From: Bacteroides sp.
GTDB taxonomy: Bacteria > Bacteroidota > Bacteroidia > Bacteroidales > Muribaculaceae
Length of the DNA: 64,000 bases
Reading direction: 5' to 3'
Assembly: GCA_014802265.1 (NCBI GenBank)
Contig: JAAVCP010000029.1
Span: forward strand, 1-64,000
The notes under the pieces are model-generated. The model saw nothing but the letters and a program-made list of their open reading frames with translations, was not told the DNA's origin and searched no databases. Below are positions 1-64,000 of the stretch, in pieces; positions within the stretch are counted from its first letter, which is position 1, and every line of letters begins with the position of its first letter. The translations under genes and the position numbers were made by a program.

Positions 1-906
1 GCCGTCACCGAGTCCGGTATGCTCACGCTCTGCAGTGATCCACAACACGAAAAAGCACTGTCGCCGATAGAGCTCACCGAGTCCGGTATGCTCACGCTCC
101 GCAGTGATTCACACTCTGAAAAAGCACTGTTGCCGATAGCGGTCACCGAGTCCGGTATGCTCACGCTCTGCAGCGACTTACACTCCGAAAAAGCATTGTT
201 GCCGATAGCCGTCACCGAGTCCGGTATGCTCACGCTCTGCAGTGATCTACACCCCGAAAAAGCCCTATCTCCGATAACCCTTACCGAGTTTGGTATGCTA
301 ACACTATTAGATTTACCAATATAAGAAATAAGTAGACCGTTAGAGTCAATTAGAAAATCATTGAATAATAACTTGTAATCAGATTTATGAGCAAGAGAAA
401 TCTGTATGTTGGGACATTTTATGAAGGGATTAATACCGATAGCCGTCACTGAGTTTGGAATGCTTACGCTCTGCAGTGATTCACATCTCCAAAAAGTCTC
501 GTCCCCGATAGCCGTCACCGAGTCCGGTATGCTCACGCTCTGCAGTGATTCACACCCCCAAAAAGCCTCGTCCCCAATAGCCGTCACCGAGTTTGGTATA
601 CTTACACTATCAGACTTACCAATATAGGAAATAAGTAGACCGTTAGAGTCAATTAGAAAATCATTGAATAATAACTTGTAATCAGATTTATGAGCAAGAG
701 AAATCTGTATGTTGGGACATCTTATGAAAGGATTAACACCGATAGCTATCACGGAGTCCGGTATGCTGACGCTCTTCAGTGACATACACAACGAAAAAGC
801 CTCATCCCCGATAGCCGTCACCGAGTCCGGTATGCTTACGCTCTGCAGTGAGCTACACCCCCAAAAAGCGTTATCACAAATAATTTGTGTACCATGTTTA
901 ATCTGA
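1..906 (-). repeat. Coding tandem repeats: 69-bp (23-aa) LRR units nested in a 303-bp (101-aa) higher-order duplication
   Basis: Units such as accgagtccggtatgctcacgctctgcagtga recur every 69 bp; positions 325-417 are identical to 628-720 (offset 303 bp, in frame). Confidence 0.9.
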
Positions 907-1973
907 TATTTAACTAAATTGGATTTATATTTTAGAAGTCGTTTCCCATCAGGACTGTATAATACTCCAAACTCATCAGCAATTCCTTCTGCAAGATCTT
1001 TCTCAGAACAAGAGGTATCAATTTTTTCGACTTGTTTGTTATTCCTTACTTTAGACTTAGCAGGCTGCCCTGGCTTTGTAGTCATAAAGAGTCTAAAAGA
1101 AACTGAGTCAATGCTGTTTTTCCCCAATGCTATATAATAGATACCTAAGAGTGTTAATAGGTCTGAATCAGCAGTAAGGTTCTGAATATCCTTTAGCAAA
1201 GTGGAATCTGCCGGTGAACGGAAGTCTCTTTCCGAGAATAGGAGTGTGTCAGAATAGGAGGAATTAAGTTTAGGATTTAGGGAGATTACTTTTAGAGACA
1301 GAGCGATGACTGCGATTGAAAAGTCATCGATATGTTCGTTGAAGTCGGAATCGGTACGGAGAGGATGACGGTAGTCGGGGCTGCCGATTTCATGAGCTTT
1401 CTCACCTTTCATGGAGGGGACGAACATTCCGTCATAGTCAACCAATGCTAATGAGCCGTCTTTGCGGACAAGGATATTGTCAGGCTTGAGGTCTCCGTGT
1501 GCAAATGGTTGAGCAAGTAGCCAGGCTGCCATACGGTTGAAACGGTAGCTCAACATCTCCAACTCGTATTTGTCATTAAGGTTACGTTTCAGATAGGCAT
1601 CAAGATTTTCACCCTCTACCCATTCCATCAGCACAACAGGAAATTCCTCTCGGTCGCATTGGGCTGAGTCAACAAACAGTTCATTTTCCAAATATCGTAG
1701 AGGCAGAATATAGGATGATGAGATAATCTCCAATTCATCAGCTATCTTCTTATAGCTTTCATCACGACCTTCCTGATCCTTGATAAAGCATTTCACAGCA
1801 TACAGTTTCCCATCGTTCTCATCTTTCATCTTGAAAACGACTGCAAAGTTACCGCTTGACATCACCGGGTCACCGTGACTGTCAAGTACCGGTCTTAGCG
1901 ATGCCAACTCATTAAAATTGTCTTCAGCTGAGAGAATCGCCTCCTTATATTCTGATATTAGGGGATATTCCAT
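1..1973 (-). CDS. Eukaryotic-like Ser/Thr protein kinase fused to C-terminal BspA-type (LRR_5) leucine-rich repeats; 3' end beyond the left edge
   Basis: Own translation of the minus strand from ATG at 1973: MEYPLISEYKEAILSAEDNFNELASLRPVLDSHGDPVMSSGNFAVVFKMKDENDGKLYAVKCF..., catalytic loop HGDLKPDNILV, DYDG in the DFG position, GSPDYRHP; then repeated 23-aa units AIGDxAFxxCxSLQSVSIPDSVT down to base 1. No stop in the window, so missing from the ORF track. Confidence 0.88.
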   Translation of the reverse strand, partial: MEYPLISEYKEAILSAEDNFNELASLRPVLDSHGDPVMSSGNFAVVFKMKDENDGKLYAVKCFIKDQEGRDESYKKIADELEIISSSYILPLRYLENELFVDSAQCDREEFPVVLMEWVEGENLDAYLKRNLNDKYELEMLSYRFNRMAAWLLAQPFAHGDLKPDNILVRKDGSLALVDYDGMFVPSMKGEKAHEIGSPDYRHPLRTDSDFNEHIDDFSIAVIALSLKVISLNPKLNSSYSDTLLFSERDFRSPADSTLLKDIQNLTADSDLLTLLGIYYIALGKNSIDSVSFRLFMTTKPGQPAKSKVRNNKQVEKIDTSCSEKDLAEGIADEFGVLYSPDGKRLLKYKSNLVKYQIKHGTQIICDNAFWGCSSLQSVSIPDSVTAIGDEAFSLCMSLKSVSIPDSVIAIGVNPFIRCPNIQISLAHKSDYKLLFNDFLIDSNGLLISYIGKSDSVSIPNSVTAIGDEAFWGCESLQSVSIPDSVTAIGDETFWRCESLQSVSIPNSVTAIGINPFIKCPNIQISLAHKSDYKLLFNDFLIDSNGLLISYIGKSNSVSIPNSVRVIGDRAFSGCRSLQSVSIPDSVTAIGNNAFSECKSLQSVSIPDSVTAIGNSAFSECESLRSVSIPDSVSSIGDSAFSCCGSLQSVSIPDSVT

Positions 1974-2048
1974 AATTTTGTTTTATTATTTTAATCGTTA
2001 ATTGTCAAGGTTACAATTAGCTTATTGACCATTGATATTGTATAATTA

Positions 2049-2249
2049 CTATTGGGATTGTCTTTTAGCCATATATTCATGGAAGCGCCGGAGTGCTTCC
2101 TCGCCGGTTATTAGGCAGGGGTGGCCTTTGTCATCAGCGACCACTACCGGTTCTCCGAGTTTTGCCTTCCGCTCAAATAATCTCCGCTGGGCTTCAAGAA
2201 TCCCTTACTCTAACCGTTTGGACAAATTTATTTTTTCTTGCTCTGACAT
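2049..2249 (-). pseudogene. Small Bacteroidales protein (66 codons) interrupted by an in-frame TAA
   Basis: MSEQEKINLSKRLE*GILEAQRRLFERKAKLGEPVVVADDKGHPCLITGEEALRRFHEYMAKRQSQ; TAA at 2205-2207; the reading frame continues intact on both sides. Confidence 0.65.
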
Positions 2250-2261
2250 GATTCAAGTTAA

Positions 2262-2930
2262 TTAGTGATTGGAGACTTTTTTAATGAAAGCTTGAAGTTC
2301 TTGATCTATTTTAATCAGTTCTTTAGGGGATAGATGAGAGATTATACCAGGAGCATGAGCCAGTTTCCCATACTTTAAATCAGCATATTTCTTATCCTTA
2401 TCAAGATATTTAGATAAAAATGTTTGTCTCAGAATAAGTTTGACAACCTCAGATGGCTTTTGTTGGAGCCTTTCTATATTTTTGCCATGGATAGATTTAT
2501 GCTGGGCTACGTGGGTAACAGAATTAGTTTTTCTGTGGAATCCCTCTTCCTTTGCCCAATCTTCAATAGCTTGTGGTTGCTTAAGAAACCAAGCTTCCAT
2601 TTCTTGAATCCAGAAAAACACACGATCTTTATTTTCAGGTGGAATTATAATGCCATCCTTTGCGATGTCTGCAAATCATTCGTTTCGCTTCTCAGGCAAT
2701 CTGTCAAGATCAACATATAGATAAGTAAACTCTCCATTTGAATTTACAAATTCTTTGGCAGTGTTTTTGTAGCCACCGGAGAGTTTAACTATTATTTGTA
2801 TGTCGTCACGACCTAATGCCTCGCTCATGAAACGGTTTAATTCTTCACGTAAAGAAGCTACGTTATTCATGGTAATGGCACTGGATTTGGCATCAAGAGT
2901 ACCACCTTCAGCATAGACTATTATTACCAT
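2262..2930 (-). pseudogene. DUF4276-like protein interrupted by an in-frame TGA
   Basis: ORF-track entries 2676..2930 and 2262..2621 are in the same frame, separated only by TGA at 2676-2678 (...VDLDRLPEKRNE*FADIAKDGIIIPPENKDRVFFWIQEMEAWFLKQP...). EGG near the N-terminus, central VDLD and a QEMEAWFL motif resemble DUF4276. Confidence 0.75.
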
Positions 2931-4126
2931 CTGGTGCCTCCAATCTCGCCATTGAGCCAGAGCTGACCCGGCAACAAATCTTGTTCTTCCCCTTGATATG
3001 CCTCGTTACCCCGAAGTACAGTGGTGTTGTTGGTCTTGTCTTTTTGAAATATAAGAATATCCTCCAGATTAAAAGCATTCAAAAGGAGAGGAGAATGGGT
3101 TGCCACAATAATTTGGGAATGTTTTGATGCCTCTTTAATCATTTTTGCTATTGATCTGATCATATCAGGGTGCAAATATGATTCAGGCTCATCCAGTCCT
3201 ATCAAATAACCTCTGTCAGGATTGATAAATATACCCATCAACAGCATATATTTAAGTGTACCGTCGGAAATATGTAGGGTGTCAATGGTATGTGAAAGAT
3301 TACTTTCTCTTAGATTAAGATATAGTCTGTTTCCAAAGAAATTATATCCTATTCCTGTGTAATTGGGATTTATATTATTTAAATTCTTTATTATTTTTTC
3401 GTAATGCAGAGAATGATTATTATTCAATGTATTATATAGATATGCAATATTCTCACCTGTTCTTATAAGACGCTTTGAATTATTCGCTTCAGATGGGCGA
3501 CGTACCATGTCAATATTGAACTTGCCATAGATTGCCATTGATGTAACGGCTTCCCTTATAATATAAGCAGGAAGGTAACGCTGTGGGGCGTTTATTTGTC
3601 GCAATGAAAGTTCTTGGGCTGATAACATTCCCTTGTCATAGTTTTCTTGAGAAATTGAGCCGTCTTCATCACGAGCTGAAATAGTGCCTACACCATTACG
3701 AAATTCTATATAACTATAAGTAGAGTGAGTGTTTTTTGCATTCTGAGAATACAATGACTCACAAATAGTATAGTTAGAGCCGTCTCCTAACGGAAAGACA
3801 GTTATCTTATAATAAATGTCAGTTAGAAAGGGTGATTTAGGAAACTTATTCTTCAATAACTCAGCATCAAAAATAAAAGTAAGACTAAAACATTCCGGTC
3901 TGTTATCTCCCCTTGCATTTATAATAGCGTTATAGCTTCCCCATTTACGGATAAGTTCCGCAAGACCACTCCCACATACCCCTTCAAAAAGAAATGTCAA
4001 AGCATTTATCAAAGAAGTTTTGCCGCTTCCATTAATACCAAGCAGAAGATTTATTCCTGAATTAAGAAGAATATGATGTTCTCCATTAAATGCAAAAAAG
4101 TCTTTAATTACTATTTCCTTTAACAT
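2924..4126 (-). CDS. AAA family ATPase (AAA_15/AAA_21, OLD/RecF-like); probable start at 4126 rather than 4186
   Basis: Walker A GINGSGKTSL, signature-like LHISDGTLKYMLLM, Walker B YLIGLDEPESYLHP, ATHSPLLL; overlaps the downstream DUF4276-like gene by 7 nt. Confidence 0.88.
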   Translation of the reverse strand: MLKEIVIKDFFAFNGEHHILLNSGINLLLGINGSGKTSLINALTFLFEGVCGSGLAELIRKWGSYNAIINARGDNRPECFSLTFIFDAELLKNKFPKSPFLTDIYYKITVFPLGDGSNYTICESLYSQNAKNTHSTYSYIEFRNGVGTISARDEDGSISQENYDKGMLSAQELSLRQINAPQRYLPAYIIREAVTSMAIYGKFNIDMVRRPSEANNSKRLIRTGENIAYLYNTLNNNHSLHYEKIIKNLNNINPNYTGIGYNFFGNRLYLNLRESNLSHTIDTLHISDGTLKYMLLMGIFINPDRGYLIGLDEPESYLHPDMIRSIAKMIKEASKHSQIIVATHSPLLLNAFNLEDILIFQKDKTNNTTVLRGNEAYQGEEQDLLPGQLWLNGEIGGTRW

Positions 4127-4472
4127 TTTTATGAATGTGTTTATGATTAATATCTGCAAATTTAAAGATTTTATTTCAATCGTCAAAACAAACTATGCTA
4201 TGTGTGTATGAGAATATGGATATAAATTAGAAAATATAATAATTGAGTGTTAATTGGTATAATAAAATTTACTTAATTTTCGTAAATATTATATAAATAA
4301 TCGTTCATAATTTGGAATATAATGTATTTGGATAAAAATGTATAATATCTTGATAATTATTAGTACTTTTGTATGTCATATTTATTCTATATAATATATG
4401 AGAGTTGAAATGTATAAAATATTATATAAATGGTATTGACCATTGTCATATCTTTAACAGGTATGTGAATTT

Positions 4473-4496
4473 TACCATCCACGTAATTGGATGGTA
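4473..4496 (+). other. Hairpin (8-bp arms) in the divergent intergenic region upstream of the PtuA-like gene
   Basis: TACCATCC-acgtaatt-GGATGGTA followed by ttctttta. Confidence 0.6.
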
Positions 4497-4547
4497 TTCT
4501 TTTAATCGAGCATAGTTATAAACTAAATTATTATTTATATTAATTAG

Positions 4548-5777
4548 ATGAAAATTAAGAATATATATATAGAATACTTCCGTGGATTGCAGAATGTGGA
4601 CATTCAGCAATTGGATGATCATGTCAACTTATTCGTTGGGATTAATGGTGCGGGTAAGTCAAGCATATTAGATGCTATGTCGCTTATATTTTCATGGTAT
4701 ATTGCCCGAATGCTTTCTGCCAAAGGTCGCGGACGGGATATCCCTGTGGATGACATATCATTTCATTCTCCTAACGGTTGTACTATAGAATTAGGACTGG
4801 ATGATGGAAGCAGTTGGAAACTGTATAGAAGTTTGAAATATCGTAAGGCTGATAAATCTGATCTTTCCGCAATGAACCGTGTAGTGGGGCTTCTGCGCGA
4901 AGGGTTGGATCTGTTGTCCAATGCTTCTATACCACTAATAGTTTATTATGGTGTAAATAGGATAGTATCAAATGCATATACCAGATTGCCACACAAGAGT
5001 AACCCTATCCCACAATTAGATGCTTATAAAAATGCTCTGACAGGCGGACAACTGTTTTCTGATTTCTTTAATTGGTTCAGATTTTCTGAAGATTATGAGA
5101 ACGAGCGATATAAAGAAAATAAACATTTCCAAGATCATGGGTTAGAAGCAGTAAGACGTGCTATGTCTAATATTATGCCGGACTATAGTGATTTGAAAAT
5201 AACTCGCCGTCCTCTCGCTATGACTATGAAAAAAGGGAATGAAACATTTAAGATCAATCAGTTGTCAGATGGAGAGAAATGTTATATTTCGTTGGTATGT
5301 GATATAGCCAGACGCCTTGCCGTGGCTAATCCTACGGAAGATCCATTAAAAGGTGAGGGCATAGTTTTAATTGATGAAATTGACTTGCATCTTCATCCTA
5401 AATGGCAACAAACAATTATTTCAAAGTTAGTTAAGACTTTTCCTAATTGTCAATTCTTTATAACGACCCATTCTTCCATTGTGGCTTCTGATGTAAAGGG
5501 GTAGGTGTTTGGTATTAAAGATGGTAAGATTATGCCGCAACGTACTTATGGTAAATTGTCTTCAAATATTCTTTCTTCAGTGTTTGAATTATCAAATGCC
5601 CGCAGTCAGACAGTTCAATCAATGATTGATTCAGCTTATCTTGCGATAAAAGATAGGAATGAGGATCAATATGTGGATTATTTATCAAAACTCACTAAAA
5701 TTTTGGGGTCAGATGATTTAGACATTACAGGTCTTAAAATTGAGAAAATGCGTAGGGATAGAATGCTTGCCAAATGA
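4548..5777 (+). pseudogene. Septu-type PtuA-like AAA ATPase interrupted by an in-frame TAG
   Basis: ORFs 4548..5504 and 5505..5777 are contiguous and in the same frame: ...CQFFITTHSSIVASDVKG*VFGIKDGKIMPQRTYGK.... Walker A GINGAGKSS, Walker B GIVLIDEIDLHLHP. The gene continues to 5777, where it overlaps ATG by ATGA. Confidence 0.78.
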
Positions 5778-6404
5778 AGACTATCTTAAAGACAGAAGCT
5801 AATCAGTATCTTGATAGAGCTTTAAAAAGGGATGAGTTGGGACGAATTTCGGTTGAAAAATTACGATGAGTATCTCCAAGTCAGACAGCAAGCTCTTAAT
5901 GAGCAGAAAAATGAATGTGCTTATACCGGGCTTTGGCTTGGTGAAGGTACGAATCAGATTGTACATATAGACCATTTTTATAAAAAGTCGCTATATCCCA
6001 ACTTAAGATTTCAATGGTTGAATTTATTTGCAGCTGCAAAAGACCTCCCTTACGGCTCGGATTATAAAGATGTATGTATTTCAGGACCATTAAAACATTC
6101 CGACAGTCAGTATAAGACATTCTGGTCTCCTTTGGAAGCAAATCTCGAAGATAAATTTTGGTATCGCCAAGATGGTGCCATAGAGCCTCATTCCTCTTTG
6201 TCTGATAATGATAAGAAAATTGCTCAAAATACGATTGAGATGTATAACTTGAATGCAGATGATTTAAAAAGAAAAAGAAGGAATATTATAGAATATGTAA
6301 GAAATTTAGGACAATTAGAGGATAATGTTATACGAGACTGTATGAAGGAAAATGGCTTTTCATTCTTAGTAGATTTTGAGTTAAGGAAGAAGATTAAGGA
6401 ATAA
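5774..6404 (+). pseudogene. HNH endonuclease (PtuB / TIGR02646-like), probable frameshift in the N-terminal part
   Basis: ATGA overlap with the ATPase gene gives MKTILKTEANQYLDRALK...; the HNH body (CAYTGLWLG...HIDHFYKKSLYPNLRFQWLNLFAAAKDLPYGSDYKD) is in another frame. Removing one A from the A5 run at 5824-5828 joins them. Confidence 0.65.
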
Positions 6405-6428
6405 TACGCTGATAAATATAACTGATAA

Positions 6429-6474
6429 GATTGAAGGTATTTTAAGAGATTATAAATAAGACTTGGCTGATGTA
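6429..6474 (-). pseudogene. Remnant of the 3' part of a YkuD_2-like gene (paralog of 7092..7712)
   Basis: 46 nt (gattgaaggta...cttggctgatgt) align to 7151-7196 without gaps; minus strand reads YISQVLFIIS*NTFNL versus HISQGCFTISSTTFNL. Confidence 0.55.
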
Positions 6475-6488
6475 TTATGCTAAAGTAT

Positions 6489-6527
6489 CGCCGAAAGGGC
6501 ATTCAGAATGAAATGCTCTTTCGGCGA
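6489..6527 (+). terminator. Hairpin terminator-like element (convergent genes)
   Basis: tcgccgaaagggcatt / aatgctctttcggcga, near-perfect arms. Confidence 0.75.
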
Positions 6528-6551
6528 GGCTATATTTTTATGGCTTTAGTT

Positions 6552-7065
6552 TTATTTTAATAAATCTGACGGCGCTACCACAGTTTCTTCAAGTAAAATT
6601 TTACGTTTTTTCAAATAGTCTTTGTATGACTTTACGTTGTAATCTTTCACTTTTCTTAAATTACATAATTTTATGCCGTTGTCAAGATAAATCTTATATA
6701 CTAACTTTGAACAGTACATTCTGTCATCAGTCCATCTAAAGGAGGTATCATAAGATTTTCCAAGATATTTAGACACGTTAATCTCGAAATCCCTTATAGG
6801 GCATTTTTAACTTTAACGTGTTTTCCAACTCCTTTATTTATCCATTCCTGTACCGGAGTCAATTTTACAGTGTTTGAGGCTTCAAGTACATAATCTTTCC
6901 CGTTTTTCTTGTAAATCATTCCGCAATGTGTGTATCTGGAGCCGGTTGCTTCCGTTATATATTTTGACTGTTCGGACTTACTTTCTTGAAAAAGTATGTC
7001 ACCTTGATTGTAGCCAAAAGCGACATTAAGGCTAAATAAAAGTGCTATCAAAATGCTGTTCTCAT
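6552..7065 (-). pseudogene. YiiX/YebB-like (permuted NlpC/P60-type) hydrolase with two frameshifts
   Basis: Reconstructed MRTAF/LIALLFSLNVAFGYNQGDILFQ...GSRYTHCGMIYKKNGKDYVLEASNTVKLTPVQEWI...VKVKNA/PIRDFEINVSKYLGKSYDTSFRWTDDRMYCSKLVYKIY. Frame breaks at the A4 run 7050-7053 and the GGG run 6799-6801 (+ strand). Confidence 0.7.
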
Positions 7066-7091
7066 AAATTTACGATTATTTTTATTGTTAG

Positions 7092-7712
7092 TTAGTTACA
7101 GCTGGCGTAAAGGTAGATTGATTTCTTTTCCTTGAGGAGCTGACAGAGAAGATTGAAGGTAGTTGATGAGATTGTGAAACAGCCTTGGCTGATGTGTTTT
7201 GTTACGGGAATGGGGATGCCGATTGTTATGTCGTCGGCTAAGACGGGGCCCTCATGTATTACAATGCCACGTGCAGCAGCATTGGAGTTGGTGTTACTCA
7301 GTCCGTCTATTCTGATGCAGGGCATATTCATAGTGTTTAATTTACTGACACATCTTAATCGGTATTCTCCAAGGCTTGAGCAGTTACTACCGAATTTGTT
7401 AGAAAACACTGGTTTGTCTGTAGTGCTTCCGCCTCCACAGCCATGCGCACATTTTGATTTAGAAATTAGGGTGTCATTTTCGTTATCATAGGTAAAGAAT
7501 CGAGGCTCGGCAGAATAAATCCCAAAGTCAACATAAATTGAGATATCCTCTCCATGTTTTGCTTTGCCTTTAAATTTAGAGACTATTTCTGACTTTGCCA
7601 AGTTTTTAGATATATCGTCATGAGATTCAGTTGCCTGATTATTACAGTTGACGAATATAAATGAGGAAAATACAATAAGCATAAGGAGGGTAAATATGCT
7701 TTTAGTGTTCAT
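7092..7712 (-). CDS. Lipoprotein with YkuD_2-like (murein L,D-transpeptidase family) domain
   Basis: Lipobox-like FVNCNN; KPVFSNKFGSNCSSLGEYRL, NSNAAARGIVIHEG, HISQGCFTIS. Confidence 0.72.
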   Translation of the reverse strand: MNTKSIFTLLMLIVFSSFIFVNCNNQATESHDDISKNLAKSEIVSKFKGKAKHGEDISIYVDFGIYSAEPRFFTYDNENDTLISKSKCAHGCGGGSTTDKPVFSNKFGSNCSSLGEYRLRCVSKLNTMNMPCIRIDGLSNTNSNAAARGIVIHEGPVLADDITIGIPIPVTKHISQGCFTISSTTFNLLCQLLKEKKSIYLYASCN

Positions 7713-7738
7713 AGAATAATATTTAGATTATGACCGTT

Positions 7739-8551
7739 TCAGTTATTTACCTTTGAATAAGAACGTTTAGTATTCTTATAAATGCGTTTCCCGGCATATC
7801 CGGTAATGAGAATTATAATTAAGGGAAGAATATAGACATACATATTCGCAAGGATATAGTTAGTATGGCTATCGCGTCCCATTTTTATAAGATAGTTCAC
7901 TACATAATTAAATATGGCTTCGATGGTCATGCCAGTGTATGTGACTTTACGTTCAAGATAAGTCATTATACTATTATAAACCATATAGGCTTCTATTGAG
8001 ATTGGCAATAACATCAACAGTCTGCCATAATGGTTAATTTTCCATAGCTTAGTTAGCATGATTATGATAAGGATAATTGCAGTTGCAGCGCAGATAATTG
8101 GTGCCATGTATTCACAGACATATACAGAGGCAGCCTTGTAGCTCCAGTCTGTGAACCACATTACTCCAAACAGCACTGCAACACATATCGCATATATCGG
8201 AAGACATAGCATCTCAAGTAAGAGTATGAAAGGATTCCTTGAAAATTGGGTAAGTTCCGGATACATATTAGCATTAAAATAACCATTATACAATTGTATG
8301 TTATCGCTTATAAAAAATACACCAACGACAAACAGTGCCAGTATATACAGAATAAAAGGGGAGAACAGGATAAGTATCCAAAGCCCTCCTTTAGTTGACC
8401 AGTTTACTTTTTTTCTGACAAGTAAAAGTAGAGGTGAGAAGACAAGCCATGTAGTAATCACAAGAATGGTGTCATGATTATTGGCATAAAATTTCTTGAT
8501 AGTTGAGAGGAGTGAGGTACAGGTAACGAGTTTGTCTTTAGAGGATTTCAT
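7739..8551 (-). CDS. Multi-pass membrane protein of unknown function
   Basis: 270-aa ORF with several long hydrophobic segments. Confidence 0.65.
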   Translation of the reverse strand: MKSSKDKLVTCTSLLSTIKKFYANNHDTILVITTWLVFSPLLLLVRKKVNWSTKGGLWILILFSPFILYILALFVVGVFFISDNIQLYNGYFNANMYPELTQFSRNPFILLLEMLCLPIYAICVAVLFGVMWFTDWSYKAASVYVCEYMAPIICAATAIILIIIMLTKLWKINHYGRLLMLLPISIEAYMVYNSIMTYLERKVTYTGMTIEAIFNYVVNYLIKMGRDSHTNYILANMYVYILPLIIILITGYAGKRIYKNTKRSYSKVNN

Positions 8552-8724
8552 ATCTTGATTATTTTTGAGGGTTAACGGACAGAAAGTCTATAATATCTAT
8601 ACCGGGAGAATAGGAATGTAAACTTTCACTTTATATGATATGGTGCAAAGTTACATACAATAACAAGAGTCTGCAAAAATAGGGTAGATCCTTGTATGAA
8701 ATGTGGCTTTTGATGTATGAAAGA

Positions 8725-9672
8725 TTAATTGGCGTTACGGAAAACAAGGAGGGGAGCAGGTAAACTCTTGTCAGAATATTTGTTATATTTTTCTTTTGTT
8801 TCTTCCGGAACATGAGAGTTGCCGTCAGTATCACGATAGAATATGTAACTATTACCCCCGGTAAGGTATATGGCATCTACAAATCCATACTCCCGCAGGG
8901 CATCGGCAAAATCATACATTGACTCTTTATTATGCGTGACCACATAGTAAAGCTTACCATCGTTCATTCTTGCAATGGCGGCTCTTTCCACCTTACCGTG
9001 TAAATAGAATTCAGTTGGAAGGGTAGCATCACTCAGCATAAGATATTGGCGGAAAAAGGAACCACCGGTTTTTGTCATATAGTCTGCCATGCGATCACTA
9101 AGGGACACACCAATAACCGGTTTGCCATCTTTAGAGATTGCCATATAAGCGGCGCGAGACTTTCTTTCCTTTGCCTCTTTACGATTGCCACCAACCACCA
9201 GTGTGCCTATGTTAGCCCCATCGGGGTGATAGTCGCTGGAACGCATAAACAAAACGAGTGATTTGTCAGTGGTGTCCGGTAACTCATTTTCTAATGAGGC
9301 TCTAAGACCCTGCAAAGAGTAGAAATCCATCGGTACTCCCAAAACACTGTCGGTTGTCAATTCAGTACCGGTGGCAGAAGGGGAGAAGGGTTGTATAAGA
9401 AGCCTTATATTTTCTGAGTCACTTATACTTACCGGCATGCCGAGACTCATAAGATCGTATCTTTTCGTCCATAATATTGATCCTACGATGACTATGATTA
9501 CCAAAATAGTTGACAATATAATCAGTTTTCTTTTTGATTTCTTTGCAGGGGGCACAGTATTAGATTTGCGATCACCATATCGCTCAATGGTTATTACAGG
9601 CACATCTACAGGGCGGTTGTCAACAAAAGAATCATCGTTGACATCAATGGTCTTACCAGAATTATCGTTCAT
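8725..9672 (-). CDS. Membrane-anchored phosphodiester glycosidase (NAGPA)-like protein
   Basis: One N-terminal TM (LIILSTILVIIVIVGSILW); C-terminal ALREYGFVDAIYLTGGNSYIFYRD. Confidence 0.5.
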   Translation of the reverse strand: MNDNSGKTIDVNDDSFVDNRPVDVPVITIERYGDRKSNTVPPAKKSKRKLIILSTILVIIVIVGSILWTKRYDLMSLGMPVSISDSENIRLLIQPFSPSATGTELTTDSVLGVPMDFYSLQGLRASLENELPDTTDKSLVLFMRSSDYHPDGANIGTLVVGGNRKEAKERKSRAAYMAISKDGKPVIGVSLSDRMADYMTKTGGSFFRQYLMLSDATLPTEFYLHGKVERAAIARMNDGKLYYVVTHNKESMYDFADALREYGFVDAIYLTGGNSYIFYRDTDGNSHVPEETKEKYNKYSDKSLPAPLLVFRNAN

Positions 9673-10030
9673 CGTATTCGGTCATTTCGTTTTTTAACGC
9701 TTTGAGAGCATCTTTACCAAGTTTTCCCATCCTTAATATAGGCACTTCCTTTGCAATGGTGTGTCCTCCGAATTTGATAGTTCTTTCCGGGATATTCACC
9801 ACACGCACATGACGTTTGTTGACAATGAGACTTCTTCCAACCCGTGTAAAAGTGTTGCTTTCAAGTTGACTGAAGTAGTCTTCAAAATAATGTAACTGAA
9901 AAGTCATGTTATGGGTAGAACCATTAGCAAGCATAAGGTCACAGTAGTTGCCGTCTGCCATGACATACACAATCTCATCAGCAGCTATCCTGACAATCTC
10001 TGAGGCGGTCGTGATTTTAAGATATTCCAT
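9662..10030 (-). CDS. Stand-alone LytTR DNA-binding domain protein
   Basis: IVYVMADGNYCDLMLANGS...FTRVGRSLIVNKRHVRVVN typical of LytTR; no receiver domain in 122 aa. Confidence 0.85.
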   Translation of the reverse strand: MEYLKITTASEIVRIAADEIVYVMADGNYCDLMLANGSTHNMTFQLHYFEDYFSQLESNTFTRVGRSLIVNKRHVRVVNIPERTIKFGGHTIAKEVPILRMGKLGKDALKALKNEMTEYDER

Positions 10031-10112
10031 TTTGGAGAATTGTTTTAATTATAACGGCACACCAAAACCATATATTATTTTCAGTATTAAGCCAGGCTTT
10101 ACTAAGGAAACT

Positions 10113-10157
10113 AAAAAGCACAGACAGCGGCTGGAGTAATTGCTGTCTGTGCTTTTT
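10113..10157 (-). terminator. Strong hairpin terminator between the secreted protein gene and the LytTR gene
   Basis: aaaaagcacagacagc / gctgtctgtgcttttt, 16-bp perfect arms. Confidence 0.8.
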
Positions 10158-10178
10158 CAGTTAGTGGTAAAGTTTTTC

Positions 10179-10556
10179 TCAGAGATAAGTATTAACAAGG
10201 CTTTTGAATATTTTCAGTGCTTTTTCTATAGAACAGCGGAAAATTCGGTCGCCTTTAACCTCTGTCGCAAAGGAAAAAGAGGTTGAAGTGAGTTTGAGAA
10301 GATCATTCTCTGTGTAACCTTTAAGGTTATTGTCACTATATATTTCACAGAAGTCACCGACCTTTTTATAGTATATTGTCACTTCTTTGCCATCGTTGAG
10401 AGTGGCGATTTGTTTCACCACAAGCTCAGTGGGGATTGCGGCGAGAAGAGAGGAAACAGGCTGCTTGTCTGTTGAGGCAGCCACAGCTGTCATTGGAGAG
10501 AGGAGGGCGATGAATGCAACGGTTACACCGGCGAGAAAAATACGGAAACTTTTCAT
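10179..10556 (-). CDS. Small secreted protein of unknown function
   Basis: 125 aa with a clear signal peptide MKSFRIFLAGVTVAFIALLSPMTAVAA. Confidence 0.65.
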   Translation of the reverse strand: MKSFRIFLAGVTVAFIALLSPMTAVAASTDKQPVSSLLAAIPTELVVKQIATLNDGKEVTIYYKKVGDFCEIYSDNNLKGYTENDLLKLTSTSFSFATEVKGDRIFRCSIEKALKIFKSLVNTYL

Positions 10557-10703
10557 AACTTATACTTTTTTAATGTCTTCAACTTAAAGACAGTGCAAAA
10601 TTACAAACTAAATATGCCGAGAGCAAATAATATTATACAGATTGTATGAGAGACCGTGTTTTACGTATGAACCGACAGGTGACATATATCAATAAATAAA
10701 AAA

Positions 10704-10741
10704 GTAGGAGATTTTACCTAAATATAAAGGAAATCTCCTAC
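10704..10741 (-). terminator. Hairpin terminator downstream of the 52-aa small ORF
   Basis: gtaggagatttt / aaatctcctac. Confidence 0.65.
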
Positions 10742-10803
10742 AATTAAATTTTGAACTGCAAAATGGTATATTAATTCAGGGAGTAAATAGAGAAATTGAA
10801 TCA

Positions 10804-10962
10804 TCAGTTGACCACAAAAGAGGTGAGATCTGATTCCCCGCTATTGAAATATACCCTTGCAAACTGACGTATAAAAAGCAGAGTAGACGAGCGCGGTGTC
10901 TTAACAGAATTACCTTTAATGTCAGTTTTTAAGAATGTAGTAGAATCGTCTGCCATAGGCAT
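10804..10962 (-). CDS. Small conserved-looking protein (52 aa), not in the ORF track
   Basis: MPMADDSTTFLKTDIKGNSVKTPRSSTLLFIRQFARVYFNSGESDLTSFVVN; STLxFIRQFARVY core; followed by a terminator-like hairpin. Confidence 0.7.
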   Translation of the reverse strand: MPMADDSTTFLKTDIKGNSVKTPRSSTLLFIRQFARVYFNSGESDLTSFVVN

Positions 10963-11144
10963 ACAGTTTTTAATAATTTAAATTTATTGGTTAAAAAATA
11001 TTTGCAGTGTCGTTTGCGACGCTACATCTATTAAACGTAAGAAACCAAAAAATTATTATACGGAAAAAATGAAAAAATGGTATAATTTTTAATTAATATT
11101 AATACGAAATATCTTAAAATAATGATGATCAGTATAGAAACAAC

Positions 11145-11178
11145 TGCACCCCAACAGAAGAAGACATGTTGGGGTGCA
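11145..11178 (-). terminator. Hairpin downstream of the ECF sigma gene
   Basis: tgcaccccaaca / tgttggggtgca, 12-bp perfect arms. Confidence 0.65.
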
Positions 11179-11267
11179 AAAGATATAAAAAGAAGTGAAA
11201 CAGTGCCGGCTCCGGTCTTTATCGGAACCACACACCGCAAGGTTGGCGTGATTCTATCCCGAATAAA

Positions 11268-11858
11268 TCAGAGAGTAAGAACGATGTCTTTCTCCGCAGC
11301 GATTCTTCTGAGGTTAAGGATAGCATATCGCATTCTGCCGAGTGCAGTATTTATGCTTACGCCGGTAGATTCAGCAATCTCCTTAAACGACATGTTCTGA
11401 TAGTATCTCATTCTCAGTACCTCTCTCTGAAGATGAGGTAGTTCATTGATAAGATATTTCACATCGTCACGGATCTGTTCTGAGATGATAGCATCTTCGA
11501 TGGTATCTTCACAGAGTTCCTTACGGTTGAGCACGTCCACATCGTCGAGGTCTGCACTCTGGAGGTTTTCAGATTTCTCCTGGCGGTAATAATCGATGAT
11601 GAGATTATGGGCTATGCGCGAAATCCATGCGGGAAATTTACCATTTTCAGTATACCTGCCCTGCTTGATTGTCAGGATAGCTTTTACGAAAGTTTCCTGA
11701 AATATGTCGTTGGCGATATCCTCGTTTTTAATAACACGGAGGATATAGTTATACACCTTATCCTGATGTCTTTTAAGGATGATGTCAAACGCCTCATTAT
11801 TGCCTTGCGCATAAGCCTTGACCAATTGCTCGTCGGTCATGCTTAAAGTATTTACCAT
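11268..11858 (-). CDS. ECF-type RNA polymerase sigma factor
   Basis: DIFQETFVKAILTI...PAWISRIAHNLIIDYYR...LPHLQREVLRMRYYQNMSFKEIAESTGVSINTALGRMRYA. Confidence 0.92.
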   Translation of the reverse strand: MVNTLSMTDEQLVKAYAQGNNEAFDIILKRHQDKVYNYILRVIKNEDIANDIFQETFVKAILTIKQGRYTENGKFPAWISRIAHNLIIDYYRQEKSENLQSADLDDVDVLNRKELCEDTIEDAIISEQIRDDVKYLINELPHLQREVLRMRYYQNMSFKEIAESTGVSINTALGRMRYAILNLRRIAAEKDIVLTL

Positions 11859-12032
11859 TCTTTTCTTTATTTTCGTTAAGTAGAATTAGTCGATAGGCAC
11901 GTGTTTAATGGGTTATTTTATTTTTACAATACAAAAGTACACAAAAAACGAGCCATATCCAAAATTTTCACAAAATAAAAAGTATAAAAAATGTTAAAGA
12001 AACAATAATGAGAGTTTTTTTGAGTTTAATAT

Positions 12033-12875
12033 CTAACTTTTTTTAAATTTCACGGCGACCCAGTCATTCTCCTCTTTAATGTCGACAAGTTTAAGTCCAA
12101 AATTATTTGCCACTTTTTCAACTATAGGAATATCAACACGATAGAACCCACTAAGATACATAGTTCCGCCGATTTTTAAAGCCGCAGAATAAGATGATAT
12201 ATCAGATGTGATGACATTGCGGTTTATGTTGGCAAGAAAAAAGTCAGCCGGGGCAAGACTCTTAAGTTGCTCTGCATCACCGCATATCATTTCAATATCT
12301 GTGTGATTAAGATGTGTATTTTCTACGGCGTTTTCCCAGGCGAAGGGATCAATTTCAATTCCTGTCACTTTGTCTGCCCCTTTCATTTTGCACAGGATAG
12401 CCAGAATACCGGTACCGGTTCCCATGTCGATTACGCTTTTTCCTTTAAGGTCAGCTTCCAAAATGAAGCGCATCATGTTGCTTGTGGTGGCATGATGCCC
12501 TGTGCCAAAAGCCATCTTGGGATCAATCACTATGTCGTAGGGGGCAGCAGGGATATCTTTATGGAAAGAGGAATGGACCACACACTTATTGTCAACTATT
12601 ATGGGTTGGAAATAATGTTTTTCCCATTCTTCGTTCCAATCTTGTCCTTCAACCTTTTCTGCGGATAGGGTAAACTTGGTTTCTATAGGGAAATCAGTTA
12701 AAACCTCATCTACCGCTTTTTTATTATAGAGGTGATCCTGAATATATGCGATAAGTCCGGTTTCATCAGGAGTGAAAGACTCGAAGCCGATTTCTCCAAG
12801 GAAGGCGGCAACAAGATCTGTGATTGTCTCATTACAAGGGTTGGCATCAACCCTGAGTGCTATGTAGTCTTGCAT
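12033..12875 (-). CDS. prmA: Ribosomal protein L11 methyltransferase
   Basis: DPKMAFGTGHHATTSNMMRFIL, DMGTGTGILAILCKMKGADKVTGIEID, LANINRNVI. Confidence 0.93.
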   Translation of the reverse strand: MQDYIALRVDANPCNETITDLVAAFLGEIGFESFTPDETGLIAYIQDHLYNKKAVDEVLTDFPIETKFTLSAEKVEGQDWNEEWEKHYFQPIIVDNKCVVHSSFHKDIPAAPYDIVIDPKMAFGTGHHATTSNMMRFILEADLKGKSVIDMGTGTGILAILCKMKGADKVTGIEIDPFAWENAVENTHLNHTDIEMICGDAEQLKSLAPADFFLANINRNVITSDISSYSAALKIGGTMYLSGFYRVDIPIVEKVANNFGLKLVDIKEENDWVAVKFKKS

Positions 12876-13029
12876 TGATAACTTATTAAGTGATTTGCAA
12901 AATTAGATAATATTTATGAATTTTCAAAAGTAAAAAATTGAGTGTGCTGTCAGTGTTGTCTACAACTTTATTCCTCTAAGAATCGTTATTATGACAAACT
13001 ATATCTTATCTAAATATATATTCTAAATT

Positions 13030-14112
13030 ATGTCCAGACCGTTTACATTTGACAGGGTGGTGCGTATGGTGATAGCCATAGCCATAACTGTGGGAGCTAT
13101 TTGGGTGACCGGAATGTTAAAGAATGTGCTTCTACCATTTTGCCTCGCCTGTCTGCTGTCATATATAATGGAGCCTTTTGTTGAGTTTAATCAGAGGTTA
13201 TTGCGCCAGCGGGGTAGAGTGCTTGCTGTGTTCATAACTATTTTAGATGTGACAGCTATAATCGCAATATTGTTTTATTTCTTTACACCATTGGTAGTAA
13301 ATGAGATAACTCAAATGGAAGAAATGCTCAAGAAATATTCCACCCGTCATTTAACCATTCCGTTCCTACCGGAGAATATAACGGCAATAATTGAAAACAG
13401 ATTTAATATCACGCAGTTATTAGATGAGTTAGGCTCAGGGAAAGGTTCCGTGCTTTTGTCGAAGGGGCAAGATCTGGTGGCAAATACAGTTGAGTTTCTT
13501 CTTCATTCCATAGAATGGTTGCTAACCTTCATATATATAATTTTTATATTGCTGGATTATGATAAATTAGGAGACGGATTCAAATTGCTTGTGCCGGATA
13601 AGTATAAACCTACTGTTTTTCAGATAATGAACGACATAAAAGACAGCATGAACCGCTATTTCCGCAGCCAGTTATTAATTGCAAGTTTTGCAGCAGTATT
13701 TTATTGCATAGGCTTTTCAATAGTGGGATTGCCGATGGCAATAGTGATGGGGGTACTTGTAGGCGTACTTTATATGATTCCTTATTTCCAATATGTCACT
13801 CTGATTCCTGTTATCATTCTTTGCTTCATAACGTCATTAGACGGCAGCGTTGATTTCTGGACGATGTTGGGGGAGTGTTGCCTGGTCTATATGATAAGCC
13901 AGTGTATCTGCGACTACATACTTACACCTAAGATTATGGGAAAGTCATTAGGATTGAATCCGGCTATCATTCTTCTGTCATTGTCAATATGGGGTACCTT
14001 GCTGGGTATTATCGGTATGATTATCGCTCTTCCTCTCACTACACTTTGCCTGGCATACTATAAAAAAGTTATCATAGAACACAAGCCTATTTCCGCTCCG
14101 ACAGATATATAA
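13030..14112 (+). CDS. AI-2E transporter (PerM/YdiK) family membrane protein
   Basis: 360-aa multi-TM protein; YILTPKIMGKSLGLNPAIILLSLSIWGTLLGIIGMIIALPLTT. Confidence 0.9.
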   Translation: MSRPFTFDRVVRMVIAIAITVGAIWVTGMLKNVLLPFCLACLLSYIMEPFVEFNQRLLRQRGRVLAVFITILDVTAIIAILFYFFTPLVVNEITQMEEMLKKYSTRHLTIPFLPENITAIIENRFNITQLLDELGSGKGSVLLSKGQDLVANTVEFLLHSIEWLLTFIYIIFILLDYDKLGDGFKLLVPDKYKPTVFQIMNDIKDSMNRYFRSQLLIASFAAVFYCIGFSIVGLPMAIVMGVLVGVLYMIPYFQYVTLIPVIILCFITSLDGSVDFWTMLGECCLVYMISQCICDYILTPKIMGKSLGLNPAIILLSLSIWGTLLGIIGMIIALPLTTLCLAYYKKVIIEHKPISAPTDI

Positions 14113-14139
14113 TTAAAATATCTACGATACGATAAGAGG

Positions 14140-14172
14140 AAGAGGGTGTATCAGAATTGATGCACCCTCTTT
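14140..14172 (+). terminator. Hairpin terminator after the AI-2E family gene
   Basis: aagagggtgta / tgcaccctcttt. Confidence 0.65.
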
Positions 14173-14525
14173 ACTTTAATTTATATACAGCATAACTGAT
14201 ATATCAGCTGGCATATTCAAACTTGTACGTCATCTGCTTAAAATTGATTCAGCTGACGGGGAGCAATGAACCCGTGGATTAACTCACAGAGCGCAAGAGA
14301 AAGGCAGATGATATGGGTCAAGATTTACATAGCTTATGTGTCGGACATAAAAATCGTATTAAGCAGACGCAACAGGCAAAATTTATCTCATATAGGTAAT
14401 TATTTGATAGTCAGAATATTAATTAGAATAATTAAAACTCATACACCGAATTTTAAGGTATACTGATTATCAATACTATACTGGAATATTTTTAGACTGC
14501 GCAACATAAACGCAACAAAAAAGTG

Positions 14526-15671
14526 TCATAAAATATTAGGTATTTTACCAACAGCTTCCTGTTTGTTTTTATCCAGAAGTTTTGCATATATCTCAGTTGT
14601 CGCAAGTGATTTATGTCCCAAAAGTTTCTGAACCGTATGTATGTTCACATCAAGGGTCAGCAGCATCGTGGCAAACGTGTGGCGGGCGCAATGAAAAGTA
14701 ATGTGCTTCTGGATACCTGCTGACTTTATCCATGCCATAACATAGGAACGTGTATGCTGTACGGTTGTCAGATTAGTAAATACTGAAACCTTGTCTTTGC
14801 CTCTCTGATGTCCTATCATTGCAGCAGCTTGCGGAGTAAGGTCAAGATATTCCAGAGCCCTTGTTTTCTGTTGCTTGAAGACAAGCCTTGTATAGCCGTT
14901 CATCTCCTGAACATTGTCCCATTTTAGATTTACTATATCACTCCACCTTAATCCCGTCAGGCAGGAGAAGATAAAGGCATCACACACCTCTCTGTGAGGA
15001 GGCTTACACTTTGTGAGTTTCTTTAACTCATCAATGGTTAGAAATTCACGGGGGGCATAAGCCTCTTCAAAACCCTTAATTCCTAATGCCGGATTATGAT
15101 CCAGATAACCGTCTTTTAACGCACACCGAAAGATTGTCGTAAATTTGTTAAACAGCAATGCCTTAGTGCCTTCTGCCAATGATCTATTCAATGGGCAACG
15201 CTTATGTGAATCAATATCAAAAGCTTTAGAGTTATTCAGATAACTCTTGAATCCCTTGACCCAATCTTTTGTAATCTCATCAAGAAAAAGACTCTTGCCA
15301 GCAGAGTAGTCAATGACACGCCTCTTCATATTTCTCCAATGCTGCGAAGTAGTTTTCCCGGGTCTCTCTTTAATTAGCTTGTCGATGTAATCTGTGAGTA
15401 GGATCCTGCTTTTGCTATTATCCGTGCGTTTAAATCCGAGACGCTCATTCTGGAGTTCTAAAATACGCTGTGACTTAATAATCTCTGCCATACGCATTGT
15501 CTCCTTATCTTTAGCTGCCTCTTTACGCGATTTCCCACCTGTAATATACAACTTAAGATACTCCGTGTGTCTCACCCCATTTTGAGTAATGTCAAGATAC
15601 AGGGATTGGTTGCCGGATTTTCTCTTACGGCTTCTCAAGGTTACGAATACTCCTATGCTGTCTTTATCCAT
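14526..15671 (-). CDS. Tyrosine-type site-specific recombinase/integrase (Bacteroidetes type)
   Basis: C-terminal R-H-R-H-Y pattern: SCLTGLRWSDIVNLKW, HITFHCARHTFATMLLT, VQKLLGHKSLATTEIYAKLLD; SAM-like N-terminal domain. Confidence 0.93.
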   Translation of the reverse strand: MDKDSIGVFVTLRSRKRKSGNQSLYLDITQNGVRHTEYLKLYITGGKSRKEAAKDKETMRMAEIIKSQRILELQNERLGFKRTDNSKSRILLTDYIDKLIKERPGKTTSQHWRNMKRRVIDYSAGKSLFLDEITKDWVKGFKSYLNNSKAFDIDSHKRCPLNRSLAEGTKALLFNKFTTIFRCALKDGYLDHNPALGIKGFEEAYAPREFLTIDELKKLTKCKPPHREVCDAFIFSCLTGLRWSDIVNLKWDNVQEMNGYTRLVFKQQKTRALEYLDLTPQAAAMIGHQRGKDKVSVFTNLTTVQHTRSYVMAWIKSAGIQKHITFHCARHTFATMLLTLDVNIHTVQKLLGHKSLATTEIYAKLLDKNKQEAVGKIPNIL

Positions 15672-15772
15672 AGTTCATATTATTTAATGATTTATCACGC
15701 TTGTTAAAAACGTAATAAGTCAATTATCTAATGATCCGAAAAATGATATATGGATAACATATTAACCATATC

Positions 15773-17356
15773 TTAGAACTCGCTGGCAAAATGAAAGCGA
15801 ATTTTTGGATGGTCATTGCGTGCCATCTGGAGCACATAGTTTGAATCAGCCAGAAATACGTCGCGACCCTCTTTATCGGTTGCCATGAATTGATGTTTGC
15901 GCTTTTTGAAAGCTGCTAATGCTTCCTCATCGTCGCTTTCAATCCAGCATGCCTTATAAAGGCTGATTGGTTCCCAACGACACTGGGCACCATATTCATG
16001 CAGCAAACGGTATTGAATAACCTCAAACTGAAGTTGACCGACTGTGCCGATAATTTTTCTACCATTGAAGCTATTAGTGAACATCTGAGCCACACCTTCG
16101 TCCATAAGCTGGCGTATCCCTTTATCAAGTTGCTTGGCTTTCATGGGATCAGCATTCTCTATATATTTAAACATCTCCGGTGAGAAAGAGGGTAGACCCT
16201 TGAAGTGAAGTAATTCTCCGGAAGTAATGGTATCACCAATTTTGAAATTACCAGTGTCAGGTATACCAACAATGTCGCCGGGATAAGCCTCGTCTACAAT
16301 ATTCTTTTTTTGTGCCATAAATGCTGTCGGAGCAGCAAACTTCATCATCTTGTCGGAGCGGACATGACGATAGTTGACATTGCGTTCAAATTTCCCGGAA
16401 CATATTTTCACGAAGGCTATACAAGATCGGTGGTTCGGATCCATATTGGCATGAATCTTGAATACAAATCCAGAGAAAGCCTCTTCCTGAGGTTTAACAA
16501 CGCGCTCCACTGCCTCGATTGGCTTAGGCGACGGCGCAATCTTTACAAAGCAATCAAGAAGTTCCTTCACACCGAAGGTATTTAGAGCTGAACCAAAGAA
16601 TACAGGGGCAACCTTACCGGCAAGATACTCGTCGACACTAAACTCCGGATAGACACCCTCTATCAGCTCAAGGTCTTCACGAAGCTTTGCGGCATCGGCA
16701 TCTCCGACAAGTTCATCAACCAGAGGAGAATTGACATCTTCAATCTCAACGCGTTCACTTATGGTTTGCTTAGATGGAGTGAAAAGATCGAGACCCTGCT
16801 CATAAATATTGTAGACTCCCTTAAACTTTGCTCCTATATTAATAGGCCACGACAGGGGACGGACCTTGATCTGAAGTTCTTGCTCAAGCTCATCAAGAAT
16901 GTCAAAAGGATCGCGACCTTCACGGTCAAGTTTGTTGACAAAGATGATTACGGGAGTATTACGCATTCGGCACACTTCCATAAGTCTTCTTGTCTGAGTC
17001 TCCACACCTTTTGCCACGTCAACTACGATAATCACAGAGTCAACGGCAGTAAGGGTTCTGAAAGTATCCTCAGCAAAGTCCTGGTGACCCGGAGTGTCGA
17101 GAATATTTATTTTGTAATCACCATAGTTGAATCCCATGACGGAAGTAGCCACAGAAATTCCACGCTGTTTCTCAATCTCCATCCAGTCAGAAGTAGCGGT
17201 CTTTTTTATCTTATTACTCTTTACAGCACCTGCCACATGGATTGCGCCACCGAAAAGCAACAGTTTCTCGGTTAGAGTGGTTTTACCCGCGTCAGGGTGT
17301 GAGATAATAGCGAATGTTCTTCTTTTTTCAATTTCTTTATTCAGTTCGTCGCTCAT
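15773..17356 (-). CDS. prfC: Peptide chain release factor 3
   Basis: [55 protein letters not shown]. Confidence 0.96.
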
Positions 17357-17374
17357 GATCGGTTTTCAGTTGAA

Positions 17375-17923
17375 TTAGTCTTTAAAGAGCTCATTATTAT
17401 AGTCCTGCTTGTAATAATGAGACAGAAGGGCAAGGAATTTGGAAATCTGCGAAGTTGCCTGTTTTGTCTCTTCCGAAATTTCTTTCCCCTGGAGACGCAG
17501 AAGCAATATGCCGTAGAGGGCATTAAAGCATGTCTCTATTTCACCAGCCTTATTATCACCTGCTTTGGCTCTAAGTTCCACAATCAACGGGAGGGTGTGA
17601 TAGAACTGAGCTGAGTAAGCTGCAAACTTCGGATCAGCCAAAAGTCTGCGATGAAGGTCATCAAGGGCAATGATCACGTTTTTGTTAAGCTGAAGATGTC
17701 CGGACTTGACAACGTCTTCACGCCGCATCATGTCGATAAGAGATTCATACCATTCTCTCATCTCTTTTCTCTGTTCTTCCGACAGATCCTTATACTTGTC
17801 AATGATAGAAGTCTGAATCTTGTCAATATCAAGATTATTAGCACGTATAAGGTCTTCAATCTGCCACATATACAGCAGATATTCCGCGATGTTTTCTCTT
17901 TTCTTTGCTGAAGCAGTGATCAT
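17375..17923 (-). CDS. DUF4924 family protein
   Basis: MITASAKKRENIAEYLLYMWQIEDLIRANNLDIDKI typical of the family; adjacent to prfC. Confidence 0.75.
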   Translation of the reverse strand: MITASAKKRENIAEYLLYMWQIEDLIRANNLDIDKIQTSIIDKYKDLSEEQRKEMREWYESLIDMMRREDVVKSGHLQLNKNVIIALDDLHRRLLADPKFAAYSAQFYHTLPLIVELRAKAGDNKAGEIETCFNALYGILLLRLQGKEISEETKQATSQISKFLALLSHYYKQDYNNELFKD

Positions 17924-18030
17924 ATTATTTATAGATGTTTTCGGAGTGCAAAATTAATGATTATTAGTCACTCATCAAAATTCAATTGAAAATTAGCGAA
18001 AAGTGACAAGAGTTATGGATACAATCGGCA

Positions 18031-18483
18031 TTACTTAGCAGCCTTAGCATGCTTATCTTCGTCATCCTTAGAGAAGGCTTTGGCTTTCTTTTTTACAGAA
18101 TCAGCTACAGATTTAATTTCTTTCTTTGCCGATGAGTCTTCGGGAAGGATAATCTTTGGTGGTTCGATAGTAAATTCGGTGGGGGTGACCGGATCACTGA
18201 CCGGAGTTTTTATCACATGATTAAACGATAATTGGAAGAAAGCCAACACGACAGCCCCCAAAGCCAGCTGCGCTATCAATCCCCAAGAAAATTTGTAGCA
18301 GTGTTGCTTGAATCCATACACTATTCTGATAATAGATATAATCAAAATTAAATAGAACAGCAACCATGACACCCAAAATGAGAATAAGTTGCATCCCGTG
18401 CATATATTTATGAGAAGGGGAATAGTAAGAATCCAAGAGATTGTGAAAATGGTGTTGCAATGTTTGAATACAGGCTTTTTCAT
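18031..18483 (-). CDS. Membrane protein of unknown function
   Basis: 150 aa, N-terminal TM segments, charged C-terminus. Confidence 0.6.
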   Translation of the reverse strand: MKKPVFKHCNTIFTISWILTIPLLINICTGCNLFSFWVSWLLFYLILIISIIRIVYGFKQHCYKFSWGLIAQLALGAVVLAFFQLSFNHVIKTPVSDPVTPTEFTIEPPKIILPEDSSAKKEIKSVADSVKKKAKAFSKDDEDKHAKAAK

Positions 18484-18672
18484 ATTAGTTTATAGTTTAG
18501 AACATAAATATGCCTCACCGTATGGTTTGGCAATTGACATCCCATGCCGTCATCCTGCCACATCAGTATCTGCAAGATTTATAATTTAATTAATGGCATG
18601 ATGTGTCCTTTATTTTTTAACGCTTATAATATTGAAGCGGTTGAGCGTTATATTAAAAAATATGAATGAATT

Positions 18673-19464
18673 ATGATTAAATTACAATATATCTGGCATG
18701 ACTGCTTCCTCTTTGAGAATGAGAAAGTGACAATGGTGTTTGACTTTTGGAAAGACCCTTTGACTGAGATAAATGATATTCCGATGTTTATCAGAAATCT
18801 TGACAAAGAAAAACCATTGTATGTCTTTGTAAGTCACCATCACAAAGATCATTATGTAAAGAATATATTTGAATGGGGGAAATATATACCCAATATTACC
18901 TATATACTCAGTAAGGACACGGCAAAATTTGCACGACATATTATAAGCGAGACATCGCTCTACACCGGAATCAAACCGGATAAAGAATCCGTAAAAGTAT
19001 TGTCTTCCGGAGAAACTTTTAGAGATAATCTGATAACGGTCGATGCATTTGGATCAACAGACATAGGTAACTCGTATGCAATAAAGACAGGAGACACCAC
19101 AATCTTCCATGCTGGCGATCTCAATGCGTGGATATGGAAAGATGAATCAACAGAAAAGGAAGTAGCTACTGAACTGAAACGCTTTACCGATATATTGGAT
19201 AAGATTGCAGAAAGCTATCCGCGGATAGACCTTGCCATGTTTCCGGTTGACTCAAGGATAGGCACTGACTATTTCACAGGAGCAAAGATATTTGTCAGGG
19301 AAATAAATGTGGCACATTTCTTCCCTATGCATTTTGGACTTGGGAACCGTGAGGAACAGCTGAAATATCAGCTCGCCGCTGCTACCGTGGGAAATTATGC
19401 CAATCCGGAACGGGGGGAATATATCTGCCTGCAGTCACCCTATGCTTGCTATATAAGGTATTAA
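18673..19464 (+). CDS. MBL-fold metallo-hydrolase (UlaG-like)
   Basis: FVSHHHKDHYVKNI, TIFHAGDLNAW, HFFPMHFG. Confidence 0.88.
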   Translation: MIKLQYIWHDCFLFENEKVTMVFDFWKDPLTEINDIPMFIRNLDKEKPLYVFVSHHHKDHYVKNIFEWGKYIPNITYILSKDTAKFARHIISETSLYTGIKPDKESVKVLSSGETFRDNLITVDAFGSTDIGNSYAIKTGDTTIFHAGDLNAWIWKDESTEKEVATELKRFTDILDKIAESYPRIDLAMFPVDSRIGTDYFTGAKIFVREINVAHFFPMHFGLGNREEQLKYQLAAATVGNYANPERGEYICLQSPYACYIRY

Positions 19465-19907
19465 GTTTTTTGGGTACATTTATCGCATGTCCCGGTAATC
19501 ACATAGTTAAGATGTTGTGTTTTGAATCCTTGTGGCAGTTCTATTTCCGGCACAGGAATCGGGAGACAGAAAGTTTTATCGCATAGTGTGCAATGGAAAT
19601 GCACATGCAGATCGTTAATGGAATGATGATGGGCAGAACGACACGCCTCATATTTAACAGACCCGGAGCCATCGTCAATGGCATGAACAATGTCATGATC
19701 GAGGAATATGGATAAGGTACGTGAGATTGTTGATCGCTCAACTGTCTCAAGCTCCGTTTCCATATCAAGCAAAGACATGGGATGAGAAGACTTACGAAGC
19801 ATACGATATATCAAAAGTCGCATCGCAGTGGGACGTACCCCCACATGCTCCAGTCTTTCCTTTTCAGACATTGTATCGTTGGCTATAATATTGCAATTTT
19901 CTTGCAT
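19461..19907 (-). CDS. Fur family transcriptional regulator
   Basis: RPTAMRLLIYRMLRKSSHPMSLLDMETEL, STISRTLSIFLDHDIVHAIDDGSGSVKYE, HVHFHCTLCDKTFCL; start reassigned to M25 of the track ORF. Confidence 0.87.
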   Translation of the reverse strand: MQENCNIIANDTMSEKERLEHVGVRPTAMRLLIYRMLRKSSHPMSLLDMETELETVERSTISRTLSIFLDHDIVHAIDDGSGSVKYEACRSAHHHSINDLHVHFHCTLCDKTFCLPIPVPEIELPQGFKTQHLNYVITGTCDKCTQKT

Positions 19908-19920
19908 GATTATATTATCA

Positions 19921-20706
19921 TCAGCGTTTTTCACGGAGAAGACGGGCAAAAAAGAGGGGTGTGTTATCTTCGGTGTCACTTAATTGGAAGAAAGAAAGCA
20001 AGGTGTCCGGTTCGTCTGACCGCAGTAGAGAAGTCTCCATTCCATATTTTGCTTCATGAAGAAATGAAAGCTCCAACCGCTTCACAAAAGAGACATCATG
20101 CTCTTCAAGGGAGAAACGATTGAGTAAAAGCACTACATATCTGACTGTATTGACATGACGGTAAGAGTCAAGATCACAATATTTGAATTTATAAATGAAA
20201 GGTGGATGGGTTGCTGTCAATGCTCCTTTGGATTTATCGACAGATAACACATTCTCTACAATGGGAACATGACGTTGTTGACGTGATATAGGGGGTTGAG
20301 TACCAGCGATCATTTCCTCAGGGAGAGAGAAATGTGAAAGACCTACATTAGTGTGTGCAATAGTGTCCATCACCATCCATACTGACCTTGCGTATCCGAA
20401 CACTTTTCCATCAGACGACTCAATTTTAAAGGCACGCTCAGAGAAATGGCGATTAAAACTCTCAATCCACGTTGAAATTTTATATGTGTCGTTTACTTTA
20501 GGATAATACAACATCTCCACTGTGAGACGTGAGAGCACCCAACCAGCATTCATGTGAGACATTGACGGATTTCCTATGCCGAGACTGTTGGCATGAGCTG
20601 TTGCAATGTCAATCAGTTTGGTGACTAAAAGTGGAAGAGACATTTCCTGCTCAGCATTAGTTTCACCTGCCGAGAGAAAATATATTTCGGAATATATTGG
20701 TTTCAT
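19921..20706 (-). CDS. Acyl-ACP thioesterase
   Basis: Hot-dog type: NAGWVLSRLTVEMLYYPKVNDTYKISTWIESFNRHFSERAF, YKFKYCDLDSYRHVNTVRYV. Confidence 0.85.
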   Translation of the reverse strand: MKPIYSEIYFLSAGETNAEQEMSLPLLVTKLIDIATAHANSLGIGNPSMSHMNAGWVLSRLTVEMLYYPKVNDTYKISTWIESFNRHFSERAFKIESSDGKVFGYARSVWMVMDTIAHTNVGLSHFSLPEEMIAGTQPPISRQQRHVPIVENVLSVDKSKGALTATHPPFIYKFKYCDLDSYRHVNTVRYVVLLLNRFSLEEHDVSFVKRLELSFLHEAKYGMETSLLRSDEPDTLLSFFQLSDTEDNTPLFFARLLREKR

Positions 20707-20840
20707 GTCAATTATAATGGTTAAGGCTTAGAGTGCCTGAGAATAAAAAAGATTGGTGATGGATAACTGATACAAAATTAGCAAAAAAATGTTAACTTTG
20801 CAGCTTTAACCGCGACATATTACATAAAAAAGAGGAAAAA

Positions 20841-23186
20841 TTGCGAAAACGCACCCTAAATATATCCAAGTTATGTTGCTTGCTGACGCCACTCCTGTCA
20901 CTTGGGAGCTGCGTGAGCAGTCGTCATGTGCCCGAGGGTAGCTACTTGCTTGATCAAGTTCATGTAGAGATAGACGATTCCACTAAAACATTTGATACTC
21001 AAGAAATGTCTACCTATATCAGACAACTACCAAACCACAAGATGCTTTGGAGCATGAAATTTCGTCTGGGGGTTTATAACATGAGCGGTAACGACACAAC
21101 CAAATGGTATAATAAATGGGTAAGAAAATTAGGGGAGGCTCCTGTGGTGTATGACTCTACGCTGATGGCTCTGAGCAGTGAACAACTTACGAAAGCAATG
21201 GTCAATAAGGGTTTCCTTAACGCAGAAGTTGAGACCGACACAGTGGTAGATGCCAAGAAGCGTAAGATTAAAGTTAATTATAGGCTAACTCCGGGTACTC
21301 CACATATAATCAATACCGTTAATTATGTTTTCCCGGACGAAGAGTTTGAGAACCTTGTGATGTCAGACAGTGGAAGGTTTATAGTCAAACCCGGCAATCT
21401 GCTTGACCGTACCTTACTTGAGACGCAAAGGGAGATTATTACTGAGCGGCTTAGAAACAGGGGTTACTACGGTTTCTCAAAGGAATTTATAACTTTTAAT
21501 GCCGACACCACAGAAGGAAGCAATCTTGTTGACCTGACAATGACGCTTAATCCTCCTTCCACAGAAAATGCCGAGAGGGTGATACAGACGCATGATAAAT
21601 ATATTGTCAGGGATGTCTATTTCCTTACGGACTATGATCCGGGTAAAGACATATCGTTACGCTCACTCCCTGTAAATGATACGGTGAGATATAAGGGTCT
21701 TAATATCCTTTATGGAGAAAAACATTATCTCCGCCCTGAGGTTTTATATGAAAACTGCTTCATACGTCCCGGTCATGATTACATACAAAATGAAGTCGAC
21801 CGCACATATCAGGCACTTTCTCGTTTTTCAATTCTCAAGTTTATAAATATTCGGTTTCTACCTGTGGGTAATCTTGGAGATGAAGGCTTACTTGACGCCT
21901 ATGTCTTGCTGACTCCGGGGAAAAGTCAAAGTATGTCGTTAGAGGTAGAGGGTACCAATTCAGAAGGAGACTTGGGAGTGGCTGCCGCTGCCACATATAC
22001 TCATCGTAATATAGGGAAAGGCTCGGAGACTCTGACAGCAAAGGTTCGAGGTGCCTATGAATCATTGAGCGGTAATTTAGAAGGGTTACTTCATAACAGA
22101 TATATGGAGTATTCATTTGATTTGGGAGTTAACTTCCCCAAATTCAAAGCTCCATTCTTGAGCGAGCGATTTAAGCGGCGAATAAATGCCACCACAGAGC
22201 TTAATGCATCCATGACTTACCAGGAACGTCCTGAATATACCCGTATTATATCTACTGCCGGTTGGTCATATAAGTGGACTCACCACCGCAATCATAATCG
22301 CTATGTGTTTACACCCATAGACATCAACTATGTCTATCTTCCGGAAAGCACATATAACTTCATCGACCAGATAGCCCCTGACAACCCTTTGCTCCGTTAC
22401 AGTTATGAAGACCATTTCATAATGCGTCTGGGTTTCAGTTTCTATCATTCCAATAAGAAACAAGATGCACCTTGGCGCACTACTTTTCAGCGTAACATCT
22501 ATACCATCAGGTCTAATGTGGAATTTGCCGGGAATCTCCTATATCTAATCAGTAATATTTTCGCTCATCGTGATGACGTTAGAAACAATCCATATAAAAT
22601 ATTTGGAATTCATTATTCACAATATTTCAAAATAAACAGCGATTTCTCATTCATGCACGTTATTGACAACCGAAATTCGTTGGCTTTCCATGTAGGATTG
22701 GGTGTGGGATATCCCTATGGTAATTCATCGATTCTTCCGTTTGAGAAGAGATTCTATGGAGGAGGTGCAAATGGGGTAAGAGGCTGGGATGTCAGGACTC
22801 TTGGTCCCGGCAAGTATCCGGGCACTAACTCTGTGAGTGACTTCATCAATCAGTGTGGCGACATAAGGTTTGACCTCAGTGCTGAATACCGGACAAAATT
22901 ATTTTGGATTCTTGAGCTGGCAGCGTTTGTTGATGGAGGAAATATCTGGACAATTCATAATTATCCCAATCAGCCGGGAGGAATGTTTCATTTTAATTCG
23001 TTTTATAAAGAGCTGGCTGCTGCCTATGGTTTGGGTCTTCGTCTTGATTTCAGCTATTTCCTACTTCGCTTCGATCTTGGTATGAAGGCTCATAATCCCG
23101 CCATGGGACAGATTGCGTGGCCCTTGATTCATCCTCGTTGGAAAAGAGACAGCTCATTCCATTTTTCAATAGGATATCCGTTCTGA
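20841..23186 (+). CDS. BamA/TamA family outer membrane protein
   Basis: Lipoprotein-like N-terminus, POTRA-like repeats, C-terminal barrel with RFYGGGANGVRGWDVRTLGPG and terminal aromatic residue. Confidence 0.88.
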   Translation: MRKRTLNISKLCCLLTPLLSLGSCVSSRHVPEGSYLLDQVHVEIDDSTKTFDTQEMSTYIRQLPNHKMLWSMKFRLGVYNMSGNDTTKWYNKWVRKLGEAPVVYDSTLMALSSEQLTKAMVNKGFLNAEVETDTVVDAKKRKIKVNYRLTPGTPHIINTVNYVFPDEEFENLVMSDSGRFIVKPGNLLDRTLLETQREIITERLRNRGYYGFSKEFITFNADTTEGSNLVDLTMTLNPPSTENAERVIQTHDKYIVRDVYFLTDYDPGKDISLRSLPVNDTVRYKGLNILYGEKHYLRPEVLYENCFIRPGHDYIQNEVDRTYQALSRFSILKFINIRFLPVGNLGDEGLLDAYVLLTPGKSQSMSLEVEGTNSEGDLGVAAAATYTHRNIGKGSETLTAKVRGAYESLSGNLEGLLHNRYMEYSFDLGVNFPKFKAPFLSERFKRRINATTELNASMTYQERPEYTRIISTAGWSYKWTHHRNHNRYVFTPIDINYVYLPESTYNFIDQIAPDNPLLRYSYEDHFIMRLGFSFYHSNKKQDAPWRTTFQRNIYTIRSNVEFAGNLLYLISNIFAHRDDVRNNPYKIFGIHYSQYFKINSDFSFMHVIDNRNSLAFHVGLGVGYPYGNSSILPFEKRFYGGGANGVRGWDVRTLGPGKYPGTNSVSDFINQCGDIRFDLSAEYRTKLFWILELAAFVDGGNIWTIHNYPNQPGGMFHFNSFYKELAAAYGLGLRLDFSYFLLRFDLGMKAHNPAMGQIAWPLIHPRWKRDSSFHFSIGYPF

Positions 23187-23241
23187 GAGGACATAATATA
23201 TCTCCGGCATATCTATTATTTGTATAATCGATATTAAAAAT

Positions 23242-23895
23242 ATGAAGAAATTAGTTATCTTTGATCTTGATGGCACACTCCTTAACACTATCTATGATTT
23301 AGGAGAGGCATGTAATTATGCATTAAGAAAAATGGGTTATGCCCAGCATCCTATTCCGGCATATAATTATATGGTCGGCAACGGTGTCAGGAAACTTATG
23401 GAACGAGCCCAACCGGATGCAGATGCACCAACCATCACAAAGCTCCTTCAACATTTCAAGGAATATTATGATGAGCATTGCACAGATGATACAAAACCCT
23501 ATAAGGGTATTCCGGAACTTCTTGATGAATTGACTGCCAGAGGAGTAGCAGTGGCAGTGGCTTCTAATAAATATCAATCAGCCACTACCAAGATAATTGA
23601 GCATTTTTTCCCAAACATCCCATTTGTGTCTGTTCAGGGACAGCAACCCAATCGTCCGGTAAAGCCGGATCCGTCAATAGTATTCACCGTATTGTCACAG
23701 CATCCCACGCCGAAGTCACAAGTAATGTATGTGGGTGATTCGGGGGTTGACATGGAGACAGCAAGACGAGCGTGTGTGACATCTGTGGGCGTGACATGGG
23801 GTTTTCGTCCGGCTGCTGAGTTGCGTGATGCACATGCCGATCATGTGGTCAGTACCCCGGAAGAAATATTAAAATATCTCAATGATCTCTTTTGA
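23242..23895 (+). CDS. HAD family hydrolase (phosphoglycolate phosphatase-like)
   Basis: VIFDLDGTLLNTIYDL, VAVASNKYQSATT, MYVGDSGVDMETARRA. Confidence 0.9.
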   Translation: MKKLVIFDLDGTLLNTIYDLGEACNYALRKMGYAQHPIPAYNYMVGNGVRKLMERAQPDADAPTITKLLQHFKEYYDEHCTDDTKPYKGIPELLDELTARGVAVAVASNKYQSATTKIIEHFFPNIPFVSVQGQQPNRPVKPDPSIVFTVLSQHPTPKSQVMYVGDSGVDMETARRACVTSVGVTWGFRPAAELRDAHADHVVSTPEEILKYLNDLF

Positions 23896-23897
23896 AA

Positions 23898-23937
23898 TAA
23901 AATCGGCTGCCCTTGGTAATAAAGGACAGCCGATTTT
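23898..23937 (+). terminator. Bidirectional hairpin terminator between convergent HAD hydrolase gene and dnaG
   Basis: aaaatcggctgccctt / aaaggacagccgatttt. Confidence 0.78.
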
Positions 23938-26176
23938 ATCTTTTTCCGGAAGCAGGACAAATGATTCTGTCGCCTATATTTTTTGCAATTTCGCTTCGCA
24001 TTCGTAATATTTCAGCAAGCTCAGCTTGAATCTCCAGTTCTTCCTGACGGTTTCCCTTTCCGGAGATTTCTCTAAGTCGGGCAACCAAAGATTTTAATCT
24101 TTGGTCAAGAATGCCGTTTTTCCATACGGTGATCGACTGAGGTAAGAGTGTAAAGAGTCTGTCTTCCTCCCTCTCCACAGGACGTTCACGGGAATAGATG
24201 TGGCTTAATTGATGCCGTTCACGGAGAGCTTCTGTTGTAAGTCGCCGGACAGTATCATTTTCATGACTTGCCATAATCCGCGAGGGATAAGCCTTTGAAA
24301 ATTCAGTAATCTTATTGATTTCCCAATCATGAAGACGCTCTTCAAGAAGTTGTTCTTCACGTCCTATTTCAATCATTGATAATCCACGATTGCCGATTTC
24401 TTCAAAACCCTCTGCGCGTTTTTCCTCTTTTTCATTCTGAAGTCGCTCTTGAAATTTCAAAAGGTCTTTTTTGAAATCCGGCAAAAGACCTTTAAGAATT
24501 TTGAAAATTTTAGCATAATCATCAACGGAGAAAGATATATTGTCGTCGTTTAATTCCTCCTCCACATATTCTATAACATTGAGAAATGTCTTTGAATTGT
24601 CATTGCCGAAAGCCTCGCAAAAGTCGAGAAAGCCATATTTGATACAATATTTCAGAACATTCCATTCAAGGGGTGCAAGAGGGGAACCCTGAAAGGCTAT
24701 CCTTACATCAAAGGCAATTGTAGGATTTTGATTAGAAACAGTGTGTGCCTGCGATGAAGTTTGTTTGGGGTATTGTGTGTTGGCAGAGGAGCCCACTTCA
24801 TTGGAAGGAGTTATTCTGCCGAAATCGATATCTCTTTTGAGTTCGGTTAGCCTGCGTTGCTTCTTAAATTGTTCTATAATGGCAGCACGCGCCTTGGCAG
24901 TGGCAGCTGCCACCGATTCCTCACTTACCTCAAGAAGTCGGCTGCATTCCTGCACGTAGACATCTCGTTTCACTTTATCAGGAATACATGCCAAAGAGTT
25001 AACCACACTTCTGATTGTTTCCACACGTTTCTGTGGATTATCAGAAGCATCATCAATAAGGATTTTAGTCTTAAAGTGGATTATATCGGTTTCATTTTCT
25101 TTCAAATACTTCCGAAATTCTTCCGGAGTATGCTTGCGTGCAAAAGAATCCGGATCATCACCGTCAGGAAGTAGAAGGACGTTTACGTCAAGCTGTTGAG
25201 AAAGGAGCATGTCGATTCCACGCAAAGATGCCTTTATGCCTGCGGCATCACCATCGTAAATTAGAGTCACATTTTTTGTAAATCGACGGATAAGTGAGAT
25301 TTGTCCGTCAGTGAGGGCAGTGCCGGAAGATGCCACTACGTTATGTATTCCACACTGCCACATCCCAATCACGTCAAGATAACCTTCCACAAGAAAGCAT
25401 CGGTCTTCCTTTACGATAGCACTACGTGCCTGATACATTCCATAGAGTTCATTGCTCTTTTTATATAAGTCAGACTCAGGAGAATTAACATATTTTGCGG
25501 ATTCCCCTTTCAGCGTTCGTCCGCCGAAAGCAATCACCTTTCCTGATGAATTGAGAATGGGGAAAATCACCCTGCCACGGAAGCGGTCGTAGTCATGTCC
25601 TTGCTGACTTGTGCCGACAAGGCCGAGAGATTTAAGTACATCAATATTGAATCCTTTTCTTACAGCAGTGTTCAAAAAAGCTGTACCCTTGTCAATGGCA
25701 TAACCAAGATGGAATTGCTTTATCGCTTCCTGGGTTACTCCACGCTCGTAGAGATATCGCAGTGCGATGTTTTTACCGTCTTGTGTATTAAGGAGATTAT
25801 TTTCAAAATATTTCATCGCCCATTCATTGGCAACGAACAAACCCTCCCGTCGGCTTTGTGCTTCTCGTTCCTCATCGGTCAATTCACGTTCTTCAACTTT
25901 AATACCATATTTTTTTGCAAGTTGGAGGAGGGCATCATGATATGATATGCCCTCTTTCTCCATAATAAAGTTTACTGGTGAACCACCTTTGTGGCATGAA
26001 AAACAATAACAATAGTTACGACCTTTATTTACTGAGAAAGAGGGTGTGCGCTCGTTGTGGAAAGGGCAGAGACCAACATAGTTTGCACCACGTCTTGTAA
26101 GATGCACATAGTCACTTACCACTTCAACGATATCGGCGGTATCCTTTATTTTCTGAGCGGTCGCTTTATCAATCAT
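23936..26176 (-). CDS. dnaG: DNA primase
   Basis: Zinc-finger CPFHNERTPSFSVNKGRNYCYCFSCHKGG; EGYLDVIGMWQ; TOPRIM YDGDAAGIKAS. Confidence 0.96.
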   Translation of the reverse strand: MIDKATAQKIKDTADIVEVVSDYVHLTRRGANYVGLCPFHNERTPSFSVNKGRNYCYCFSCHKGGSPVNFIMEKEGISYHDALLQLAKKYGIKVEERELTDEEREAQSRREGLFVANEWAMKYFENNLLNTQDGKNIALRYLYERGVTQEAIKQFHLGYAIDKGTAFLNTAVRKGFNIDVLKSLGLVGTSQQGHDYDRFRGRVIFPILNSSGKVIAFGGRTLKGESAKYVNSPESDLYKKSNELYGMYQARSAIVKEDRCFLVEGYLDVIGMWQCGIHNVVASSGTALTDGQISLIRRFTKNVTLIYDGDAAGIKASLRGIDMLLSQQLDVNVLLLPDGDDPDSFARKHTPEEFRKYLKENETDIIHFKTKILIDDASDNPQKRVETIRSVVNSLACIPDKVKRDVYVQECSRLLEVSEESVAAATAKARAAIIEQFKKQRRLTELKRDIDFGRITPSNEVGSSANTQYPKQTSSQAHTVSNQNPTIAFDVRIAFQGSPLAPLEWNVLKYCIKYGFLDFCEAFGNDNSKTFLNVIEYVEEELNDDNISFSVDDYAKIFKILKGLLPDFKKDLLKFQERLQNEKEEKRAEGFEEIGNRGLSMIEIGREEQLLEERLHDWEINKITEFSKAYPSRIMASHENDTVRRLTTEALRERHQLSHIYSRERPVEREEDRLFTLLPQSITVWKNGILDQRLKSLVARLREISGKGNRQEELEIQAELAEILRMRSEIAKNIGDRIICPASGKR

Positions 26177-26197
26177 CTATCCAAATCGATTTATTAA

Positions 26198-27121
26198 TCA
26201 TTTTCTGTTGTGGAGGGTCCTTTCATGGACTGAGGGAGTGTAGAGAGAGTCAAGCAGCTTGTGGATTTTTTCATTAGTGCTCATTCTCGTGGGTACCAAT
26301 GGGAGTCTCAACTCATTTTCAATTAGCCCCAAGGCATTAAGGGCACACTTCACACCGGCAGGGTTTCCGTCTACAAAAAGAAGATTAAACAGTTCGTTGA
26401 ATCGCCAGTGTATGGGGAGGGCTTCCTGGAATTTGCCATCAAGACAAAGCCTTACCATTCTTCCGAATTCCATCGGGAATGCGTTACCGATGACAGATAT
26501 GACACCCACTGCGCCCAATGTCATAAGAGGGTAAGTAATACTGTCATCTCCGGAAATCACTTCAAAACGGTCAGGTTTGTTTTTAATAATTTCCTCAATC
26601 TGAGCAAAATTTCCTGATGCTTCTTTAATGCCGATGATATTAGGGCATGAATTGGCAAGAGAAAGAGTAGTGGAAGCGGTCATATTTACCCCTGTGCGTC
26701 CCGGCACATTATATAGGATAACAGGGAGGGGAGAGGCATCTGCAATTTCTCTGTAATGATGGTACAGTCCCTCCTGAGAGGGTTTATTATAATAAGGCAC
26801 AACAGACAGAACGGCTTCAAAACCACTGAAATCCGTACTTTCAAGCTCATTGATCACAGCCTGGGTATTATTACCTCCAACCCCTACTAATAAAGGCACT
26901 CTTCCTGCATTACGTCTGATTATAACCTCCTTGATTCTCTCTTTTTCTTCAGGAAACAAGGTGGGAGTTTCGCCGGTGGTACCCAGCACTACGATGTAAT
27001 CAGTTTTACCTTCAATTACGTATTCCACCATTCTTTCGAGGGCATCATAATCAACGGATTTGTCTTGTTTGAATGGAGTAACGAGCGCTACGCCCATTCC
27101 TCTTAATTTGAATTCAGCCAT
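26198..27121 (-). CDS. dapA: 4-hydroxy-tetrahydrodipicolinate synthase
   Basis: MAEFKLRGMGVALVTPF, VVLGTTGETPTL, VILYNVPGRTGVNM, IIGIKEASGN; start at internal Met (27121). Confidence 0.95.
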   Translation of the reverse strand: MAEFKLRGMGVALVTPFKQDKSVDYDALERMVEYVIEGKTDYIVVLGTTGETPTLFPEEKERIKEVIIRRNAGRVPLLVGVGGNNTQAVINELESTDFSGFEAVLSVVPYYNKPSQEGLYHHYREIADASPLPVILYNVPGRTGVNMTASTTLSLANSCPNIIGIKEASGNFAQIEEIIKNKPDRFEVISGDDSITYPLMTLGAVGVISVIGNAFPMEFGRMVRLCLDGKFQEALPIHWRFNELFNLLFVDGNPAGVKCALNALGLIENELRLPLVPTRMSTNEKIHKLLDSLYTPSVHERTLHNRK

Positions 27122-27230
27122 AATGTGAGTTTTATTTATTTGCAAAGTTAATAAAAAAGTGTGAAATTCGTTATAGAATATGTATAATGTCATTTCCTAA
27201 ATTCTCCACAATAAACTTTCAATACACGTC

Positions 27231-28646
27231 ATGACTCAGACATTAAAAGAAAAATTTGAAAAAGGATGGAAAGAACTACTTTCCTTTTTTAATGTGGCAG
27301 GCGATCTTGAGCCACAACAGGATATAGAGACCAGTATACGCTCCGGCGTAAGTTTTAAAGGAAGTCAACTCCTTGTGCTGATATTTGCAATTTTTATTGC
27401 ATCGCTTGGCTTAAACACCGACAGCATACCTGTTATTATCGGTGCCATGCTCATCTCTCCCCTCATGGGACCTATTATCGGAATGGGTCTTGCAATCGGT
27501 ATTCAGGATTTTGACCTTCTGAGAAGAAGCCTGAAAAATATTGGTATGGCGGTCATGGGTTCTTTGATTGCCTCAGCGATATATTTCCTGATATCACCTC
27601 AGTATGAGAATTCAAGCCAGTTACTTGCTCGCACTTCCCCGTCTATCTATGATGTGTTTGTAGCTTTGTTTGGCGGGGCAGCAGGCATTTTAAGTATTGC
27701 ATGCCGGAATAAAGGGCAGGTGATGCCAGGCGTAGCGATTGCTACTTCCCTTATGCCACCGCTTTGCACCGCTGGCTATGGGCTTGCCACTCTGCAATCA
27801 ACATTCTTCTTTGGTGCCTTATATCTGTTTTTTACCAACATGATCTTCATTCTTTTTGCCTCATGGATAGGGGTAAAGGCAATGAAGTTTAAGAAAGTGA
27901 TATATCAGGATACAAAGCGAAGTAAAAGGATCCACACGATAGTCTATTCTGTTGTGTTTATTACTATTGGCTTCAGCTGTTATCTTACTTATCAAATGAT
28001 CCAGAAGAATATATTTATGGCAGACGCCACAGCCTTTGTTGAGAATGAGATGGTGTTTCCTAACACGCAGGTGCTGAATCATAAAGAATACATAAGAAAT
28101 GGTGAAAGACATATTGATGTCACATTGATTGGGGAAGCTTTGCCAAAAGACTCACTTCAACTTGCAATGATGATGAAGCTTGACAGTGTTGGGCTTAGGG
28201 GGACATATCTTAGCATTAAGCAGGGCTTCTCATTAGATAATAACCTGTCGGGTGGAAATGAGGAGAAGGACTTTGGTCAGTTTTATACAGTGGTACAACA
28301 GGAGATGTCAGTTCGTCAGGCAATGATCGACTCATTGAAAGATGTTGTAAGGAGTCAAGAATGGCATGACAAGGCAAGCATCAATATAGCTCCTGAGGTA
28401 AGGGTTCTCTTCCCGGCAGTCAAAGACATAGCGTTTTCCAGAATGGTAGCAACTTCTGTAACCACAGATAAGACCGATACTGTAAATATGGTGTTTGTCA
28501 ACGCTCCTGTAGGTTTGAGCAATTCAGAACGTGGGAAATTGAAGGAGTACATAGGTGTGCGTTTAAAAGAGAAAAATGTTCATCTCGCTGTCAATCCGGC
28601 AGATTTTCCGTGGCCCTCACATAAAGTCAAGTCAACGGCAAGGTAA
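27231..28646 (+). CDS. DUF389 domain-containing membrane protein
   Basis: IFIASLGLNTDSIPVIIGAMLISPLMGPIIGMGLAIG; 471 aa. Confidence 0.9.
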   Translation: MTQTLKEKFEKGWKELLSFFNVAGDLEPQQDIETSIRSGVSFKGSQLLVLIFAIFIASLGLNTDSIPVIIGAMLISPLMGPIIGMGLAIGIQDFDLLRRSLKNIGMAVMGSLIASAIYFLISPQYENSSQLLARTSPSIYDVFVALFGGAAGILSIACRNKGQVMPGVAIATSLMPPLCTAGYGLATLQSTFFFGALYLFFTNMIFILFASWIGVKAMKFKKVIYQDTKRSKRIHTIVYSVVFITIGFSCYLTYQMIQKNIFMADATAFVENEMVFPNTQVLNHKEYIRNGERHIDVTLIGEALPKDSLQLAMMMKLDSVGLRGTYLSIKQGFSLDNNLSGGNEEKDFGQFYTVVQQEMSVRQAMIDSLKDVVRSQEWHDKASINIAPEVRVLFPAVKDIAFSRMVATSVTTDKTDTVNMVFVNAPVGLSNSERGKLKEYIGVRLKEKNVHLAVNPADFPWPSHKVKSTAR

Positions 28647-29616
28647 TCTGTATCTGTACGCCCTTATCCAGACGATTCCTTACAATCATTTCTCCTCCAT
28701 GAAGCCTTACAATCTGGCGGCACAGGAATAAGCCTATTCCTGTGCCGTCGCTTTTTGTGGTGGTAAAAGGCTGGAAAAGGTCTTTCATTATTTCCGGGGA
28801 TATGCCGTGTCCGTTGTCTGTGACTGTGATGATGGATTTTTCTTCGGAAGTGGTTGCAATGACAGTTACATTAGGATACTCAACACCTTGCACAGCTTCA
28901 AGAGAATTTTTAATTATGTTTCTCAGAGCCTGAGTCATCATTCCTTTATCAATAAGCATAAATGAATTTTGGGAAACTGAGAATGAGACGTGCTGTTCAG
29001 CATTGGGAGTTGCGGTCAGTCCTGATAGTCCCGCTTTTACATAATCAATAAATTCCGGCATTGGAATAATTTGCCTTTCGGGTGAGGGGAGATGAGTCAG
29101 TTCATAATAAGAGTCAAGAAATCTTTTTATTTCCAAGCCTTGGCAGTTGATTACCGAAATTGTATCAGTCAGAATCTCTCCATGATACTTTTCCGGTTTT
29201 GCTTGAATGTCGGAAGTCAAGGCTATAATGGGAGTAATTGCATTTCTCATCTCGTGGGTCATGATTTTGAGAATGCGGTCATAATATAGTTTCCTTGTTT
29301 CCAGTTCTCGTCGACTTGTCTTATACATAATGGCGATACGATTCATTGCTTCCGACATTTCATATAGTTCAGGGTCATCCTTACCTATGTCATAGCGCAT
29401 TGTACTGTCTGACATTTCCAGGCCTACAACAAATGATTGCATACTGTGGATTAGCTTTCTGATAAGTCGCCACAGATAAAACCCGAAGCCAAACACACTT
29501 AATACTGTCAGAATTGCCAAGGGGATGAATCCTTTATAAAATAGGAGAGTTGTCACTGCGGCAGAAGATATTATCCCGAGAATAAGAAAGAGTATATTTG
29601 TCTTGAAATGTTTCAT
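28627..29616 (-). CDS. Sensor histidine kinase
   Basis: H-box ILKIMTHEMRNAITPI, N-box IIKNSLEAVQG, GTGIGLFLCRQIVRLHGG. Confidence 0.92.
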   Translation of the reverse strand: MKHFKTNILFLILGIISSAAVTTLLFYKGFIPLAILTVLSVFGFGFYLWRLIRKLIHSMQSFVVGLEMSDSTMRYDIGKDDPELYEMSEAMNRIAIMYKTSRRELETRKLYYDRILKIMTHEMRNAITPIIALTSDIQAKPEKYHGEILTDTISVINCQGLEIKRFLDSYYELTHLPSPERQIIPMPEFIDYVKAGLSGLTATPNAEQHVSFSVSQNSFMLIDKGMMTQALRNIIKNSLEAVQGVEYPNVTVIATTSEEKSIITVTDNGHGISPEIMKDLFQPFTTTKSDGTGIGLFLCRQIVRLHGGEMIVRNRLDKGVQIQITLPLT

Positions 29617-30197
29617 TTTTTCATCCGGTTAAGTGTGTTATAAAGGGTCTGGCGGTTTATTCCGAGTTTTTCGGCAGCGGCAGATAAATTGCCCCCACAC
29701 TGTTCGATCACGGATTGGATATGGATGATTTTAACTTCTTCAAGAGTCATTTGTCCGCGTTGTTGCTCACGGTTTTCTATTTCACGTGCCATTTCAATTT
29801 CCTTGTATGTGGTTTTTGAGGTGAGATTTTTCTTTATAGCATTGTGGATTTTAGCTATCAGTTGATCGTTGTCCCAAGGTTTAGTCACAAAATCTTCAGC
29901 ACCAAGTTTCATAGCCTCTACAGCCAAGGGTACATCACCGAAGGCTGTGATGACTACCACGGCAGGTGGGTTAGAGGCTTCCTTAATTCGGGAGAGCCAG
30001 AATAATCCTTCTCCGCCATCGAAACGGTGACGGTCAAAATTCATGTCGAGTAGAACTGCATCAATATTTTCCGGCTGTAGTAGTGCCGGAATTAGCTGTG
30101 GGTCACCGACAGTTGCCACTTCTTCAAAAACATCAGAGAGCAACAATTTCAGAGTGGTTCTTACGGCAGGGTTATCGTCAATTATTAATACTTTCAT
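29613..30197 (-). CDS. Response regulator with receiver + Fis-type HTH (no AAA+ domain)
   Basis: Receiver VLIIDDNPAVRTTL...DAVLLDMNFD...VTKPWDNDQL; C-terminal IEQCGGNLSAAAEKLGINRQTLYNTLNRMKK. Confidence 0.88.
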   Translation of the reverse strand: MKVLIIDDNPAVRTTLKLLLSDVFEEVATVGDPQLIPALLQPENIDAVLLDMNFDRHRFDGGEGLFWLSRIKEASNPPAVVVITAFGDVPLAVEAMKLGAEDFVTKPWDNDQLIAKIHNAIKKNLTSKTTYKEIEMAREIENREQQRGQMTLEEVKIIHIQSVIEQCGGNLSAAAEKLGINRQTLYNTLNRMKK

Positions 30198-30298
30198 ACA
30201 GTGTTGGTAAGGTTATGGTACAAAGTTAACTAAAAAATCAAGTTATGAGTTGACTATAATTAAAAAAATATATATTTTTGTAATTAAAATTAAAAGAT

Positions 30299-31177
30299 AT
30301 GAGCGAACAGAAATCAATATATATAAATCCACTGACCGACTTCGGCTTTAAATTCCTATTTGGGCAGGAGGAAAACAAGGAGTTTCTCCTTTCGTTTCTA
30401 AATGCCTTGATGATAGGTGAGCCAACCATCACTGATGTTGAATTCGTGGATAAAGAAAAGGTAAACGAAAATAAAGATGGGCGGGCTTTAATCTATGATC
30501 TTCACTGCACAATGGCAGACGGGAGTAGAATTATAGTTGAGATGCAAAACCGTTACCAGACTTATTTTGAAGACCGAGCTTTATATTATCTTGCAGGCGA
30601 CCTGTATCTTCAGAGCAAGCAAGGTAATCTTTGGAAATATCAGTTGGTTCCTGTGTATGGTGTTTTTATGATGAACTTTGAATGGAAAGGTGATCTTGAC
30701 CAACAATTGAGGGAAGATGTGGGACTGTTGAATATGCGGACACATAAGCTGTTTTCCAATAAACTTAGGATGACGTTCCTGAAAATACCAATGATGACAA
30801 AGGATGCCCAAAGTTGTGAGAATATGCTTGAGAAATGGACGTATTTAATGAAAAACTTAGAGTCTTTGGAGTCGATGCCTAAGTTGTTTATGCGCGATCC
30901 GGTTTTTCAAAGACTTGATGAGGTGGCAAAGGTATCTGCCCTGAACCCTAAAGATAAGAAAGATTATGAGGAGTCGTTAAAGATTTATCATGATAACTAT
31001 GCTATAGCAGAGACTGAACGTGCTGAGGGATTAGCTGAAGGTAGGGAAAGAGGACGAGCTGAGGAGAAGCGAGCTATTGCCAGAGGTCTTCTAAAGCTTG
31101 GTATGACTGATGAGGCAATTTCACAAGTTACTAAACTTCCTGTAAGTCAAGTTGCTGCACTGCGAGCATCTTTATAA
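30299..31177 (+). CDS. Rpn family recombination-promoting nuclease / putative transposase (PD-(D/E)XK)
   Basis: INPLTDFGFKFLFGQEENKEFLLSFLNALM; IVEMQNRYQTYFEDRALYYLAGDL. Confidence 0.9.
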   Translation: MSEQKSIYINPLTDFGFKFLFGQEENKEFLLSFLNALMIGEPTITDVEFVDKEKVNENKDGRALIYDLHCTMADGSRIIVEMQNRYQTYFEDRALYYLAGDLYLQSKQGNLWKYQLVPVYGVFMMNFEWKGDLDQQLREDVGLLNMRTHKLFSNKLRMTFLKIPMMTKDAQSCENMLEKWTYLMKNLESLESMPKLFMRDPVFQRLDEVAKVSALNPKDKKDYEESLKIYHDNYAIAETERAEGLAEGRERGRAEEKRAIARGLLKLGMTDEAISQVTKLPVSQVAALRASL

Positions 31178-31203
31178 ACAAATGTTGATAAATTTTATAA
31201 GCT

Positions 31204-31244
31204 AAGGAGACCGCTTAAGATATATCCTTTTAAGCAGTCTCCTT
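31204..31244 (+). terminator. Hairpin terminator after the Rpn gene
   Basis: aaggagaccgcttaa / ttaagcagtctcctt followed by ttattt. Confidence 0.8.
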
Positions 31245-31286
31245 TTATTTAAAGTATTTTAGAAGTCATGCACGTCATAAGTATGA

Positions 31287-32111
31287 TTACTCTCTGACAA
31301 TTTTACCTGTGCTGATAATGTTGCCATCAGCATCCACAGCAACTACAGGATTTACACCAGCAGATAGACGATATGCCGGGATTTTGATTTCTGTTTCACC
31401 TTGTTTGCAATCTTTCTTAATAAGGAGGCTACCATTAGTACTGAATACGCTTATGGTCATATCGGCAGTAGCAGGAGTAGGAAGAGTGAGAGTCAATTCT
31501 TCATCTTCTTTCACAGGATTGGGATATGCAGTAAGCTTAGCTGTATCGTTTTTCATCATTGCAACAGAGTTGCCACCTTTGTTGATAGTATATAGGGCGG
31601 ATATATTTTGTTCGTTTACTCCATTTTCATATTGAGCGTAAAGGAAAATGTCGTCACCTAACTGGTAAAGTTTATTAGCTTGTGCTGGAATTTCTCCAAG
31701 CCATTCTCCTTTTTCATTATATATTACGAAAGGTTCATCCCAATCATATCGAAAGATTACTTCATATAAATCATCATCATTAAAAAGATGTTGAGTCACA
31801 AGAATTTCCTCAATATAGTCATCATTTTCTCCCACACAAGATAGTCTCCCATAGTAGGGATAGTCTTTAGGAGCTTCCACAGAGAATGTATAGATCGGTT
31901 CAACATCCGCTGAGAGTAGAATAAATGTATAGATGGGTTTTTCATCCTCTTCAGGTCTAATCATGGTTGCCAAAGGGGCAGCCGGTGCCATAAATGTTCT
32001 AAAAAGATAGTCACCTTCATCGTAGGCATGGCGAGTGAAAGTGACTTGGTCTGCGGCAGATACAGACAAAACACTGGATACGGCAAATGCCAATAGAAAT
32101 AAATTTTTCAT
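31287..32111 (-). CDS. Secreted protein with T9SS-type-A-like C-terminal sorting domain
   Basis: Signal peptide MKNLFLLAFAVSSVLSVSA; C-terminus LTAYPNPVKEDEELTLTLPTPATADMTISVFSTNGSLLIKKDC...GKIVRE. Confidence 0.75.
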   Translation of the reverse strand: MKNLFLLAFAVSSVLSVSAADQVTFTRHAYDEGDYLFRTFMAPAAPLATMIRPEEDEKPIYTFILLSADVEPIYTFSVEAPKDYPYYGRLSCVGENDDYIEEILVTQHLFNDDDLYEVIFRYDWDEPFVIYNEKGEWLGEIPAQANKLYQLGDDIFLYAQYENGVNEQNISALYTINKGGNSVAMMKNDTAKLTAYPNPVKEDEELTLTLPTPATADMTISVFSTNGSLLIKKDCKQGETEIKIPAYRLSAGVNPVVAVDADGNIISTGKIVRE

Positions 32112-32249
32112 AAAAATGAATTTTGCTGTTAAAATGAATTTTAAAGATATTCCGGTGGGATATATAAAATTAATAATCTAAGTAAATACTAAATCCACAC
32201 CATAGAGTAGTAAGTGGCAAGAACGTATGAAAAGGGCGTGTACCATTCT

Positions 32250-32390
32250 TGATAGCCTGCTTCTTATCTGGTTACCGCCAAGTGACCTTTACTCAGTACA
32301 AGCATAGAACAGTTCACGCCTTATCAGCGTGAACTTCCAGTCTGCTTGTCCTTCTGAGTTGAATATTGGCGGTATTCGATAAGAAAGAAC
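32250..32390 (-). ncRNA. Candidate structured RNA: long rod-like element with several perfect helices; strand assigned from the promoter
   Basis: Nested pairs (+ coordinates): ttcttatc ~32261-32268 / gataagaa ~32378-32385; taccgccaa / ttggcggta; actcag / ctgagt; acaagca / tgcttgt; agttcacgc / gcgtgaact around a 7-nt loop. Confidence 0.5.
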
Positions 32391-32707
32391 AAGAGCCAAA
32401 AGCTCAATATATTTAACAAGAAGAACCAACATCATGGTGATGATGGGATTCTGTCATATTGACAAATATAAGAATGGAAACGCATATTTCAGATTCTGCA
32501 TGCTGTCCGATACCGGGCAGGTTCATTTATTGTCTGAGGGAGCAGTCTTAGGCTGATAGTTTCCCTATGCGCTTCGTTTTATTTCTGTTTATTACCTCCT
32601 TTTTTAATTGTTAACATTTTATTCAGCAGTAACTCAATAAATGTTGCTGCAAATAGTTCCCAAATTCTATTGATCATCAATTATCGCTTTGAAAAACTAT
32701 TTATCGG

Positions 32708-32739
32708 CAAAAGTAGTTAAAAAATATGATATATGCAAA
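32708..32739 (-). promoter_or_regulatory. Bacteroidetes-type promoter (-33 TTTG, -7 TACTTTTG, 20-nt spacer) reading into the 32.1-32.7 kb intergenic region
   Basis: Minus strand TTTG-N20-TACTTTTG matches TTTG/TAnnTTTG; about 590 nt upstream of the 31287..32111 start codon. Confidence 0.6.
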
Positions 32740-32764
32740 GTTTTATGGGAATGTACAAAATTAA

Positions 32765-34120
32765 TTATTTTTTTAATAGTTCGTTAATAAAGTCGGGGAG
32801 AGCAGGTGATTGGTATTTGGGCACATTAGAATCAATCACACCTTCTTGGTTAATTAAATAGTAAGAGGGAAATCCTCTTATATTTAGTTTCCCTATCATT
32901 TGGTTGGAAGCATCTTCATCGCTTATAAAAATATGAACAGCATTTTTAATAGTAGGAATCAATTCTTTCCATTGTTCAAGATTAGAACGTAGCCAAACAA
33001 TGGCAAATACAATGTCAGTATTGCTGAAATACTCACGGATCCCTTCAGAGTCAGTAAGTGCCTCTCTGCACGGACCACACCATGTAGCAGATATATCAAG
33101 GTATATAGGTTGCCCTTTAAACCGGTCAATCAGCCATGACACAGGCTCTGCATCGGCAATATTGTAAACAGAATCGTTTTCGTAAACGACAATCTCAGAT
33201 GGATTTATCTTACCAAGTTCTATTATTGAATTCTTTTCTTCGAAAACCCGGTCATAGTAAGTGGTATTAGCAAAATTGGAGCGTTCCGGTGTATTCTTTG
33301 TAAACTCTGCCCATTTAATATACATAATGTCACGTATCAGACCTTTGGGCATTTGTTCCACATATTCCGGCACATTAAATATAAGAGCACTGAGATGATA
33401 AGGGAATATCATCAATTTAGTATACTCTTCATTCCTGATATTGAACAACGAGTCGGTAAAAAATGCAAGCATATCATCTTTTCCCTTACCTTGATAGGTA
33501 CAGGCTAAATTAGCAATCGAAAATAGATTATCTATGTATAGCATCTCTGCAACTTCCAATGATACATTATTTTCCTTAACGCACGTATCAATGATTGCCT
33601 GAATACGCTCTACCTCCGATTTGAAAGCCGGCAGATATTCAGCTATGGGAACTGTGTCAGGAGGTAAAGTAATTTCCCACCAATTATGAGCCAGTTTATT
33701 CCGAATATGAGAATATTCTTCATTAAGAATTGCATGATTACCGGAAATGGTATAACTTATCGGAGATTGCGAGGCATCAATCTCTATGTGGATTGAATCA
33801 TTAGGCTCGGCGTATGCGTTTATGAAGTTCCCGGAATAGTTCACAGTAAACGTATGACCGTAGTTAATCGGCACATTAAGTGAGAAATAACCTAAAGAAT
33901 CAACTTCCACTACTTGCCTACTACTACATTGTGCAATATCACATTCGTTTACGATCATGGTCTTAGAACCATGATCAGGGATATTACTTACTTTCCCTGT
34001 CAGAATAAAAGAAGGAAACACATCATTCTGTGGCGATAGTGCCATGACTTCAGATGTCAGAGCAAATATTACCAAGGCATGCAGAATAATAGATATGGGG
34101 TTAAAACAATTCATAATCAC
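32765..34120 (-). CDS. TlpA-like thioredoxin-fold protein (secreted)
   Basis: Signal peptide; IYLDISATWCGPCREALTDSEGIREYF; GFPSYYLINQEG. Confidence 0.88.
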   Translation of the reverse strand: MIMNCFNPISIILHALVIFALTSEVMALSPQNDVFPSFILTGKVSNIPDHGSKTMIVNECDIAQCSSRQVVEVDSLGYFSLNVPINYGHTFTVNYSGNFINAYAEPNDSIHIEIDASQSPISYTISGNHAILNEEYSHIRNKLAHNWWEITLPPDTVPIAEYLPAFKSEVERIQAIIDTCVKENNVSLEVAEMLYIDNLFSIANLACTYQGKGKDDMLAFFTDSLFNIRNEEYTKLMIFPYHLSALIFNVPEYVEQMPKGLIRDIMYIKWAEFTKNTPERSNFANTTYYDRVFEEKNSIIELGKINPSEIVVYENDSVYNIADAEPVSWLIDRFKGQPIYLDISATWCGPCREALTDSEGIREYFSNTDIVFAIVWLRSNLEQWKELIPTIKNAVHIFISDEDASNQMIGKLNIRGFPSYYLINQEGVIDSNVPKYQSPALPDFINELLKK

Positions 34121-34255
34121 TGGATGTAATGGAATTTGTGCAAATATAGATAAAAATATTGAGATTTAAAGTTGATAGTGTCTAATTTTTAGACAAAACG
34201 GAGGTGAAAAATTGGGATTTTGCCACTATTACTTAGGAGAGGAAGAAAGAAGAGG

Positions 34256-34263
34256 TAATTTTG
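34256..34263 (+). promoter_or_regulatory. -7 element TAATTTTG immediately upstream of the TolC-like gene start
   Basis: TAATTTTG followed by tggt then ATG at 34268. Confidence 0.55.
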
Positions 34264-34267
34264 TGGT

Positions 34268-35578
34268 ATGAAAAAACGAAATATACTCATATCGCTTATG
34301 TTGCTTTTCCCGGCAAGTCTATTTTCTCAGATGACACTGAGGGATTGCCTGATATTCGCACGTGATAATGCCCACGCCAACCTGATCAATAACATGGAGG
34401 TAAGAAAGGCTGAAATAGATGCGAAATTAGCTGGGTCACCCCTGATGCCGTATGTTGGATTTTCAGCTTCCGGAAATATGAGTTTCGGACGAAACATAGA
34501 CCCGGAAACTAACACTTATGACAATCGACAGACTGTATCCACAGGATTTGGTCTTCAGATGTCGATGCCACTCTTTGACGGACTTGTCAATTTCAATAAT
34601 CTTAAGGCTGCCCAAACAGCACGTCTGAGAATGCAGAAAAATGCAATAGTTGAGCAAGACCGTATTTCAATTGAGGTAATCAGTGCATTTTATGAGGTGT
34701 CTTATTGCAAAGCTATGGTAAGGCAGATGGAGGAACAGCTTAAACGTGACTGTAAGGACCTTGACGGAGTGATGCGTCAAGAGGAACTCGGCACGAAAAG
34801 TGGTGCTGATGTCGCAGAGATAAAAGCATTAGTGGCTAATGATGAGTATGAGTTGCTCAATAGGGAAAATCTCCTAAGAAAAGCTTATCTCACTCTGAGA
34901 AGTAAAATGGGTATGGAACTTAGCAGCGAACCTATCGAGCTTATAGAGGAAGAGGGGATAGAAGAGATAATGACAGCAGATGCCTCACATCCCAAGATTG
35001 CCGAAGCAGAATTGCTAATAAAAGAGATGAGATATAAGCTCAGGGCAGCCAAAGGACAGTATTTCCCTACACTATCTTTCACAGGAGGTATATCCACATC
35101 TTATTACAAGATGGTTGGCTCAGATTACTACACCCCTAATTTCAGAAAACAGTGGCATGATAATATGGGTGAGTATATTGGAGTGGCAGTTTCCATTCCA
35201 TTATTTGACGGACTTTCCACAGTAAATTCAGTCAAGTATGCCAATATCAACCTAAAAGAAAGTGAGCTGAAGTTGGAACAAACTAAATATGAGTTGGAGA
35301 GAGAAACTATAGAGGCTGAACTCAGTTATAATTCAGCTTGTAGGGAGTTCGGGGCAGCACGACGCAGGGTAGAGGCGGAAGAGGTAGCCTATAGAGGAGT
35401 AAGACGGAAATTTGAATTGGGAATGTCTTCGGCAGTTGATCTCTACACCTCAGCTGCAAAACTTTCGGCTGCCATAGCAAATATGGAAGGTAAACGAATT
35501 CAACGAATAATCAGTCTTATAACACTTAACTATTGTAAAGGGGGACAATTAATAGACAGAAATGGATACAGAGATTAA
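34268..35578 (+). CDS. TolC family outer membrane efflux protein
   Basis: Duplicated TolC-type helices and ISVPLFDG/LQMSMPLFDG strands. Confidence 0.88.
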   Translation: MKKRNILISLMLLFPASLFSQMTLRDCLIFARDNAHANLINNMEVRKAEIDAKLAGSPLMPYVGFSASGNMSFGRNIDPETNTYDNRQTVSTGFGLQMSMPLFDGLVNFNNLKAAQTARLRMQKNAIVEQDRISIEVISAFYEVSYCKAMVRQMEEQLKRDCKDLDGVMRQEELGTKSGADVAEIKALVANDEYELLNRENLLRKAYLTLRSKMGMELSSEPIELIEEEGIEEIMTADASHPKIAEAELLIKEMRYKLRAAKGQYFPTLSFTGGISTSYYKMVGSDYYTPNFRKQWHDNMGEYIGVAVSIPLFDGLSTVNSVKYANINLKESELKLEQTKYELERETIEAELSYNSACREFGAARRRVEAEEVAYRGVRRKFELGMSSAVDLYTSAAKLSAAIANMEGKRIQRIISLITLNYCKGGQLIDRNGYRD

Positions 35579-36815
35579 AAAGAAGCACGCATGGCTCAGA
35601 AAATACGGTTGGATTATTGGTGGAGGTATTGTTATGATTGCATTGATTGGCTGGGGTCTTATTAATTCAACCACTTCAACCTATCGCACAGATTCTGTCG
35701 GGTTATTGATAGAAGATGTTACAGAGGGAGCATTTAATGACTATATTCGTATAAACGGGAAAGTTGAGACAGGAACAATCGTGCAGGTGTCGGCATTGGA
35801 AACCGGGATTGTTAAGGAAAAACTTGTGGAGGAAGGTGCGTCTGTCACAGAAGGTCAGATTATTCTTGTGCTTCACAACCCAAATCTTCAGCAGCAGATT
35901 CTTGATTCGGAATCACAGCTTGCAGAGAAACAGAATATGTTGCGTGATACTGAGTTGGCTATGGAGAAAGAGCGGCTGCAAGTTAAGCAGGATCTTTTGT
36001 CGGCAAGGACAGAGCTTAACCGAAAGAAGCGACTTCGAGACCAACAGGAGACTCTCTATGAAGAAAATCTTACGTCACGTGAGGAATATTTGAAGGCAGA
36101 TGAGGATTATAAACTTGCCAATGAGAGTCTGAAGTTGCTTGAAAATCGTCTGCATCAGGATTCCATGTATAGAGATGTGCAGATCTCTCTCATGAAGGAG
36201 AGCCTGGCAAATATGCAGCAGAATTTTTCACTTGTGCGTCAGCGTGCCGATAATCTGAATGTGAGGGCATCCCATTCCGGACAGCTTGGAAGTCTTACTG
36301 CTGAATTAGGTCAGAATATTTCTGCGGGGACTCAAGTCGGACAGATAAATATTCTCGACAATTATAAAATTGTGGTAAAAATAGATGAACACTACATTGA
36401 CAGAGTTGAACCGGGATTAAAGGGGAAGACCATGCGTCAGCACCACCAGTATGATGTGGAGGTAAAAAAGGTTTATCCTGAAGTTACCAACGGTCAGTTT
36501 AAGGCAGATCTTTCGATCAGTAACGATATCGGCGACAATATCAGAGTGGGGCAAAGCTTTCCAATTGACCTTATGCTTGGAGACGCAGTGCATACGGTTA
36601 TGATACCAAGAGGTACATTTTATCAAACCACAGGTGGCAAATGGATATACGTTATGAGTGAAGATGGTAAGACTGCGACACGACGAGATATTAAAATCGG
36701 GAGGCAAAATCCCCATTATTATGAAGTTTTGGAAGGGCTTGTAGCCGGAGAACGCGTGATTACCAGCTCCTATACTAATTTTGGAGAGGCAGACAAAATT
36801 ATAATAAACAATTAA
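35562..36815 (+). CDS. HlyD/MacA-type periplasmic adaptor
   Basis: N-terminal TM, DYIRINGKVETGTIVQVSALETGIVKEKLVEEGASVTEGQ, coiled coil, C-terminal VLEGLVAGERVITS. Confidence 0.88.
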   Translation: MDTEIKKKHAWLRKYGWIIGGGIVMIALIGWGLINSTTSTYRTDSVGLLIEDVTEGAFNDYIRINGKVETGTIVQVSALETGIVKEKLVEEGASVTEGQIILVLHNPNLQQQILDSESQLAEKQNMLRDTELAMEKERLQVKQDLLSARTELNRKKRLRDQQETLYEENLTSREEYLKADEDYKLANESLKLLENRLHQDSMYRDVQISLMKESLANMQQNFSLVRQRADNLNVRASHSGQLGSLTAELGQNISAGTQVGQINILDNYKIVVKIDEHYIDRVEPGLKGKTMRQHHQYDVEVKKVYPEVTNGQFKADLSISNDIGDNIRVGQSFPIDLMLGDAVHTVMIPRGTFYQTTGGKWIYVMSEDGKTATRRDIKIGRQNPHYYEVLEGLVAGERVITSSYTNFGEADKIIINN

Positions 36816-36826
36816 CAACAGACAAC

Positions 36827-37510
36827 ATGAAAATCGAAATTAAAAATCTTGAGAAAGTTTTCAAGACTGACACAGTGCAGACAGTTGCACTGAATGACGT
36901 GAGCATGACAGTGAATGATGGTGATTTCGTTGCCATTATGGGTCCCTCCGGCTGTGGTAAGTCAACACTACTCAATATATTGGGTTTGCTTGATAATCCG
37001 ACTAAGGGAAGTTATCTGCTTGACGGAACGGAAGTGGCAGGATTAAAAGAGAAGGAGCGTACCTTCTGGAGAAATGGGCGCATAGGATTCATATTCCAGT
37101 CATTCAATCTTATAGAGGAGATGAATGTGCGTGACAATATAATGTTACCGCTTAATAATATGAAGCTATCCCGAGAAGAGAAAAATAAAAGAGTAGATGA
37201 GGCGATGCGGCGAATGGGTATATCACATAGGAGTCGTCATTATCCCTCACAGTTGTCCGGTGGTCAGCAGCAACGTGTTGCGGTTGCAAGGGCAATTGTG
37301 TCTAACCCCGGTCTGATACTTGCCGATGAGCCTACAGGAAATCTGGACTCAAGTAACGGTAATGAAGTGATGCAGCTTCTCAATGAACTGCACAGTGATG
37401 GTGCCACAATAATTATGGTGACGCACTCCCATAAAGATGCTGCACATGCCGATTATATAATAAATCTGTTTGACGGACAGATAGTGGATAACCTTAACAA
37501 CCTAATGTGA
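36827..37510 (+). CDS. ABC transporter ATP-binding protein (MacB/LolD type)
   Basis: GPSGCGKSTLLNILGLLD, LSGGQQQRVAVARAIVSNPGLILADEPTGNLDS. Confidence 0.95.
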   Translation: MKIEIKNLEKVFKTDTVQTVALNDVSMTVNDGDFVAIMGPSGCGKSTLLNILGLLDNPTKGSYLLDGTEVAGLKEKERTFWRNGRIGFIFQSFNLIEEMNVRDNIMLPLNNMKLSREEKNKRVDEAMRRMGISHRSRHYPSQLSGGQQQRVAVARAIVSNPGLILADEPTGNLDSSNGNEVMQLLNELHSDGATIIMVTHSHKDAAHADYIINLFDGQIVDNLNNLM

Positions 37511-37511
37511 T

Positions 37512-39860
37512 ATGTTTAGATTTTTTATGGCTGATTTCAGAAGAAACCTGACAAAGATATTATGTCTCTCGTTGGGTATGGCAATAGGATTTCTTCTTGT
37601 AGCAAAAATATATTTTCAGAATACTTATGATAGCTTTCTTCCTGATTCCGACAGACTTTACAGAATCTGCGAGAGCTTTATACAGAATGAGCAATATAAT
37701 GAATTTAATCAGACTTCCGGCGCTATAGCTCCGGGAATGAAAAGATATATTCCTCAGGTAGAAGCGGCGACCAGAATAACATATATCGCAGGGGAGACAT
37801 TGCTGAAGACGGAAGATGATAATCCAATTAAGGTTAATGAAATCATATTTGCCGACAGTTGCTTTTTTGATGTCATAAAGACTGAAATATTAGCCGGCAA
37901 TCCTCATGATGCGCTTTCAGTGGTGGATCAGTGTATGATTCCTAAATCCTTGGCAGATAAAATTGGTGGAAATGTTGTAGGGAAACAACTGACAGCACCC
38001 GATTGGTCAGATTATAAGATTACAATCGGAGGTATTTATGAAGATTATCCATTAAATTCTTCTATTAGAAATGCTGTTTACCTAAGTATATCTACCTTAC
38101 CGAAATTCTCAGGTGACGGACGTGAGAATTGGTGTGGTAATGACCGCTATTTAAGCTTTGTGAAACTGGCAAAAGGTGTATCGCCGGATGAAATAAAGCC
38201 CGGTATCAGAAAGATGCTTGAAGAGAATGTTGATAAAGAAATATTGGAGTGGCGGCATTATGATATACATGCGAGACCATTGGTCGGAATGTTTTCCTCT
38301 TTAGAGGGAGAAAATTTGATTATTTTACTTGCCATAATAATCTTGTTGAGTGCCGCCATAAACTATCTTCTGATATCCATAGGTCAGATAGGAAAACGTT
38401 CTAAGGAGATGGCAATAAGGAAATGTTATGGCACGTCCAACCGTAAATTATTCTTAATGGTTATTATAGAGAGTCTGCTGCCATTGGTTATTTCTATTGG
38501 CTTGGCTTTGCTTATAGAGTTCTGTCTTTCAGATTTCTGCCGACAATTATTAGGCTATACACCGGCTCAACTATTCGCAACTAAGAATATATGGTTAGTA
38601 GAAGCGGGAATATGCTTGGGGTTGTTTATATTCACAGGTATTATTCCGGCATGGATATACTGCAAGACTCCGGTGGCACATGCTTTCAGAGGAAATATGA
38701 GAAGTAGGAGAGGGTGGAAATTAGGAATGCTTGGTATGCAGTTTTTTGCTTCCGGAATGATTCTTTGTCTTCTTATCCTTGTCGGTCGCCAGTATCGAAT
38801 GATGGGTAATATTGATATGGGGTTTGAATACAAGAATATAGGTGTGTTTAATTTGGGGAATATTTCTGCAGAAAAAGCAAGTACAATTATAACGGAACTT
38901 AAGAAACTAAGTTGCGTGGAAGGAGTGGCAACTGCGTCAGAAGATTTCAGTGGGTATGCTTCAGGAAATAACGTATGGATAGACGGTCATGAGGAAGATC
39001 AGGTAAATGTGGCAGATCTATACTGGGCAAATCCTGATATTTTTGATGTTATGGGTATCAGGTTCTTACAAGGTAGACCTTTCCGCGAAGGTGTAGACTC
39101 AACCACATATGAAGTGATTGTGGAGGAGAAATTCATTGATGTGATGCGTAATCATTTTGATGAGAAGGATCCTAATCTAATCGGTAAAACTTTTCATATT
39201 ACAGAGCATGGCGGTTCACAGGTCTACTTTACCATTTGTGGTGTTATTGAAAATATGCGTAGAGGAGGTTTTGAGGAGCAGTCAGTAGACAAACGGGCGG
39301 GTGTGATATTTCCTGTGTTCTTTCCCTATAATATTGTATATATTAGATTTTCTAAGATTACTCCTGAAAATATCAAACTTGCCCAAAATATAATAGATGG
39401 AGTAATTGGAGAAGAGAATAGATATGTTTATCCATATTCGGATGTTATTGATAGATTCAAGGAACCAACTAAAAAGTTTGGTCAGTCGGTGATGATTGTG
39501 GGTGTTTCAATATTAGTTATAGCGTTGATAGGGTTAATCGGTTTCACTTCCGATGAGGTGCAACGTCGCAGGAAAGAGATTGCAATCAGAAAAGTAAGTG
39601 GCACTTCTGACAAAGATATCCTTAAGCTATTTTGTATGGATATTCTTAAAATAGCTGTTCCGGCTCTTATGCTTGGTGGTGCTGCCTCTCTGATTATTGG
39701 TAATGAATGGTTATCAAGATTCACTGATAAGGTAAGCCTCGCTCCAATTTATACTATCCTTTGTATAGTTGTGACCATGATGACTGTAACAATTGTTATC
39801 ACACTCAATATAATGAAGGCAGTGAGAACCAATCCTATGGTTTATCTAAGAGAAGAATAA
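37512..39860 (+). CDS. FtsX-like ABC transporter permease (MacB-type)
   Basis: 782 aa; two permease halves with KEMAIRKCYGTSN and KEIAIRKVSGTSD motifs. Confidence 0.9.
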   Translation: MFRFFMADFRRNLTKILCLSLGMAIGFLLVAKIYFQNTYDSFLPDSDRLYRICESFIQNEQYNEFNQTSGAIAPGMKRYIPQVEAATRITYIAGETLLKTEDDNPIKVNEIIFADSCFFDVIKTEILAGNPHDALSVVDQCMIPKSLADKIGGNVVGKQLTAPDWSDYKITIGGIYEDYPLNSSIRNAVYLSISTLPKFSGDGRENWCGNDRYLSFVKLAKGVSPDEIKPGIRKMLEENVDKEILEWRHYDIHARPLVGMFSSLEGENLIILLAIIILLSAAINYLLISIGQIGKRSKEMAIRKCYGTSNRKLFLMVIIESLLPLVISIGLALLIEFCLSDFCRQLLGYTPAQLFATKNIWLVEAGICLGLFIFTGIIPAWIYCKTPVAHAFRGNMRSRRGWKLGMLGMQFFASGMILCLLILVGRQYRMMGNIDMGFEYKNIGVFNLGNISAEKASTIITELKKLSCVEGVATASEDFSGYASGNNVWIDGHEEDQVNVADLYWANPDIFDVMGIRFLQGRPFREGVDSTTYEVIVEEKFIDVMRNHFDEKDPNLIGKTFHITEHGGSQVYFTICGVIENMRRGGFEEQSVDKRAGVIFPVFFPYNIVYIRFSKITPENIKLAQNIIDGVIGEENRYVYPYSDVIDRFKEPTKKFGQSVMIVGVSILVIALIGLIGFTSDEVQRRRKEIAIRKVSGTSDKDILKLFCMDILKIAVPALMLGGAASLIIGNEWLSRFTDKVSLAPIYTILCIVVTMMTVTIVITLNIMKAVRTNPMVYLREE

Positions 39861-39988
39861 ACAAGATCTCTACAAATCTGATTTATATAATTGTTATTTT
39901 TTAACGGCAGCTTGTTAATTTGCTGCCGTTTGTTTTGCATATTCAGATATGATTTCTTAGCTTTGCAAAAGCAAAAAATTATATAAGT

Positions 39989-40576
39989 ATGAATGAATTT
40001 GAAATTTTGAAGCGTCTTCTTAAGGAGGACCGTTCTATAAGACGTTTCGATGCAACCCGTAAAATAAGTTACGAGGAGTTAGAAAAATTAGTAGAACTTA
40101 CACGCTACTGCTCTTCAGGCAGGAATCTCCAACCCTTGCGTTATCGTATTGTGCATACGGAAGAGGAGAGGGAGAAGGTTTACCCATTGTTGAAATGGGC
40201 GGGTTATCTCACAGATTGGGATGGTCCTGAACCTACGGAAAGACCTGTGGCATATTTGGTGCAATGTCTTGATACCAAATTGGCAAAAAACTGCCTATGT
40301 GATGACGGACTTCAACTTCAGGCAATAACCCTTGGCGCACGATCCTTAGGAATAGGTGGGTGCATCATAAAAGCTTTTAATGCTCCGGCATTAAAAGAGG
40401 AATTAGGATTGGAGGAGCATTATGAACCTCGCTATGTTCTCGCACTCGGCTATCCGGTGGAACTGGTAGAACTTGAGGATATGTCTGGCTCACCAGATGC
40501 AGACTATAAATATTACCGAACCACTGACGGTATACATCACGTGCCGAAGCGTATTCTATCTGAATTAATTCTCTAA
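39989..40576 (+). CDS. Nitroreductase family protein
   Basis: LLKEDRSIRRFDATRKISYEELEKLVELTRYCSSGRNLQPLRYRIV; LGYPVE near the C-terminus. Confidence 0.9.
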   Translation: MNEFEILKRLLKEDRSIRRFDATRKISYEELEKLVELTRYCSSGRNLQPLRYRIVHTEEEREKVYPLLKWAGYLTDWDGPEPTERPVAYLVQCLDTKLAKNCLCDDGLQLQAITLGARSLGIGGCIIKAFNAPALKEELGLEEHYEPRYVLALGYPVELVELEDMSGSPDADYKYYRTTDGIHHVPKRILSELIL

Positions 40577-40586
40577 TCTATTTTGG

Positions 40587-40632
40587 ACAAGAAAATGGGC
40601 ACCCCAAATATTTGAGACGCCCATTTTCTTGT
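40587..40632 (+). terminator. Bidirectional hairpin terminator
   Basis: acaagaaaatgggc / gcccattttcttgt, 14-bp perfect arms, then tttattttt. Confidence 0.82.
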
Positions 40633-40656
40633 TTTATTTTTACTATGGTAATTACA

Positions 40657-41610
40657 TTATTGTTCGTTATCAACAGAATCGGGAAGATTGATATCAGTCG
40701 AATCGGAACTTAATTGATCTACTTTTAAAGTCCTGACCTGACTATTTTCCACTGAACTGGCGTTATCTCTACCATGACGGACAAAGTTTCTGTTTCCTTT
40801 ACGAATTCTCACATGGTCGAGCCAATAATCAGGCTTTGCAGGATACTTCTTCATATTTCCTTTGGTATCAACTTCAATAACAGGCTCTTCTTCATCGCTT
40901 ACTGCATCTGGAGCATAATGGGCAGTCACGTCACCGATTGAATCTGTAAACTCATAAAATCTGTTTCCCATTGTCCCTTCCAAGTCAAGATGACCGTAAA
41001 GAATGATATTCGGAGATGCAGATAGGTCGGTTGTGTCGGCATAACCGGCAAGCCTATAGATAGGTGGATTAGTGTCTTCCTGTGAATCAATACGGAAAAT
41101 AGCATTGCTAACTGTGTCTATAACACAAAGGACAGGTGACCATCCTGCCTGCATGGAAGGCTCAAGAGTTGAAATTTCTTCATTCCGCAGAGAATCAAGC
41201 ATAGTGTTCTCCTCCTTGGAGACATAACTCATTGCATAGATTTTGCCATCGTCAATCCAAAAGTAACTTCCATTAGAGAGAGTCCATCCTCTCCAGCCCT
41301 GGTTTTGCCAAACAGAGTCGGGAGCTTCTTCCACGGCTTTCTTCAAAGTTTTGTCTACAATTTTGGGGTAGTATTTAACCATTTCTGCGGAGTCTTTCAC
41401 GTTTTTGAGTGGGTAAGGTCGTTCCATAGGGTATGAGACCACTGCCGCAAATTTAGTGGGAGAGTCATCAATAATGGCATCGGCTATGGGGCGGACTTCT
41501 TCAGGGAGAGAAGAAGTGTCTTTCCTTTCTTTTTCACGATTACATGAGGCTCCAAAGTATCCTATTGTCATTCCTGCTATCAAGGGTAGGATCATTAATA
41601 TCTTTTTCAT
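40657..41610 (-). CDS. Lipoprotein of unknown function
   Basis: 317 aa, lipobox-like FGASCNREK. Confidence 0.65.
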   Translation of the reverse strand: MKKILMILPLIAGMTIGYFGASCNREKERKDTSSLPEEVRPIADAIIDDSPTKFAAVVSYPMERPYPLKNVKDSAEMVKYYPKIVDKTLKKAVEEAPDSVWQNQGWRGWTLSNGSYFWIDDGKIYAMSYVSKEENTMLDSLRNEEISTLEPSMQAGWSPVLCVIDTVSNAIFRIDSQEDTNPPIYRLAGYADTTDLSASPNIILYGHLDLEGTMGNRFYEFTDSIGDVTAHYAPDAVSDEEEPVIEVDTKGNMKKYPAKPDYWLDHVRIRKGNRNFVRHGRDNASSVENSQVRTLKVDQLSSDSTDINLPDSVDNEQ

Positions 41611-41632
41611 AACTTAATATAAGTTGTTGTTT

Positions 41633-42184
41633 TCAATCGGGAATAAATAATGTTTCAAACTCTTCTGTGCGTCGGCGTTTAAGCTGACTTAGAGTTTTCC
41701 CGCGATATTTACTATGAGCAAGGTATGATGCCTTTATATTGCGGTTGCCTTGCTGAAGATTTTTGTAAACAGATGACTTAGCCACAGTGCCAATACCACA
41801 ATTATATGCCAGGGCACTAAGCAATAGACTGTCTTTGCCGAAGCTACGGTATTTTGCACACAATTTTTCAAGGTCAGAACGCAACAATGCATCGGCTTGA
41901 GCCTCTGTGAGGTTTGCACCGGCTTTATATTTATCACCTTTGGTGACTTTATGTCCATAGCCGATAAGGCTACCCTTGTTTTTGTGTAATCCTTCATATT
42001 TCTTTATTACCGTCACAGCCTTTTCAAACTCTGCACTATAACTTTTTTTTGCAGCAGATGCCGCAGCACCGATCGCCCCGGAGGAGCCAATCAGTATTGT
42101 CATCACACCAACCACCGTACTCCAAAACAACTTTCGGAGTGAAGATATATTGTGTGTGACGCTGTTTTTCTTCATATTCATCAT
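41633..42184 (-). CDS. GH24-like lysozyme related to Bacteroidetes conjugative-transposon lysozymes
   Basis: KKYEGLHKNKGSLIGYGHKVTKGDKYKAGANLTEAQADALLRSDLEKLCAKYRSFGKDSLLLSALAYNCGIG...YRGKTLSQLKRRRTEEFETLF. Confidence 0.8.
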   Translation of the reverse strand: MMNMKKNSVTHNISSLRKLFWSTVVGVMTILIGSSGAIGAAASAAKKSYSAEFEKAVTVIKKYEGLHKNKGSLIGYGHKVTKGDKYKAGANLTEAQADALLRSDLEKLCAKYRSFGKDSLLLSALAYNCGIGTVAKSSVYKNLQQGNRNIKASYLAHSKYRGKTLSQLKRRRTEEFETLFIPD

Positions 42185-42564
42185 AACAATATAAAAATTT
42201 CGGCACCAAAAATATGAGTGATAAGCCTCATATAAATTGCATGAGGAGGAAATGACTATTGCATTAACTGTTACATTTGGTTAACTAAACAGAATAAAGT
42301 ATAGATGTTTGGTGATTACCAATGTATGGTGCCAATTATAACTCTATATAATAAACGTATTATCTACACTAATTAGTGATAAAAAAACATAAAATATTAC
42401 TTTTTAACTCAAATTTATATTTTAATATGATGCCATATAATAGTCTATGTAAGTAGTATGTTTCAAGGATATGATAATTTTTATTGGAAATATTTGGAGA
42501 TATAAAATTGATTATATAATTTTGTAATATCAAAATAATATCATAAACATATAATTTTAATCGT

Positions 42565-43503
42565 ATGGAGAAAGATCATAACAAAGAGTATGAGTATTCA
42601 GGCTTGATCATTAATGGTTTTGCCATGATATTCTTCACGTTTATTCTAATCCCGGTATTGATGATTCTGTCAATTTGGGGATTTGTAAACGAATCACCCG
42701 GGCTGGCATTTACACTTGCCGGGATATTATTTATTATTTTCATAATGGGTTGTGTAGGTTATTTCGTACAAGAACCTAATCAGGCACGCGTGATGATTTT
42801 CTTTGGTAAGTATAGAGGTACCTGCCGCAAGACCGGCTATTTTTGGGTAAATCCTTTCATGAGCCGTAAGAAGCTGTCGCTTAGAATCCGCAACATGGAT
42901 ATTGAGCCAATCAAAGTAAATGATAAGATTGGTAACCCAGTGCTTATCGGCATGGTATTGGTCTGGAAAATAAAAGATACCTATCGTGCAGTATTTGACA
43001 TAGATTCCCAGTCACTTGGAGCCAATGGCACATCAGTGAGCAGTGCAGCCCTTGAGAAATTCGTACGTATTCAGAGTGATGCAGCTCTTAGGGAGGTGAC
43101 AGGGCATTTTGCATACGATGCCACTGATGGCAATAAAGATGAGCTAACCCTGCGTGACGGAGGAAAGGAGATAAACGAACTGCTTGAGCATAAAATTAAT
43201 GAACGTCTTGCCATGGCAGGTATGGAAGTGGTTGAGGCAAGGTTGAATTATCTTGCATACGCTCCGGAGATTGCTGCCGTTATGCTTCGCCGTCAGCAGG
43301 CATCAGCAATTATCTCGGCAAGGGAGAAGATTGTGGAGGGGGCTGTGTCTATGGTTAAGATGGCACTTGACCAACTTAAGAGTGAAGGTGTGGTTGAGCT
43401 TGACGAAGAACGCAAGGCAGCTATGGTAAGCAATTTGCTGGTGGTGCTTTGTGCTGATGAACCGGCACAACCGGTGATTAACAGCGGCTCACTCTATCAG
43501 TAA
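42565..43503 (+). CDS. SPFH domain (stomatin/prohibitin-like) membrane protein
   Basis: QEPNQARVMIFFGKYRGTCRKTGYFWVNPFM...GMEVVEARLNYLAYAPEIAAVMLRRQQASAIISAREKIVEGAV. Confidence 0.9.
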   Translation: MEKDHNKEYEYSGLIINGFAMIFFTFILIPVLMILSIWGFVNESPGLAFTLAGILFIIFIMGCVGYFVQEPNQARVMIFFGKYRGTCRKTGYFWVNPFMSRKKLSLRIRNMDIEPIKVNDKIGNPVLIGMVLVWKIKDTYRAVFDIDSQSLGANGTSVSSAALEKFVRIQSDAALREVTGHFAYDATDGNKDELTLRDGGKEINELLEHKINERLAMAGMEVVEARLNYLAYAPEIAAVMLRRQQASAIISAREKIVEGAVSMVKMALDQLKSEGVVELDEERKAAMVSNLLVVLCADEPAQPVINSGSLYQ

Positions 43504-43688
43504 TGGCAAAGGAATCGAGTAAAGGATTTTTACTCCGGCTTGATCCGGAGACTATGAAGCAGGTGGAAGCATGGGCAGCCCGGGAGTTTCGTAGCACCAA
43601 CGGACAGCTTCAGTGGATTATTCATGACTCCCTGCGCCGATATGGGATAATTAAGGATTCCCTTAAAGATTCATCTAAAGAAGATTGA
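43503..43688 (+). CDS. Small Arc/RHH-like protein translationally coupled to the SPFH gene
   Basis: Overlaps the SPFH stop (TAATG); KGFLLRLDPETMKQVEAWAAREFRSTNGQLQWIIHDSLRRYG. Confidence 0.78.
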   Translation: MAKESSKGFLLRLDPETMKQVEAWAAREFRSTNGQLQWIIHDSLRRYGIIKDSLKDSSKED

Positions 43689-43746
43689 GAATTTATTTTG
43701 GAAAATTGTGGCAAATAGATTAATTTTGCAGAAACAATAACTGACA

Positions 43747-44715
43747 TTGGCAAAAGAGATCTATTATAAGTATAATCCCGAGACGGATAATTTTGAGCGG
43801 ATATATCCGTCATTTCGCACGCGTTTTGCTTATTGGGGCAAAACGTGTGCGATAGCATTTTTGATGGCTCTGGTAATGTTTGTTGTGGTGTTTTATTGCT
43901 TCGATTCCCCTACAGAAGAAAACCTAAAGGCAGAAAATGCACATCTTAAGTCACAATACAGCATATTGAAACGTAGGCTTGACAATTCCCTTAAGGTAAT
44001 GGATCGACTTCAGGACCGTGATGATAATTTCTACAGAGTCATGATGCAGATGGAGCCTATGAGTGCCACCCAACGTCTTGTCGGTCTTGATAATGAGTCT
44101 CGTTATAGAGAGTTGAAAGATATGAGTGATGCGGGGCTTGTAACAGAACTTACACGAAGAATGGATCTTTTTGAACGAAGAATGTTTGCACAATCACAGA
44201 GTTATGACCAACTGCGTCAGACTTTTGGGACTCAAAAAGATAAATTGGCTCATATCCCATCAATAATACCTGTGGATCGTCATTCCTATAGTTTGGCTTC
44301 GGGTTATGGTTATCGTCGGGATCCTGTCAATGGCATTTCAAAATATCATGAAGGCATTGACTTTACTGTTTTTACGGGAAGTCCGGTATACGCCACCGGT
44401 GATGGGAAAGTTGAGGTGGCACACCGTGAAGCCGGCTACGGAAACTGCATTGATATCAATCATGGCTATAACTATCTGAGCCGTTATGCTCATCTCAGTG
44501 AAATCCTCGTGAAGGAGGGAGACGAAGTGAAAAGGGGGCAGATTATCGGAAGAGTCGGCTCCACCGGAAGATCTAAAGGTCCACACCTACATTATGAAGT
44601 AAGATTTAAGGGGGAGACTCAGAATCCTGTCAACTATTGTTTTATGGATCTTTCGCCTGAGCAGTATGCCGATATGATACAGATGGCAGAAAATGCCGGG
44701 CATGTCATGGACTAA
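43747..44715 (+). CDS. M23 family metallopeptidase
   Basis: YHEGIDFTVFTGSPVYATGDGKVEVAH, GRVGSTGRSKGPHLHYEVRF; apparent TTG start. Confidence 0.92.
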   Translation: MAKEIYYKYNPETDNFERIYPSFRTRFAYWGKTCAIAFLMALVMFVVVFYCFDSPTEENLKAENAHLKSQYSILKRRLDNSLKVMDRLQDRDDNFYRVMMQMEPMSATQRLVGLDNESRYRELKDMSDAGLVTELTRRMDLFERRMFAQSQSYDQLRQTFGTQKDKLAHIPSIIPVDRHSYSLASGYGYRRDPVNGISKYHEGIDFTVFTGSPVYATGDGKVEVAHREAGYGNCIDINHGYNYLSRYAHLSEILVKEGDEVKRGQIIGRVGSTGRSKGPHLHYEVRFKGETQNPVNYCFMDLSPEQYADMIQMAENAGHVMD

Positions 44716-44727
44716 TAATCTACAATT

Positions 44728-45069
44728 ATGGCACCATCAGATTTAACAAAGAAATATTACAAGATAAAAGATGCCGCTGAGCTGATAGGAGTCAGCCAGC
44801 CGACACTACGTTATTGGGAAAGTGAATTCCCGGAGATAAAGCCTTATAGAAGTGCCACGAATATCCGTTACTATACACCTGATGATATTGAGACATTGCG
44901 CATCATCTATTATCTCCTTAAAATCCGGGGACTTAAGATGGATGCTGCCAAAGAGCAGATGCGTCTGAACAGAAGTAATATCACAAAACGTATGGAGATA
45001 GTTGATAAGTTACGAGATGTGCGAGATGAACTTGAACTGATGCTCCAGGCATTGGAAAAACGTAAATAA
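44728..45069 (+). CDS. MerR family transcriptional regulator
   Basis: YYKIKDAAELIGVSQPTLRYWESEFPEIKPYRSATNIRYYTPDDIETLRIIYYLL. Confidence 0.92.
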   Translation: MAPSDLTKKYYKIKDAAELIGVSQPTLRYWESEFPEIKPYRSATNIRYYTPDDIETLRIIYYLLKIRGLKMDAAKEQMRLNRSNITKRMEIVDKLRDVRDELELMLQALEKRK

Positions 45070-45073
45070 CCCC

Positions 45074-45514
45074 TTATAATTGGGAATTATAATAGCATGG
45101 ATCTCCGGTCACGTTCTTTCCGATAAACGATGGAAGACTATATCTGTAGCCTGGCTCCGGTATTTCAACCTCAGCCACCACAAGTCCTTTATGACTGCCG
45201 TGATACTCATCTATCTCCCATATCAGATTATCAAATTTAACTTTATATCTGGTTTTCTCAAGTATGCCGGGTTCACAAATACTAAGCATTTCCAAGGCAT
45301 CTTTTAGAGGTATTTCGTATTCATATTCATGCCGTACGTCTCCGGTATTTTTACCTTTTACGGTCAGAAATCCTCTGTCGTTGACAGTGCGTATGCGCAC
45401 TGTATGCTCAGGCTGTCGGTTGAGATAGCCTTGGCGGATCTCAAGTTGCTCGTATGCGGTATGCTTATAACTATCATCAATTACAAGATATTTATGTTCG
45501 ATTTCAATAGCCAT
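45074..45514 (-). CDS. CYTH domain protein
   Basis: MAIEIEHKYLV...IRQGYLNRQPEHTVRIRTVNDRGFLTVKGK...WEIDEYHGSHKGLVVAEVE. Confidence 0.92.
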   Translation of the reverse strand: MAIEIEHKYLVIDDSYKHTAYEQLEIRQGYLNRQPEHTVRIRTVNDRGFLTVKGKNTGDVRHEYEYEIPLKDALEMLSICEPGILEKTRYKVKFDNLIWEIDEYHGSHKGLVVAEVEIPEPGYRYSLPSFIGKNVTGDPCYYNSQL

Positions 45515-45529
45515 ATTAATATATGCAGA

Positions 45530-45940
45530 TTAGGATAATATTGTTGCTACGATTGTGCGGGGACCTCCATAATCACGAAATTCACATAGGTAAATTCCTT
45601 GCCATCTGCCAAGATTCAGACGGTGATTAGTAATAGGTATAGATATAGAAGGTCCTATGATTGATGCTTTTGCGTGTGCAGGCATATCATCATCACCTTC
45701 CATTGTATGGAGATAATACGGTTCCTTCTCTTTCACGAGTCGATTGAAGATACTTTTCATGTCAACACGCACATCCGGGTCGGCATTCTCATTTATGGAC
45801 AGTGCTGCCGATGTATGCTTTATGAAAAGATTAAGCAATCCTGTTTCAGGTAAAGATGGGAGGGCGGATGTTATTTCTCCTGTTATTATATGAAACCCAT
45901 TGCTTCGGGATCGTAAAGTTATTTCTATTTGTTGTGTCAT
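45530..45940 (-). CDS. YjbQ family protein (secondary thiamine-phosphate synthase-like)
   Basis: GLLNLFIKHTSAALSINENADPDVRVD, LGRWQGIYLCEFRDYGGPRTIVATIL. Confidence 0.93.
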   Translation of the reverse strand: MTQQIEITLRSRSNGFHIITGEITSALPSLPETGLLNLFIKHTSAALSINENADPDVRVDMKSIFNRLVKEKEPYYLHTMEGDDDMPAHAKASIIGPSISIPITNHRLNLGRWQGIYLCEFRDYGGPRTIVATILS

Positions 45941-45944
45941 GATG

Positions 45945-45952
45945 CAAAATTA
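45945..45952 (-). promoter_or_regulatory. -7 element TAATTTTG 4 nt upstream of the YjbQ start codon
   Basis: Minus strand TAATTTTG-CATC-ATG. Confidence 0.55.
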
Positions 45953-46087
45953 AAAAAATTTGTTCAAAAAATTAAAAAATAATAGGCTTAAATTAGGTTT
46001 ATATAATTTTAATGCACAATTTTCAAGAAAATAACGTTAAGAATAAAGACTGTTGATTGCTCCCAATGTAATAAGACTTAAATAAAA

Positions 46088-48667
46088 ATGAGGCTAAGAT
46101 TATTAAAATCCATAATACATGCAGTAATGCTTCTCCCGGCTGCAGGAGTTTTTTTTTCTGTTTTCTGTAGCTTAGAGGCAGACAGTGCTGTGAGAAAAAG
46201 TATTGCCGGAGTAGTAACAGACTCAGTGACCGGGGAACATTTGCCTTTTGCCAATATCCTTTCGGGTAAGAATCCTAATGAAAATAGGGTTGCCGATGAG
46301 AATGGAGCTTTTTTAATAATAACACAGGAAGACGGAAGAGACTGGAGTGTGAGTTATACCGGCTATAATTCCAAACCTCTGATATTTGATGGCTCTGACA
46401 CTACTGTTATTGTGCGTCTCTCACCGATTACACAAGATCTTAACGAGGTGGTCGTAAAGCCAAAGAAAGATAAATATTCTAAGAAAAATAATCCGGCGGT
46501 TGATTTCATCAGGAAACTAAAGTCAGACTCCAGAAAGAATGATCCTGCAAAATCACCATTCTATAGCTACGATAAATATGAGAAAACAGTGGTGGCTATC
46601 AATGAGTTTAACAATGATTTTTCGTCCGGCTTTCTGTCGAAGCAAGGCAAGTTTCTTGAAAATTATGTAGATACTTCATCATGGACCGGTAAAAGAATAC
46701 TTGATCTTATAATGAAGGAGAAATCTTCAACGAGGATTCTAAGTCATAACCCCAATGCAGATAAAGAAGTGACGCGAAGTTACCAAAGCAGAGGAGTAGA
46801 TGAAGTGTTGTCGCAAGAGAACATGCAGATACTCCTTGAAGATGCAATTCGTGAAATAGATGTCTTTGGGAATGATGTGGTGATACTTCAAAACAGGCTT
46901 GTCAGTCCGTTGGCAGCAATCGGACCGGATTTTTATAAATATTATCTTACTGATACAGTTTATGTGGGCAACGATAAGTGTGTAGAACTGAGTTTTGCTC
47001 CACATAATCCCGAATCAATGGGATTTAACGGGAAAATATATGTTCCTGTCAATGACACTACAATGTCTGTTAAAAAATTGACAATGCGGACTCCACATGA
47101 TATTAACCTAAACTACCTTGAGAATCTATATGTAAACCAGTCGTTTGAGATTGACAGCCTTGGAAATCGTCATAAGACTTACGACGATGTTTGCATAGAG
47201 ATGCAGATTGTAAAGGGTTCTCCAAAACTCTATGCCCGTAAAACCACTGTATATGATAACTTTAGTTATGAAAAGAGAGAGGATTTGGCGGCTTATTATT
47301 CCAAGCAAGGGAAAGACTTTAAATTAGCGGAAGCAGACAATCGGAGTAATGAATACTGGGAAGGTGTGCGCAAATTTCCGTTAACCTATGCGGAAAATAA
47401 AATGGAGGATATGACAAGGGAAATGCGGAAAGTGCCTATTTTTTATTGGGGTGAAAAGTTTATTGGGTTGATGGAAAGCGGATATGTAAAGACAGGTAAA
47501 CCGAGTAAAGTAGATTTAGGACCGCTGAACACTCTTATAAGTTTTGGAAGTGTGGAGGGTGTGCGTTTACGTCTTGGAGCAATGACTATGGCACCTCTCA
47601 ATGATCATTTGTTTGCCAAAGGTTTTGTTGCATACGGCACGAAAGACCATAAGTGGAAATACTCAGCTCACTTGGAATACTCCTTCCCACCCAAGAAAAA
47701 TCATTCATACGAATGGCCACGCCATGGTGTGTTTGCCTCATACTCAAATGATCTTGACATGCTTGGACAGCATTATCTTTTTACAAGCCAAGACAACGTA
47801 TTCCTTTCGTTTAAGAGAAAGGAGAGTATATTAGTGACTTATCAGAAACTTGCACAATTAGGATATGTACTTGAGTTACCAAATAATTTTTCAGTTGAGG
47901 CAGGTTTCCGTTATGATAGGCAGGAATCGACTAAATGGGTGCCATTTCGGTTTGTTGATGGCAAGACAGATTCATATTTTTCTCAGTCTTATTTTAATGT
48001 TAAACTCCGTTGGGCACCAGGAGAGAAATTTATTCAAGGTCGCACACAACGACTTCCAGTCAATATGGACGCTTGGATTTTTCAATTTACTCAAGAATAT
48101 GGACCCAAGGGTATGTTAGGCTCGGCTTTCACCCTCAACCGTAGTGAATTGTCAGTACAGAAACGTCTATGGCTTTCAGCTTTCGGTTACATGGATATAA
48201 TTTTGAAAGGAGGTATTGTGTGGAGCAGTGTATATTATCCCATGCTTATGTGGCAAAATGCCAATCTTTCTTACACTATTCAACCTGAAAGCTATTCTTT
48301 AATGAATCCAATGGAATTTGCCAATGATAAATATGCTGCACTTGATTTTACATATTTTGGTAATGGAATATTGTTTAATAGAACTCCTTTGCTAAAGAAA
48401 TTGAAAATTCGGGAGGTATTTACATTTAAAGGATTAATGGGTGGATTATCCAATAAGAATAATCCTGCAAAAAATCCGAATATATACGAATTTCCGGCTG
48501 ATTCGCATTCCACTCCGATGACATCCACTCCTTATTTGGAGGCAGGAGTGGGTCTTGACAACATACTGACTTTTTTACGAGTGGATTATGTGTGGCGTCT
48601 CACATATCGGGATATTCCAGGCATAGATAAAGATGGTGTAAGAATTTCTCTTCATTTTTCGTTTTGA
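46088..48667 (+). CDS. DUF5686/CarboxypepD_reg-like domain outer membrane protein
   Basis: AGVVTDSVTGEHLPFANILSGKNPNENRVADENGAF...; C-terminal barrel strands, 859 aa. Confidence 0.88.
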   Translation: MRLRLLKSIIHAVMLLPAAGVFFSVFCSLEADSAVRKSIAGVVTDSVTGEHLPFANILSGKNPNENRVADENGAFLIITQEDGRDWSVSYTGYNSKPLIFDGSDTTVIVRLSPITQDLNEVVVKPKKDKYSKKNNPAVDFIRKLKSDSRKNDPAKSPFYSYDKYEKTVVAINEFNNDFSSGFLSKQGKFLENYVDTSSWTGKRILDLIMKEKSSTRILSHNPNADKEVTRSYQSRGVDEVLSQENMQILLEDAIREIDVFGNDVVILQNRLVSPLAAIGPDFYKYYLTDTVYVGNDKCVELSFAPHNPESMGFNGKIYVPVNDTTMSVKKLTMRTPHDINLNYLENLYVNQSFEIDSLGNRHKTYDDVCIEMQIVKGSPKLYARKTTVYDNFSYEKREDLAAYYSKQGKDFKLAEADNRSNEYWEGVRKFPLTYAENKMEDMTREMRKVPIFYWGEKFIGLMESGYVKTGKPSKVDLGPLNTLISFGSVEGVRLRLGAMTMAPLNDHLFAKGFVAYGTKDHKWKYSAHLEYSFPPKKNHSYEWPRHGVFASYSNDLDMLGQHYLFTSQDNVFLSFKRKESILVTYQKLAQLGYVLELPNNFSVEAGFRYDRQESTKWVPFRFVDGKTDSYFSQSYFNVKLRWAPGEKFIQGRTQRLPVNMDAWIFQFTQEYGPKGMLGSAFTLNRSELSVQKRLWLSAFGYMDIILKGGIVWSSVYYPMLMWQNANLSYTIQPESYSLMNPMEFANDKYAALDFTYFGNGILFNRTPLLKKLKIREVFTFKGLMGGLSNKNNPAKNPNIYEFPADSHSTPMTSTPYLEAGVGLDNILTFLRVDYVWRLTYRDIPGIDKDGVRISLHFSF

Positions 48668-48725
48668 ATTACAGAAGAGAGATTATTAATTTATTTTCAC
48701 CTTCAATAATACATTGTTAGAGGTT

Positions 48726-49868
48726 ATGAATAAAAAGATAGTTGTGGCTTCTGATTCATTTAAAGGTTCTCTTTCGAGTTTACAGGTTGGTGAAGCAGCA
48801 GCAAAAAGTATTAGTAGTGTTCTGCCAGAATACCATGTGGAGGTAGTTCCGGTTGCAGACGGAGGTGAAGGTACTGTCGAGGCAATTGTATCTGCCTTAA
48901 AGGGAAAATATGTCAGAGTGACAGTTACCGGTCCACTTGGCAATCCGGTAGAGTCTGTGTATGGTATGTGCGGTAGTATAGCTGTAATTGAAATGTCAGC
49001 CGCAAGTGGTTTAACACTTGTTCCACCAGATAAACGAAATCCTTGGGTTATGACTTCATACGGTACCGGAGAACTTATACGAGATGCTGTTATAAATGGA
49101 TGTCGTAAATTTATTATAGGCATAGGTGGTAGTGCCACAAACGATGGCGGTATTGGAATGCTGCAGGCATTAGGATTCAGATTTTTTGATGCGAAAGGAA
49201 ATACGATAGGGCGTGGTGGCAGTGAGGCTGGTCGTGTTGCTGCTATAGATACATCGTGTGTATTACCGGAATTGGAAAAATGTAGTTTTAGAGTGGCATG
49301 TGATGTCACTAATCCATTGACAGGCAATAATGGGGCAAGTTATATATTTGGTCCGCAAAAGGGTGCTGACCCTGAAATGATAGAAAAACTTGATAAAGGT
49401 TTAGAATCTTTTTCTCGCGTAGTTGCAGATACGTGTGGAGAAGATTTCTCCATTTATCCCGGTGCCGGAGGTGCCGGAGGACTTGGTTTTGCATTTCTTG
49501 CGTTTCTTGGCGCAAAACTTGAATCCGGAATAGAAATGGTGTTAGATACCGTTAGTTTTGATAGTAAACTTGAGAGAGCGACTCTTGTCATCACCGGAGA
49601 GGGGCGACTGGACTATCAGACATGTATGGGGAAAACGCCTTATGGGGTGCTTCAACATGCCAAGAGACAAGGAATACCTGTAATTGCCATTGGTGGCGCA
49701 GTTGTTCCGGAGGCGATGGAATCACTCATGGAGGCTGGTTTTAGTTCAGTGTTCCCCATAGTTTCCGGACCCATTTCTATTAATGAAGCACTCAAGCCTG
49801 AAATTGCAACCTTTAACGTGGAACGAACAGTTGCTCAAATTTTACGTACACTTTTCATTCGGATATAG
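48726..49868 (+). CDS. Glycerate kinase
   Basis: KIVVASDSFKGSLSSLQVGEAAAKSI, VPVADGGEGTVEA, GIGGSATNDGGIGMLQALG, GEGRLDYQTCMGKTPYGV. Confidence 0.95.
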   Translation: MNKKIVVASDSFKGSLSSLQVGEAAAKSISSVLPEYHVEVVPVADGGEGTVEAIVSALKGKYVRVTVTGPLGNPVESVYGMCGSIAVIEMSAASGLTLVPPDKRNPWVMTSYGTGELIRDAVINGCRKFIIGIGGSATNDGGIGMLQALGFRFFDAKGNTIGRGGSEAGRVAAIDTSCVLPELEKCSFRVACDVTNPLTGNNGASYIFGPQKGADPEMIEKLDKGLESFSRVVADTCGEDFSIYPGAGGAGGLGFAFLAFLGAKLESGIEMVLDTVSFDSKLERATLVITGEGRLDYQTCMGKTPYGVLQHAKRQGIPVIAIGGAVVPEAMESLMEAGFSSVFPIVSGPISINEALKPEIATFNVERTVAQILRTLFIRI

Positions 49869-49879
49869 TTATAAAAGAA

Positions 49880-49904
49880 GAGACCATCTTTCACAGACGG
49901 TCTC
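49880..49904 (+). terminator. Hairpin after the glycerate kinase gene
   Basis: gagaccatc / gacggtctc. Confidence 0.6.
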
Positions 49905-50085
49905 ATATGATTTCAGTTAAGCAATATAATCAATTATTTGGAGCAACAAAAGCCCGAAGTTTGAGATAATATCTCATTATTTTTTAGGAAGCATCCTTAG
50001 TGGGATGCCAGTTGCAGAGTCATCCTTGAGGACAATTTCTAATAGGTTGGTCTATGAACCAGCCACTAAAGGAGAGGGGAGTGTT

Positions 50086-50592
50086 TTATCTGAAATCCTT
50101 AAGCTCTTCGCGAAGTCTTTTGCGAGCGAAGAAGATACGGCTCTTAATAGTGCCGAGGGGGAGATTCATTTTTTCAGCAATCTCGTTGTACTTATAACCG
50201 GCAACATACATATTGAAAGGAATGCGATAGTCATCGGAGAAGTTTTCGAGAGCAGCTGTGATTTCTTTTACTGCCACAGAACCTTCTGGAGTTGTAAGAC
50301 CTGACTCCTGAGAAATGTTCAGATGATAGAGATCTTCAGTCTGATCAATAACTGTAGATTTTCTTACTGTCTGACGGTAATTGTTGATGAATATATTACG
50401 CATGATGGTAAATATCCATCCTTTGAAGTTGACGTTGTCAACGTATTTCTCTTCGTTGTCAAGAGCTTTCAGAGTAGTATCCTGAAGAAGATCCTGAGCC
50501 TCTTCTTTATTGGTTGTTAGCTGGTAAGCAAAACTCAGAAGATTACCCTGAAGTCCTAAAAGTCTCGATTTGAATGATTCTGCTGTTTTCAT
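50086..50592 (-). CDS. ECF-type RNA polymerase sigma factor
   Basis: EEAQDLLQDTTLKALDNEEKY...GWIFTIMRNIFINNYRQ...YNEIAEKMNLPLGTIKSRIFFARKRLRE. Confidence 0.93.
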   Translation of the reverse strand: MKTAESFKSRLLGLQGNLLSFAYQLTTNKEEAQDLLQDTTLKALDNEEKYVDNVNFKGWIFTIMRNIFINNYRQTVRKSTVIDQTEDLYHLNISQESGLTTPEGSVAVKEITAALENFSDDYRIPFNMYVAGYKYNEIAEKMNLPLGTIKSRIFFARKRLREELKDFR

Positions 50593-50841
50593 TGTTTCGT
50601 TGGTTTAATTGATTATTATGCCTATATAACACGACTTATTAAAAAATTGTTCCAAAAAAGATTAAAATTTTTAAAGTTTTATATTATTTTTATTATAATA
50701 TTCTGATTTAAAGATAAATAATAATTGTAAAAAAGTTTGATTTTTTTGAAAAATATTTTGTTTTAATGCAAATGATGTCATAATATAATTGATTATTCCA
50801 GTAAAATGGATTAATTTTGTGACAACAAAAAATAACGAAAA

Positions 50842-52092
50842 ATGAGATTTGAAGACCTCCTGACAAATGATGACCTGCTTGATGCACTTTACGACATGCA
50901 CTTTGATGAGTGTACCCCTATTCAATCATTAGCTATCCCTCCGGTATTAGAGGGACGTGACCTACTTGCTGTGGCTCAGACAGGTACTGGTAAAACTGCA
51001 GCATATCTTCTTCCTGTGATAGAAAGATTAGTCAACGATAATTATCCACAGGAGAATGTCAACTGTGTGGTGATGTCTCCTACCCGTGAGCTTGCTCAGC
51101 AGATCGACCGCCAGATGCAGGGTTTCTCCTATTTCATGCCAGTGAGCAGCATGGCAATATATGGCGGTACTGACGGACATACCTATGAACAGCAGAGGAA
51201 GGGATTAAAAATGGGTGCTGATGTAGTGATTGCCACCCCCGGGCGTCTGCTTGCTCATTTAAACATGGGATATGTGGATTTGTCGAAAGTCTCCTTTTTT
51301 ATATTAGATGAAGCTGACAGAATGCTTGATATGGGTTTCTTTGACGACATAATGCAGATTATTTCTCATCTTCCCAAGGAGAGGCAGACATTACTTTTTT
51401 CAGCTACAATGCCACCTAAGATTCAACAGATGGCAAAAAATATCCTGAGGAACCCGGCTGTGGTGAAGTTGGCAGTGTCAAAGCCGGCAGAAAAGATCAG
51501 ACAATATGCCTACGTGTGCTACGAAACGCAAAAACTTCCTTTATTAGAGAAACTTTTTAAAGAAACACCCCCACAGAGAGTAATAATATTCTCTTCTTCT
51601 AAATTGAAAGTCAAAGACCTGTCAAAGGCATTAAAGAAGATGAACATTAAAGTAGCTGAGATGCATTCTGATCTTGAGCAAGAGGAGCGTGATGAAGTAA
51701 TATTGAAATTTAAGGCAGGTCGTATTCATGTGGTGGTTGCTACTGACATTATCTCAAGAGGAATAGACATTGATAACATAGAGACAGTCATAAATTATGA
51801 TGTACCACGCGAGGCGGAAGATTATGTGCATCGTATTGGCAGAACGGCGCGAGCTGACCGAGAGGGTAGTGCTTACACTTTTATAAGTGACAAGGAACGA
51901 AATCGTTTCAAGAGCATTGAGCGTCTACTTGCCAAAGAGGTGGAAAAGCTACCGGTCCCGGAGGAATTGGGTGAGACCCCTGATTACTCGCAACAGGAGA
52001 TACATAAAAAAACTTCGTCCAAAAATAGAAGATGGACGAAGGGGAAACGATATTCTCGATATAAAAATAGAAAGAAGGAGAATACTCAATAA
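50842..52092 (+). CDS. DEAD/DEAH-box RNA helicase (RhlE-like)
   Basis: AQTGTGKTAAYLLP, PTRELAQQ, LDEADRMLDMGF, SATMPP, HRIGRTARADREG. Confidence 0.95.
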   Translation: MRFEDLLTNDDLLDALYDMHFDECTPIQSLAIPPVLEGRDLLAVAQTGTGKTAAYLLPVIERLVNDNYPQENVNCVVMSPTRELAQQIDRQMQGFSYFMPVSSMAIYGGTDGHTYEQQRKGLKMGADVVIATPGRLLAHLNMGYVDLSKVSFFILDEADRMLDMGFFDDIMQIISHLPKERQTLLFSATMPPKIQQMAKNILRNPAVVKLAVSKPAEKIRQYAYVCYETQKLPLLEKLFKETPPQRVIIFSSSKLKVKDLSKALKKMNIKVAEMHSDLEQEERDEVILKFKAGRIHVVVATDIISRGIDIDNIETVINYDVPREAEDYVHRIGRTARADREGSAYTFISDKERNRFKSIERLLAKEVEKLPVPEELGETPDYSQQEIHKKTSSKNRRWTKGKRYSRYKNRKKENTQ

Positions 52093-52096
52093 AGCC

Positions 52097-52774
52097 TTAT
52101 AGTGCCTCAATCAGAGTTTTGACCACAGAGAATGTTTTTTTAGGAGCGTCTGTCCAGAAATCCCGATATTGCGAAATATTTTCTCCTTCACCCGGGGTAT
52201 CGCTGACCACTCTTATTATACTGAATGGAGTGGAAGTTATGGCACATGCCTGTGCAATTGATGCCGACTCCATGTCGACAGCCTTTACTTCGGGGAAATG
52301 AGACCGAATGAACAGAATCTCGTCATGAGTTGAAATAAATTTATCTCCACTGCAGATCAAACCATAGATAACATTAGAGTCTGAGTTAATATTTTGAGCT
52401 AAGGTAATAATTTTATCAGAAGGCGTAAAGTAGAGTGGGAATCCATCGGCAGTACCATATTTTGTGCCCGGACCACACCACACATCATCATAAGCCACCT
52501 TGTCTGCAATCAAGACAGAACCGACAGGTATTCCGGCACCACCGGCTACGCCACTATTGATTACAAGATCAGGTTTGATTTGGGTTACAAGCCGATAAGT
52601 GTTGATAGCTGAATTAACTTTCCCTATTCCACATTTTGCGAGCCACACATCATGCTTACCAACTTTACCTGACAAAGCTGAAATTCCATCAAAGTATTCC
52701 TCGCAGGTATTTTCCAAGAGTTCGGCAAGGAGAGCTTTTTCCTTATCCATTGCCGATAATATAAGAATCTTCAT
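52097..52774 (-). CDS. mtnN: 5'-methylthioadenosine/S-adenosylhomocysteine nucleosidase
   Basis: MKILILSAMDKEKALLAELL, CGIGKVNSAINT, VINSGVAGGAG, VDMESASIAQAC. Confidence 0.9.
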   Translation of the reverse strand: MKILILSAMDKEKALLAELLENTCEEYFDGISALSGKVGKHDVWLAKCGIGKVNSAINTYRLVTQIKPDLVINSGVAGGAGIPVGSVLIADKVAYDDVWCGPGTKYGTADGFPLYFTPSDKIITLAQNINSDSNVIYGLICSGDKFISTHDEILFIRSHFPEVKAVDMESASIAQACAITSTPFSIIRVVSDTPGEGENISQYRDFWTDAPKKTFSVVKTLIEAL

Positions 52775-52786
52775 TTTGAGAGATTT

Positions 52787-53710
52787 TTAGCTTAAAATTG
52801 AGGCAACTGCAGAATGATATTTGGCAATATTGGAGGCTTTTTTTATAGCTTTATATGATTTTTTGCCAATTTCACTTTCTGCATATTCCCAGAATGGTTT
52901 TATTTTTGAAATAATTTGGCTTTCCCCACATAGTATGGAGGAATAGTGCTCTAAAAGCTGCCGATGGAATTTCAGCATAAGTTCTAACCGATGCTCCTTA
53001 TCCATATCTTTACCGGATATATACTCTGCTATGAGTGAAGGACGATTCAGAAGTCCTCTGCCAATCATTATTCCTGCAATGTCCGGAAACTGCTCTATTG
53101 TATGCCGTATGTCATCAGGAGAGTGAATCTCTCCATTAAATATCACCGGATTTGTACTTACCTTAAGCAGCTCTTCAAACTGATTAAGGTGTAGTTCACC
53201 ACCGTATTGTTGTTTTGCGACACGCGGATGAACTGCAATATGTTCAAGGTGTATATTATTAAGGTGTGGAAGAAGAGTCTTCCACTCGTCAGGTTGGATA
53301 AATCCGAGACGCATCTTTAAAGAGAATTTTACGTCGGGATTTTCTTTTACAGTAGTTTCCACATCAGAAGCAAGCTGGTCATTTGCTATAGTTGCGGCTC
53401 CACGTCCGTGACCTGTCTGCAATGGGAAGGGGCATCCCATGTTGAGATCGATCTCTGTGGCACCATTCTCTTTAAGAATTTCTACCAATGAATTAAGTTC
53501 ATCTTTGTCACGAAAGATTATTTGTGGCACCAGATGAACTTCTGAATTAAGATCTGAGGAGAAGTCTTTAAGATCTCTTTGGCGTATGGTACCTTTTTCA
53601 AGACGTATAAATGGTGTATAATAGTCAGTGAGTGCGCCATAGTTTTTCGCATGGAAATGTCGGTAGGCAGCATCGGTGTGTCCTTGAACAGGAGCGAAAT
53701 GAAATTTCAT
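52787..53710 (-). CDS. tRNA-dihydrouridine synthase family protein
   Basis: MKFHFAPVQGHTDAAYRHFH, EIDLNMGCPFPLQTGHGRGAA, IAGIMIGRGLLNRPSLI. Confidence 0.92.
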   Translation of the reverse strand: MKFHFAPVQGHTDAAYRHFHAKNYGALTDYYTPFIRLEKGTIRQRDLKDFSSDLNSEVHLVPQIIFRDKDELNSLVEILKENGATEIDLNMGCPFPLQTGHGRGAATIANDQLASDVETTVKENPDVKFSLKMRLGFIQPDEWKTLLPHLNNIHLEHIAVHPRVAKQQYGGELHLNQFEELLKVSTNPVIFNGEIHSPDDIRHTIEQFPDIAGIMIGRGLLNRPSLIAEYISGKDMDKEHRLELMLKFHRQLLEHYSSILCGESQIISKIKPFWEYAESEIGKKSYKAIKKASNIAKYHSAVASILS

Positions 53711-53716
53711 GTTTTC

Positions 53717-54106
53717 TTATTTATTTGGTAAGAATGTGAAGCAAACTGCTCCTATGAGGCAAATGAATGCCGCAACATGATTCCAATGAAGTTTCTCACC
53801 TGAGAAAAAGAACATTGCAAGCACAGTGAAGACAGTTAGTGTAATTACTTCCTGAATAATTTTTAATTGGAAAAGAGTAAAAGGTCCTCCATTTTCATGA
53901 AACCCTATTCTGTTAGCTGGAATCATGAAGCAATATTCAAGTAAGGCGACACCCCATGAGGCGAGTATCACGGCAAAGAGAGGCCAACTCTTTGTTACAC
54001 CGGCATTTTGAAGTTTGAGGTTACCATACCATGCCACTGTCATAAATACATTGGATATGATTAGGAGTAGAATCGTTACGATTGAAGCTTTCATATATGA
54101 TGACAT
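53717..54106 (-). CDS. DMT/DUF486 family small membrane protein
   Basis: LLIISNVFMTVAWYGNLKL, WGVALLEYCFMIPANRIGFHENGGPFTLFQLKIIQEVITL. Confidence 0.9.
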   Translation of the reverse strand: MSSYMKASIVTILLLIISNVFMTVAWYGNLKLQNAGVTKSWPLFAVILASWGVALLEYCFMIPANRIGFHENGGPFTLFQLKIIQEVITLTVFTVLAMFFFSGEKLHWNHVAAFICLIGAVCFTFLPNK

Positions 54107-54367
54107 TGTAATAATTCAAATGCAAAATTACTCAATTTATAGCAATTAATCCACATATATTATCACAAAGTTTTTATATACAGTATACTTGGCTGATATA
54201 TAATATATAAATTTTTAATGGCAAAAGATTATAAAGTTAACTTAGTTATATTAACTTAATTGCAGTTTAACTTGGCTATAAGGGGTTTTTTGAGTAATTT
54301 TGCATTATTAAAACAGACAGGAAATAATGTTACTGTTATAAATAATTTGTAAATAAAAAATATTCAT

Positions 54368-55564
54368 ATGAATATCAGAGAAATAACCGATGGTGTGACC
54401 TATGTCGGAGTCAATGATCGTACTACCGACCGCTTTGAGGCACTTTGGCCTCTTCCCAACGGTGTAAGCTACAACTCTTACTTGGTAAAAGGAAAAAATA
54501 AGACAGTTCTTATCGACACTGTAGAGATAGGCGCAGTGCGTGATCTTATTCGTTCAATTATCAATCAAATAGGTACAAAACAGATTGATTATATAGTGGT
54601 GAACCACATGGAACCTGATCATTCAGGAGGCATACCTGTAGTGCTTGACCATTTCCCGGAGGCAAAGATAGTAGGTAATAAGCAGACTATTGCAATGGTA
54701 AAGGGATATTATGGCATTGAAGATGATCGCTTTATGGAGATTGCTGACGGAAGCACACTTGACATAGGAGGAAAAACTTTGCATTTTATTCTCACTCCGA
54801 TGGTGCATTGGCCCGAAACAATGATGACTTACATTGAGGAAAATGGAGTCCTCTTCACAGGCGATGCCTTTGGAACGTTTGGTGCTCTTAATGGTGGAGT
54901 AGTAGACTCTGAAATGGATACAGACTGGTATCGCTACGAAATGTATCGTTATTATTCCAATATAGTAGGGAAATATGGTCGTTTTGTACAGCGTGCACTT
55001 GATAAGACAAAAGCGTTAATAATCAACTATATTTGTTCAACCCACGGTCCAGTATGGCACGATGAGATCAGTAAAGTTGTAGAAATATATGACCAACTCA
55101 GTCGCTATGAAAGTGAGGCAGGTGTGACAATCATCTATGGCTCAATGTATGGCAACACTGCTGAAGTGGCAGAAGAAATAGGTAGACAACTTGCTGCAAG
55201 AGGTGTACGCAAAATTAAGATACACAATGCATCTAAATCAAGCTTAAGTGATATGATTACAGATGCTTTCCGATATGAGGGTCTGATTGTAGGGTCTGCC
55301 ACATATTCGATGCATATTTTCCCTCCGGTTGAACAGTTTATGATTGCAATGGAGACGCGGGAGATAAAGAATAAAGTTATTGCCACATTTGGTTCATTTA
55401 CATGGGCTTCGGCTGCCATAAAAGGTATCAACGATTATGTTGCCAAGTTAAATATCAATGTGGTAGACACACTTGAGATGAAGCATTCTGCCAAGGAAGA
55501 AACCTTTGCTGCCATAGCTCGTCTTGCCGATAATGTGGTGGCTGCCCTCAAGTTGGTAGATTGA
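54368..55564 (+). CDS. FprA family A-type flavoprotein
   Basis: VVNHMEPDHSGGIP, LFTGDAFGTFG, ICSTHGPVWHDE, flavodoxin IIYGSMYGNTAEVAEEIG. Confidence 0.95.
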   Translation: MNIREITDGVTYVGVNDRTTDRFEALWPLPNGVSYNSYLVKGKNKTVLIDTVEIGAVRDLIRSIINQIGTKQIDYIVVNHMEPDHSGGIPVVLDHFPEAKIVGNKQTIAMVKGYYGIEDDRFMEIADGSTLDIGGKTLHFILTPMVHWPETMMTYIEENGVLFTGDAFGTFGALNGGVVDSEMDTDWYRYEMYRYYSNIVGKYGRFVQRALDKTKALIINYICSTHGPVWHDEISKVVEIYDQLSRYESEAGVTIIYGSMYGNTAEVAEEIGRQLAARGVRKIKIHNASKSSLSDMITDAFRYEGLIVGSATYSMHIFPPVEQFMIAMETREIKNKVIATFGSFTWASAAIKGINDYVAKLNINVVDTLEMKHSAKEETFAAIARLADNVVAALKLVD

Positions 55565-55571
55565 TATATAT

Positions 55572-56180
55572 ATGGAAAATCAATCTAAGGAAACACATCC
55601 CTTGGAGCCATTCCTCCCCCCAAACGCAAGGCTCCTTATGTGTGGCACCTTCCCTCCCAAGCAGAACCGCTGGTCAATGAATTTTTATTATCCGAACTTT
55701 ATCAACGATATGTGGAGGATTTTCGGGCTTATCTATTTTGGCGATAAAGATTCTCTCGTTGACGTGGCAAATAAGACTTTTTATGTCGAGGCAATAAAAT
55801 CTCTGCTTTTGCAATGGGGAATAGCCCTAAGCGACACGGGTAAGGAAGTAGTGCGCACTAAAGATAATGCCTCAGACAAATGGCTTCAAATTGATCGTCC
55901 GATTGATCTTGCTGCCACATTGGAGGAGATTCCGGATTGTGTTGCTGTAGCCACCACAGGAGAGAAAGCGGCAAGTATAATTGCAGAGTTAACAGGCACG
56001 GAAGTGCCGAAAGTAGGTGAGTGGCAAGAGTGTTCCCTTACACTTTCAGATGGCACCGCCAGAGAATTCCGCCATTGGCGAATGCCCTCCACTTCCAGGG
56101 CTTATCCTATGAAGCTGGAGAAGAAAGCCGAGTTCTATCGGAAAATGCTTAAGGAAACGTCATTATTGCCAGTCTCGTAA
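55572..56180 (+). CDS. Uracil-DNA glycosylase superfamily protein
   Basis: LMCGTFPPKQNRWSMNFYYPNFINDMWRIFG; WRMPSTSRAYPM. Confidence 0.78.
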   Translation: MENQSKETHPLEPFLPPNARLLMCGTFPPKQNRWSMNFYYPNFINDMWRIFGLIYFGDKDSLVDVANKTFYVEAIKSLLLQWGIALSDTGKEVVRTKDNASDKWLQIDRPIDLAATLEEIPDCVAVATTGEKAASIIAELTGTEVPKVGEWQECSLTLSDGTAREFRHWRMPSTSRAYPMKLEKKAEFYRKMLKETSLLPVS

Positions 56181-56200
56181 AATGAAAAACTGATATAAGA

Positions 56201-56887
56201 ATGATGTTAGATTTGATTCCACTGGCAATTTTTGATGCCAGTCAGTTCTTTCAATGGTTTGTTGAAAATGCAAATTATCTTTTTGTGTTTTTATTTATGG
56301 TGATAGAGAGTTCGTTTATCCCTTTCCCATCAGAAGTAGTAGTTCCTCCCGCAGCTTATCTTGCCTGCACAAATACAGGAGCTGGTGCTGACATGAATAT
56401 ATTTATGGTAATTGTCTGTGCCACTTTGGGAGCATTGGTAGGTGCATTCGTAAATTATTTCCTTGCACTTTGGATAGGTCGTCCGGTTGTATATGCTTTT
56501 GCAGATAGCCGTTTTGGTCACATGCTGATGATTAATCGTGAAAAAGTGGAAAAAGCAGAGGCATATTTTGATAAGCATGGTGCTATATCTACCTTTATAG
56601 GTCGTCTGATTCCTGCCATAAGGCAACTTATTTCTATACCTGCGGGTATCTCAAGAATGAATATAGGACAGTTTGCAATATTCACTACTCTTGGGGCGTT
56701 GGTTTGGAACGGAGTGTTGGGTGCGCTGGGATACTGGCTGTCAACTACGGTAAATCCTGATCAACTTTTTGAAAAGGTAGAGGAGTATAACCGCTATCTG
56801 ACCTGGGCAGGTTATGGAATTGCGGCGGTCTGTTTGGCTTTTATTCTTTGGCATGCATTCAAACCAAAGGAAAAAACAAAGATATAA
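56201..56887 (+). CDS. DedA family membrane protein
   Basis: ESSFIPFPSEVVVPPAAYLA, GALVGAFVNYFLALWIGRP, FIGRLIPAIRQLISIPAGISRM. Confidence 0.94.
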   Translation: MMLDLIPLAIFDASQFFQWFVENANYLFVFLFMVIESSFIPFPSEVVVPPAAYLACTNTGAGADMNIFMVIVCATLGALVGAFVNYFLALWIGRPVVYAFADSRFGHMLMINREKVEKAEAYFDKHGAISTFIGRLIPAIRQLISIPAGISRMNIGQFAIFTTLGALVWNGVLGALGYWLSTTVNPDQLFEKVEEYNRYLTWAGYGIAAVCLAFILWHAFKPKEKTKI

Positions 56888-56910
56888 GAACCATTTAACC
56901 ATAATCAACC

Positions 56911-57555
56911 ATGAAAGTATCACCCTCATTATTATCAGCTAATTTTGCTAATTTAACTCCTGATATAGAGATGCTTAATAATTCGGAAGCCGATTATCTG
57001 CATCTTGATGTGATGGATGGGGTATTTGTTCCTAATATATCTTTTGGGTTTCCTGTGCTTAAAGCAGTCAGCAAAATATGTGAGAAACCATTGGATGTGC
57101 ATCTTATGATTATTGAACCTGAAAAATGGATTTCACAGGTGAGAGATCTTGGTGCTGAATATATGAATGTGCATCAAGAGGCATGTCTGCATCTTCACAG
57201 CACAGTAAGTCGTATCCATGATGCCGGCATGAAAGCAGCTGTGACCTTAAATCCGTCTACCCCTGTATCGCTGCTTTCAGACATTATCACGGATGTAGAC
57301 ATGGTACTTCTTATGTCGGTCAATCCAGGATTTGGAGGTCAGAAGTTTATCGCCAATACCCTCAAGAAGGTAAGGGAACTTCGCCAGCTGATTGCAGAGT
57401 CAGGTTCGCAGGCTTTGATAGAGATTGACGGCGGAGTGAATGCGCAAACAGGAAAACAACTTGCTGAAGTAGGAGCTGATATTCTTGTTGCAGGCAGCTA
57501 TGTATTTGGAGCCTCAAATCCGGAAGAGAGAATCAACCTCTTGAAAAATCTCTGA
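56911..57555 (+). CDS. rpe: Ribulose-phosphate 3-epimerase
   Basis: SPSLLSANFANL, HLDVMDGVFVPNISFG, MSVNPGFGGQKFI, EIDGGVN. Confidence 0.96.
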   Translation: MKVSPSLLSANFANLTPDIEMLNNSEADYLHLDVMDGVFVPNISFGFPVLKAVSKICEKPLDVHLMIIEPEKWISQVRDLGAEYMNVHQEACLHLHSTVSRIHDAGMKAAVTLNPSTPVSLLSDIITDVDMVLLMSVNPGFGGQKFIANTLKKVRELRQLIAESGSQALIEIDGGVNAQTGKQLAEVGADILVAGSYVFGASNPEERINLLKNL

Positions 57556-57569
57556 TTACCGATTTCTGC

Positions 57570-57627
57570 TATATGCCTTGCAGCCGCCATTCTGTAAATT
57601 TACAGAATGGCGGCTGCAAGGCATATA
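57570..57627. repeat. Perfect 58-bp palindrome (29-bp arms, no spacer); possibly the rpe terminator
   Basis: tatatgccttgcagccgccattctgtaaa|tttacagaatggcggctgcaaggcatata. Confidence 0.95.
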
Positions 57628-57734
57628 TATAATAAGACATTTATTATTACGTTATAATAATAAACCAAGTAATTTTAAGGTGTGGTTAGGGAGTCCAGCT
57701 ATAAGGACTGAAATCTTAAAGTAGTAATTTACAA

Positions 57735-58394
57735 ATGTCAAATCAAATGAATAAAATTATTTTGGGATTTATTGCTTCGCTGTTTTGTTGGTCAGGATGT
57801 CATGCAGCTGATGGTATAAATTCAATTCTTTGGGGATTACGGGGCGCTGTAGATTATAATTTTCCGTCGAAGTGGCATTTTGATGGTGGCTCGGTAAATA
57901 TGCATACTCCAGGTTATGGATTTACTCTTGGGGGAGTATGTAATGTCTATCTTGGTAAAGGATTTTATTTGGAACCGGGAGTGTCGTTTTTCTATGACAC
58001 CTATAAATATGATTTTGTTGTGGTTGATCCGGGTTTTTATATGGTCACAAATAAACCGGGTATTAATAAATTAGGATTGCGTGTACCTGTAATGGCAGGA
58101 TATACTTTTGACATCTCCGATGCATTCTCAATGTGTGTATATACCGGACCTGAATTTAGCTATTCATTTTCAGGTAAGATTAAATGGAGTGAAGATTTTG
58201 AGGTGTATTTATCAGATAATCTTTTTGAATCTGAACAACGTCGTGCTGATGCTGCATGGAAAGTGGGAATAGGTTTTCCCTATAAATCTCTGATGGCAAG
58301 TATAGATATAGCCCTCGGCATGACTGATATTCTCAAATCAGACATGCGAGGGTATGATCGTCGTTTTTCAGTAGCGCTAACTTATTATTTATAG
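57735..58394 (+). CDS. Outer membrane beta-barrel protein (PorT-like)
   Basis: Signal peptide, alternating barrel strands, GFYLEPGVSFFYDTY. Confidence 0.75.
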   Translation: MSNQMNKIILGFIASLFCWSGCHAADGINSILWGLRGAVDYNFPSKWHFDGGSVNMHTPGYGFTLGGVCNVYLGKGFYLEPGVSFFYDTYKYDFVVVDPGFYMVTNKPGINKLGLRVPVMAGYTFDISDAFSMCVYTGPEFSYSFSGKIKWSEDFEVYLSDNLFESEQRRADAAWKVGIGFPYKSLMASIDIALGMTDILKSDMRGYDRRFSVALTYYL

Positions 58395-58398
58395 GGAC

Positions 58399-60414
58399 TT
58401 ACTGATTATTAAGCATCTCAAGAAACTCGGATTCTGAAACCATGGGGATTCCGAGCTTTTCACATTTTTCACGTTTTGCAGGACCCATATTCTCACCGGC
58501 AAGTACAAAACTTGTCTTCTTGGAGATGCTACCGGTGTGCTTACCACCTTCCCGCTCAATGATATCTTTATATTCATCACGTGAATGGTGTGAGAATGTA
58601 CCCGAGATGACAATCGTTTTTCCTTCAAGTGCATTCCCTTTAGGGGCAAGTTTCTCTTCAGAGAGACTCATCTGTACCCCGGCTTTTGCGAGACGCTTGA
58701 TATTGTCAATACTCACAGGATTACGTAAATAGTCATAAATACACTTTGCAATTATCGGACCCACATCAGGTATTTCTGTAAGTTCAGCTTCCGACATTGC
58801 CAGCATGTTGTCCATTGTTTTAACTGCTGAAGCGATTCGCTTTGCAGTGGTTTCTCCTACATTTGGGATTGACAAAGCATATACCACTCGTTCAAATGGT
58901 ACGCTTTTTGAAGCCTCAATTCCATCAATGATTCGTTGAGCGGATTTTTCGCCCATACGTTCAAGCGACTTTAGTTGATCGGCAGTGAGGTCATATAGAT
59001 CTGCGATGTGTTCAACCAATCCGCAATCAAATAGCATTTCAGCAGTTTCTTCACCGATACCGTCAATATTCATCATTCTTCGGGCGCAGAAATGTTCGAT
59101 TTTACCCGTAATTTGTGGACGGCATCCATAATGGTTTGGACAACACCAAGCTGCATCTCCGTAAATACGTACAAGTTGTGTGCCACACTCAGGACATTTC
59201 GTTACAAACTGAATTTTAGATGCGTTTGATTGACGTTTTGAGACCTCAACTCCAGTAATTTTAGGAATAATTTCTCCGCCTTTCTCCACATAGAGCCAAT
59301 CACCCTCATGAATGTCAAGTTCTTGAATTATATCATCATTGTGAAGAGATGCCCTCTTAACAATTGTGCCTGAAAGAAGCACCGGTTCAAGATTTGCCAC
59401 GGGAGTCACTATACCCATTCTACCAGTTTCAAACGAAACAAAGCGCAGGGGAGTGCAAGCTTTCTCCGGGTTAAACTTAAAAGCTATTGCCCATCGTGGA
59501 GATTTGGCAGTATAGCCAAGATTAAGCTGTTGTCTCAAGGAGTTGACTTTAAAAACAAGTCCGTCAGTCGCCACCGGAAGCTCTTTTCGATGTACGTCCC
59601 AATAGCTAATGTACTTATTCACTTCTTCAAGCGAATGAAGTTTTGCCATAGCTTTTGACACCTTAAATCCCCATCTTTTTACAGCCTCCATATTGTCATA
59701 GTGATTATCATAAGGGAGATTATCACTGAGCAGATAATAAAAACGGGCATCAAGATGTCTTTTTGCAACCTCTTTTGAAGCCTGCATCTTAAGTGTGCCG
59801 GAGGCAGCATTACGCGGATTAGCGAAGAGAGGCTCTTCATTATATGCTCTTTCTGCATTCAATTTTTCAAACACTTCCCAGGGCATAAGAATCTCACCAC
59901 GAATCTCAAATTCATCAGGCCAATTGCCCGGCTGAAGCTGAAGCGGGATGCTGCGTATAGTCTTCACATTTGCCGTCACATCGTCTCCTTGTGTACCGTC
60001 ACCACGTGTCACTGCCCTTACCATTCTACCGTTCTGATAAGTGATTGATATGGAGGTGCCGTCAAATTTCATTTCCCCAACAATTTCAAAGTCATCGCTG
60101 CCGATACCTCTGCGTACACGGTCGAACCAATCATCAACCTCCTCTATTGAATATGAATTAGAGAGTGACATCATAGGATGAGTATGAACTACGTGTTCAA
60201 ATCCTTTGGAAAGATCGGATCCTACACGCTGAGTGGGTGACAATGGATCGTCAAACTCTGGAAATTCTTTCTCCAAAGACTCCAACTCCTTAAGCATCAT
60301 ATCAAACTCTTTATCTGATATTTCCGGAGAGTTTAAGATATAGTAGTTGTGGTTATGTTGATGAAGTTCTGTGCGAAGGCTTTCAATTTTTGACTTTGCT
60401 TCAATTGAATTCAT
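58399..60414 (-). CDS. ligA: NAD-dependent DNA ligase
   Basis: [16 protein letters not shown], zinc-binding CPECGTQL...CCPNHYGC, HhH and BRCT domains; start at internal Met 60414. Confidence 0.96.
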
Positions 60415-60440
60415 AATGCAAATTTTTAGAGATTGAGAAG

Positions 60441-61217
60441 TCACTCATGAATATAGGGATATTTCACTTCCCAAAGGAAGAGAGCTTGCGGAGGCATAGA
60501 TGTGCCTGCTGCACACCGATTTTTTTTATTCACAATATTTTGGAAATCTTCCACTGAAAGTTTCCCACGCCCCACATCAACTAAAGTACCCACAACCGCC
60601 CTTACCATATTTCGCAGAAAACGGTCAGCAGTAATTGTAAACACAATTCCGTTGTTAATGAACAAAGAACCATGCACAGATTCTTCATCAATCTTGTCCC
60701 AGCGGGCTTTCCTAACATCACAGATATTGGTTTTTGCATCAGAATGAAGTTTGGCAAAAGATGTGAAATCGTCAGTTGAAAGAAGAAGAGAGGCTGCCTC
60801 ATTCATTTTTTCTACATCAAGATGAGAAGGAGAGTGCCATGAATAGGGGTGTATGAAAGGTGATTTTTCAAAAGTCACAAAATATTTATAAGATCTTTCC
60901 GAGGCATCAAACCGTGCATGGGCATTGTCTGCCACTGGTATGACATCGAAAATAGATATATCCTTACCTACCAGTCGATTCATAGAGATAAGAAATCTCT
61001 CTTTATCTTTTATAGGCTCTATGAGGTCAAAATGGGCAAACATCTGCCGTGCATGCACACCCGAATCAGTACGACCTGCACCAACAATGGAAATCGGGAG
61101 GCGCGTCACTACTGACAGCGTCTCCTCAATTCTTTGCTGTACTCCTATGGCATTTGGTTGTGATTGCCAGCCATGAAAGTTTGCCCCGTTATATGAGAGT
61201 TGAAGAAAATATCTCAT
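60441..61217 (-). CDS. truA: tRNA pseudouridine synthase A
   Basis: [63 protein letters not shown]. Confidence 0.95.
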
Positions 61218-61236
61218 CTCAAACAATCAAATTCAT

Positions 61237-63135
61237 TCAGTCTCGTTCAAGATATGTAATGCCATAGAGACCGGATCGATAGTTATTGAGGAATTGGCGT
61301 CCCTCTTCCGGAGTAATGACTCCCTGTTTCATTGAGCGAGAAACCCAAGTTTCAAGATTACGTACGAGCTTCTTAGGGTTATATTCCACATAATCGAGCA
61401 CATCGGCGACCGGCTCACCGTCGATTATTTGCTCTATTTCGTAGCCATTTTTATTTACAGAGATATGGACTGCGGCAGTGTCGCCAAACAAGTTATGGAG
61501 ATCACCAAGAATTTCCTGATATGCACCGACGAGGAATACCCCTATATAGTAATGTTCGTTAGCCTTCAGTGCATGGACAGGAAGTGAGTAAGACATTCCT
61601 TGCGGAGATACGAATCGGTTGATCTTACCATCTGAATCGCATGTTATGTCTTGAATTGTACATCGGTGATTGGGTTTTTCATCTAAACGTTGCACAGGCA
61701 TAATGGGAAATACCTGGTCAATTGCCCAAGCATCAGTAAGGCTCTGAAATAATGAGAAGTTGCAGAAATATTTTTCAGGCAACATTTTATCAACTTTTTT
61801 TAATTCTTCCGGTGGATGCTTCATTGAGCGGGTAAGGTCATTGACATCACGAGCTACCGACCAGAATAATTTTTCGATTTGAGCACGAGTACGTAAGTCA
61901 AGAAGCCCAAGGCTGAAAAGTTCGAGTGCTTCCTCACGAATTTGAAGCGCGTCATGCCAATCTTCAAACATGCTCGTTGGATTGATACGGTCCCAAATAT
62001 TATAAAGTTCCTTAGTCAATTCATGAGAGTTCTTATCAATCTCTTCATTATCATTCCAAATTGGAAGTTGCGTGGTCTCCAACACCTCAATTATAAGCAC
62101 AGAGTGATGTGCCGTCAGAGAACGTCCACTTTCTGTAATAATATTAGGGTGGGGCAAATTATTCTTTTGGCAAACATCAACCAAAGCGGAAACAGAGTCA
62201 TTGACGTATTCCTGAATAGAATAATTCATTGAATTTTCACCCATTGATGAACGAGTGCCGTCGTAATCAACGCCAAGACCACCACCTATATCGACAAATT
62301 CAATGTTGAAGCCCAGCTTTGAAAGCTGCACATAAAATTGCATAGCTTCACGGAGGGCATTCTTAATGCGGCGAATTTTGGTGATCTGACTTCCAATGTG
62401 GAAATGAATGAGTTTAAGCGACTCAATCATTTTATTCTTTTCAAGAAAAGAAAGGGCATCAAGGAGTTCAGATGAATTAAGACCGAACTTACTGACATCA
62501 CCACCAGATTCCTCCCATTTACCGCTGCCGGAAGAAGAAAGTTTTATGCGAATTCCGATGTTAGGCATTATATTAAGACGCTTTGCCACATCAGAAATAA
62601 GTTTCAGTTCGTTGAGTTTTTCCACCACAAGGTAAATCCTACGTCCCATCTTTTGGGCAAGGAGAGCCAATTCTACATAATCTTCGTCTTTATATCCATT
62701 GCAGACGATAATAGATTTGGAATCGGGATTTACAGCCAAGACAGCATGGAGTTCCGGTTTAGAACCTGCCTCAAGTCCGATATTATATTTATTGCCATGA
62801 CTGACGATTTCTTCTACCACCTGGCGTATCTGGTTCACTTTGATAGGGTAGACGATAAAGTTCTTTCCCGAGTATTTATATTCGTCGGCAGCCTTCTTAA
62901 AACAGGAAGATATTTTTTGGATCCTATTATCAAGAATATCCGGGAACCGGAGAAGGACAGGAGCAGACACGTCACGGAGTTTTAGTTCATCCATTACAAC
63001 TTTAATATCTACAGGTGCACACCCTTCACGTGGTGTAACTTGCACATGTCCTTTCTCATTGATGGAGAAATAAGTCAGTCCCCATCCGCTGATATTGTAG
63101 ATTTCAGTTGAATCTTCAATACGCCATTTTCTCAT
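61237..63135 (-). CDS. speA: Biosynthetic arginine decarboxylase
   Basis: YPIKVNQIRQVVEEI, GLEAGSKPELHAVLAV, LIHFHIGSQITKIRRIKNALREA, DIGGGLGVDYDGT. Confidence 0.95.
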   Translation of the reverse strand: MRKWRIEDSTEIYNISGWGLTYFSINEKGHVQVTPREGCAPVDIKVVMDELKLRDVSAPVLLRFPDILDNRIQKISSCFKKAADEYKYSGKNFIVYPIKVNQIRQVVEEIVSHGNKYNIGLEAGSKPELHAVLAVNPDSKSIIVCNGYKDEDYVELALLAQKMGRRIYLVVEKLNELKLISDVAKRLNIMPNIGIRIKLSSSGSGKWEESGGDVSKFGLNSSELLDALSFLEKNKMIESLKLIHFHIGSQITKIRRIKNALREAMQFYVQLSKLGFNIEFVDIGGGLGVDYDGTRSSMGENSMNYSIQEYVNDSVSALVDVCQKNNLPHPNIITESGRSLTAHHSVLIIEVLETTQLPIWNDNEEIDKNSHELTKELYNIWDRINPTSMFEDWHDALQIREEALELFSLGLLDLRTRAQIEKLFWSVARDVNDLTRSMKHPPEELKKVDKMLPEKYFCNFSLFQSLTDAWAIDQVFPIMPVQRLDEKPNHRCTIQDITCDSDGKINRFVSPQGMSYSLPVHALKANEHYYIGVFLVGAYQEILGDLHNLFGDTAAVHISVNKNGYEIEQIIDGEPVADVLDYVEYNPKKLVRNLETWVSRSMKQGVITPEEGRQFLNNYRSGLYGITYLERD

Positions 63136-63189
63136 TCTATCGATATATTTTTACAGTATGTAGATTATATTATTGAAGTTTAGACAACT

Positions 63190-63513
63190 TCATTGTTTTC
63201 TTCCTAATATTTCAAAACGCTCGACAATTATTTCAGTCTTGCGTCTTAAAATTTTCATGCGGTCTTCATATTCGCGTGTGCGAAGATATCCCTCGGCATA
63301 GAGTTGAGTTCCCTTCCTAACATATCGCTCCACAATGGCAGCATTCTGACCACCAAATACCAGGGAATGCCATTCGGTTATCTCTGTACGTGAAGAGCCT
63401 CTTACTTCATTGGTAGCCAAAGAAAGATAGGCAACTGGATAATCTTTTTCCGGATACCTTACTTCAGGATCTGAGCCAACGTGACCAAGTAAAATTACTT
63501 TATTAACCGACAT
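63190..63513 (-). CDS. ssb: Single-stranded DNA-binding protein
   Basis: MSVNKVILLGHVGSDPEVRYPEKDYPVAYLSLATNE...EWHSLVFGGQNAAIVERYVRKGTQLYAEGYLRTREYED. Confidence 0.92.
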   Translation of the reverse strand: MSVNKVILLGHVGSDPEVRYPEKDYPVAYLSLATNEVRGSSRTEITEWHSLVFGGQNAAIVERYVRKGTQLYAEGYLRTREYEDRMKILRRKTEIIVERFEILGRKQ

Positions 63514-63524
63514 AGCTAAAAAAT

Positions 63525-64000
63525 TTAAGCGAACCAGGAAGTCTGTTTTGAACTCAGTGATTCAGAATCACCAAACACAGAAGATTTTAAATGAAGTCCA
63601 ACTTTCTCATGGAGAGCAAAGAGAAGATTGAGCATATGGACGGCATCACCCGCGCCTCCTCGCAAAAAGCCATCCGCCACTGTTTCAATTTCAATAAGAC
63701 CGGCTCCAGGTTTACAGAAAGAGACAACACATTTCTGCGTACCAGTCACTTCCTTGTCAGAAATCGGTTCCATAGTCATGAACGTGAAGTTGTGGTCATC
63801 ATAAATAGATTCAAAAAATTTGTTGACTTCCATAACAGAGAGGGGACATTTCATAGATACTTTTGCACGGATTCCTCTTTCGGAAACGCCTTTGGAATAT
63901 CTTATAGAAATTTTTCCTTCGAATCCAGTCTGATATTTTTTTATTTGGCGACAGATCTCTTCCTCTACTTTCTGCTTGGGGGGAAGTTTTAGAAAAGGAG
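63525..64000 (-). CDS. Partial N-acetyl-gamma-glutamyl-phosphate reductase-like C-terminus; continues past the right edge
   Basis: Frame is open to the window edge: ...PFLKLPPKQKVEEEICRQIKKYQTGFEGKISIRYSKGVSERGIRAKVSMKCPLSVMEVNKFFESIY...VADGFLRGGAGDAVHMLNLLFALHEKVGL; resembles the ArgC C-terminal [22 protein letters not shown] motif. Confidence 0.62.
   Translation of the reverse strand, partial: PFLKLPPKQKVEEEICRQIKKYQTGFEGKISIRYSKGVSERGIRAKVSMKCPLSVMEVNKFFESIYDDHNFTFMTMEPISDKEVTGTQKCVVSFCKPGAGLIEIETVADGFLRGGAGDAVHMLNLLFALHEKVGLHLKSSVFGDSESLSSKQTSWFA

Follow-up and report, generated by a model that had tools for sequence, protein, structure and literature searches.

A predicted rod-shaped RNA upstream of a secreted-protein gene in a Muribaculaceae genome, a probable member of an uncatalogued family of proposed Bacteroidales leader RNAs

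The rod and its surroundings

The window analysed here is a 64,000-nt stretch of DNA from Bacteroides sp. (Muribaculaceae; contig JAAVCP010000029.1, positions 1 to 64,000). Within it, a long rod-like palindrome at 32250-32390 sits between two minus-strand genes, one encoding a thioredoxin-like protein (32765-34120) and the other a 274-aa secreted protein (31287-32111), which has a signal peptide and whose C-terminus resembles a type IX sorting domain (Por_Secre_tail, 25.4 bits, E 1.8e-5, slightly below the 27-bit cut-off). Besides these flanking genes, no open reading frame longer than 48 aa was found in 32112-32764, in agreement with a preliminary description of this DNA that had called the gap non-coding, and no reverse transcriptase is encoded by the genes directly flanking the rod. 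Two other features of the gap were considered and set aside: a short plus-strand reading frame at 32434-32553 (MVMMGFCHIDKYKNGNAYFRFCMLSDTGQVHLLSEGAVLG), suspected to be a DUF1508-like fragment, has no match in Pfam and gave chance hits only in relatives, and an AT-rich motif at 32570-32607 common with other genomes was judged coincidental, with one match seemingly coding and another adjoining a cobalamin riboswitch. A PD-(D/E)XK nuclease family transposase (PF12784, 180 bits) is encoded at 30299-31177.

The rod consists of five nested helices at 32261-32385 (32261-32268/32378-32385, 32273-32281/32366-32374, 32291-32296/32354-32359, 32298-32304/32343-32349, and 32311-32319/32327-32335). All five had been reported as perfect in the preliminary description and all five are present in the sequence, with a predicted pairing probability above 0.9 for most base pairs. 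The rod folds beyond its shuffled controls on either strand: the plus strand reaches -60.7 kcal/mol (z = -5.2, none of 200 shuffles as good), and the minus strand does better (-63.0 kcal/mol, z = -6.1). It is the sole long interrupted rod that we found in the non-coding parts of the window, where the remaining low-energy places inspected are simple terminator-like hairpins. One of these, at 57569-57628 after gene 56911-57555, is a perfect 27-bp hairpin with a short loop, the strongest fold of the window and probably a terminator. A strong 16-bp palindrome also occurs at 28700-28750, within a sensor kinase gene (28627-29616, minus strand), where it lies in the 3' part over the GTGIGLFLCRQ motif; the fold energy there is unusual for coding sequence.

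On the minus strand, the rod is preceded by a putative Bacteroidetes-type promoter at 32463-32493 (TCTG at 32493-32490, a 19-nt spacer, and TATATTTG at 32470-32463), which would place the rod in the leader of the secreted-protein gene, with a transcription start likely near 32457. The leader so delimited, about 345 nt long, folds with a z of -5.6. Reading towards the gene, it contains a predicted 5' hairpin (GAAUCCCAUCAUCACCAUGAUGUUGGUUC) at 32423-32451, a small predicted hairpin at 32393-32405 (GAGC-UUUUG-GCUC, at the rod's 5' foot), the rod domain itself at 32256-32390, and a predicted 8-bp post-rod helix (CAAGAAUG/CGUUCUUG) around a ACACGCCCUUUUCAU tail at 32218-32251, together with a short U-tract of only four U at 32230-32233. 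The rod of about 130 nt that had first been described thus stands as a fold, and its extent needs revision since the probable transcript has further hairpins on both sides.

A family of rods in Bacteroidales

At the DNA level the rod is single-copy, and no homologue was found by DNA search in the genus, phages, or plasmids. Upstream of an orthologue of the window gene (62% identity), in a genome of the same genus (G130), there is likewise a large rod (z -6.6). More intergenic rods emerged when about 437 kb, nearly all from the window's own genome, were scanned for folds; three of these and two relatives have conserved segments in common, while their stems differ yet still pair, and none of the five has an Rfam match. 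We built covariance models from these five rods (R1), from 33 members (R2), and from 69 members (R3), and left the window rod out of all three. R1 detected members in 28 of 111 genomes from the genus; R2 did so in 162 of 397 genomes from the taxonomic family (23 of 30 genera) and in 42 of 393 genomes across the order (27 of 207 genera). Given Infernal's stricter filters and the sampling of genomes, these counts are lower bounds. Viral contigs gave 23 exact matches to the family's core 16-mer and one weak, GC-rich match to the model, judged chance, and no convincing viral copy.

Several individual members deserve mention. In one genome (G000), a rod and an ABC-transporter gene are shared by two contigs (L057 and L056, at C3:18806-19034 and C39:35781-36009), probably a redundant assembly, which agrees with its estimated contamination of 5.6%. 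Another genome (G106) carries, on one contig, two members of equal score that are separated by about 5 kb (C59:19010-19179 and C59:24444-24613), suggesting leader duplication. A shorter subtype of 122-132 nt, with a foot resembling AAAAGCGU ... ACGCUUUUUU, is present in other families of the order (L126, L127, L130, L132, L133, L136, L138, L141, L142, L145), and the window rod, at 135 nt, is close to it in length. Among the relatives of the window locus, the sole named one is an uncultured Porphyromonadaceae bacterium.

Covariation, proposed in the preliminary description as a check, is present in the family alignment. In the 69-member alignment, which was fitted to the model and is thereby biased towards structure, 84.4% of cells are paired (63.7% in shuffles), and 593 pair-cells have both sides changed, compared with 178 in shuffles and at most 129 in slid controls; the 33-member set gave the same outcome. 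There are positions in helix 1 with all four Watson-Crick pair types and no broken pair in 69 sequences, a variety that is hard to obtain from model fitting. Of the two strands, that of the gene is more stable in 83 of 85 members, and it has 709 G-U pairs where the opposite strand has 288, a bias expected for an RNA read in the direction of the gene. The rod had initially been taken as an RNA of the plus strand, a reading that we reverse because the minus strand is favored by the family and the promoter as well as by G-U usage and fold energy.

Layout of the leaders and competing readings

The members have a common order of promoter box, 5' hairpin, rod, U-tract, short helix, and start codon. 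A TAnnTTTG box lies 70-130 nt upstream of the rod in 67 of 85 rows (window included). The 5' hairpin is frequent, but reaches z < -2 in only 67% of the members having the box. At the 5' foot of the rod, a small self-complementary segment is often seen by eye (e.g., AAAAGC-GUUA-GCUUUU), and the rod itself has conserved internal-loop sequences (GAAC..., AGGU...ACC). The typical foot reads AAAAAGGUGU ... ACACCUUUUU. Its 5' side can pair with a segment ending in the U-tract, and this closing helix scores at least 16 in 76% of members as opposed to 5% of shuffles; when the pairs are swapped between members, the mean is still 16.8 against 19.1, so that much of the foot signal is shared consensus sequence. 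A second foot helix, in which a segment before ACACC is able to pair with one just ahead of the start codon, occurs in 64% of members and 29% of swapped pairs, with compensatory forms such as GGUUUCC/GGGAACC and GUUCCC/GGGAAC. With swapped controls this high, we place less confidence in the two foot helices than in the rod.

The same layout could be read as that of a stand-alone, trans-acting small RNA of roughly 200-270 nt, which would start at the box and end at the U-tract, the gene behind being incidental or reached by read-through. The fixed promoter placement suits such an RNA, as does the rod foot with its U-tract, which resembles an intrinsic terminator in 72 of 86 rows (five or more T within 45 nt of the rod, found in 9 of 86 rows in a control region). 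What makes this unlikely is the tie to the gene: the first start codon opening 50 residues clusters at 70-89 nt past the rod (44 rows, about half of the members), 61 of 67 rods have a same-strand gene of at least 80 residues that starts within 200 nt (11 of 67 have a divergent one), and sequence conservation runs beyond the U-tract nearly to the start codon. The window copy, with its four U and no closing helix, also fits poorly with a terminated small RNA.

We scanned 68 downstream proteins, that of the window among them: 10 have BspA-type repeats and four belong to TerB, while the others are scattered over lipocalin-like, beta-barrel, carboxypeptidase-regulatory-like, and LytTR proteins and families without assignment. 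By a crude rule uncalibrated against the genome background, about 44 of 61 (some 70%) look exported, with a signal peptide or lipobox. No shared metabolic pathway is apparent among the 68. The idea that the leader precedes type IX cargo genes only was dropped as more downstream genes were seen. Because the genes are diverse and mostly exported, with no one pathway, the trigger of a regulatory leader is likelier to be a shared RNA-binding protein, a small RNA, or a physical condition than one metabolite.

The many kinds of genes behind the rods would also suit a constitutive leader, which, without any switch, stabilizes the 5' end of the mRNA or boosts translation; a very stable rod close to the probable transcript start and its strict placement fit a stabilizer or enhancer too. 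The conserved internal loops and the alternative foot pairings exceed the needs of bulk stability, and we regard a purely constitutive role as quite improbable.

A mobile or cassette-like palindrome (MITE, REP, or integron attC-like), whose working form is hairpin DNA, would account for dispersed copies, diverse genes behind them, and a hairpin better conserved than its sequence. The strand bias in G-U pairs and stability and the fixed spacing to promoter and start codon point instead to an RNA; no attC core sites were seen by eye, and no target-site duplication was noticed at the window copy. MITE and REP elements are expected in many near-identical copies per genome, in contrast to the single-copy window rod, and neither blastn against phages and plasmids nor the viral contigs gave a convincing copy. 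The preliminary description had named a mobile-element inverted repeat as the finding that would speak against it, and no repeat match was found. A mobile palindrome is thus very unlikely here.

The window copy and the proposed leader

The window rod was recovered by each of the three models. With R1 and filters off, on a 681-nt segment, the rod scored 25.9 bits when read on the minus strand, compared with 4.5 for the plus strand; R2 gave 21.8 bits (E 3.5e-4); and R3 matched the rod over its full length (model positions 1-167) on the minus strand, with 28.6 bits and E 7.1e-6 for the whole window, where the next best match has 16.2 bits. This score is modest, and bits alone are insufficient to settle membership, since 27-43 bits can be reached even by the wrong strand of true members.

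Other features of the copy bear on the same question. Its TATATTTG box lies 80 nt upstream of the rod, within the 70-130 nt of the family, and it keeps the internal loop (with GAA as its left and ACC as its right side) as well as the AGGU motif; the helix between this loop and the motif is different yet paired (UACCGCC/GGCGGUA in place of CUUGGCG/CGCCAAG). Its post-rod 8-bp helix would be the counterpart of the family's UCCUC/GAGGA pairing, with a partner much closer than in most members. The copy departs from the family in its U-tract (UUUU at 32233-32230, short of five or more), its start codon (144 nt after the rod, outside 70-89 nt), and its closing helix, which was not found (score 0). 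A homologue of the window gene in another genome (G089, 31% identity) lies behind a family member of 38.0 bits. The leader of the orthologue in G130 has 4.8 bits by R2, not significant, and is joined to the family only via its resemblance to the leader in G089; together, the match in G089 and this likeness indicate that all three examined homologues of the window gene have a rod leader. Aligned directly, the sequences of the window leader and the G130 leader are no more alike than by chance on the gene strand; the link runs via the family model and G089.

The window rod is best placed as a divergent member of the family. That it is an unrelated chance or terminator palindrome, as its modest bits, distant start codon, and missing closing helix might suggest, is also very unlikely, given a full-length gene-strand match at E 7e-6 with other window hairpins at 16.2 bits or less, a promoter box in the family position, and the leaders of homologous genes elsewhere.

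The structure, strand, and placement of the family are supported by computation. For the window, we consider it probable that the minus-strand rod is the structured 5' leader of gene 31287-32111 and that it belongs, as a divergent copy, to a large and uncatalogued Bacteroidales family of cis-acting leader RNAs. Such a leader would be transcribed from near 32457 and fold into the 5' hairpin, the rod, and a foot flanking the U-tract. The two foot pairings would be alternatives, the closing helix ending in the U-tract versus the second helix reaching towards the start codon, and through its foot the leader would alternate between a state that stops or hides the gene and one that lets it be expressed, either by gating transcription beyond the U-tract or by gating access to the start codon. 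The trigger would more likely be a common RNA-binding protein, small RNA, or physical condition than a single metabolite. As the closing helix was not found in the window copy, its switching may be altered or lost.

More tentatively, a widespread type of large, bistable leader RNA, found in about 40% of the sampled genomes of one Bacteroidales family and scattered in many others, may bring unrelated surface, lipoprotein, and accessory genes under one post-initiation control via a trans factor. The family may coordinate bacterial surface display, as its members precede genes for BspA-type repeat proteins, lipoproteins, beta-barrels, and probable type IX cargo. If true, the shared control would amount to a global RNA regulon in a phylum about whose post-transcriptional regulation little is known, and a covarying RNA family so common in Bacteroidales yet absent from Rfam 15 would offer a new handle on their gene control. 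The conserved loops and covarying stems lend themselves to directly testable mutants.

Comparison with known systems

The rod-leader family is absent from Rfam 15 and uncatalogued there: nothing in the window is above threshold, and around the rod there is only noise at E up to 10. The suggestion of a candidate novel structured RNA is thereby borne out by a covariation-backed family, while a likeness to 6S RNA, also suggested, did not hold. The 6S model (RF00013) has no match anywhere in the window's genome, and the resemblance is one of rod-like overall shape; the rod family is placed as a 5' leader and is without a large central bubble. RF01693 (Bacteroidales-1, for which Rfam notes '6S-Bacteroidales RNA suggested') is likewise a long structured RNA of Bacteroidales, about 180 nt, but matches a separate locus of the same genome (114 bits), and its model has no match to the rod or its relatives.

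A human-microbiome screen lists 3161 unnamed candidates, including some palindromic ones of similar length from Bacteroidetes, such as HMP2_4205, which is 132 bp long, palindromic, near TPR genes, and terminator-predicted (Fremin and Bhatt, 2021; PMC8040213). By description, their length, phylum, palindrome, and U-tract are compatible with the rod family, whereas the contexts stated there (TPR, RuvA, TonB) differ from the genes that we see; it is possible, as far as such descriptions go, that the family was partly predicted among these candidates.

Like intrinsic terminators, most members have a stem and then a U-tract (the window copy lacks the closing stem), but they differ in being interrupted rods of 120-200 nt, in the conservation of their internal loops, and in having a gene start 70-89 nt on. 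Compared with riboswitches and protein-binding mRNA leaders, the rod family has no known ligand and its genes are without a common pathway, but it shares with them a structured 5' leader, a fixed distance to the start codon, and possible alternative pairings at its foot.
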